Positions 1-41,728 of a stretch of DNA of 41,728 nt are shown here, piece after piece. Origin of the DNA: Deltaproteobacteria bacterium (GTDB taxonomy: Bacteria; Desulfobacterota; Binatia; UTPRO1); assembly GCA_005879405.1 (NCBI GenBank), contig VBKW01000036.1:1-41728 (forward strand), written 5' to 3'. The notes under the pieces are model-generated. The model did no database searches, was not told the origin of the DNA, and saw only the letters and a list, made by a program, of their open reading frames with translations. A program made the position numbers and the translations under genes. How positions within the stretch are numbered: position 1 is the stretch's first letter; each line of letters opens with the position of its first letter.

Positions 1-1073
1 ATGAAGACGGTGCCGGTCAGTGCGAAGACGGGTCCGAAGATCGGGTTGCGGCGGATCTCTTGCTTGGCGACGCCGACGATATCGCGGCGGAGCAAGCGGC
101 AGAGGAGCAGCATGTCGATGCCGCTCTGGTGGTTGAAGACGAAGACCGCCGGCCGGTGCGACCAAAGATGCTCCTCGCCGGTGACGCGCAGATCGACGCC
201 GGCGAGCGCGGTCCCGAGCTCGCCCCACGTCGAGATGACGACGTTCACCGCCCGCCGCCAGCTGCCGCCGAGAATCGCCGCCGGCAGCCCGAGCGCGAAG
301 GCCGGCGCGAGGCTGCCGACGGCGAGCGCGGTGCGCAGCATCGCGAGCGCGCCCGGCGTGCCGCGGCTGTGGAAGCGCCGCACCGGCCAGCCGCGCTTCG
401 CCGCGATCTCGCCGAGCCGCGCGCTCGGGTTCGTCGGTCGCGGCCGGCCGACGATCTCGAGGAGCGGCAGGTCCTCGTCGCTGTCCGTGTAGAAGAAGCT
501 CTCGGCGAGGTCGACGTCGTGGGCGGCCGCGAAGGTCCGTGCCGCCTCCGCCTTGCCTTCGCCGTAGCACGGCGGATGCACGACGCCGCCGGTGAAGCGG
601 CCGTCGTTCACCTCGAGGCCGGTGCAGAGCACGTGCGGGATGCCGAAGTCGCGCGCCAGCGGCTCGATTTGGTAGCGCGTCGCCGACGACACGACGGCGA
701 CCGTGTGCTGCTTGCGCAAGTGCGCGCGGACGAGCGCGCGCGACTCCGGGTAGACGTCACCGGCGAGGCGCTCGCGAAACACGCGCTCGGCATCGGCCTC
801 GAACTCCGTCTCGGAGCGTCCCGCCATGCGCGCCACCGTGCTGGCGATGAACCCGGAGAAGCCGAGCGCGCCGAGCTGGAAGCGCGTCGCCGCGACGAGC
901 GTCTCCGCGAGCTCGCGGACGCTCATGCGCCCGGTCATCATGTCGTCGCGGATGAACGCGGTCGCGGAGAAGCCAGCGAGGAGCGTCCGATCGAGATCGA
1001 AGAAGGCCGCGACGTGCGGACCCGACGGGCCGCGCTCGATCTCGGCGATCAGCTCGGCGGGGGCGCGCGTCAA
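1..1073 (-). CDS. HAD-IB phosphatase / PlsC-type acyltransferase fusion (3' end cut by window)
   Basis: The reading frame opens 16 bases past the purF stop and runs off the left edge, giving about 357 codons. The N-terminal ~230 residues are a HAD-superfamily subfamily IB domain: motif I FFDLDRTLL near residue 24, a VVSSAT motif II, and an SDSDEDLPLLE motif IV. The visible C-terminal part begins a PlsC/1-acyl-glycerol-3-phosphate acyltransferase domain with the NHQSGID block (the NHxxxxD catalytic motif). In known fusions of this type the two domains act in phospholipid synthesis at the membrane, pairing a phosphatase-like and an acyltransferase activity; the exact substrates are not visible here. 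The first usable start is TTG at 1073-1071, because the frame upstream hits the purF stop with no ATG or GTG in between. It is probably the last gene of the purine transcription unit. The assignment is firm; the start is less so. Confidence 0.85.
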   Translation of the reverse strand, partial: MTRAPAELIAEIERGPSGPHVAAFFDLDRTLLAGFSATAFIRDDMMTGRMSVRELAETLVAATRFQLGALGFSGFIASTVARMAGRSETEFEADAERVFRERLAGDVYPESRALVRAHLRKQHTVAVVSSATRYQIEPLARDFGIPHVLCTGLEVNDGRFTGGVVHPPCYGEGKAEAARTFAAAHDVDLAESFFYTDSDEDLPLLEIVGRPRPTNPSARLGEIAAKRGWPVRRFHSRGTPGALAMLRTALAVGSLAPAFALGLPAAILGGSWRRAVNVVISTWGELGTALAGVDLRVTGEEHLWSHRPAVFVFNHQSGIDMLLLCRLLRRDIVGVAKQEIRRNPIFGPVFALTGTVF

Positions 1074-1088
1074 CTCGAGTCGCGCCGC

Positions 1089-2534
1089 TCAGCGCTCCTC
1101 GGCGGCGTCGAAGAGCACCAGCTGGCGGTGCTTGGCGTGGTCCTCGAACGGGACGGGATAGCGACCGGTGAAGCAGGCGTCGCAGAAGCCGCTCTGCTTC
1201 CCGCCGAGAAACGCGTACATGCCCTCCTCGCTGAGATACGCCAGCGTGTCGGCGGTGATGTAACGGCGGATCTCCTCGACGTCGTGCGACGAGGCGATGA
1301 GCTCGCTGCGATTCGGGGTGTCGATGCCGTAGTAGCAGGGGCTCGTCGTCGGCGGCGAGCTGATCCGCATGTGCACCTCGCGCGCGCCGGCGTCGCGGAT
1401 CATCTTCACGATCTTGCGGCTGGTCGTGCCGCGCACGATCGAGTCGTCGACGACGATGACGCGCTTCCCGGCGAGCACCTCGCGCTGGGCGTTGAGCTTC
1501 ACCTTCACGCCGAAGTGGCGGATCGCGTCCTGCGGCTCGATGAACGTCCGTCCGACGTAGTGATTGCGGATGAGCCCCATCTCGAACGGGATGCCCGACT
1601 CTTCCGCGTAGCCGATCGCCGCCGGGACACCAGAGTCCGGCACCGGCACGACGATGTCGGCCTCGACCGGCGACTCGCGCGCCAGCTGGTGGCCGAGCTC
1701 CTTGCGCGTGCGGTACACGCTGCGCCCGAAGACGGTCGAGTCCGGGCGCGCGAAGTAGATGTACTCGAAGATGCACTTCGTCGGCGCCTCCGGCGCGAAC
1801 GGCTTGTACGAGGACAGCCCCGCTTCCGACAGGACGACGACCTCGCCCGGCTCGACCTCGCGCTCGTAGGTCGCGTCCATGAGGTCGAGGGCGCAGGTCT
1901 CGGACGCGAGCACGTACGCGCCCTTCACACGTCCGAGGACGAGCGGCCGGAAGCCGTGCGGATCGCGGACGCCGATCAACTTGTCGGTCGAGAGAAAGAC
2001 CAGCGAGTACGCGCCGCGCACCTCGCGCAGCGCCTCGACGACGCGATCCTCGAGCGTCTCACCCTGGGACGCGGCGATCAGGTGGATGATGACCTCGCTG
2101 TCGACGGTCGATTGGAAGATCGAGCCGCGCGCCTCGAGCCGCTCGCGCAGCTCCTCGGCGTTCACCAGGTTGCCGTTGTGCGCGACCGCGAGACCGCCGC
2201 GCCCGTACTCGACGACGAGCGGCTGGGCGTTCTTCAGATGCGACGCGCCGGCGGTCGAGTAGCGGTTGTGGCCGATCGCGGCGTCGCCGCGCAGACGCCG
2301 CACGATGTCCTCGCGAAAGACGTCGGCGACGAGGCCCATGCCCCGATGCGAGACGAGCACGTGCCCGTCCGACGAGACGATACCCGCCGCCTCCTGACCG
2401 CGGTGCTGCAGCGCGCAAAGCCCGAGATAGGCGAGGTTCGCCGCCTCGGGGTGGCCATACACCCCGACGACGCCGCACTTCTCGGTGAACCCGTCGAGTG
2501 CGGCCGAAGTCCGGACGACATCGCTCACGTTCAC
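1089..2534 (-). CDS. purF: Amidophosphoribosyltransferase PurF (Fe-S type)
   Basis: Catalyses the first committed purine step, PRPP + glutamine to 5-phosphoribosylamine, in the cytosol. The protein has 481 residues. The N-terminal Ntn-hydrolase (class II glutaminase) domain would expose Cys20 (CGVVGVYGH) after removal of a propeptide. The C-terminal phosphoribosyltransferase domain carries the PRPP loop [14 protein letters not shown] near residue 360. Four cysteines (about 254, 400, and the CDAC pair near 451) match the Fe-S ligands of the Bacillus-type enzyme, so an oxygen-sensitive cluster is expected. The start is GTG at 2534, seven bases after the purL stop, with GGGAG inside the purL end as ribosome binding site. 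It lies downstream of purL in the purB-C-S-Q-L-F run. Confidence 0.97.
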
Positions 2535-2541
2535 AGACCTA

Positions 2542-4772
<2,231 letters not shown>

Positions 4773-4776
<4 letters not shown>

Positions 4777-5431
4777 GGACCCGAAACCACCTTCGCGATC
4801 GACGGTTCTGCGCCCGCCGCCGCAATCACCGAGAGGAAGATCTTGCGCCCGTCCTCGCCGCCGACGAGACGCTCACAGGCGTGCTCCGGGTGCGGCATCA
4901 TCCCGAAGACATTGCCACGCGCATTGCGGACGCCGGCGATCGACGCCAGCGAGCCGTTCGGGTTCGCCTCAGGGTCGCGCCATCGGCGACGTAGCAGCCG
5001 TCGCCGTGCTTGATGGGAATGTCCAGCACGTCACCGCGCCGGCAGCGGTTGGTGAAGAGCGTGTCGGCGTCGTCGACGCGGAGATGCACCCGCGTGCAGA
5101 GGAACGAGAGGCCGCGGTTGCGGATCCGCGCACCCGGCAGGAGCCCGGCTTCGCAGAGAATCTGGAAGCCGTTGCAGATGCCGATGACGACTCGACCCGC
5201 CGCTGCAAAGTCTGCCACCGCGCGCATGATCGGCGAGAAGCGCGCCATCGCGCCGCAGCGGAGATAATCGCCATACGAGAAACCGCCCGGCAGCAGGACG
5301 CAGTCGAGACCGTCGAGCGCCGTATCCTTGTGCCAGAGGCGGACGACGCTCTCGCCGAGCAGGGTCTCGAGGGCGTACGCCGCCTGTACGTCGTCGTTCG
5401 ATCCCGGAAACGTGATGACGCCCCATTTCAT
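4773..5431 (-). CDS. purQ: Phosphoribosylformylglycinamidine synthase glutaminase subunit PurQ, frameshifted
   Basis: Class I glutamine amidotransferase that feeds ammonia to PurL. The first ~150 residues are normal: [14 protein letters not shown], the oxyanion motif [15 protein letters not shown], and the nucleophile elbow GICNGFQ. After [10 protein letters not shown] near position 4985 the frame diverges into nonsense, with a stop at 4898. In another frame the expected tail continues from [16 protein letters not shown] through [13 protein letters not shown] (catalytic His/Glu) to a TGA at 4773-4775 overlapping the purL start. The span of 659 nt is not a multiple of three. Compared with family members, about 15-20 codons between YVAD and NPNGS are missing. 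So both catalytic halves are present but split by a small deletion with frameshift. Because purL and purS are intact and depend on PurQ, an assembly error is as likely as a real mutation. Confidence 0.9.
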
Positions 5432-5474
5432 GCGCGCAGGCCCATTCTAACCATTCGGCCGGGGGCGGCTACCG

Positions 5475-5729
5475 TCACGAGGCTTCGTCGATGGTGAAGG
5501 TGAAGTCTTCGATGACGCCGTTGGCAAGCAGGCGCTCGCACATCTCGCGGACGCGGGTCTGCGCGCTGTCGCGGCTGACGTCGGCGAGGTGGAGATCGAC
5601 GACCTTCCCGATCCGCACGTCCGTGACTTCCGGATACCCGAGGGTGTGCAGCGAATGCTCGACCGCTTTGCCTTGCGGGTCGAGGATGCCTTCCTTCGGC
5701 GTCACGAACACGCGCGCTCGCCACGCCAT
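5475..5729 (-). CDS. purS: Phosphoribosylformylglycinamidine synthase subunit PurS
   Basis: Small partner of the PurLQS complex, thought to bridge PurL and PurQ. The protein has 84 residues, the normal family length, with typical VFVTPKEGILDPQGKAV and VTDVRIGKVVDLHL segments. ATG at 5729. It lies 18 bases after purC and 43 bases before purQ. Confidence 0.96.
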   Translation of the reverse strand: MAWRARVFVTPKEGILDPQGKAVEHSLHTLGYPEVTDVRIGKVVDLHLADVSRDSAQTRVREMCERLLANGVIEDFTFTIDEAS

Positions 5730-5747
5730 GGCGTCTCCGCCCCCGGA

Positions 5748-6461
5748 TCACGCGCCGACGCGGCGCGCGATCTCCTCGTATGCCTCCTCGACGCGGCCGA
5801 GGTCGCGTCGGAAACGATCCTTGTCGAGCTTCTCTCCCGAGCTGCTGTCCCAGAACCGGCAGGTATCGGGGCAGATCTCGTCGCCGAGAATGATCGTGCC
5901 GTGATGGCGGCCGAACTCGAGCTTCATGTCGACGAGGACGATGCCGCGCTCGGCGACGAACGGCCGCAGGACGGCGTTTACCTTCAGCGTGAGCTCGACC
6001 ATGCGATCGATCTCCGCCTGCGTCGCCATCCCGAGGACGCGCACGTGCCACTCGTTGATCATCGGATCGTCGAGGGCGTCGCTCTTGTAGTAGAACTCGA
6101 CGATCGGCTCGGGCAGCGCCTTGCCCTCTTCGATCCCGAGGCGTTTCGCGAGGCTGCCGGCGATGACGTTCCGCACCACCATCTCGACCGGCACGATCTC
6201 GAGACGCTTCACCAGCATGTGGCGGTCGTCGAGGCGGCGGACGAAATGCGTCGGCACCCCCTCGCGCTCGAGGAGACGGAAGAAGACCTCCGAGATGGCG
6301 TTGTTGCGAACGCCTTTCTCGATGATCGTGCCGCGTTTCTTGGCGTTGAACGCGGTCGCGTCGTCCTTGAAGTACTGGAGGAGAAGATCGGGATCGCCGG
6401 TGGCGAAGAGCTTCTTCGCCTTCCCCTCGTAGACGAGCTCTCGCGCTTCCACGTCGCTCAT
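5748..6461 (-). CDS. purC: SAICAR synthetase PurC
   Basis: ATP-dependent ligation of CAIR with aspartate to SAICAR. The protein has 237 residues, standard for the short bacterial form. It starts with ELVYEGKAKKLF and carries FKDDATAFN, EMVVRNVIAGSLAKR and VDMKLEFGRHHG with the LGDEICPDTCRFWD signature. ATG at 6461 overlaps the purB stop by ATGA, so the two are translationally coupled. Confidence 0.97.
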   Translation of the reverse strand: MSDVEARELVYEGKAKKLFATGDPDLLLQYFKDDATAFNAKKRGTIIEKGVRNNAISEVFFRLLEREGVPTHFVRRLDDRHMLVKRLEIVPVEMVVRNVIAGSLAKRLGIEEGKALPEPIVEFYYKSDALDDPMINEWHVRVLGMATQAEIDRMVELTLKVNAVLRPFVAERGIVLVDMKLEFGRHHGTIILGDEICPDTCRFWDSSSGEKLDKDRFRRDLGRVEEAYEEIARRVGA

Positions 6462-7825
6462 CGGATCCCCCCAGGCGTTGCGCGGACGGGCCGCGGCCGA
6501 TCCGCCGGGCCGCGTCGTCGCGTCGAGCGATTGCTACCCAACGCTCGGCGAAAGAGCAAGTCTAAATTCGCGAGATGGCGCGCGGGATCGAGCAGCGCAG
6601 CGATTTGCTGCTTCGTGAGCCGCGTGCGCACCTCGGGCTCGGCACTGAGCGCGTCGGCGAAGCTCGCGCCGCCGTCCCACGCCGCGTGCGCGGCGCGCTG
6701 CACCCAGCGATACGCGTCCTCGCGGCGTGCGCCCGCTCGCACCAGCGCGAGTAGCACGTCCTCCGACAGCACGATGCCGTGGCTGCGCTCGAGGTTCTCA
6801 CGCATCCGCTCGGGGCGGACCACGAGTCCGCCGAGCACCGCAGTCATGCGCGCCAGCATGTAGTCGAGCGCGCAGGTCGCGTCGGGCGCGATCACGCGCT
6901 CGACCGACGAGTGGCTGATGTCGCGCTCGTGCCAGAGCGCGACGTCCTCCAGCGCCGCGCCGGCGTACGCACGCAGGAGGCGGGCCAGGCCGACGGCGTT
7001 CTCGGCGACGATCGGGTTGCGCTTGTGCGGCATGGCCGACGAGCCCTTTTGTTTCTCGCTGAACGGCTCCTCGGCCTCGCCGACCTCGGTGCGCTGTAAG
7101 TGACGGATCTCGATCGCGATGCGCTCGAGGCCGGAGCCGGCGAGCGCGAGCGCGGCGAAGAACTCGGCGTGACGGTCGCGCGCGACGACTTGCGTCGCCA
7201 GCGGCTCCGGCGTGAGAGCGAGCCGTTCGAGGACGTACGCCTCGACCTCGGGTGCCACGTTGCCGAAGACGCCGACGGCGCCCGAGATCTTGCCGACCGC
7301 GACCTGCCGCGCCGCGCGCTCCAGCCGCTCGCGATTGCGGACCGCTTCGGTGTACCAGCCGGCGACCTTGAGGCCGAACGTGATCGGCTCCGCGTGCATG
7401 CCGTGCGTGCGGCCGATCATCAATGTCCGCTTGTGGCGCCGTGCCAACCGACGCAGGGTCGCGATCAAGAGGTCTTGTCCTGCGAGCAGCACGCGCGCCG
7501 CCTCGCGCAGCTGCAGCGCGAAGCCGGTATCGAGAACGTCCGACGAGGTCAGACCGAGGTGGAGGAAGCGGCCTTCCGGTCCCACCGATTCCGCGACCTG
7601 CGTCACGAACGCGATGACGTCGTGTTTCACCTCCGCCTCGAGCGCGGCGATGCGCGCGACGTCGATGCGGCCGCGACGGCGGATGGCCCGGACGGCGGCT
7701 TTGGGGACGCTGCCGCGCGCGGCGAGCGCCTCGCACGCGAGGATCTCGATCTCGAGCCAGTGCGCGTACCGTGCCTCCTCGGTCCAGATCCGTCCCATCG
7801 CCGGGCGGGTGTAGCGGGGAATCAT
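6458..7825 (-). CDS. purB: Adenylosuccinate lyase PurB
   Basis: Acts twice in purine synthesis, splitting SAICAR and adenylosuccinate with release of fumarate. The protein has 455 residues; the family is usually ~430-475. It begins [19 protein letters not shown] and carries the TSSDVLDT region, the [14 protein letters not shown] histidine segment and the fumarase/ASL signature [11 protein letters not shown] near residue 265. The last ~25 residues are an Arg-rich extension beyond the usual end. ATG at 7825, four bases after the M16 peptidase stop, so it is co-transcribed with the pnp group. Confidence 0.96.
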
Positions 7826-7829
7826 CGCC

Positions 7830-9095
7830 TCACCCCAACGCCTCGAACACGTCGATGCCGGGCGCGTGACGGCCGACGTCGCCGAGCAGCACGAGCGCGC
7901 AGCCGTCTGCGACGAAGAGCCGCTCGGCCGCGCCGACGACGTCGTCGTTCGTGACGGCGTCGATCCGCCGCGCGATCTCGTCAGCCGACACCGCGCGGCC
8001 GAAGTACATCTCCTCGAGCGCGAGGCGCTCCATGCGCTGCTCGGAGGTCTCGAGCGCGAGCAGCAAGGTGCCCTTGAGCTTGCCCTTGGCTCGCGCCAGC
8101 TCGTCGGCGGGCAAGCCTTCGCGCCGCAGGCGGCGCAGCTCCATCACAATCACGTCCACGACCTCGCGCACCCAGCGCGCCCGCGTACCCGCGGCGATGC
8201 CGACGTAGCCGGTGTCGCGATACGACGAGACGAACGAGTCGATCGAGTACGCGCGGCCGCGGCGCTCGCGGATCTCCTGGAAGAGCCGCGAGCTCGGGCT
8301 GTCGCCGAGCGCCGCGTTCAGTACGGCGACCGCGTCGCGCGCCGGATCCGTGACCGCTACGCCGCGCGTCCCGAGCACGAGCTGCACCTGCTCGAGCTTG
8401 CGCTGGTGCACCGCAACGCAGCCGCGCGCCGTCGGCACGCAGTCGTCGACCGCGGCAGCGCGGCCGTCGAGGTCGCCGAAGCGGGCGCCGATCGCGTCGA
8501 CGAGCGCGGCGTGGTACACCTTCCCGGCGGCGGTGACGATCAGTCGATCGGGGCGATAGCGTGCGGCGAGCAACGCCAAGCAGGCGTCGCGGTCGAAGCG
8601 CGCGACGCTCGCGCGCGTGCCACAGACCGGCGACCCGAGCGGGTGCTCGCGCCAGTACTCTTGGTGGAAGAGATCGTGGACGAGGTCGTCGGGCGTGTCC
8701 TCGATCTGCGCGATCTCCTCGAGCACGACCTCACGCTCGCGCGCGATGTCGTCGGCGTCGAATCGCGACGCCCGAAAGACGTCCGCAAGGAGATCGATCG
8801 CGAGCGCCGAGTGCTCGCCCAGCACCTTCGCGTAGTAGCAGGTGAACTCACGATCGGTGTCGGCGTTCAGGACACCGCCGACGGCGTCGATCTCCTCGGC
8901 GATCTGCGCTGCGCTCCGGCGTGCGGTGCCCTTGAAGAAGAGATGCTCGATGAAGTGCGAGAGCCCGCACTGCGCCGCGGTCTCGTCGCGGGAGCCGTGC
9001 CCGACCCAGAGGCCGATCGCCGCCGACGCGACGCCGGGGATCTCCTCGGAGACGATGCGGATGCCGTTCGCGAGCTCGGTCTTCTCGATTCCGAC
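7830..9095 (-). CDS. M16 family zinc peptidase (start not resolved)
   Basis: Processing-peptidase-like metalloprotease (pitrilysin clan). Recognisable homology starts around GIEKTELANGIRIV (about 9092) and runs ~420 residues, a normal single-unit M16 length. The inverted zinc motif HxxEH is present as HFIEHLFFKGT, followed by the GGVLNADTDREFTCYYAKVL element and a VVLEEIAQIEDTPDD helix with the further Glu ligand expected in the family. The C-terminal half has the GDSPSSRLFQEIRERRGRAYS block. No ATG, GTG or TTG lies in this frame between the pnp stop (9166) and the conserved domain. The only candidate is CTG at 9176, preceded by GGAGG, which would add an Arg-rich leader overlapping the end of pnp. 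A small deletion may have removed the true start. Its position after pnp is common in bacteria. Confidence 0.85.
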   Translation of the reverse strand, partial: VGIEKTELANGIRIVSEEIPGVASAAIGLWVGHGSRDETAAQCGLSHFIEHLFFKGTARRSAAQIAEEIDAVGGVLNADTDREFTCYYAKVLGEHSALAIDLLADVFRASRFDADDIAREREVVLEEIAQIEDTPDDLVHDLFHQEYWREHPLGSPVCGTRASVARFDRDACLALLAARYRPDRLIVTAAGKVYHAALVDAIGARFGDLDGRAAAVDDCVPTARGCVAVHQRKLEQVQLVLGTRGVAVTDPARDAVAVLNAALGDSPSSRLFQEIRERRGRAYSIDSFVSSYRDTGYVGIAAGTRARWVREVVDVIVMELRRLRREGLPADELARAKGKLKGTLLLALETSEQRMERLALEEMYFGRAVSADEIARRIDAVTNDDVVGAAERLFVADGCALVLLGDVGRHAPGIDVFEALG

Positions 9096-9165
9096 GTCGG
9101 GACGCGCGTCGGCGCCGGCGGTCGCGCGTCCGGTGCGCGGCCGCTGCCGTCGTGGGTGGCGTCGC

Positions 9166-11259
9166 TCAGCGGGCAGCGCCCGCCTCCGCGCCGAGGGCCT
9201 CCTTGCGGGAGAGGCGGATCTTGCCGCTCTTGTCGACCTCGAGGACTTTCACCATCACCTCGTCGCCCTCGTTCAGCACGTCGCGCACCTTGGCGACGCG
9301 CTCGGCCGCGAGCTGCGAGATGTGCACGAGACCGTCGGTGCCGGGGAGGATCTCGACGAAGGCACCGAAGTCCATGATCTTCTTGACCGTCCCTTTGTAG
9401 ATCTTCCCGACCTCGGCCTCGGCGGTGAGGCGGTGGATCCAGTCGACGGCCTTCTGCATCGCCGACTCGTCGGCCGACGCGATGTAGATCGTCCCATCGT
9501 CCTCGACGTCGATCTTGACGCCGGTCTCCTCGATGATGCCGCGAATCACCTTGCCGCCCGGTCCGATCACGTCGCGAATGCGGTCGACGCGGATCTTCAG
9601 CGTCACAATGCGCGGTGCGTATGACGACACGTCGGAACGTGGCTGCGCGAGCGCCGTCTGCATCGCGTGCAGAATGTGGAGGCGTCCGTCGCGCGCCTGG
9701 TAGAGCGCGTCGCGCATGATGTCGCGCGTCACGCCGCCGATCTTGATGTCCATCTGCACGGCGGTGACGCCCTCGGACGTCCCGGCGACCTTGAAGTCCA
9801 TGTCGCCGAGGTGGTCCTCGTCGCCGAGGATGTCCGAAAGGACGCGGATCTCGTTGCCTTCGCGGATGAGGCCCATCGCGATGCCGGCGACCGGCGATTT
9901 GACCGGCACGCCGGCGTCCATGAGCGCGAGCGAGCTGCCGCAAACCGTCGCCATCGACGACGAGCCGTTCGACTCCAGGATCTCGGAGACGAGCCGGACC
10001 GTGTACGGGAACTGCGTTTCGTCCGGCAGCACCGCCGTGATCGCGCGCTCGGCGAGGGCACCGTGGCCGATCTCGCGCCGCCCCGGGCCGCGCAGGAACT
10101 TCACCTCGCCGACGCTGAACGGCGGGAAGTTATAGTGCAGCATGAACTTCTTGTAGGTGTCGCCGATGAGGGCGTCGATGCGCTGCTCGTCGGACGACGT
10201 GCCGAGCGTGGCGACGACGAGCGCCTGCGTCTCGCCGCGCGTGAAGAGCGCCGACCCGTGCGTCCGCGGCAACACCTGCACCTCGCACGAGATCGGGCGG
10301 ATATCGGCGAGGCCGCGGCCATCGAGGCGGCGCTTCTCGCCGACGATCATGCCGCGCACGATCTCCTCGTGGACGTGCTCGAAGAGGTTCTTCACTTCGC
10401 GCTCGCGCTCCGGGAACTCGCTCGCGAGCGCGGCGAGCACGTCGGCGCGCACTTGCCGTACGGCGTCGGCGCGCTCGTGCTTGCCGGAGGTGGTGAGCGC
10501 CTCGACGATCTTCGACGACGCGAGCTCGCGCACGCGCGCCGCGAGCTTGTGATCGACCGCCGGCGGCTCGACGGTGCGCTTCGGCTTGCCGACGGCGCGC
10601 CGCAGCTCCGCTTGCATGTCGAGGATCGGCTGCAGCTCGCGATGGCCGAAGTAGAGCGCGTCGAGCACGACGTCCTCGGACAGCATCCGCGCCCCGCCCT
10701 CGACCATGACGATCGCGTCGCGCGAGCCGGCGATGATCATCTGCAGATCGCAGTCCGGGAGCTGCGACGCCATCGGGTTCAAGACGAGCTTCCCATCGAT
10801 CCGGCCGACGCGGACGCCCGCGATCGGGCCGTTGAACGGGATGTCGGACATCTCGAGCGCCGCCGACGCGCCGATCATCGCCAGCACGTCGGGATCGTTC
10901 TCCTTGTCGTACGACAGCACGGTCGCGATGACCTGCGTCTCGCAGCGGAAGCCGTCGGGAAAGAGCGGCCGCAGCGGCCGGTCGCAGAGACGCGAGGTCA
11001 GGACCTCCTTCTCACTCGGTCGGCCCTCGCGCTTGAAGAAGCCGCCCGGGATCTTGCCCGCGGCGAACGTCTTCTCCTGGTAGTCGACCGTCAGCGGAAA
11101 GAAGTCGATCGACTCGCGCGGCTCGCGCGCGGCGACAGCGGTCACGAGGACGACGGTATCGCCGTACTGGACGAACGCGGAGCCGTTCGCCTGCTTGGCC
11201 ATGCGACCGCTCTCGATCGAGAGGCGCCGGCCGTGAAGATCCATTTCCACACGTTTCAT
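9166..11259 (-). CDS. pnp: Polyribonucleotide nucleotidyltransferase (PNPase)
   Basis: Phosphorolytic 3'-5' exoribonuclease of RNA turnover, active as a trimer and often a degradosome part. From ATG 11259 it has 697 residues. The two RNase PH domains are linked by an all-helical domain: [22 protein letters not shown] in the first, [17 protein letters not shown] and [16 protein letters not shown] in the second. They are followed by a KH domain ([12 protein letters not shown], about residue 566) and an S1 domain ([21 protein letters not shown]). An in-frame ATG at 11274 would add five residues, but it sits directly after a small GC hairpin; ATG 11259 has GGGGG eight bases upstream and gives the familiar [10 protein letters not shown] start. 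It lies next to rpsO as in many bacteria. Confidence 0.97.
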
Positions 11260-11339
11260 GAAGCGTACCCCCATCCCCCGCAGGGGACTCAGATTGGAAT
11301 GCGTTCGAGAATGGAGATGGGGTGGAAAGAAAGGAGGTG

Positions 11340-11615
11340 TTACTTGCGGATGCCGAGACGCTCGATCAACGACTTGTAGCGCTCGAAATCACTCCGCTTG
11401 AGGTAATCCAGCAGCCGCCGCCTCTGCCCCACGAGCTTGAGTAGCCCGCGCCGCGAATGATGATCTTTCGCGTGCGACTTGAAATGCTCGGTCAGGTACC
11501 CGATGCGGTCGCTGAGCAGCGCGACCTGCACTTCGGGCGACCCGGTGTCGGTCTCGTGACGGCGATACGCCTCGACGATGTGCTGCGCCTCTGCGCTGCT
11601 CGTTCCTTCTCCCAT
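11340..11615 (-). CDS. rpsO: 30S ribosomal protein S15
   Basis: Primary 16S rRNA-binding protein of the small subunit platform. From ATG 11615 it has 91 residues, the usual size, with [38 protein letters not shown] and [11 protein letters not shown] blocks. AAGGA lies four to five bases before ATG 11615. An upstream in-frame ATG at 11645 would add ten residues not found in the family. Downstream, a 65-80 base spacer leads to pnp. Upstream lies the repeat patch rather than truB, the usual neighbour. Confidence 0.96.
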
Positions 11616-11703
11616 GTCCTTCTCGTCGACCGTCACGAGTAACATGCACCTGTTGGGATGTAAAGCGAATGCGGCAGCAGGTACTGTCCTACGCTGCCCG
11701 TGA

Positions 11704-11720
11704 GTGTCCTAATTTCCCGC
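11704..11720 (+). repeat. 17-bp direct repeat, left copy (second copy 12140-12156)
   Basis: GTGTCCTAATTTCCCGC occurs exactly at 11704-11720 and 12140-12156. A near copy, GTGTCCTACTTTCCC, is at 11726-11740. The AT-rich core stands out in this GC-rich region and suggests a protein-binding or transposase-end site. Confidence 0.8.
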
Positions 11721-11941
11721 CGCTAGTGTCCTACTTTCCCACGTTGGCCCGTTCGTCCGCTTCGTCAAGGAGTTGTTCGGCTTCGCGACGCGCCTGCGAC
11801 TGACTCCAGCGGAAGCAGGTCGTCAGCAACCGGCGACCTTTCCGCACGAACGCGGCAAGGGCGAGATGCGCGGATCAGGACCAAGCCGCTGGCACAATCC
11901 GCTGAGAGTCATCAAGGGCGGGCGCAAGTAGATTCCTTGCT

Positions 11942-11971
11942 GGCGGCGCGTGGTGCGTGCTACGCGCCGCC
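11942..11971 (+). other. Perfect 10-bp stem-loop upstream of the micro-ORF
   Basis: GGCGGCGCGT (11942-11951) pairs exactly with ACGCGCCGCC (11962-11971) around a 10-base loop. No T-run follows, so it is not a canonical terminator. It sits 50 bases ahead of the 12022 start codon and could be a leader structure or part of the element. Confidence 0.6.
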
Positions 11972-12021
11972 CTCATGGGCAACATGCTCTACTACGGCGA
12001 CAAATCTGAAGGAGAACCTAG

Positions 12022-12117
12022 ATGGTTGATCCGATTTGGTTCTACGTCATCTTCGGCGTGGTCGTGGTCGTGGTGGCGATCCTGATGTGGTGGGCGGGAG
12101 CCTTCAAGAGGCACTAA
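12022..12117 (+). CDS. 31-residue single-pass membrane micro-protein
   Basis: ATG at 12022 is preceded by GAAGGAGA, with AAGGAG eight bases ahead of the start, one of the strongest ribosome binding sites in the window. The frame runs 32 codons to TAA. The product starts MVDPIWFYVIFG, continues through a run of Val, Ala, Ile and Leu (about residues 5-26) and ends AGAFKRH. This is one hydrophobic transmembrane segment with a basic C-terminus, so a positive-inside, N-out topology is likely. It matches no family I recognise; similar-sized single-pass peptides include KdpF-like and small stress membrane proteins, but no partner gene is nearby. It lies inside the repeat-bounded segment and is the only plus-strand gene in the first 25 kb. 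The Shine-Dalgarno plus a clean transmembrane sequence favour a real gene. Confidence 0.6.
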   Translation: MVDPIWFYVIFGVVVVVVAILMWWAGAFKRH

Positions 12118-12204
12118 CCGGACTCCGCCGTCACCCTGGGTGTCCTAATTTCCCGCTCCGGGTGTCTACTTAGGACAGCGCCCGGCAGCAGGTCGTGACG
12201 ATGG

Positions 12205-15204
12205 TCAGCCCTCGCGCGGCGCGAAGCCCTGGCGGATCGTGTTCTCGGTGACGACGCGCGGATCGACGAACTGGAGCAGATAGTCGGGCCCGCCGGTCTT
12301 CGTGCCGACGCCGGAAAGGCCATAGCCGCCGAACGGCTGGCGACCGACGCGCGCGCCGGTGATCGTGCGATTGACGTAGATGTTGCCGGCGCGCAGCGTC
12401 TCGGCGGCGCGGCGTATGCGCGTCGGTGACCGCGAGAAGACGCCCGCCGTCAACGCGTACTCGGTGTCGTTTGCGAGCGCGAGCGCGTGCTCGAAATCGG
12501 CCGCCGGCATGATCGTGAGCACGGGGCCGAAGATCTCCTCGGTCGCGACGCGGCAGCGCGGCCCGTCGACGACGACGATGGTCGGGCCGACGTACCAGCC
12601 GCCGTCCGGCACGTCGTCGCGCGTGTACACGACGTCGCCCTCGACGCGCGCGACGTCGCGGTAGCCGCGCACGCGCCGCCACGCGTCCTCGTCGATGAGC
12701 GGCCCGATTACGGTGTCGAGCGCGCGTGGGTGCCCGAGTGGCAGCAGCGCCGTCGCGCCGACGAGCCGCTCGAGGAGCGCGTCGAGCACGGGCGCGAGCA
12801 CGATCACGCGCGAGGCGGCGGAGCATTTCTGCCCCGCGTACGCGAACGCGCTCGCGACGATCGCCGGCACGGCCTGGTCGAGGTCGGCGTCGCTGTCGAC
12901 GACGATGGCGTTCTTGCCGCCCATCTCGGCCACGACGCGCTTCACCTGCCCCTGTCCTGCATGGTGCGCGGCGCCGCGCTCGACGATCGAGAGACCGACC
13001 GACTTCGACCCGGTGAACGCCACGAACGCGACGTCCGGATGATCGACAAGCGCGGGACCGATCTCCTCGCCGATTCCGGGAAGGAAGGCGAGCGCGCCCG
13101 GCGGCACACCGGCGGCGTGCAACACCTCGACGAGCCGGTACCCGATGCCGGGCGTCTGCTCCGCGGGCTTGAACACGACGCAGTTCCCGGTGACGAGCGC
13201 CGCCGTCACCATGCCGGTCGGGATCGCGAGCGGAAAGTTCCACGGCGCGATGACGACCCCGACCCCGCGCGGCTGATAACGATACGCGTTCGTCTCGCCG
13301 GGCGTCGAGAGCACGCCGGCGCCGCGACCGAGACGAAACGCCTCGCGCGCGTAGTACTCGCAGAAGTCGATCGCCTCGCAGACGTCCGCGTCCGCCTCGG
13401 GTTCCGGCTTCCCCGCCTCGAACACCTCGAGCGCCGCCAGCTCGGCGCGGCGCGCGCGCAGGATCGCCGCGGCGCGGATGAGGACGGCCGCCCGCTCGCT
13501 CCACGGAACGGCCGCCCAGGACGCCGCCGCTGTACACGCGGTCGTCAGCGCGTGCTCGACGTCGCCGACGCCGGCGCGACCGCTCGTGCAGACGAGCGTC
13601 GCGTACGCACCCGGATCGACGGAGCGGATCGTCGCCGTCGTCTGCACTGCTCGGCCGTCGATGACGACGGGCGCGTCGAAGCCGAACGTCGCCGGCGCGG
13701 CCGCCACGGCCGCGGCGAGCGACGCGCGCGCCGCCGGGCGCCGCAATTCGGCGTGAGGCTCGTTCCGAAAGCGCGGCGGCTCCGCGGCGGCGTCCACGAG
13801 TGCGGACCCGGTCGCGATCGGCGCGGCGTCGCGTCCTTCCCGGTCGTCGTCGGCCGCAGCGTGCGCGTCGGGCGGCGCGATCAGCGCGTCGAGAGTGGCG
13901 CCCTCGGCGAAGCGGTGGCGGATGAACGACTCGTTCGACGTATTCTCGAGGAGTCGACGCACGAGGTAGGCCATCCCCGGCACGAGCGCGCCGACGGGCG
14001 CATAGACCCGAACACGGAAGCCCAGACGTGCGAGCGCCGCGTGCACGGGCTCCGCCATCCCGTAGAGGAGCTGCAGCTCGATCGCGGCATCGGGAAGACC
14101 GTGCGCGCGCGCGGCCGCGATCGCGTACGCGAGGCTGCGGACGTTGTGGCTGCCGAATGCCGGCCGCACCGCGCCCGCATGTGCGACGAGATACCGCGCG
14201 CAGCGCTCGTAATTCAAGTCCGTCTCGGCTTTGTGCTCGAATACCGGCACCGGCCACCCCTCCGCCCTCGCCGTCACGGTCTCGACGTCCCAATAGGCGC
14301 CCTTCACCAGGCGCACGTGTAGCGGGAGGCGCAATGTGGCGGCCGACCACGCGACGAGCGCGTGCAGGTCGTCGAACGCGTCGCGGCGATACGCTTGCAC
14401 CACGCAGCCGAGCTGCGGTCCGGCGCGACACTCGTCGCCAAGCGAGCGCAGCAGCTCGAGCGTGAGATCCTTCGCCTCGTCCTGCTCCATGTCGAGATGG
14501 ACCGTCGCGCCGGCGCGGCGTGCGCGCTCGAGGAGCGGATGCAGACGGTCGCGCACGTCCGCCAGGCCGGCGGCGGCGGTGAGCGGCGCGAAGAGCGGCG
14601 AGAGCGCCGTCGGCTTCACCGACACATTCACGCGCGGCACCGTGCCCCACGGATCCTGCTCGAGCCGCGGGTTTGCCGGCCACCGGCGGGCTGTCTTCGC
14701 GAACGTGTCGAGGAGCGCGGCGACACGCGTCGCATACGCGTCCGCCTCACGTCCGGTGATCGTCCGCTCGCCGAGGACGTCGACCGACGATCCTTCGCCC
14801 TTTCGCCATAGCCGCGCGAGCCGCGGCATCGCCTCCGCGGGCGTCGCGCCGGCGATCAGCTGGCGCGCCATGCGGCGGATGTTGCGACGCGCAGCCGCCG
14901 CCGTGACCTGCGCGCCGAACGGCAGATGCGCGGCGACGCCGAGGCCGACCCCGAGCGCAGGCGGCACGTCGATCGTCGCGAAGTAGTCCTCGAGATGGAG
15001 CATGACGTCGCCGTCGTCGCGACAGGCGGGAAAGACGTCGACGAACCGGAAGAGCTGCGTTTTGAACCGGGGATGCGCGAGCGCCCAGTCGAGCATGCTC
15101 TCGCTCCACCAGCTCAGATGGAAGACGCGCGCCGGCTCCGCGGCGCCCGCCGCCGCGATGGTGCGCGCGAGCTCCTGCACCTCGGACTCGGACGGCGCGC
15201 TCAC
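12205..15204 (-). CDS. putA: Bifunctional proline dehydrogenase / P5C dehydrogenase PutA
   Basis: Oxidises proline to glutamate through P5C, passing electrons from FAD to the quinone pool and from the aldehyde step to NAD. The 999 residues match the short, non-DNA-binding PutA type. The proline dehydrogenase barrel spans about residues 130-450, with RLVKGAYWDVE (~301), AFGSHNVRS, LLYGMAE, RVYAPVG and the RRLLENTSNESF substrate motif. The aldehyde dehydrogenase part (about 510-985) has APWNFPLAIPTG, EMGGKN (general base Glu, ~760) and GQKCSAASR (nucleophile Cys, ~793). GTG at 15204. It lies 55 bases after truB on the same strand, between truB and rpsO where these two are normally adjacent, and so looks inserted. 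Confidence 0.96.
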   Translation of the reverse strand: MSAPSESEVQELARTIAAAGAAEPARVFHLSWWSESMLDWALAHPRFKTQLFRFVDVFPACRDDGDVMLHLEDYFATIDVPPALGVGLGVAAHLPFGAQVTAAAARRNIRRMARQLIAGATPAEAMPRLARLWRKGEGSSVDVLGERTITGREADAYATRVAALLDTFAKTARRWPANPRLEQDPWGTVPRVNVSVKPTALSPLFAPLTAAAGLADVRDRLHPLLERARRAGATVHLDMEQDEAKDLTLELLRSLGDECRAGPQLGCVVQAYRRDAFDDLHALVAWSAATLRLPLHVRLVKGAYWDVETVTARAEGWPVPVFEHKAETDLNYERCARYLVAHAGAVRPAFGSHNVRSLAYAIAAARAHGLPDAAIELQLLYGMAEPVHAALARLGFRVRVYAPVGALVPGMAYLVRRLLENTSNESFIRHRFAEGATLDALIAPPDAHAAADDDREGRDAAPIATGSALVDAAAEPPRFRNEPHAELRRPAARASLAAAVAAAPATFGFDAPVVIDGRAVQTTATIRSVDPGAYATLVCTSGRAGVGDVEHALTTACTAAASWAAVPWSERAAVLIRAAAILRARRAELAALEVFEAGKPEPEADADVCEAIDFCEYYAREAFRLGRGAGVLSTPGETNAYRYQPRGVGVVIAPWNFPLAIPTGMVTAALVTGNCVVFKPAEQTPGIGYRLVEVLHAAGVPPGALAFLPGIGEEIGPALVDHPDVAFVAFTGSKSVGLSIVERGAAHHAGQGQVKRVVAEMGGKNAIVVDSDADLDQAVPAIVASAFAYAGQKCSAASRVIVLAPVLDALLERLVGATALLPLGHPRALDTVIGPLIDEDAWRRVRGYRDVARVEGDVVYTRDDVPDGGWYVGPTIVVVDGPRCRVATEEIFGPVLTIMPAADFEHALALANDTEYALTAGVFSRSPTRIRRAAETLRAGNIYVNRTITGARVGRQPFGGYGLSGVGTKTGGPDYLLQFVDPRVVTENTIRQGFAPREG

Positions 15205-15259
15205 GACACCAGCGTAGTCCCGGGGCGGCGCGAGTCGAAGAGGCGACGCGCGACGCTCG

Positions 15260-16168
15260 TCAGCGCGCCATCACCCGTGCGAGACGCCAGCCGTCGTCGA
15301 CCGCCGCCGCGACGGCGATCAGCACGCCGTCCGCGCTCTCGATCCGCACCACCTCGTCCGCCGCGTGCGGTGCGCCGAGCGCCCGCAGCGCCTGCTGCCG
15401 TCCGTCGCGGATGGCGGCGATGAGCGGCGCGTCGGCGACGATCGCGCGAAATCCCGTCATCGCCGCCGACGGCGTGAGGAGCGGCAACGTGCCGCGTGTC
15501 GCTCGCTCCTCGACGTCGTGGAGCGGCACGGCGTCGGCGAGTGAGAACGGGCCAAACGCGGTCCGGCGCAACGTCGCGAGGTGGGCCCCGGTGCCGAGCG
15601 CCGCGCCGAGGTCGTGCGCGAGGACGCGCACGTACGTGCCTTTCGAGCACTCGACGGCGAACGCCAGGCGATCGGGCGCGAGGAACGCCACGTCGAAGGC
15701 GGCGACGTGCACCGGCCGTGCGGCGCGTTCCACATCGTGACCGGCGCGCGCAAGACGGTAGAGCGGCACGCCTTCGCGCTTCAGCGCCGAATACATCGGC
15801 GGCGTCTGCATGATCGCGCCGCGCAGCGGCGCAACGGCCGCCGCCAGCGTCGCCGGCGCAATGGATGGCACCGCGCGGCGCTCCACGATGGCTCCGGTGC
15901 GATCGAGTGTGTCGGTCGTCGCGCCGAGGACGATCTCGCCGACGTAGCGCTTGGAGTCCCCGGCGAGAAATTGTGCGAGCTTCGTCCCCTCGCCTACGCA
16001 AATCGGCAAGAGACCCGTCGCAAACGGGTCGAGCGTGCCGAGATGGCCGACCTTCTGCCGAAGCGTCCGCTTGACCCGCGCGACGACCGCCGCGGAGGTG
16101 AGCCCGTCAGGCTTGTCGACGAGGAGAATCCCGTCCGACTGCCGCGACGTCGAGAGGCGACCCGTCAT
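15260..16168 (-). CDS. truB: tRNA pseudouridine-55 synthase TruB
   Basis: Converts U55 of the tRNA T-loop to pseudouridine. The protein has 302 residues. Catalytic Asp lies in GHLGTLDPFATGLLP near residue 46; also visible are GILLVDKPDGLTS, QTPPMYSALKREGVPLY and CSKGTYVRVLAHDLG. The C-terminus carries a PUA-like segment. ATG at 16168 overlaps the rbfA stop (ATGA). Confidence 0.96.
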   Translation of the reverse strand: MTGRLSTSRQSDGILLVDKPDGLTSAAVVARVKRTLRQKVGHLGTLDPFATGLLPICVGEGTKLAQFLAGDSKRYVGEIVLGATTDTLDRTGAIVERRAVPSIAPATLAAAVAPLRGAIMQTPPMYSALKREGVPLYRLARAGHDVERAARPVHVAAFDVAFLAPDRLAFAVECSKGTYVRVLAHDLGAALGTGAHLATLRRTAFGPFSLADAVPLHDVEERATRGTLPLLTPSAAMTGFRAIVADAPLIAAIRDGRQQALRALGAPHAADEVVRIESADGVLIAVAAAVDDGWRLARVMAR

Positions 16169-16626
16169 CGCTCCGCGGCATCATCGTCGTCGCGATCGGC
16201 ACCGCGTGGCTCGTCGTCGTCGGCGTCGCGCTCGCCGCGAGACGGCGCGCCTGCCGTCGTCCCGCCCGCCGCGGCAGGCTGATCCGTCGAGTGGATCTCG
16301 CGCAGCAATCGCTCCACCCGCTCGCCGGCCTCGAACGAGGGGTCGAGCTCGAAGCGCAGCTCCGGCGTGAATCGCAGACCGACCTTCCGACCCGCGTGCG
16401 ACTGCAGGTACGCGCGCGCGCTCGCGAGACCGGCGAGACTACGCGCCCGCGCCGCGTCGTCACCGAGCGCGGATACGAAGACGCGCGCGTGCTTCAAGTC
16501 CGGCGACACGTCGACGCCCGTCACCGTCACCATGCGGACGCGCGGATCTTTCACCTCGCGGAGGAGGAGCTCGGCGAGCGCCGACTTGAGGAGCGCGCCG
16601 ACACGGTCGGTTCGTTTCACCGGCAT
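16165..16626 (-). CDS. rbfA: 30S ribosome-binding factor RbfA
   Basis: Late 30S maturation factor with a KH-like fold. From ATG 16626 it has 153 residues. The core MPVKRTDRVGALLKSALAELL, VKDPRVRMVTVTGVDVSPDLKHARVFVS and the RFTPELRFELDPSFE segment are typical. The last ~35 residues are an Asp/Glu/Arg-rich tail (GERDADDDEPRGADRDDDD) beyond the conserved domain, common in GC-rich lineages. It lies four bases after ylxP and overlaps truB. Confidence 0.94.
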   Translation of the reverse strand: MPVKRTDRVGALLKSALAELLLREVKDPRVRMVTVTGVDVSPDLKHARVFVSALGDDAARARSLAGLASARAYLQSHAGRKVGLRFTPELRFELDPSFEAGERVERLLREIHSTDQPAAAGGTTAGAPSRGERDADDDEPRGADRDDDDAAER

Positions 16627-16630
16627 CGGA

Positions 16631-16918
16631 TCAATAGTGCAGGAACTCGAGCTGCTCCTCGCCGACCTCGGCGATCTGCATGTCGTCGATGAAGCGCACA
16701 ACCTCGCGCAGCGCCGAATCGACGAACGGCTCGTCGACGCCGACCTGGCAGATGACGAGCATGGCGCGTTGCCACATGTCGTGATCGGCGCACTCGGCAA
16801 TCGAGACGTTGAACTTGTCGCGTACACGCGCCTTGATCTTGCGCAGCACGCTGCGTTTGCCCTTCAGCGAGTGGTTTTCGTGGATGAAGAGCGTCAGGCG
16901 TAGGACCCCGACGGTCAC
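16631..16918 (-). CDS. ylxP: DUF503 family protein (YlxP-like)
   Basis: Small conserved protein of the infB-rbfA neighbourhood; in Firmicutes its relative YlxP has been linked to ribosome assembly, but the role here is inferred from position only. The protein has 95 residues, with FIHENHSLKGKRSVLRKIKARVRDKFNVSIAE matching the family core. GTG at 16918, 18 bases after infB. Confidence 0.92.
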   Translation of the reverse strand: MTVGVLRLTLFIHENHSLKGKRSVLRKIKARVRDKFNVSIAECADHDMWQRAMLVICQVGVDEPFVDSALREVVRFIDDMQIAEVGEEQLEFLHY

Positions 16919-16936
16919 GGCACGCTCCGCGCGCCG

Positions 16937-19708
16937 TCAGACGCGGCGCTCGACCTGCGCTTGCCCCCCGCCGGCGCCGTGACGCGCCGCCGGCGCCAAG
17001 TGCCGAGCGACCTCCTCCATCTCGAAGACCTCCACGACGTCGCCTTCCTTCACGTCGGGGAAGTTCTCGATCGTGAGGCCGCACTCGTATCCGGACACGA
17101 CCTCGCGCGCGTCGTCCTTGAAGCGGCGCAGCGTCCCGATCTTGCCCTCGTGCACCACGACGTTGTCGCGCACGACGCGCGCGCTGCCGCCGCGGACGAT
17201 CTTGCCGTCGGTGACGAAGCAGCCGGCGACGCGTCCCGCGCTCGGGATCGTGAAGATCTGCCGCACTTCTGCTTTGCCGACCGCGCGCTCGCGCAACGTC
17301 GGCTCGAGGAGACCTTCGAGGGCGTCGCGCACATCGCTCACGACCTCGTAGATGATGTTGTAGAGACGGATGTCGACGCCTTCGCGCGCGGCGAGATCCT
17401 GTGCCTTCGACTCCGGACGGACGTTGAAGCCGATCACGATCGCATTCGACGCCGCGGCGAGGAGCACGTCGGACTCGTTGATGCCGCCGACAGACGAGTG
17501 GATGACCGAGAGCTTCACCTCGTCAGTGGAGAGCCGGGTGAGCGCGTCGCGAATTGCCTCGACGGACCCCTGCACGTCGGCCTTCAAGACCACCTTCAGC
17601 GCCTTCACGCCGCCCGCTTGGATTTGTTGATACAGATCCTCGAGCGAGACCTTGCTGGTCGTGGCGAGCTCGCTCTCGCGCTGCTTCGCGCGGCGATGCT
17701 CCGCCACCTGTCGCGCCTTCGCCTCGTCGGCGACGGCGATGAACGTATCGCCGGCGGCAGGCACGCCGGTCAGCCCGAGGATCTCGACGGGCATCGACGG
17801 GCTCGCACTTTCGAGCTTGCGTCCGCGGTCGTCGATCATCGCGCGGATGCGACCGTACTCGAGGCCGCAGACGAAGGCGTCCCCGACTTTGAGCGTCCCT
17901 TCCTGCACCAGGACGGTCGCCACCGGGCCACGCCCGCGATCGAGCTTCGCCTCGACGATCGCGCCGCGCGCGCGACGGTTGGCATTCGCGGAGACCTCGA
18001 GCACGTCGGCTTGCAGCAGCAACATCTCGAGGAGCTGGGGGATTCCCTCTTTCGTCTTCGCCGAGACCGGTACGACGATGGTATCGCCGCCCCACGCTTC
18101 CGGTGCGAGACCGTGGTTGGCGAGGTCGCGCGTGACCCGCTCGACGTCCGCTTCGGGTTTGTCGACCTTGTTGATCGCGACGATGATCGGCACCTCGGCG
18201 GCGCGCGCGTGATCGATCGCTTCCTGCGTCTGCGGCATGATGCTGTCGTCGGCGGCGACGACGAGCACGACGAGATCCGTCACCTGCGCGCCGCGGGCGC
18301 GCATCGCCGTGAACGCCTCGTGGCCCGGCGTGTCGAGGAAAGTCACTCGTCGCGCGCCGACGTCGACGGCGTAGGCCCCGATGTGCTGCGTGATGCCGCC
18401 CGCCTCGCCGGCGGTAACGTTCGCCTGCCGAATGGCGTCGAGGAGCGACGTCTTGCCGTGGTCGACGTGACCCATGATCGTCACGACGGGGGGCCGCGGC
18501 TCGCGGTCGGCGTCGTCGGTCGTCTCTTCCGGGCCCGTCTCGAGGAGCGACTCGACGTTCAGCGCGACGTTCTCGACGCTGTAGTCGAACTCCGACGCGA
18601 CGAGCGTCGCGGTATCGTGGTCGAGCACCTGGTTGACGGTCGCCATCATGCCCATGTCCATGAGCTTGCGGATGACCTCGCTCGATTTGACGCCTACCGC
18701 CTTGGAGAGGTCACCGACCGTGATCGCCTCCGAGATCTTCACGACGCGCTTGCTCGCCTTCGGCGTCGTGATCTCGGTACGGTGCTGCTCTTTGCCTGGC
18801 AGCGCGCGCTTTTTCCGGCGCAGCTTGCCGCCAGGGCGCCGATCGCGCTCGAGCGTCTCGAGCATGTCGGTTTTCTTGATGACCTTGCGCTTCTTCTTCT
18901 TGCCGAGATCGACGTCCTTGGCGCGGCCGGGCGTCTCCGCAGGTGCAGGCGTTCCCGGACGCGGGCGCGCGACGCCACCCGGCCGATCGCCGGCGTCGGC
19001 GCGACGGGGCTCGGGACGCGCGGGCGGCGCGGCCTTTTTGAGATCGATGCGCCCGAGGACGCGCACGGTCTGCGGTGCATCATCGAGGCGCGGCGCCGCC
19101 GCCGTCGCGGCGGCATCGCCCGCACCGGGTGCCGGCTCCGCCTCCATTTCGACCGCGGGTGCCTCGTCGTCCGGCGCCGCGTCCGGCTCCGCGATCGCCG
19201 CCTCGGCAAGCTCGGCGGTGCTCGCGGCGATCTCGTCGGCGACCGCCGGCGCCGGCTCGTCGACGAAGAACGGCACCGCGACGTCACCGACCTCGGGCTC
19301 GACGTCGACGACCGGCGCGGGCTCGGCCCCCGCAGCCGGCGCCTCGTCGGGCGCCGTCGGCGGAATCTCCTCGCGCTTCAGGACCTCGACGCGCGTCGTG
19401 CGGCGGCGGATGACGTTGGCACGAACCCGGTTCTCGACCACTTGCTCGCGCGACGTCACCATCTGCTCGACGTCCGCGTCCTTTTCGGTGACGACGCGCT
19501 CGGAGACGATGCGCTCGGTGCCGATCGTGACCGACGCCTTGTCGCGCAGCCCGAGCGCCTCGCGTATACGCGCGATCTGATCGTCGCTCAGCGAGCTCTG
19601 CGACTTCTTGTTACGGATCCCGAGGCGCTCGATCTTCGCGAGCACGTCCTTCGTCGGGACGTTCCACTCCTTGGCGAGCTCGTGAATGCGTTTCTTGGCG
19701 GCGGTCAA
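16937..19708 (-). CDS. infB: Translation initiation factor IF-2
   Basis: GTPase that brings initiator tRNA to the 30S subunit. The protein has 923 residues. An N-terminal IF2-N helix domain ([25 protein letters not shown]) is followed by a long Ala/Pro/Glu-rich linker (about 90-300), a second IF2-N module ([20 protein letters not shown]) and the G domain from about residue 410: [24 protein letters not shown]. The usual C-terminal beta-barrel domains follow. The start is TTG at 19708, which overlaps the ylxR stop (TTGA) and has GGAGGTG five bases upstream; this supports the rare start codon. Confidence 0.97.
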
Positions 19709-19983
19709 GCCTGCACCTCCGAGAACGACGCGCGTAGCGCGACGCGTTGCGGTTTAGGTATCACGCACCGAAGGGAGCGCACAAACCCGCCCCGGCGTGC
19801 GAACGCTTCGAGACACGTCGCGCGCGCGTGTACCCACGCGCCGCGACCGGGAGCGCGCTTGTCGAGATCGACGTGCAATCGGCCGTCGCGCGCGGTGAGG
19901 CGCGTCAGCATCGCCCGCGCATCGCGCTGGCGACACCCGACGCACGTTCGCATGGGACCGACGCTCGTGCGCATCCGTCGCAC
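19705..19983 (-). CDS. ylxR: YlxR family RNA-binding protein (DUF448)
   Basis: Small basic protein between nusA and infB in many bacteria, with an RNA-binding fold. It has 92 residues from GTG 19983, with the family signature [13 protein letters not shown] and [25 protein letters not shown]. Starts at ATG 19974 or 19953 are also possible; the last gives the minimal family length. It lies three bases after nusA and overlaps infB. Confidence 0.93.
19714..19720 (-). promoter_or_regulatory. Shine-Dalgarno that fixes the TTG start of infB
   Basis: GGAGGTG on the minus strand lies five bases before TTG 19708 and within the ylxR coding end. The strong site together with a weak start codon points to tuned, coupled translation of infB. 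Confidence 0.7.
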
Positions 19984-19986
19984 CGA

Positions 19987-21447
19987 CTACGCGCCACCCT
20001 CCTCCGACGAGCCGCTTTCGGCGGTCGACGCGTCGCCCGATTGCTCGGCGCCCGGCGCCGCGGCGGTCGACGCGTCGTCCGATTGCTCGGCGCCCGGCGC
20101 CGCGTCGGCATTGCCCGCCGGGGTCTCGGCGGCCGCGGCCTCTGCCGCAGCCCGTGCCTCTGCTTCGGCCCGTGCGTCTGCTTCGGCCCGTGCCTCTGCC
20201 TCGGCGCGCTTTTCCTCGACGTGCTTCTGCGCCGCGGCGATGATCGTCGTCGCCTTCTCCGCGCTCACGCCGTCGACTTGCGTCACCGTGTCGACGTCCG
20301 AGGTCGCGAGCTCCTCCGCCGACTTGAATCCGTGCTGGTACAAGAGCTCCGCCGTCACGTCGCCGATGCCCGGCACCGAGACGAGCGACGCGCGCGCGTT
20401 CCGCGCTTCCTCTTCCGCCTCCGCCTCGCCGCGCACGTCGAGGCGCCAACCGGTCAAGCGCGACGCCAAGCGGACGTTCTGCCCCTTCTTGCCGATCGCG
20501 AGCGAGAGCTGATCGTCGGGGACGATCACCTCCATCGCGCGCTCGTCCTCGTCCATGATGATCTTCGACACCTTCGCCGGCGAGAGCGCGCGGCAGACGT
20601 ACTCCGCCTGATCGGCTGTCCACGGCACGATATCGATCTTCTCGCCGCGCAGCTCCTGCACGACCGACTGCACGCGTGTGCCGCGCATCCCGACGCAGGC
20701 GCCGACCGGATCGACGTCCCTGTCGTTGGAGTAGACGGCGATCTTGGCGCGCCCACCGGGCTCGCGCGCGGCGCCCTTCACCTCGACGATACCCTCGTAG
20801 ATCTCCGGTACTTCCTGCTCGAAGAGCTTGGTGAGGAGTCCCGGGTGCGTGCGCGAGAGGACGATCTGCGGCCCTTTGCTCGTGAGCTCGACGTCGAGGA
20901 TGTAGGCGCGGATGCGGTCACCCTGGCGGTAGCGCTCGCGCGGGATCTGCTCCTTCTCCGGCAGGATCGCGTCGGTGCGGCCCAGGTTCACGATGATGTT
21001 CTTGCGCTCGAAGCGCTGCACGATGCCGGAGAACAGCTCGCCTTTCCGGTCTTTGAACTCGTTGAAGATGATGCCGCGCTCGGCCTCGCGGACGCGCTGG
21101 ATGATGTTCTGCTTTGCCGCCTGCGCCGCGATGCGCCCGAACTTCTCCTGCGACAGCTTCGAGAGCAGCTCGTCGCCGACCTCGGCGTCGGGATCGAGCG
21201 TCGCCTTCGCGTCCTTCACCGCGATCTGGTTCGTCGGGTCGGTGATCTGATCGACGACGGTCTTGATCTCGAAGAGCTCGACCTCGCCGATGTCGGCGTT
21301 GAACTTGGCCTCGATCTGGTGCTCGAGCCCGAACGTGCGGCGCGCGGCGGACAGCATGGCGTCTTCGAGGGCGGCGATGATGATGCCCTTGTCGATGCCT
21401 TTTTCCTTGCTCACCTGCTCGATGACGCGGTTCAGATCCGGAAGCAT
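19987..21447 (-). CDS. nusA: Transcription termination/antitermination factor NusA
   Basis: RNA polymerase-binding elongation factor. From ATG 21447 it has 486 residues. The N-terminal polymerase-binding domain (MLPDLNRVIEQVSKEKGIDKG) is followed by the S1 domain (GELFSGIVQRFERKNIIVNLG), two KH domains (DPVGACVGMRGTRVQSVVQEL; LAIGKKGQNVRLASRLTGW) and a helix-hairpin-helix near residue 375 (VPGIGDVTAELLYQHGFKSAEEL). The final ~85 residues are a low-complexity Ala/Glu/Arg tail containing DNA tandem repeats. AGGAGGA (21454-21460), overlapping the rimP stop, fixes the start. Confidence 0.97.
   Translation of the reverse strand: MLPDLNRVIEQVSKEKGIDKGIIIAALEDAMLSAARRTFGLEHQIEAKFNADIGEVELFEIKTVVDQITDPTNQIAVKDAKATLDPDAEVGDELLSKLSQEKFGRIAAQAAKQNIIQRVREAERGIIFNEFKDRKGELFSGIVQRFERKNIIVNLGRTDAILPEKEQIPRERYRQGDRIRAYILDVELTSKGPQIVLSRTHPGLLTKLFEQEVPEIYEGIVEVKGAAREPGGRAKIAVYSNDRDVDPVGACVGMRGTRVQSVVQELRGEKIDIVPWTADQAEYVCRALSPAKVSKIIMDEDERAMEVIVPDDQLSLAIGKKGQNVRLASRLTGWRLDVRGEAEAEEEARNARASLVSVPGIGDVTAELLYQHGFKSAEELATSDVDTVTQVDGVSAEKATTIIAAAQKHVEEKRAEAEARAEADARAEAEARAAAEAAAAETPAGNADAAPGAEQSDDASTAAAPGAEQSGDASTAESGSSEEGGA
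20021..20104 (-). repeat. Two tandem 42-bp units in the nusA 3' end
   Basis: Units at 20021-20062 and 20063-20104 are near identical and encode two 14-residue copies of an APGAEQS[DG]DASTA-type motif. Just beyond (about 20150-20215) are shorter imperfect 18-bp units encoding ARAEAD/ARAEAE. Both are in frame and disordered, so copy number could vary without breaking the gene. Confidence 0.85.
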
Positions 21448-21453
21448 CGTCGA

Positions 21454-21460
21454 TCCTCCT
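21454..21460 (-). promoter_or_regulatory. Shine-Dalgarno deciding the nusA start
   Basis: AGGAGGA on the minus strand lies six to seven bases before ATG 21447. It excludes the longer open frame upstream, which overlaps rimP out of frame and encodes nothing NusA-like. Confidence 0.75.
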
Positions 21461-21995
21461 AACGCGCGCCGGAGCGCTGGCCGGCCTGGCGCTCGGCCCG
21501 CCGGGGATGCGCCCGGCCGCCGTCGCCGGGATTGAAGTCGTGCTGGTAGTGCGCACGCGCAATCGCGTCGAATGCGATCGCATGCGGGCCGTCGTCGCCG
21601 GTGACGACGACGCCATGCTCGTCGACCGCGGTCAGCACGCCGCGAAACGAATGGCGCCCGGCAAGCGGCTGGCGCGTCCGCACGTGGACGCGCTTGCCGA
21701 CGTAGGGGGGAAAATGCGCCGGTCGCGTGAGCGGTCGATTGATGCCCGGCGACGACACCTCGAGCGTGTACGAGCCGGGAACCGCCTCGGGTTGCGCGTC
21801 GAGGACGTCGGACACCTCGCGGCTCACGCGTGCGAGCTCGTCCAACAACACGCCACCAGGCTTGTCGATGAGGAGCCGGAGTACCGTGCCGTGCCCCTCG
21901 CGCCGGTGCTCGACGTCGACCAGCTCGAGACCGGCCTCGAGGGCGATCGGCTCGACGATCTCCCACACCGCTCTGGTTTTCGGATCGGTTTCCAT
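21459..21995 (-). CDS. rimP: Ribosome maturation factor RimP
   Basis: 30S assembly factor, first gene of the rimP-nusA-infB unit. From ATG 21995 it has 178 residues. Typical blocks are LELVDVEHRREGHGTVLRLLIDKPGGV, VLDAQPEAVPGSYTLEVSSPGINRPL and the C-terminal SH3-like RVHVRTRQPLAGRHSFRGVL. The frame stays open upstream to 22061 but without family similarity. No strong ribosome binding site is visible. Confidence 0.93.
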   Translation of the reverse strand: METDPKTRAVWEIVEPIALEAGLELVDVEHRREGHGTVLRLLIDKPGGVLLDELARVSREVSDVLDAQPEAVPGSYTLEVSSPGINRPLTRPAHFPPYVGKRVHVRTRQPLAGRHSFRGVLTAVDEHGVVVTGDDGPHAIAFDAIARAHYQHDFNPGDGGRAHPRRAERQAGQRSGAR

Positions 21996-22121
21996 GCTCG
22001 CTCTGTTCACCCGATTACGCCGCAAGCCCGCCCGCGCGACCGGGGGCCGAGAGCACAACACCAGTTCGGTTCAGGAGACCCCGCCGCGGGGAAGACTGGC
22101 CGACGCATCGGCCCCAAAAGC

Positions 22122-22150
22122 AAAAAAAGCGGGCGCGGGCCCACTTTTTT
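22122..22150 (-). terminator. Rho-independent terminator, symmetric
   Basis: On the plus strand, seven A (22122-22128), GCGGGC, a 4-base loop, GCCCAC and six T (22145-22150); all arms pair with one G-T wobble. The A/T flanks make it able to work on both strands. It separates the minus-strand acyl-CoA synthetase group from rimP. A 6-bp GGCCGA/TCGGCC hairpin follows at 22098-22113. Confidence 0.8.
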
Positions 22151-22294
22151 GGCCTACAACTATGCGGGAGTTAACACGTGTCGTCGCCGCGCGCAAGCGC
22201 GGCCGTCCCGTCACACGGGATCAAGTTGCGATCCAGACGAGGCGCGGCGGTGAGTACGGGGTCGAGTTGCGAGCGACCCGACGAGCCCGCGGCC
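22151..22294. repeat. Gene-free stretch with degenerate ~41-bp units and serial stem-loops
   Basis: No gene is seen between rimP (21995) and 22421. Stem-loops follow one another: 22186-22203 (7-bp stem with a GCAA tetraloop), 22206-22220 (TCCCGT/ACGGGA, 3-base loop) and 22259-22279 (GGGTCG/CGACCC). AGTTGCG recurs at 22224, 22265 and 22307, 41-42 bases apart, each followed by related GAGCGA/GACGAG-rich sequence; the third lies inside the palindromic element at 22295. This looks like decayed tandem copies of part of that element. Confidence 0.55.
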
Positions 22295-22420
22295 GGTACT
22301 GGGGCGAGTTGCGAGCGAGACGAGGCGCGAAGGAAGCGAGCAGCGCAGGCGTAGCAGCGCTACGCCGAGCAGCGGAGCGACTGAGCAACGAAGTATCGCG
22401 ACGCAAATCGCCCCAGTACC
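22295..22420 (+). repeat. Palindromic interspersed element, copy 1
   Basis: The 126-bp unit begins GGTACTGGGGCGA and ends with its reverse complement TCGCCCCAGTACC. Inside is a further palindrome around GTAGCAGCGCTAC. Its right end abuts the stop codon of the acyl-CoA synthetase. A closely similar sequence in inverted orientation lies at 29792-29934. Symmetric ends, small size, intergenic position and lack of coding fit a REP/BIME or MITE-like repeat. Confidence 0.75.
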
Positions 22421-24180
22421 TCAGTCGTACATTTGGTCGATCAGATTGCGGAAGCGCTCGGTCACGACCTTCCGTTTGACTTTGAGGCTCGGCGTCAGCT
22501 CGCCGGTCTCCTGTGCGAAGTCGCGGTCGAGAATGCGGAAGTATTTGATGCTCTCGTAGGACGCGAGCTGCTGGTTGACCGTTTGCACCTCGGTTTCGAT
22601 CAGCTCGACGACTTTCGGATGCTGGACGAGCGCCGTGCGATCGCCGACCTCGAGCTGCTGCGTGCGCGCGAACCGCTCGACCTCGTCGAGATCGACGGTC
22701 ACGAGCGCGACGCAGTACTTGCGGTTGTCGCCGATGACCACCGCCTGGCTGATGTGCGGCTGGGTCTTCAGGAGATTTTCGATGTTCTGCGGCGCGACGT
22801 ATTTGCCGCCCGAGGTCTTGATGAGATCCTTCTTACGGTCGGTGATGCGCAGGAAGCCGTCGGCGTCGATCTCGCCGATGTCGCCGGTGTGGAACCAGCC
22901 GTCGCGGTCCCAGCTCTCCGCCGTCGCTTCCGGCCGCTTGTAGTAGCCCTGCGCGATGTTCGGCCCCTTGGCGAGGAGGTCCCGAACTTGAAATGATCAG
23001 GGCGGTTCACAGTGAGGATCGGCGTCGTCTCGGTCAGGCCATAGCCTTCGAGGATGAGGATGCCGGCGGCGTGAAAGAACTCCATGATCTCCCGCGCCAG
23101 CGGTGCGCCGCCCGACACCATGAGACGAACGCGCCCGCCGAGCACCTGCCGGATGCGCGAGAAGACGAGAAAGTCCGCCACGGTCGACTGCCCCCACGTG
23201 AGAAGCGGCACCGGGCGGCGCTCCTGCTCGGCGAGACTGCGCTCACGGCCGGCGCCGACCGCCCAGTCGAAGACCATCTGCTTCACCGCGCTGCCCGACT
23301 CGCGGGTGCTCATGATGCGGGCGTAGATCTTCTCGAAGATGCGCGGCACCGACGGAATGACGTGCGGGCGCACCTCGGCGAGCTCGTGCGCGACGGCATC
23401 CACGGACGACGCGAATGCGGTCGTCGTCCCGATCCACAGACCGTGATACTCGAGCATGCGCGCGAACGAGTGCGCCAGCGGCAAGAACAAGAAATCGATT
23501 TCGCCCTCGCGCGCGAGCCCGATCGTCTCGACCGACTCGAGCGCCGCCAAGTGATTGCCGTGCGTCTGCATGACGCCCTTCGGCGGTCCGGTCGTGCCGG
23601 AGGTGTAGACGATCGTCGCCAGATCGTCGCGGCCCCGCTTCGCCATGCGTGCCGCGAGCGTCTCCTCGGCACGCTCGAGCGCGGCGCGGCCGCGTGCGCG
23701 AAGATCGCCGAGCGTGACGACGTCGCCGCCGTCGGCGTCACCCTCCATGAGGATCAGCCGCTCGACATGGACGGAGCAGCGCGTACCGTCGAGCTCGAAC
23801 CCTTCGCGCTCGGTCGTGCGGATCTTCTCGAGCTGCTTCGCGTTCTCGACGAAGCAGAAGCGTGATTCGGAATTGGCGAGGATGTACCCGCACTCGTGCG
23901 GAAGGCTCGATTGATAGATCGGCACCGAGACCGCGCCGCACGCGTACGTCGCGATGTCCGCCTCGACCCACTCCGGTCGCGTGGAGGCCAGGATCGCGAC
24001 CCGTTCTTCGGGCGCGAGCCCGAGCTCGAGGAGCCCGGCCGCGGTCTCGCGCACCGCCGTCGCGGTCTCCTCCCACGTGACCTCGCGCCATGCGCCGTCC
24101 CGCTTCACCGTGTAGCGTGGCTTGGCCGCGCGCACGGCAGCCCGATCGAAGAACATCTCCGCGAGATTGCGATACGCCAT
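22421..24180 (-). CDS. Long-chain fatty acid-CoA ligase (AMP-forming), frameshifted
   Basis: Activates long-chain fatty acids to acyl-CoA through an acyl-adenylate. From ATG 24180 (AGGAG upstream) the N-terminal ~395 residues are intact, with the AMP-binding motif YTSGTTGPPKG near 197 and GYGLTETTP near 382. At HFKFGT (about 22985) the frame breaks. The expected continuation, LLAKGPNIAQGYYK through the FHTGDIG and DRKKDLIKTSGGKYV motifs to DQMYD, follows in another frame and ends at 22421. The 1760-nt span is not divisible by three, and about 17 codons (the usual VGxPLPGVEVxI stretch) are missing. The junction GGGACCTCC could be a GACC microhomology. It is a real lesion or a misassembly. It is the last gene of the greA group, with the repeat element directly after its stop. 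Confidence 0.9.
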
Positions 24181-24194
24181 CCGCCGCTCCTTGC

Positions 24195-24689
24195 TCAGGC
24201 GTCGCGCTGCGGCATCTCTGCGACGGTTTCGTGCAACGTGACCAGTCCCACGATCTGATAGCTCCGCTTGCCGCCCGGCGTCTGCACCTCGACCTCGTCG
24301 CCGACGCCGCGATTCAACAGCGCGCGGCCGATCGGCGAGCTGAGCGAGATGGCGCCGCTCGCCGCGTCGACTTCCTCGGGAAACACGATGCGATACTCGA
24401 CCGTCGCGCCCTCCTCCACGTCCTCCACGGTCACCCGGCTGCCGTAGGCAACGACGTCGTGCGGAATCGACGCCAGCGTGTACATCGCGAGCTCCCGGAT
24501 CCGACCCTGCATCTGCCCGATGCGCGCGCGCACGAACTCTTGCCGCGATTTCGCCGCCTCGTACTCGGCGTTCTCGGAGAGGTCGCCGTGCGACGCCGCT
24601 TCTTGCAGCTCCTTCGGGAGCTTCACGTTGAGCTCGTGCAGGAGGTCCTGCAGCTCCTTTTTCAGGCGTGTGACGACCGGAAGTTCCAT
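24195..24689 (-). CDS. greA: Transcription elongation factor GreA
   Basis: Rescues backtracked RNA polymerase by stimulating transcript cleavage. The protein has 164 residues. The N-terminal coiled coil carries the acidic tip HGDLSENAEYEAAK (Asp/Glu residues at the tip), and the C-terminal FKBP-like domain contains FPEEVDAASGAISLSSPIGRALL. The N-terminus differs slightly from the common form (MELPVVTRLKKELQDL). GGAGG lies eight bases before ATG 24689. It has its own promoter (24711-24740) after yqeY. Confidence 0.94.
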   Translation of the reverse strand: MELPVVTRLKKELQDLLHELNVKLPKELQEAASHGDLSENAEYEAAKSRQEFVRARIGQMQGRIRELAMYTLASIPHDVVAYGSRVTVEDVEEGATVEYRIVFPEEVDAASGAISLSSPIGRALLNRGVGDEVEVQTPGGKRSYQIVGLVTLHETVAEMPQRDA

Positions 24690-24710
24690 CGATTTCCTCC
24701 GAAGGCGCGG

Positions 24711-24740
24711 ATGCTAGCGAAATGCCATTTCGCAAGTCAA
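24711..24740 (-). promoter_or_regulatory. greA promoter with a palindrome filling its spacer
   Basis: Minus strand: -35 TTGACT (24740-24735), 18-base spacer, -10 TAGCAT (24716-24711), ending 21 bases before ATG 24689. The spacer contains GCGAAATGGCATTTCGC (24733-24717), a perfect 8-bp inverted repeat around one base. A repressor dimer bound there would block polymerase. The short leader and AT-rich sequence support a true promoter. Confidence 0.55.
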
Positions 24741-24772
24741 AAACATCCGACTCGCGCGGCAGCAGATATGTG

Positions 24773-25178
24773 CTAGCCGTTGCTCGCCAGGATCGATCGA
24801 ACGATCTCGGCGGCGCGTCGGCCGTCGTATTGGCCGGCGTGGCGCTCCTTGAGACGCGCCATGATCGGGCCCATGGCGTTCAGGCCGTCCGCGAGCCAGC
24901 TGCGGACGAGGTTCGTGAGCTCGGCGTCGTCGAGCTGCGCGGGAAGATACCGCATCAGGATGGCACGCTCGGCGGCATTTTGGGCGACGAGGTCCTCACG
25001 AGCGGCGGTGCGGGCGTAGCTCTCCGACGATCTCGGCGTCGTTCAGCTCCGCAACGCCGCGCTCGATGCGGAGATTCGCGATCGCGGCGAGCAGGCCGCG
25101 CAGCACGTACACGGTCGGCATGTCGCGCGCCTTCATGGCCGCCTGCAGGTCTTCGCGCAGCATTGCTTCGGTTGCCAT
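24773..25178 (-). CDS. yqeY: GatB/YqeY family protein, frameshifted
   Basis: YqeY-domain protein, related to the tail domain of the GatB amidotransferase subunit; its precise role is unknown. The first half (MATEAMLREDLQAAMKARDM to DAEIVGELR) reads from ATG 25178, then meets a stop at 24996. The second half (TAAREDLVAQNAAERAILMRYLPAQL to RSILASNG) continues in another frame to 24773. The 406-nt span is not a multiple of three. Compared with the family, about 13-17 codons (the RREVKxRxEA..FxxxGR helix) are missing between the halves. This is the same lesion type as in purQ and the acyl-CoA synthetase. Confidence 0.85.
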
Positions 25179-25228
25179 CCGTGGTCACCTCGCGCTGCCG
25201 ACCGCGTCCTGCGGCCGCCGCGTCCCGC

Positions 25229-25387
25229 TCAACGTTTGGTCGTGAAGACCTTCTCCTGTTTCACCCCGGGATCGTGGGAAGCCCACGCGAACCAGTTCTT
25301 CACCTCCATGAAGAACGCGTCCTTCTCGTACGCATACCAATACATGGATGCCAGCCCGAGCAGCAGGCCGGTCAGAAAACGTCGCAT
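25229..25387 (-). CDS. 52-residue membrane-anchored hypothetical protein
   Basis: ATG 25387 is preceded by AAAGGA eight bases upstream; the frame runs to TGA at 25229. The product starts MRRFLTGLLLGLASMYWYAY (a basic N-terminus and one transmembrane helix or uncleaved signal anchor) and continues with a charged, Trp-containing tail (EVKNWFAWASHDPGVKQEK). It is too short for most gene callers. I do not recognise a family. It lies 50 bases upstream of yqeY on the same strand and 92 bases after the zinc-ribbon gene, and may be part of that unit. The ribosome binding site, the hydrophobic N-terminus and codon use like its neighbours support it. Confidence 0.65.
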   Translation of the reverse strand: MRRFLTGLLLGLASMYWYAYEKDAFFMEVKNWFAWASHDPGVKQEKVFTTKR

Positions 25388-25479
25388 AGCGCCGTCCTTT
25401 CTGCCCCTCCGGCACTGCCCGGCGAAAAAGTGTAGCGGCGGGATTGCGGTCCTGTCCAGCCGCTTTCGGCGCCGAGGCG

Positions 25480-25851
25480 CTACTCTCGGCGGCGTGTCGG
25501 CGGCGGCGCGACGTCGCCCGCGGGGCGCGTCGTCGAAGCGGCGCCCGGGCTGCGCTCGCGGAGCCGGCGAACGTCGGCCACCGTCTGGCGCGGGGCGACC
25601 CCCATGTCGGCGAGGAGCCGGTTCGCCATGTCGGCGGTGATCTGGTCTCGAATCGACCCCTGCCCGTCGAGATCCGTCGTCAACACGGCCTCGATCTTCG
25701 CGCGCGCGACCCCGGTCGCGATGAGCTGATCGAGCAGCTGGCTCAATCCCACCTCACCGCGGCAGCGGGCGTAGAGGTCGAGCAGCGTGCCGCAGTCGTC
25801 GCATTGGCGGCGCATCACGCCGGCGCGTTCTCCGCAATATCGACATCGCAC
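25480..25851 (-). CDS. Hypothetical zinc-ribbon protein
   Basis: From GTG 25851 it has 123 residues. The N-terminus has two CxxC pairs, MRCRYCGE and RRQCDDCGTLL, spaced as in a zinc ribbon. A conserved-looking helical middle follows (GVARAKIEAVLTTDLDGQGSIRDQITADMANRLL), then a Pro/Arg-rich end. The frame is open to ATG 25929, but that start would overlap the divergent comF start and add no structured sequence. Its function is unknown; a small nucleic-acid or protein-binding adaptor is possible. The gap to comF is 64 bases and probably holds divergent promoters. Confidence 0.7.
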   Translation of the reverse strand: MRCRYCGERAGVMRRQCDDCGTLLDLYARCRGEVGLSQLLDQLIATGVARAKIEAVLTTDLDGQGSIRDQITADMANRLLADMGVAPRQTVADVRRLRERSPGAASTTRPAGDVAPPPTRRRE

Positions 25852-25915
25852 GTTGCACCGCCCGTCCCCGTCGCATACGGTTCGTGCGCCCTCGGCTCGT
25901 GCGGAGATCCTCCGC

Positions 25916-26668
25916 ATGCGATCCGCCATCCGACGCGTCGCTTCCGCAGCGCTCGACGCGCTCTGCCCGGAGCGCTGCGCGGCGTGCGGCGTCGTCGTCG
26001 CGACGCACGACCTCTTTTGTCACGCGTGTCGCGACGCGGTCAACGTACTCGGTCCGCCGGAGTGCGAGCGCTGCGGCCGTCCCCTCGCGGTGGGCGCTGC
26101 GTGCGCGCCCTGCGTGCTCGAAGACGGCGCCATCCGTCAGGCCCGCGCGTTCGCGCGCTACGAGACCGGCGTCGTCGGTCATCCCGTCGCGCGCGCCCTG
26201 CACGCGTTCAAGTACGCCGGCACGTGGCGCTTCGCCGCGCGGCTCGCCGCCGCAATGCTGACGCGCGTGCCGGCGACCCAAGCAGCCGGCGCGCCACTCG
26301 TCGTGCCCGTGCCGCTGCACCCCGCCCGCCTCCGCGCTCGCGGCTACAATCAGAGCGCGATGCTCGCGCGGCACATTGCCCGCGCGCGCCGCTGGCCGAT
26401 CGTACTCACGCTGCTCGTCCGCACGCGCGATACGCCGTCGCAGACCGCGCTCACCGCCGCTGCGCGCCGCGCGAACGTCGCCGACGCGTTCGCCGTTCGG
26501 CATCCCGGCGCCGCCCGCGAGCGCGCCATCCTCCTCGTCGACGACGTCTGGACGTCGGGCGCGACGGCGCACGCCGCTGTGGCCGCGCTTCGCCGTGACG
26601 GCGCCCGCGTCGTCGACGTGCTCACCTTCGCGCGCGTCGCCGACCCGCGCTATGAGACGGGCACGTGA
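25916..26668 (+). CDS. comF: ComF family phosphoribosyltransferase-like protein
   Basis: ComF proteins have a zinc-binding N-terminus and a PRTase fold and are linked to DNA uptake or purine-related roles. From ATG 25916 it has 250 residues. The N-terminal cysteines (CPERCAACG, CHAC, CERCG, CAPC) form a double zinc finger; VPVPLHPARLRARGYNQS and the PRPP-type loop ILLVDDVWTSGATAHAA (~204) follow. The stop overlaps the next start (GTGA). Its operon with purM-purN is suggestive of a nucleotide-linked role but not proof. Confidence 0.9.
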   Translation: MRSAIRRVASAALDALCPERCAACGVVVATHDLFCHACRDAVNVLGPPECERCGRPLAVGAACAPCVLEDGAIRQARAFARYETGVVGHPVARALHAFKYAGTWRFAARLAAAMLTRVPATQAAGAPLVVPVPLHPARLRARGYNQSAMLARHIARARRWPIVLTLLVRTRDTPSQTALTAAARRANVADAFAVRHPGAARERAILLVDDVWTSGATAHAAVAALRRDGARVVDVLTFARVADPRYETGT

Positions 26669-27387
26669 GGGACGCGCATCGTGACGAGTGGGAGGAGCGC
26701 CATCGCCGCGGCGGGGTCGCCACCGCGCCGTCGCCGTTCGTCGCCAGCGCGCTCGACCTGATCGTGCGGCGCCACGCGGCGGCGGGCGAGACGTGCGGTC
26801 ACGGCGCGGCGGGCGACGCGCGGCGGGAGCCGACCATGGTCGAGCCGCGCGCGCTCGACGTCGCCTGCGGCGCCGGGCGTCACGCGCTGCTCCTCGCGGC
26901 ACGCGGCTACCATGTCCTCGCGTTCGATTTCGCACGCCCGGCGCTCGTCGCGCTGCGCGCTGCTGCGGCGAGGGTCGGCGCGCAGCGCAGGATCGACGTC
27001 GTCGCCGCCGATGCGACGTCGTGGCCCGTGCGACCGGCGTCCTTCGACATCGTCGTCGTCGTCGATTTCCTCGAGCGCGCGCTCTTCCCCGACCTCCGCG
27101 CCGCCGTCGCACCGGGCGGCGTGCTGGTGATGGAAACCTTCATGGTCGGCCAGGAGCGGCACGGCCATCCGCGCAATCCGGCGTACTTGCTCCGTCCCGG
27201 CGAGCTGCGCGACGCATGCCGTGGATGGACGGTCCTCCTCGCGCACGAGGGTGAGAGCACGGCGGGCGCGGCGGCGTGTCGCGCCGGCATCGTCGCCCAG
27301 CGGCCGCGTGAGGCGCGGTTCGGAGAGCGCACGCGGCCGCGCGACGTTGACAGCACGGAGCCTTTCGGGTCCTATCCGCGTCGATGA
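26665..27387 (+). CDS. Class I SAM-dependent methyltransferase (TehB-like)
   Basis: It has 240 residues from GTG 26665. The SAM motif I LDVACGAGRHALLLAARGY lies near residue 65; motif II is the acidic FDF stretch and motif III VVAADATSWPV, then FDIVVVVDFLERALFPDL and a PGGVLVMETF beta strand. The N-terminal DEWEERH and the GRHA glycine motif are like TehB/tellurite-resistance methyltransferases, but the substrate cannot be read. It overlaps comF (GTGA) and purM (ATGA), so it is translated within the comF-purM-purN unit. Confidence 0.85.
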   Translation: MRDAHRDEWEERHRRGGVATAPSPFVASALDLIVRRHAAAGETCGHGAAGDARREPTMVEPRALDVACGAGRHALLLAARGYHVLAFDFARPALVALRAAAARVGAQRRIDVVAADATSWPVRPASFDIVVVVDFLERALFPDLRAAVAPGGVLVMETFMVGQERHGHPRNPAYLLRPGELRDACRGWTVLLAHEGESTAGAAACRAGIVAQRPREARFGERTRPRDVDSTEPFGSYPRR

Positions 27388-28421
27388 CGGCAGGCGCGAC
27401 GTACGCCGCGGCAGGCGTCGACATCGACGCCGGCGAGCGCCTCGTGCGGCGGATCGCGCCCCTCGCCCGCGGCACACGCCGGCCCGAGATCCTCGCCGGC
27501 GTCGGCGGCTTCGCGGCGTTGGCGCGGATTCCGCGCCGCTACCGCGACCCGCTGCTCGTCACCTGTACGGACGGCGTCGGCACGAAGCTGCGCATCGCCT
27601 TCGCCCTCGATCGTCACGACACGATTGGCATCGATCTCGTCGCGATGAGCGTCAACGATCTCCTCACCGTCGGCGCCGAGCCGCTCCTCTTCCTCGACTA
27701 CTTCGCGACCGGCGCGCTCGACGTCCGTCGCGGCACGGCGCTCGTGCGCGGCATCGCCCGCGGCTGTCGGCTCGCCGGCTGCAGCCTCGTCGGCGGCGAG
27801 ACCGCCGAGCTGCCGTCCTTCTACGGGCGCGGCGAGTACGACGTCGCCGGCTTCGCCCTCGGTGTGGTGGAGCGCCGGCGCGTGATCGACGGCCGGCGCA
27901 TCCGTCCCGGCGACGTGCTGGTTGGGCTGCCGTCGGCGGGCTTGCATAGCAACGGCTACGCGCTCGCGCGCGCCGTGCTCCTCGAGCGCGCGCGCCTCGC
28001 GCTCGAGTCGGTGCCGCCGGGCCTGCGTGTGCCCCTCGGCGTCGAGCTCCTGCGGCCGACGCGCATCTACGTCCGACCGGTGTTGGGCCTCCTCGCGAAG
28101 GTACCCCAAGCGGTGCGCGGCATGGCGCACATCACCGGCGGCGGTCTCCCCGGCAACGTCCCGCGCGTCCTGCCCGCGGGTTGCCGCGCCGTGGTCCGAC
28201 GCGGCTCGTGGCGGACGCCGCCGATCTTCGCGCTCATCGCGCGACTCGGAGGCGTTGCGCGCCCCGAGATGGACCGCACCTTCAACAACGGCATCGGCTT
28301 CGTGCTCGTCGTCGCTCGCACCGACGCGGATCGCGCCGTCGCCCACCTCCGCGCGCGCCGGCTGCGCCCGGTCGTCATCGGCGAGATCGTGCGCGGCAAG
28401 CCGGGAATCGACTTCGTCTGA
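27384..28421 (+). CDS. purM: Phosphoribosylformylglycinamidine cyclo-ligase (AIR synthetase)
   Basis: Closes FGAM to AIR using ATP, directly after the PurLQS step encoded in the other purine cluster. The protein has 345 residues, with TCTDGVGTKLRIAF (~62), SVNDLLTVGAEPLLFLDYFA, VGGETAELP, HSNGYALAR and AHITGGGLPGNVPR. ATG 27384 overlaps the methyltransferase stop; its own stop shares one base with the purN start (TGATG). Confidence 0.96.
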   Translation: MTAGATYAAAGVDIDAGERLVRRIAPLARGTRRPEILAGVGGFAALARIPRRYRDPLLVTCTDGVGTKLRIAFALDRHDTIGIDLVAMSVNDLLTVGAEPLLFLDYFATGALDVRRGTALVRGIARGCRLAGCSLVGGETAELPSFYGRGEYDVAGFALGVVERRRVIDGRRIRPGDVLVGLPSAGLHSNGYALARAVLLERARLALESVPPGLRVPLGVELLRPTRIYVRPVLGLLAKVPQAVRGMAHITGGGLPGNVPRVLPAGCRAVVRRGSWRTPPIFALIARLGGVARPEMDRTFNNGIGFVLVVARTDADRAVAHLRARRLRPVVIGEIVRGKPGIDFV

Positions 28422-29095
28422 TGGCACGGCCGCTCGCGCTCGGCGTCCTGCTCTCCGGCGGCGGCACCAACCTCCAGGCATTGATCGACGCGATCGCTGC
28501 GCGCGCGCTCGACGCGCGCATCGGCGTCGTCGTCAGCAACCAAGCCGCCGCCGGCGGCCTCGCCCGCGCCCGCACGCACGGCATCCCGTCGGTCGTCGTG
28601 CCGCACGGCGATTTCCCGTCGCGCGCGGCGTTCGACACCCGGCTCGTCGAGGTCCTGCACGCGCACGGCGTCGAGCTCGTCGTGCTCGCCGGCTTCATGC
28701 GCCTCGTGACGCCGGTGCTGCTCGGCGCGTTTCCGGCCCGCGTCCTCAACATCCATCCCGCCCTGCTGCCGTCGTTTCCCGGTTTGCACGCGGAGCGCCA
28801 AGCCTTGGAGCACGGCGCGCGCGTGACCGGCGTCACCGTCCACTTCGTCGACGAGCACGCCGACCACGGCCCGATCATTCTCCAGATCGCGGTGCCGATC
28901 CTTCCCGACGACGACGAGGAGCGGCTCCATCTCCGCATCCAGCGTCAGGAGCACCGCGCGTACGCGCAGGCGATCCAATGGATCGCCGAGGGCCGCATCC
29001 GCATCGACGGCCGGCACGTCCTCGTCGACGGCGCGCCGATCGACGCCGACGCGACGCTCGCGAGCCCCGGCGTCTCTCAGCGCACGTCGTCGTAG
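28421..29095 (+). CDS. purN: Phosphoribosylglycinamide formyltransferase PurN
   Basis: Folate-dependent formylation of GAR. The protein has 224 residues, close to the family norm. GVLLSGGGTNLQALIDAI (phosphate loop), VVSNQAAAGGLARA, NIHPALLPSFPGLHA (~110, catalytic Asn/His) and the Asp of HADHGPII (~146) are present. The final 19 bases overlap the convergent glycosyltransferase gene. Confidence 0.96.
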   Translation: MARPLALGVLLSGGGTNLQALIDAIAARALDARIGVVVSNQAAAGGLARARTHGIPSVVVPHGDFPSRAAFDTRLVEVLHAHGVELVVLAGFMRLVTPVLLGAFPARVLNIHPALLPSFPGLHAERQALEHGARVTGVTVHFVDEHADHGPIILQIAVPILPDDDEERLHLRIQRQEHRAYAQAIQWIAEGRIRIDGRHVLVDGAPIDADATLASPGVSQRTSS

Positions 29096-29754
29096 AGCCG
29101 CCGCAGGCGCGCCGGCGAGACGCCGAGTGCGTGCGCCAGGCGCAGCCCCCACATCAACGCGACGGTGCGCAGCGGCCCGCGCCGTTCCCAGCGTCGACCC
29201 GAGGTGACGACGCGGGCGCGCAGGCACGCCGCGCGTCCGCGACGCTTGAGCGCCGCCGTGAAGCGCACGTCCTCGAAGAGCGGTACCGTGGCGTAGCCGC
29301 CGAGCGCCTCGAACGCGACGCGGCGCACGAATATCGCCTGGTCGCCGGTCGCGATCCCCGTCCAGCGCGACCGCCAGTTCATCCCGGCGGCGACGAGCGG
29401 CAGCCAGCGGCTCGTGCCGTCGAGGTGCACGTCGAAGCGGCCGCCGACGACGCCGGGATCCGCGAGCGCGTCGGCGATCGCGACGTCGAAGCCGCGCGGC
29501 AGCAGCGTGTCGGCGTGGAGAAAGAGCAGCGTGTCCCCGCTCGCCGCCGCCGCGCCGGCATTCATCTGCGACGCCCGTCCCGCCGGCGCCCGCAGCACGC
29601 GGTCGGCGTCGCGCGCCGCGACCTCGCTCGTGCGATCACGACTGCCGCCGTCGACGACGATGACCTCGTGCACGTGCCCGCTGCGCACGCGCGCGAGCGT
29701 CGCGCCGATCGTGCGCTCCTCGTCGAGCGCCGGCACGATCACGGACAGTCGCAC
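29077..29754 (-). CDS. Family 2 glycosyltransferase (TIGR04283-like)
   Basis: GT-A fold transferase with 225 residues. The start RLSVIVPALDEERTIGATL, EVIVVDGGSRDRT, RASQMNAGAAAASGDTLLFLHADT (metal/nucleotide site), TGIATGDQAIFVRR and LFEDVRFTAALKRRG are close to the TIGR04283 group often found near radical-SAM/selenodomain genes. None of those partners is visible here. The start is taken as GTG 29754; no ATG fits and the ribosome binding site is weak. It converges on purN with a 19-bp overlap. The sugar donor is unknown. Confidence 0.88.
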   Translation of the reverse strand: MRLSVIVPALDEERTIGATLARVRSGHVHEVIVVDGGSRDRTSEVAARDADRVLRAPAGRASQMNAGAAAASGDTLLFLHADTLLPRGFDVAIADALADPGVVGGRFDVHLDGTSRWLPLVAAGMNWRSRWTGIATGDQAIFVRRVAFEALGGYATVPLFEDVRFTAALKRRGRAACLRARVVTSGRRWERRGPLRTVALMWGLRLAHALGVSPARLRRLYDDVR

Positions 29755-29791
29755 GCGCCGGTGTATGGACGTGCGGCGCGCGATGTCAAAC

Positions 29792-29934
29792 CGTACTGGG
29801 CCGATTTGCTTCGCGATACTTCGTTGCTCGGGCGCTCCTGCTCGGCGTAGCGCTGCTACGCCTGCGCTGCTTGTCCTCGCTTGACGAGGGCTCGCTTCCC
29901 TCGCGCCTCGTCTCGCTCGCAACTCGACCCAGTC
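29792..29934 (-). repeat. Palindromic interspersed element, copy 2 (inverted)
   Basis: Starts CGTACTGGGCCGATTTGC and ends near CTCGCAACTCGACCCAGTCG. Read on the minus strand it matches copy 1 (22295-22420) over most of its length, including GTAGCAGCGCTACGCC and GAGCGAGACGAGGCGCGA. It carries an insertion of about 20 bases relative to copy 1. It lies between the divergent glycosyltransferase and HAD genes. Confidence 0.75.
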
Positions 29935-29967
29935 GAAATCGTTGCGCCCGTCTGGTACCCCTGGCGC

Positions 29968-30651
29968 GTGACCGATCCCGCGCTCCGCGCGTTGCTCCTC
30001 GACTACGGTGGAACGCTCGACGGCGACGCGCGGCACTGGTTCGATCATTTTCTCGAGCTCTACGCGCGCTGCGGCGTCGCGCTCTCGGCCGCGGCGTTGA
30101 AGCCGGCGTTCTATGCCGCCGACGAGGCGCTCGCGGCGGAGCCGGACGTGCGTCACTTCGGACTCGAACGCATGACGGACGCGCACGTGCGCTTGCAGCT
30201 CGCGGCGCTCGGACACACCGACGCCGCCCTGGTGCGACGGCTCGTCGACGCCTTCGTCGCTGACACGCGCGCCGCGTGGGAGCGGAATCGGCCCCTGCTG
30301 CAGCGGCTCGCACGCGCGTTGCGGCTCGGCGTCGTGTCGAACTCGTACGGCAACATGCCGGCGCTGCTCGCCGAGGCGGCGCTGGCGCCGTTCGAGGTGA
30401 TCATCGACTCAGCCCTGGTCGGCCTCCGCAAGCCCGATCCGGCGATCTACACGCTCGCCGCGCGCCGTCTCGACCTCCCGCCGGCGGCGATCCTCCACGT
30501 CGGCGACTCGTGGGAGCGCGACGTGGTCCCGGCCGTCGCGGCGGGAATGCGCGCCGTGTGGCTGGCGGCGCCGGACGCACCGGCGCCAGCCGTGCTCGCT
30601 CGTGTCACCCGCATCGCGTCGCTGCGCGAGCTGGAGGCGGTCGTCGCATGA
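29968..30651 (+). CDS. HAD-superfamily hydrolase-like protein with altered motif I
   Basis: It has 227 residues from GTG 29968. The HAD fold is clear: motif I LLLDYGGTLDGD, cap domain 30-110, motif II GVVSNSYG, motif III LRKPDPAIY, motif IV LHVGDSWERDVVPA. In motif I the usual second Asp (DxDxT) is Gly (DYGGT), so the classical acid/base is missing while the nucleophile Asp, Lys and motif IV acids remain. It may be a phosphatase using another acid, or a non-classical hydrolase. It is the first gene of the six-gene operon, and its stop overlaps the next start (ATGA). Confidence 0.85.
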   Translation: MTDPALRALLLDYGGTLDGDARHWFDHFLELYARCGVALSAAALKPAFYAADEALAAEPDVRHFGLERMTDAHVRLQLAALGHTDAALVRRLVDAFVADTRAAWERNRPLLQRLARALRLGVVSNSYGNMPALLAEAALAPFEVIIDSALVGLRKPDPAIYTLAARRLDLPPAAILHVGDSWERDVVPAVAAGMRAVWLAAPDAPAPAVLARVTRIASLRELEAVVA

Positions 30652-31355
30652 GAGCGGGCATCATCGCCGCCGGGCTCGGTGAGCGCCTCCGCCGCGCCGG
30701 CATCACGACGCCGAAGCCGCTCCTCGCGATCGGCGGCGAGCCGCTCATCGCGCGCGCGATCGCCACGGTGCGCACCGCCGGCGCGACCAGCGTCGCGTGC
30801 ATCGTGAACGCCGAGACCGATCAGGTGCGACGCTTCCTCGCCGAGACGGACTTCGGCGTCCCCGTGCACGTCGTGCAGCGTACGACCGCGAGCTCGGCGG
30901 AGAGCTTTCTCGCGCTGCGGCCGCTCCTCGACGGCGCGCCGTTCCTCCTGTCGACGGTCGACGCCGTGATCGCCCCCGCCGCCGTCGCCGCGTTGGTGCG
31001 CGCGGCGACCGCGCATCGGGACGCCGCCGGCGTTCTCGGCGTCACGACCGTCGTCGACGACGAGAAGCCGCTCTGGGCGGAGCTCGGCGCCGACGATCGC
31101 ATCGTGACGCTCGGCGACGCCGCGCGTGCGCGCCACGTAACAGCCGGCGTTTACTTCCTGAAACCGCTGGTATATTCGCTCGCTGATGCGTACGGAGCCG
31201 GCAGTTGGAGCGCATTTCGCCGCGTGCTCTGCGCACTTTTGGAGCACGGTCACGTGCTCTACGGCTACGACGTCGGCCCGAGCGTCGACGTCGATCGCCC
31301 CGAGGACGTCGCCGCGGCGGAGCGGCTGCTCGGCCTGACCGGCCGCGCGGGGTGA
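30648..31355 (+). CDS. Sugar/polyol-phosphate nucleotidyltransferase
   Basis: It has 235 residues. The Rossmann-like nucleotidyltransferase signature is GIIAAGLGERLRRAG with the catalytic TPKPLLAIGGEPLI, LLSTVDAVI as the metal-site strand and a GPSVDVDRPEDV C-terminal element. It lacks a left-handed beta-helix, so it is a stand-alone NTP-transfer domain like MobA, IspD or inositol-phosphate cytidylyltransferase. Its likely reaction is activation of a phosphorylated small polyol or sugar with CTP or UTP. The base and substrate are inferred from the CDP-alcohol transferase at the operon end. Confidence 0.85.
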   Translation: MRAGIIAAGLGERLRRAGITTPKPLLAIGGEPLIARAIATVRTAGATSVACIVNAETDQVRRFLAETDFGVPVHVVQRTTASSAESFLALRPLLDGAPFLLSTVDAVIAPAAVAALVRAATAHRDAAGVLGVTTVVDDEKPLWAELGADDRIVTLGDAARARHVTAGVYFLKPLVYSLADAYGAGSWSAFRRVLCALLEHGHVLYGYDVGPSVDVDRPEDVAAAERLLGLTGRAG

Positions 31356-31359
31356 CCGC

Positions 31360-32193
31360 ATGCCGACGATCGTGGGCGTGTTTCGCGAGGCGGAGTATTC
31401 ACCCGGCAAGGTCGAGGACGATGCCGCCATCCTCGAGCGCACCGCCGCGGCGCTCACCGGCCGCGGCTTCGCCGTCCGTCTCGGCGAGCCCGCGCTCGCG
31501 CTCGCCGACGATGTCGACGCGGTGCTCGCGATGTGCCAATCGCCGGCGGCGCTCGCCGTCCTCGATGCCGCGGCGGCTCGCGTACCGGTCGTGAACGCAC
31601 CGGTCGCGATCCGCAACTGCTTCCGCACCGAGACCGTCCGCTTGCTCGCGGCGGCCGTGCCGTTTCCGGCGACGACGATCGTCGCCACCGACGCGCCGGA
31701 CGCAGTCGATCCGGCTGGGGTCGGGACGCCGTGCTGGGTGAAACGGGGCGACGTCCATGCGATGGAGCGCGACGACGTCGTCTTCGCCGCCGACGGCGCG
31801 GCGCTCGGCGCCGCGCTGGCGCGCCTGCGCGCGCGGGGAATCGTCGCGGCGGCGGTGCAGGCGCACGTCGCGGGACCCGTCGTCAAGTTCTACGGCGTCG
31901 CCGACGGCCGCTTCTTCCGTTGCTACACCGACGGCGCCGACGTGCCGGCGCCGGTCGAGCGCTTGTGGACGGCCGCACGTGCCGGCGCCGCCCTGCTCGG
32001 CCTCGACGTCTTCGGCGGCGATCTCGTCGTCACGCCGGAGGGCGAGCCGGTCTTGATCGACGTCAACGACTGGCCGAGCTTCGCGCGTTGCCGCGACGAG
32101 GCCGCGGACGCCATCGCGGGCTACCTTGCCGATCGCGTGGCGGTGCGCCGTCAACCGCACCGGGCGTCGGCGCCACGGCGGGTACACGCATGA
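31360..32193 (+). CDS. ATP-grasp ligase-like protein
   Basis: It has 277 residues, four bases after the previous gene. The C-terminal part has the ATP-grasp shape: WVKRGDVHAM (Lys on the phosphate-binding strand), VQAHVAGPVVKFYGV, FGGDLVVTPEGEPVLIDVNDWPSF (Asp and Asn metal ligands near 233). The N-terminal GVFREAEYSPGKVEDDAAIL domain is of unassigned type. ATP-grasp enzymes of this size usually join a carboxylate to an amine, so it could aminoacylate or acylate the product of the neighbouring aminotransferase. The substrate is not visible. Confidence 0.78.
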   Translation: MPTIVGVFREAEYSPGKVEDDAAILERTAAALTGRGFAVRLGEPALALADDVDAVLAMCQSPAALAVLDAAAARVPVVNAPVAIRNCFRTETVRLLAAAVPFPATTIVATDAPDAVDPAGVGTPCWVKRGDVHAMERDDVVFAADGAALGAALARLRARGIVAAAVQAHVAGPVVKFYGVADGRFFRCYTDGADVPAPVERLWTAARAGAALLGLDVFGGDLVVTPEGEPVLIDVNDWPSFARCRDEAADAIAGYLADRVAVRRQPHRASAPRRVHA

Positions 32194-32223
32194 CGCGCCC
32201 CGGCGCATCGAGAAGGGATTCGC

Positions 32224-33546
32224 GTGCAGGATAGACCGGGCCTGCGCTCACGCGCGCTCTTCCGTGACGAGCGGGACGTCATCGCCCCCGGGCAGCAGCG
32301 TATCGCGCTGCTCTCGCAGCTCGCGCTGGCGTCCGGCCAGGGCGCGAGCGTGACCGACGTCGACGGCAACACCTATCTCGATTTCTTCGCCGGCGTCGCC
32401 GTCGCGAGTCTCGGCCACGCGCACCCGCGCTACGTCGCCGCGGTCGAAGCGCAGCTGCGGCGCATCTCGGTCGGCAGCTTCACCACCGAGAGCCGCCTCC
32501 GTTTGCTGCGTCTGATCGCCCGCCTCGCGCCCGGCGACCTCGGCCGCACGCAGCTCTACAGCGGCGGCGCGGAGGCGGTCGAGGCGGCGTTCCGCCTCGC
32601 GATGTCGTACACGGGGAAGTACGAGATCGTCGGATTCTGGGGCGGCTTCCACGGCAAGACCGCGGGCGTCATGGGCCTCATCGGCGATGAGTCGAAGCAC
32701 GGCTGGGGGCCGCTGCCCGGCGGCCGCTTCTCGGTCCCGTACCCCGACTGCTACCGCTGCCCCTTCAAGCTCAGCTACCCCGACTGCGCGCTGGCGTGCG
32801 TCGACTTCGCGCGCGAGAGCATCACGCGCACGACGTCGGGCGCCGTCGCCGCGATCATCGTCGAGCCGATGCAGGGCACCGCGGGGAACGTCGTCCCACC
32901 GCCGGAGTTCCTGCCCGCGATCCGCGACCTCGCGCACGAGATCGGCGCCGTGCTCATCGCCGACGAGATGATCACCGGCTTCGGACGTACGGGCCGCTGG
33001 TTCGGCTGCAATCACACCGGCGTTGTCCCCGACGTCATGACGGTCGGCAAAGGGATGGGGAACGGCTTCCCGATCAGCGGCCTCATCTCGACCGATGAGA
33101 TCGTCGCCGCGACGCCGTTCGCGCGCCCGAGCGCGTCGTCGTCGAGCTACGGCGGCAACCCGCTCGCCGCGGCGGCGGCGCTCGCCACGTTGGAAACGAT
33201 CGTCGACGACGGGCTCGTCGAGCACGCCGCGCGCGTCGGCGCCCGCATGCTCGACGGTCTCCGCGACATGCAGGAGCGCTATCCGTTCATCGGCGACGTG
33301 CGCGGCGTCGGCCTGCTCATCGGTCTCGACCTCGTCCGCGATCGCGCCACCAAGGAGCCCCTCGGTCGCGAGGTCACCGAGCGCATCTTCACCGAGGCGC
33401 TCCGCCGCGGGCTGCTCATGATGGGCTATTTCCCGCGCGTCCGCATCAATCCGCCGCTGACGATCACGCAAGAGCAGGCGGACGCCGGCCTCGCGATCCT
33501 CGAGGAGGTGTTCGCCGCTGTCGCCGTGGAGGTGCGCGCGACGTGA
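32224..33546 (+). CDS. Class III PLP-dependent aminotransferase
   Basis: It has 440 residues from GTG 32224 (GAAGGGA upstream). VTDVDGNTYLDFFAGVAV, the YSGGAEAVEAAFRLA cofactor-phosphate site, FHGKTAGVM, LIADEMITGFGRTG (PLP Asp) and the Schiff-base Lys in TVGKGMGNGFP near 275 are all present. A four-Cys insertion, DCYRCPFKLSYPDCALAC (~176-194), resembles that of some class III members; it might bind a metal or form disulfides. It is probably the enzyme that adds an amine to a keto or aldehyde intermediate made by the next gene. The stop overlaps that gene (GTGA). Confidence 0.9.
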   Translation: MQDRPGLRSRALFRDERDVIAPGQQRIALLSQLALASGQGASVTDVDGNTYLDFFAGVAVASLGHAHPRYVAAVEAQLRRISVGSFTTESRLRLLRLIARLAPGDLGRTQLYSGGAEAVEAAFRLAMSYTGKYEIVGFWGGFHGKTAGVMGLIGDESKHGWGPLPGGRFSVPYPDCYRCPFKLSYPDCALACVDFARESITRTTSGAVAAIIVEPMQGTAGNVVPPPEFLPAIRDLAHEIGAVLIADEMITGFGRTGRWFGCNHTGVVPDVMTVGKGMGNGFPISGLISTDEIVAATPFARPSASSSSYGGNPLAAAAALATLETIVDDGLVEHAARVGARMLDGLRDMQERYPFIGDVRGVGLLIGLDLVRDRATKEPLGREVTERIFTEALRRGLLMMGYFPRVRINPPLTITQEQADAGLAILEEVFAAVAVEVRAT

Positions 33547-34616
33547 CGATCCGCCGCAACCGCGCGCTCCGCGGCGCCCTCGTCGGCTTCGGGAACGTGG
33601 CCGTTCACGGTCACGTTCCCGTGTGGAAGAACGACCGCCACTTTTCGATCCTCGCCGTCTGTGACCCCGACGAGGCGCAGCTCGCGGTCGCCGCCGAGCT
33701 GTTGCCGGACGTGCGCCGCTACCCGACGGTCGACGAGCTCTTCGCCAACGAGCGGCTCGACTTCGTGGACGTCGCGACGCCGCCCGCGCTGCACGGCGAG
33801 CTCGCGATCAAGGCCGCCGCGCAAGGGATCCACGTGCTCTGCGAGAAGCCGCTCACCCTCAGCGTCGACGAGTGCAACCGCATCCGCAGCGCGGCCAGCG
33901 CCGCCCACGTCGTCGTCTTCACCAATCACAATTGGAAGTACGCGCCGATCTTCCGCACCGCGAAGCGCGTGCTCCGTCGCGGCGAGATCGGCCGCGTGAC
34001 GCACGTGGAGCTACAAACGCTGCGGATGCAGCCGCCAGCGACGGTCGGCGAGGGCGATACCTGGCGTCTCGACCCAGCGCGCTCCGGCGGCGGGATCCTC
34101 GTCGATCACGGTTGGCATGCCTTCTACCTCGCGCTGTACGCGCTCGATGCCGAGCCGATCGCGGTGAGCGCCCGCACCGCGCGCCGCAAGTTCCTCGCCA
34201 GCGGCGTCGAGGACACCGCCAATTGCACGATCGAGTTCGACGGCGCCACGGCAGAGATCTTTCTCACCTGGGCGGCCGACGAGCGCCGCAACGCCGCCCG
34301 CTTCACGGGTGCCCAGGGGACAATCGACGTCGCCGACCGGACGCTGATCGTGCGCGTCGCCGAGCGCGCGCCGGTCGAGACAGGATTCGCGCAGCCGCTC
34401 TCGGCGGGGTCGTACCATCCCGATTGGTTCGCGGCGCTGCTCGACGATTTCCGCGAAGAGCTGTACGAGCCGAAGCTGCGCGGCGCGAACTTCCGCGAGG
34501 CGGAGACGTGCTGCCGTTTGCTCGAGCTCGCGTATCGCTCGAGCGCTGCGGACGGCGCGCGTCTGCCCTTCCGTGAGGTGTTGCCGCCGATCGAGGGCCC
34601 CGGCGCCGGTGAGTGA
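33543..34616 (+). CDS. Gfo/Idh/MocA family oxidoreductase
   Basis: It has 357 residues from GTG 33543. An N-terminal NAD(P)-binding Rossmann domain (GALVGFGNVAVHGH) is followed by the family motif EKPL near residue 101 and a C-terminal alpha/beta domain with ILVDHGWHAFYLAL, which holds the D-x3-H catalytic pair typical of these dehydrogenases. Relatives oxidise or reduce sugars and inositols at one carbon. Between an aminotransferase and a CDP-alcohol transferase, a role in making a keto-polyol for transamination is a reasonable inference. It overlaps the next gene by 8 bases. Confidence 0.9.
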   Translation: MTIRRNRALRGALVGFGNVAVHGHVPVWKNDRHFSILAVCDPDEAQLAVAAELLPDVRRYPTVDELFANERLDFVDVATPPALHGELAIKAAAQGIHVLCEKPLTLSVDECNRIRSAASAAHVVVFTNHNWKYAPIFRTAKRVLRRGEIGRVTHVELQTLRMQPPATVGEGDTWRLDPARSGGGILVDHGWHAFYLALYALDAEPIAVSARTARRKFLASGVEDTANCTIEFDGATAEIFLTWAADERRNAARFTGAQGTIDVADRTLIVRVAERAPVETGFAQPLSAGSYHPDWFAALLDDFREELYEPKLRGANFREAETCCRLLELAYRSSAADGARLPFREVLPPIEGPGAGE

Positions 34617-35766
34617 CGGCGCCGCGGCGCCGCTCCGGTTCGACGACGCCACATCGAGCTCTGCGCCGCCCTTCGATACCGTGCTCGTCGTCCACCCGGC
34701 GAGCGACCACGAGGTCGCGGGTCTCCACCTCGTCGAGCGCGCCGCGTTCACGCTCGCGCGCGCGGGCGCACGACGGCTCCTGTGTGTCGGCACGCGGCCG
34801 GCGCGGACGCTCCGCCGGCCGGACGTGCCGATCGCATGGGTCGCCGCGGACGACACTGCGGCGCTCGCGTCCTGGCTCGCGAATGCGACCGCCTTCGTCG
34901 TCGGCATGGACGCCGCCGCCGTGACGGACGCCGACACCGTCGTCGCGCTTGCCGCCGATCCACGCGCCGGTCTTCTCGCGACCACCGGCGGCGGGCGTCT
35001 CTGGCGCGCCCCGCGCGAGCGCGTCGCCGCGGTGCTCCAGGGCGCGGTCACGGACGCGACGCAATGGACGCCGCCGGCGGGGGGTTTCCTCCTTCCCGCC
35101 GCCGACGCCGCCGCGCGCGCGACCGCGGCGCAGGCGCTCTTCGCGCGTCTCGGGCGTCCCAGCGACGGCTGGCTCACGCGGCTCGTGGACCGCCGCATCT
35201 CGAACGCCCTCACCGGCCTGCTTCTACCGACCGGCGTGACGCCGAATCAGGTGACGGTGGCCTCGCTCGCCGCCGGCATACTCGCCAGCGGACTCTTCGC
35301 CACCGGTAGCCGCGCCGCCGCCGTCGCCGGCGCGCTCCTCTTTCTCGGCTCGACGATCGTGGACGGCTGCGACGGCGAGCTCGCGCGCCTCACGTTTCGC
35401 GAGTCCCGTTTCGGCGCGCTGCTCGACCTCGTCGGCGACAACGTCGTCCACGTCTTTCTCTTCGCCGGCATCGCGTACGGGCTCTACCGCCGCGATCACG
35501 ATCCACGCCTCGCGGTCGCCGGGTCGGCGGTCGTCCTCGGCGTCCTCGCGGCGATGATCGCCGTCTACGCCTGCCTCGCTCGCCGTGAGCCGACCGCTCG
35601 CCAACGCGCCTTGTTCCAGGCGTTCGCCAGCCGCGAGTTCGCTTACCTCCTGGTCGTCCTCACGCTCGCCGGAAAGCTCGCGTGGTTTCTCTGGATCGCC
35701 GCCGTCGGTACGTGGGCGTTCGTCGTCGCGCTCGTCGCGCTGCGACAGGATCGTCAGAAGGCGTAG
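34609..35766 (+). CDS. CDP-alcohol phosphatidyltransferase with extra N-terminal domain
   Basis: It has 385 residues from GTG 34609. The C-terminal ~200 residues are a CDP-alcohol phosphatidyltransferase: the motif DGCDGELARLTFRESRFG followed by LLDLVGD matches D-x2-DG-x2-AR-x8-G-x3-D-x3-D exactly (from ~252), with several membrane helices. Residues 1-190 form a soluble domain of alternating alpha/beta character (TVLVVHPASDHEV, AIAWVAADD-like stretches) at the place where inositol-phosphate cytidylyltransferase sits in archaeal IPCT-DIPPS fusions. It lacks the glycine-rich NTP motif; that activity may be supplied by the 30648 gene. It is the last gene of the operon, and its 3' end overlaps pagL by 13 bases. 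Confidence 0.87.
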   Translation: MSDGAAAPLRFDDATSSSAPPFDTVLVVHPASDHEVAGLHLVERAAFTLARAGARRLLCVGTRPARTLRRPDVPIAWVAADDTAALASWLANATAFVVGMDAAAVTDADTVVALAADPRAGLLATTGGGRLWRAPRERVAAVLQGAVTDATQWTPPAGGFLLPAADAAARATAAQALFARLGRPSDGWLTRLVDRRISNALTGLLLPTGVTPNQVTVASLAAGILASGLFATGSRAAAVAGALLFLGSTIVDGCDGELARLTFRESRFGALLDLVGDNVVHVFLFAGIAYGLYRRDHDPRLAVAGSAVVLGVLAAMIAVYACLARREPTARQRALFQAFASREFAYLLVVLTLAGKLAWFLWIAAVGTWAFVVALVALRQDRQKA

Positions 35767-36425
35767 GCGAGCCCGGCAATCAAGAGATTGCTGTTGAGAC
35801 CCGGGTTGCTGCGCGACTGGCCCGCGTTCGAGATGTGACGGAAGCGGTAGCCCGCAGTCGCGGCGAGACCGTTCCAGAGCGGCACCTGCAACCCGACCGC
35901 ACCCTGCGCCGTGAAGAGGACGCGCGACCCGAGGTCGAAGTGGCGCAGGTCGCTGTACAGCATGCCGCCTTCCAGCTCGGCGTACGGCTGCACCCGCGGG
36001 AACGCGAGGCGATAGCGCAGCAGGAGACCGCCGCCGAGCTCCATCGCGTGTGTGGGCTCGAAGATGCGGCTGAACATGCCCTCGACGCCGAACGTGACCA
36101 CGCCGGGCGCCGGGCCGTCGAGGACCCTGACCACACGGCTGAGACGCGGAAAGAACGTGACCATCTGCGCGTTGCTGCCGAGGGCGAACGAGTACGCGGC
36201 CTGCAGCCCCGCCTCGTACGAGCCGATTGCCGGCGCGGAGCTCGGCAACACGACGTCCGATGTCGCGGCGGCGTTGGACGCTCGTACATCATCCGCGTGC
36301 GCGGCGCGCGCGACGCCGAGCGTCACGGCGACGACACACAGCAACGTCGTCGTCGCGCCCCGGAAGGGAAACTTTCCCACCCGCGGACGTGTTATGATCA
36401 TCGAGAGGATAAAGCCATGACGCAT
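35754..36425 (-). CDS. pagL: PagL-like lipid A 3-O-deacylase (outer membrane)
   Basis: It has 223 residues from ATG 36425, which has GGGGAGG seven bases upstream. An N-terminal signal region (basic, then TTTLLCVVAVTLGVARAAHA) precedes a beta-barrel ending in the C-terminal Phe typical of outer-membrane proteins. The PagL active-site motif FRHISNAG (His and Ser) lies near 197 and is followed by NPGLN. At +14 from the His, where a catalytic Glu is expected, there is Asn, so activity is uncertain. ATG 36401 is an alternative start without a ribosome binding site. The protein would trim lipid A in the outer membrane, which indicates an LPS-bearing cell. Confidence 0.78.
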   Translation of the reverse strand: MRHGFILSMIITRPRVGKFPFRGATTTLLCVVAVTLGVARAAHADDVRASNAAATSDVVLPSSAPAIGSYEAGLQAAYSFALGSNAQMVTFFPRLSRVVRVLDGPAPGVVTFGVEGMFSRIFEPTHAMELGGGLLLRYRLAFPRVQPYAELEGGMLYSDLRHFDLGSRVLFTAQGAVGLQVPLWNGLAATAGYRFRHISNAGQSRSNPGLNSNLLIAGLAYAF

Positions 36426-36818
36426 AACCCAACCTCCCCTCGCGCCAGCGAACGCTGGGACGAGGCATTCCCGCTCCTGCCGGTACAGCATGCCGACCTG
36501 TGCCGTCGCAGCGAGCCCGTACAGCCCGAGCGCCGTCTCATGCTGGCCGTGCTGAGCGACGCGATCGTGCTGTTCCAGACGCGCGGTTCGCCCGGATGTC
36601 GCCGCGACGTCGAGAGCGCCAGACGATGGATCCTGTCCGACGATCGCGCCTGGCCGTTCTCGTTCGTCAACGTCTGCGACACGCTCGGGATCGCGTTCGA
36701 GCCGTTGCGGCGTGCGCTCACGCGGACGCTGCACGAGCTGCCGCGGGAGCACCGTACAGCGGCACGGCGGCGGCTCCTCGCGGGTATCCGCGACGAGCCG
36801 CTCGCGCGGACCGGCTGA
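36417..36818 (+). CDS. Conserved hypothetical protein
   Basis: It has 133 residues from ATG 36417, with GAGAGGA upstream. It is soluble and helical, with a block RRLMLAVLSDAIVLFQ...RRDVESARRWILSDDRAWPFSFVNVCDTLGI then LRRAL that looks conserved in style (acidic WPFSF turn between helices) and followed by an Arg-rich end. I recognise no named family. Its start codon lies inside the first codons of the opposite-strand pagL, so the two 5' ends overlap by nine bases. From 36819 to 37070 there is no gene that I can support. Confidence 0.7.
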   Translation: MTHNPTSPRASERWDEAFPLLPVQHADLCRRSEPVQPERRLMLAVLSDAIVLFQTRGSPGCRRDVESARRWILSDDRAWPFSFVNVCDTLGIAFEPLRRALTRTLHELPREHRTAARRRLLAGIRDEPLARTG

Positions 36819-37070
36819 GTCGGCGTCGGCGCGTGCGAGCGCCTGCCGTCGCCGCCTGCAGGACCCGGCGTGCGCAAAAGGTTCAGTGTGCACGACGGGA
36901 GCTGGCGACGATTGCCGGCGCTCGCACACGAACGACGGCGTAGATCGTCGGCGCGGCCGCAGCGGTCGGCCGACCTCGAAGGGCCTTCCGGGCTACAGTT
37001 GACGCGCGTCCGTGCTGCGCGCGCACGGCGTGCGTCGATGTCGCGCATGCACAGACATCGCCGCCCGGCG

Positions 37071-38540
37071 TTATGCGCGGCGGGCACGCCAGCGGGTGTA
37101 GCGGACCATGCGCGCCAACGTGCGGATGGCGCGCTGGCCGGACGGAAATGTCGTTCGGCCGGATTCTGCTACGCCGAGCGGGCCAGCGTTGCCGTAGGCG
37201 CGGTCGGTGTAGACGAGTTCCGACGCGACCAGGATCGGCTTGTCGTGGCGGCGGCTCGCCTCCGCGGCGGCGCGCGCGTAGCGCCGGTCCTGGCTCTCGT
37301 GGAAGGTGCCGATGCGCTCGAGACCGTGATCGGGCCAGAACGGGCCGCCGCGGAACATCTGCGCCTGCGCCGCCTGGATGCCGATTCCGAGGTAGACGAC
37401 GGCGTCGACGTCGGGATGCGCGGCGGCGAGCTCGAGCACCTCCGGAATCGTGTCGCGGGTCTCGCCGCCGGCGAGGTCGATCGGGTTCGAGCGGCTCCAC
37501 CGTGCCGGCACCATGCCGTCGATCGCGCGCCGCAGATCATCCGGCAACGGAATGAGGTCGAGCCCCGCTTCCACGCAGGCGTCGGAGCTGAGCACGCCCC
37601 ACCCCCCCGCGACGGTGAAGAGGAGCGTCCGCGGGCCGCGCGGCAGCGGCTGCGTCGCGAACGCGGCCGCGGTGTCGTAGGCCTCCTCGACGGTCTCGAC
37701 GCGGACGATGCCCGCCTGGCGGCAGACGCCGGCGAAGATGCGGTCGTCGGATGCGAGGGCGCCGGTATGCGAGCTCGCCGCCCGCTTGCCGGCGCCGGTC
37801 ACGCCGCCGCGCACGAGGACGAGCGGCTTCCGCAGCGCATGCGCGCGCGCGACGTCGAGGAAGCGCCGTCCGTCGGCGATGCCTTCGAGGTACGCGAGGC
37901 TCACCTCCGTGTCGGGATCTTCGCCGAAGTACTCGAGGTAGTCGGCGATCTCGAGCTGCGCCGAATTGCCGCACGAGATCGCCTTGGACATGCCGATGCC
38001 GGCGAGACAGCCGTAGTTCATGAAGCTCGACGCGATGTTCCCGCTCTGCGACGCGACCGAGATCGGCCCCGGCGGCGGATAGGGGGCGACGATCTGCGCG
38101 CACATGCGCGCCGGCGTCGAGACCAGGCCCTGCCCGTTCGGCCCCGCGATCACGATCCCGAGGTCGCGCCCGAGCGCGACGAGCCGCTGCTCCATGTCCT
38201 TGCCGTCGGCTGCCTCGCCGTATCCCGCCGAGGCGACGAACGCCGCGCGCACCCCGATTGCGGCGCACGCGCGCAGAATCTCCTCGTTCACGGTGTTCGG
38301 TGTGCAGATGAACGCCAAGTCGGCCCGCCGGGACGGCACGTCGGCGATCGCCTTGTAGGTTGGCCGGCCGAAGCAGGTCGCGCCGTCACGGTTGATCGGG
38401 AAGAGCTCGCCGGCGTACCCGTTCGCGATGAGGTTGTGATACGCGACGCTGCCGAACTTCCCCGGGTGCGTCGAGACGCCGGTGACGATGATGCCGCGCG
38501 GGTAAAACAGCGGCCGCAGCCGCTCGAGGATCGCGCTCAC
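37071..38540 (-). CDS. NDP-forming acyl-CoA synthetase, alpha-type subunit
   Basis: It has 489 residues. An N-terminal CoA-binding Rossmann domain (IIVTGVSTHPGKFGSVAYHNLI, FICTPNTVNEEIL), a succinyl-CoA-ligase-like domain (GPNGQGLVSTP, ISVASQSGNIASSF), the phospho-His segment SSHTGALASDD near 258 and a ligase-like C-terminus are visible. The family makes acyl-CoA or, running the other way, ATP from acyl-CoA. GTG 38540 overlaps the beta stop (GTGA), which couples the two. The substrate is unknown. Confidence 0.9.
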   Translation of the reverse strand: MSAILERLRPLFYPRGIIVTGVSTHPGKFGSVAYHNLIANGYAGELFPINRDGATCFGRPTYKAIADVPSRRADLAFICTPNTVNEEILRACAAIGVRAAFVASAGYGEAADGKDMEQRLVALGRDLGIVIAGPNGQGLVSTPARMCAQIVAPYPPPGPISVASQSGNIASSFMNYGCLAGIGMSKAISCGNSAQLEIADYLEYFGEDPDTEVSLAYLEGIADGRRFLDVARAHALRKPLVLVRGGVTGAGKRAASSHTGALASDDRIFAGVCRQAGIVRVETVEEAYDTAAAFATQPLPRGPRTLLFTVAGGWGVLSSDACVEAGLDLIPLPDDLRRAIDGMVPARWSRSNPIDLAGGETRDTIPEVLELAAAHPDVDAVVYLGIGIQAAQAQMFRGGPFWPDHGLERIGTFHESQDRRYARAAAEASRRHDKPILVASELVYTDRAYGNAGPLGVAESGRTTFPSGQRAIRTLARMVRYTRWRARRA

Positions 38541-39193
38541 GCCGGCGCGCCCTCGATCTCGACGAGCGCGTCGACGACGGTCGGCGTACTCCCGGCCACG
38601 ATGAGCGGGTTGACGTCGATCGCGCGGATGTCGGGACGCTCACCGCCGAGACGTCCGAGCGTTTCGAGCAGGCGCGCGAGCGCGTCGCGGTCGACCGCCG
38701 GCTCGCCGCGAAATGGGCCGAGCATCTTGCCGAAGGCGAGGTCTTCGATCAGCGCCTCGGCGTCGCCGTCGCGCAGCGGCGCAACCGCGAACGCGACGTC
38801 GCCGGCCACCTCGGCGAAGATGCCGCCGAGGCCGAGCATCACGCACGGACCGAAGGTCGGATCGCGGACGAGGCCGGCGATGAGCTCGCGCCGGCCGTGC
38901 ACCATCGGGCAGACGAGGAGGCCCGCGTTGCCGTCTTCGGGACGCCGTGCCGCAAGAAGCGCCGCGGCGGCGCGGCGCACGTCGTCGGCCGTCGTCAAGC
39001 CGAGACGCACCAGATTGCGCTCGGTCTTGTGGGCGATCCCGCGGCCGCAGAGCTTGAGTGCGACCGCGCCGCCGAGCAGCGCCGCTGCGTGCGCGGCCTC
39101 GTCGGCGCTCGCGACGACATCCTCCGGCGGAATCGTGATGCCGCCCGCGCGCAACAGCTCCTTCGACTCGTGCTCCGAGAGGGTGTACGTCAT
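38537..39193 (-). CDS. NDP-forming acyl-CoA synthetase, beta-type (ATP-grasp) subunit
   Basis: It has 218 residues from ATG 39193. It is the ATP-grasp partner of the alpha subunit: TLSEHESKELLRAGGI, VALKLCGRGIAHKTE (~54), GPCVMLGLGGIFAEV and AIDVNPLIV. The frame is open to 39232 but the added residues look like leader sequence. A split beta-alpha order is seen in archaeal and some bacterial ADP-forming synthetases. The 202-base gap to the divergent ACT gene contains no gene. Confidence 0.9.
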   Translation of the reverse strand: MTYTLSEHESKELLRAGGITIPPEDVVASADEAAHAAALLGGAVALKLCGRGIAHKTERNLVRLGLTTADDVRRAAAALLAARRPEDGNAGLLVCPMVHGRRELIAGLVRDPTFGPCVMLGLGGIFAEVAGDVAFAVAPLRDGDAEALIEDLAFGKMLGPFRGEPAVDRDALARLLETLGRLGGERPDIRAIDVNPLIVAGSTPTVVDALVEIEGAPA

Positions 39194-39395
39194 CGGCGGC
39201 GCAGCATACGGCCGCGCCGGCGTGTTTGCCACTGCGCGCGACGCGTGTCATGCGCCGCTCACACGTGTGCGCCGCTCGTCGCTCGGTACCGTCCCTTACG
39301 ACAGCACGCGTCGCTGGTAGTCGGTCGGCTCTGACCCATTACCGCGTCGCTCCGGTCGATTGACCCACGCCGGCGCCGCGCGCTATGCGCGTCGC

Positions 39396-39938
39396 ATGAA
39401 GCGGTGGTACGCGCTTTCCGCCATCGGTCGCGACCGTCCGGGCATCGTCGCCGATCTCGCCGAGCTCATCTACGACTGCGACTGCAACCTCGAGGATTCG
39501 AGCATGACGATCCTCGGCAGCGAGTTCGCGGTGCTCCTCCTCCTGTCGTCGACGAGCGCCGACGCGGAGCACTTGCTCGCGAGCACCTGCAAACGGCTCG
39601 AATGGGAGAAGCGGCTCACCGTCTTCTTCCGGCCGCTCGACGCCGAGCCGGTGCCGTACGCCGCCCGCGTGCGCGCGCGCTCGCACACGTTGCAAGCGGT
39701 CGGGGTCGACCGCGCCGGCATCGTTGCGAAGATCGCCCGCTGCCTCGCCGACCATGACGTCAACATCGCCGAGATGACGACGCAGTCACGGCCGGAGCCG
39801 GAGAGCGGCACCCCGATCTACACGCTCCGCATGCAGGTCGAGGTGCCGTCGCACGTCGATGTCGCTGCGCTCGGGCGCCGCCTGCAAGCCGTCGCGGAGA
39901 CGCTGCAGGTCGATCTCACGTTCGCCGCCGGGAGCTGA
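39396..39938 (+). CDS. Double-ACT domain protein (GcvR-like)
   Basis: It has 180 residues from ATG 39396. Two ACT domains are visible: ALSAIGRDRPGIVADLAELI (~6) and TLQAVGVDRAGIVAKIARCL (~103). ACT pairs bind amino acids and regulate partners; GcvR controls glycine cleavage, but no gcv gene is nearby, so only a sensor role is inferred. A weak promoter may lie just upstream (TTGACC at 39359, TATGCG 18 bases on), which would leave a very short leader. Confidence 0.85.
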   Translation: MKRWYALSAIGRDRPGIVADLAELIYDCDCNLEDSSMTILGSEFAVLLLLSSTSADAEHLLASTCKRLEWEKRLTVFFRPLDAEPVPYAARVRARSHTLQAVGVDRAGIVAKIARCLADHDVNIAEMTTQSRPEPESGTPIYTLRMQVEVPSHVDVAALGRRLQAVAETLQVDLTFAAGS

Positions 39939-40043
39939 GGGCGCCCGCTGGGTCGCCGGCCGTGCCGCGTCCGGCGGGTCGCCGAGTGCCGCGCTCGTCG
40001 CCGACGTATCACGTCGCGCCGACGATCGTCGCAGAACGGCCGC

Positions 40044-40610
40044 TCAGGAGGTCCCGACGAGGCGGTGCTCACGCGCGTAGTCATGCAGCGACACCTGCAG
40101 CAAGCGGCGCGCACGCGCGAGACGCGAGCGGATCGTCCCCAGCGGGCAGCCGAGCGTCGCCGCCGCCTCGGCGTAGGAAAGGTCGTACACGTGGACCAAC
40201 AGCACAGCGGCGCGAAAGTCGCGTGGCAGGTTCACGAGCGCGCGACCGACCGGACCGTCGACGAGTCGCTCGAGGAGCGCGTCGCCGGCGCTGCTGCACG
40301 CGTCGAGCGACGCCGCGATGCGCTCGTACGTGTCCGCGAGCGGATCGCAGCCGAGAAACCGCTGCTCGGCGGCGCGGTGGCGGAACTGGTTGCGCAGCAC
40401 GTTGCGCAGAATCGTCAGCAGCCATGCCCTCAGGTTCGTGCCGGCGACGAACCGATCGAAAAACCGATACGCCCGTAGATATGTTTCTTGCAAAAGATCT
40501 TCGGCGTCGGCGCGATTCTCGGTGAGGTACAGAGCCGCCGCATACACGCGCCGCATCAACGGGAGCGCGCTTGCCTCGAAGCGCGTCTTCAGGTTCCCGT
40601 CCACCGCCAT
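40044..40610 (-). CDS. ECF-type RNA polymerase sigma factor
   Basis: It has 188 residues. Region 2 has NRADAEDLLQETYLRAYRFF with the WLLTILRNVLRN segment; region 4 has VNLPRDFRAAVLLVHVYDLSYAEAAATLGCPLGTIRSRLARARRLL, an SigJ/RpoE-like helix-turn-helix. No anti-sigma (zinc-finger or FecR-like) gene is adjacent; the neighbours are a glutaredoxin upstream on the same strand and the convergent ACT gene downstream. The control signal is unknown. Confidence 0.92.
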   Translation of the reverse strand: MAVDGNLKTRFEASALPLMRRVYAAALYLTENRADAEDLLQETYLRAYRFFDRFVAGTNLRAWLLTILRNVLRNQFRHRAAEQRFLGCDPLADTYERIAASLDACSSAGDALLERLVDGPVGRALVNLPRDFRAAVLLVHVYDLSYAEAAATLGCPLGTIRSRLARARRLLQVSLHDYAREHRLVGTS

Positions 40611-40658
40611 GCACGCTCCCTCTGACCGCGAGGGGCAGCCCCATGGCTGCTCGGCGCC

Positions 40659-40910
40659 CTAGGGAAGGTGCGCCAGACCGCCGCGATCGGCCAAGGCTCG
40701 CAGCTCCACGTATCCCCCGACGTGCGCATCGTCGATGAAGATCTGCGGCACGGTTCGACGCCCCGCGGCGCGGCTGATCATCTCGTCGCGCAGGCTCGCA
40801 TCGGTTTCGACGTTGATCTCCTCGTAGGAAATCCCGCGCTCGCGCAACAGGCGTTTCGCCTGCATGCAAAAGGGGCAAACCGTGGTCGTGTACATCGTCA
40901 CCCGCGCCAC
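40659..40910 (-). CDS. grxC: Glutaredoxin (GrxC type)
   Basis: It has 83 residues. CPFC dithiol active site near residue 12 (TTVCPFCMQAK), TVPQIFIDDAHVGGYVEL with the cis-Pro and glutathione GG site. It reduces disulfides using glutathione. ATG 40910; 48 bases upstream of the sigma-factor gene on the same strand and divergent from mazG. Confidence 0.94.
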   Translation of the reverse strand: MARVTMYTTTVCPFCMQAKRLLRERGISYEEINVETDASLRDEMISRAAGRRTVPQIFIDDAHVGGYVELRALADRGGLAHLP

Positions 40911-40960
40911 GTCCCAAGCCTACTGGCGGCCGCCGATCGCCGCAAGTATGTTCCGCGGGG

Positions 40961-41728
<768 letters not shown>

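Follow-up and report, generated by a model that had tools for sequence, protein, structure and literature searches.

Between truB and rpsO, the window (i.e. the whole stretch of 41,728 nucleotides analysed) contains a putA gene (12205-15204) and, adjoining rpsO, a 503-bp segment at 11680-12182 with the termini GGTACTGTCCTA and TAGGACAGCGCC. The motif TGTCCTA is present in the whole window in five copies, four direct and one inverted, all of them within 11685-12177; the mean after shuffling was 0.5 copies, and five were reached in none of 100 shuffles. The left end of the segment (11680-11736, plus strand) consists of GGTACTGTCCTA and three direct boxes at 11685, 11705 and 11727, their spacing of 20 and 22 bp being that found in the related elements L046, L052 and L088 described below. 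The right end (12133-12182, minus strand) comprises the inverted terminus GGCGCTGTCCTA, a box at 12141 and a sixth, degenerate box at 12163 (TGTC-TACTT), the latter being the middle box of this end and lacking one base in an alignment with eleven other right ends. A direct repeat, GTGTCCTAATTTCCCGC, occurs at 11704 and 12140. The initial annotation had described inverted TGTCCTA ends, further direct copies of the box and a repeat pair in a segment delimited as 11685-12177; all these features are real, but the borders lie 5 bp further out on each side, and we set them at 11680 and 12182 because the relatives terminate in GG(T/C)nCTGTC.

Immediately outside these borders lies an exact 8-bp target-site duplication, CGGCAGCA, at 11672-11679 on the left and 12183-12190 on the right; 8-mers repeated identically at this distance are found at 10 of 41128 window positions (2.4e-4). 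The 11-bp copies of CGGCAGCAGGT previously pointed out in the flanks do exist, but they represent this duplication plus three more bases, and the relevant unit is the 8-bp one that abuts the borders exactly. Elements of the IS1 family are characterized by GGnnnTG ends and target duplications of 8-9 bp (PMC10425158 Table 8; PMC6807381), and the window copy shares both properties, with the termini GGTACTG and GGCGCTG and the exact duplication of CGGCAGCA. Elements of the IS21, Tn7 and IS481 types, considered on the basis of the TGT ends and the boxes spaced by 22 bp, were dropped because an IS1-type transposase lies between the same ends.

The frame at 11764-11931 (plus strand) corresponds to approximately 55 C-terminal codons of an IS1-type transposase (ending in KGEMRGSGPSRWHNPLRVIKGGRK and a stop), as judged from its alignment to a transposase fragment from the same genus (L090), which gave the best match (score 67, reached by none of 2000 shuffles). 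Against the transposase of L087 the score was reached by one of 2000 shuffles, and no shuffle attained the alignment score summed over seven transposases. The window copy thus retains only a C-terminal remnant of its own transposase. The respective 64-codon ORF was at first taken for a fragment of a phage terminase small subunit, but a Pfam search returned nothing and the alignment identified it as the transposase C-terminus. The stop is followed by an inverted repeat with 17-nt arms (11935-11978), revealed by a repeat-pair search; no T run comes after it and no intrinsic terminator was therefore called. Promoter and terminator scans found none, and an Rfam search found no RNA. On the 3' side of the inverted repeat, ATGGGCAACATGCTCTACTACGGCGACAA (11975-12003, plus strand) translates to MGNMLYYGD and probably represents the opening 9-10 codons of a gene for a DNA methyltransferase, given its resemblance to the start (LYYGDN) of DNA methylases from this class, although the query for such starts was a generic start sequence that opened with the window's own residues. 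In L053, a locus from the same genus, a related right end is located directly behind an ORF encoding a methylase-endonuclease. The deleted passenger of the window element was thus probably a DNA methyltransferase, a reading that derives from a remnant of only about 29 nt.

The window copy has transposase-bearing relatives in the same class. A pattern representing the right end was matched in eight of 148 genomes of the class (the reversed control pattern in none), and in a phylum-wide sample of 395 genomes it was matched once, again in the same class. Full-length elements elsewhere in the class measure 2.3-3.9 kb, have GGnnnTGTC ends and 8-bp duplications, and encode an IS1-type DDE transposase (PF03400). 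Three of them are complete and carry the transposase gene between exact 8-bp duplications: L046 (3183 bp, CGGTTTGC), L052 (3389 bp, ATAATGTC) and L088 (3901 bp, AACGGCTC), the last found via the transposase search. L046 and L052, which emerged from the sequence surrounding the right-end matches and were recognized by their ends before their flanks were compared, start with GGT(A/C)CTGTCCTA and have left boxes at positions 6, 26 and 48, their right ends bearing two boxes and a third in inverted orientation. The architecture of L088 is the same, and the exact spacing of the boxes (20+22 bp on the left and 22 bp on the right) is common to the window copy and all three.

The transposase search also led to a wider set, in which the ends are of the single-box, GGTAGTGTC-like type and the 8-bp duplications are exact; it comprises L091, L092, L093, L095, L096, L099, L104 and L024, whereas two further delimited relatives, L086 and L048, have no perfect duplication. 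Both borders could be placed for 15 elements, counting the window copy; their duplications match at 8/8 positions in 13 cases and at 7/8 in one, and the remaining element has none. This rate is not unbiased, since part of the wider set came to light in a search for duplications; when flanks were paired across different elements, none of 210 pairs matched. Exact matches to GTGTCCTAATTTCCCG in named genomes are mostly single boxes, and L024 alone yielded a delimited element with a duplication. This element, with an GTGTCCTAATTTCCCG end, occupies positions 4467-6732 (2266 bp) in a metagenome-derived genome of Acidobacteria gp1 and is flanked by exact copies of AACCACTG. A similar pair of box clusters approximately 600 bp apart occurs in a Bradyrhizobium contig (L027, 3648-4283), possibly another element devoid of a transposase. 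Combinations of a multi-box end with a single-box end, or of two end types 36 bp apart, were encountered in L103 (7173 and 7209), L048 (4856-7230) and L049 (857-3147), and these mixed-end elements may be nested insertions or hybrid elements.

The transposases of the full-length relatives match PF03400 (DDE_Tnp_IS1) with 45.9 and 25.3 bits, against a curated cut-off of 24.1. Plasmid proteins about 40% identical to the relatives' transposase carry the annotation 'IS1 family transposase'. The matches to the NCBIfam model NF033558, at 53.5 and 73.5 bits, are significant but stay below its cut-off of 100, and the relatives are therefore placed in a divergent branch. They differ from the IS1 family also in their length of 2.3-3.9 kb, in the presence of passengers and, together with the window copy, in the repeated TGTCCTA boxes at both ends. 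Insertion sequences with passenger genes have been termed transporter IS (tIS; PMC9330008), and the full-length relatives resemble these in holding genes unrelated to transposition between their ends; the window copy, unlike a tIS, contains neither a transposase nor passengers save for remnants. The passengers include, in L052 (4008-4478), a VapD-like protein that matches the Pfam model for Cas2, in L046 (8929-9330) a HARE-HTH protein, and in L053 (129-875) a DNA methylase linked to an endonuclease domain of the Mrr type.

Full-length elements with the same ends, which the initial annotation suggested seeking, exist in other genomes of the class, but none was found elsewhere in the element's own genome. 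The segment occurs once in the assembly, no comparable box pattern was found in the rest of it, and a transposase search that was positive in 48 of the 148 class genomes found no IS1-type enzyme there; the assembly is 96% complete and in 468 pieces, so a transposase copy may have been missed. These results bear on whether the window copy may be a miniature, MITE-like element still moving in trans with a transposase from another copy or strain. It does resemble MITEs and other internal-deletion derivatives of insertion sequences in being short, in having the ends of an autonomous element and a target duplication, and in lacking a transposase (but for the internal remnant). Apart from the one base lost in the right-end box, its two ends and its duplication are fully preserved, and related elements are present in the same genus. 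However, MITEs are expected in multiple copies per genome, and no amplification of this type is seen for the window element because it is present as a single copy; nor was a full copy of it found in 57 relatives. With no transposase found in the assembly either, we regard continued mobility in trans as unlikely.

A strong ribosome binding site (GAAGGAG) precedes a 31-codon ORF with a single likely membrane span at 12022-12117 (plus strand), which had been noticed earlier and is present in the ORF list. Given its position inside the element, and given that passengers do occur in relatives, the element might be a small cassette serving to carry this membrane peptide gene. Yet a homologue search among the 148 class genomes yielded no convincing homologue, only weak matches attributable to membrane spans, and the ORF is located 3' of the second break, surrounded by gene remnants; this explanation thus seems less likely still.

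In a sister genome from the same genus (G001; L107), and likewise in L109, rpsO follows directly after truB, and the similarity of the rpsO leader to L108-L110 (from one related genus) ends at 11668-11675, i.e. at the duplication. Since leader similarity is lost at the element border and rpsO lies directly behind truB in the same genus, the element is an insertion and not a conserved normal leader of rpsO, the outcome that would have spoken against mobility. The empty-site comparison with a sister genome is not clean, as putA is found between truB and rpsO in the element's own genome only; this difference reflects another, independent rearrangement of the locus. The putA-like proline dehydrogenase/aldehyde dehydrogenase gene, which lies in the 12205-16168 region of the window, is absent between truB and rpsO in L107 and L109. 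An ordinary rpsO/putA intergenic regulatory region, in which the repeated boxes ahead of this ribosomal protein gene would be operators, is hardly credible: in other genomes the boxes enclose transposase genes at sites unrelated to this one, together with 8-bp duplications, and they are missing from the rpsO leaders of relatives.

The segment is thus non-autonomous and very probably derives, by internal deletion, from an IS1-family element that carried passengers, in keeping with the earlier proposal of a mobile element without its own transposase: transposase-bearing relatives share its ends, box spacing and 8-bp duplications, and a C-terminal remnant persists inside it. Considering both the definition of the IS1 family and the relatives, its insertion is best explained by the action of an IS1-type transposase. 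The ancestral element would have been approximately 2.3-3.9 kb long, with GGnnnTGTC ends, the repeated TGTCCTA boxes seen here, an IS1-type DDE transposase and passengers. The boxes may be binding sites recognized by the transposase, which would act at the GG/CC termini, and insertion at an 8-bp staggered cut upstream of rpsO would have duplicated CGGCAGCA. The simplest history would start from a left end, a transposase, a methylase and a right end, in this order, followed by internal deletions in which the transposase and the passenger were largely lost. The window copy is probably immobile now, a fossil.

More tentatively, the full-length relatives may represent an undescribed IS1-type branch, in which arrays of boxes spaced by about 22 bp (three at one end; at the other, two and a further one in inverse orientation) would bind the transposase cooperatively, and which would ferry restriction-modification and other passengers, the window copy being a skeleton of such an element. 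We found no description of a long, passenger-carrying IS1 branch in the literature searched. The single element is by itself fairly unremarkable, and the decayed copy has no evident biological consequence except for its position between rpsO and the upstream neighbour. Nevertheless, the case shows how ends and an 8-bp footprint allow a cryptic group of repeats, here in a bacterial class about which little is known, to be assigned to a specific transposon family; it also draws attention to IS1-type elements that combine passengers with multi-box ends.
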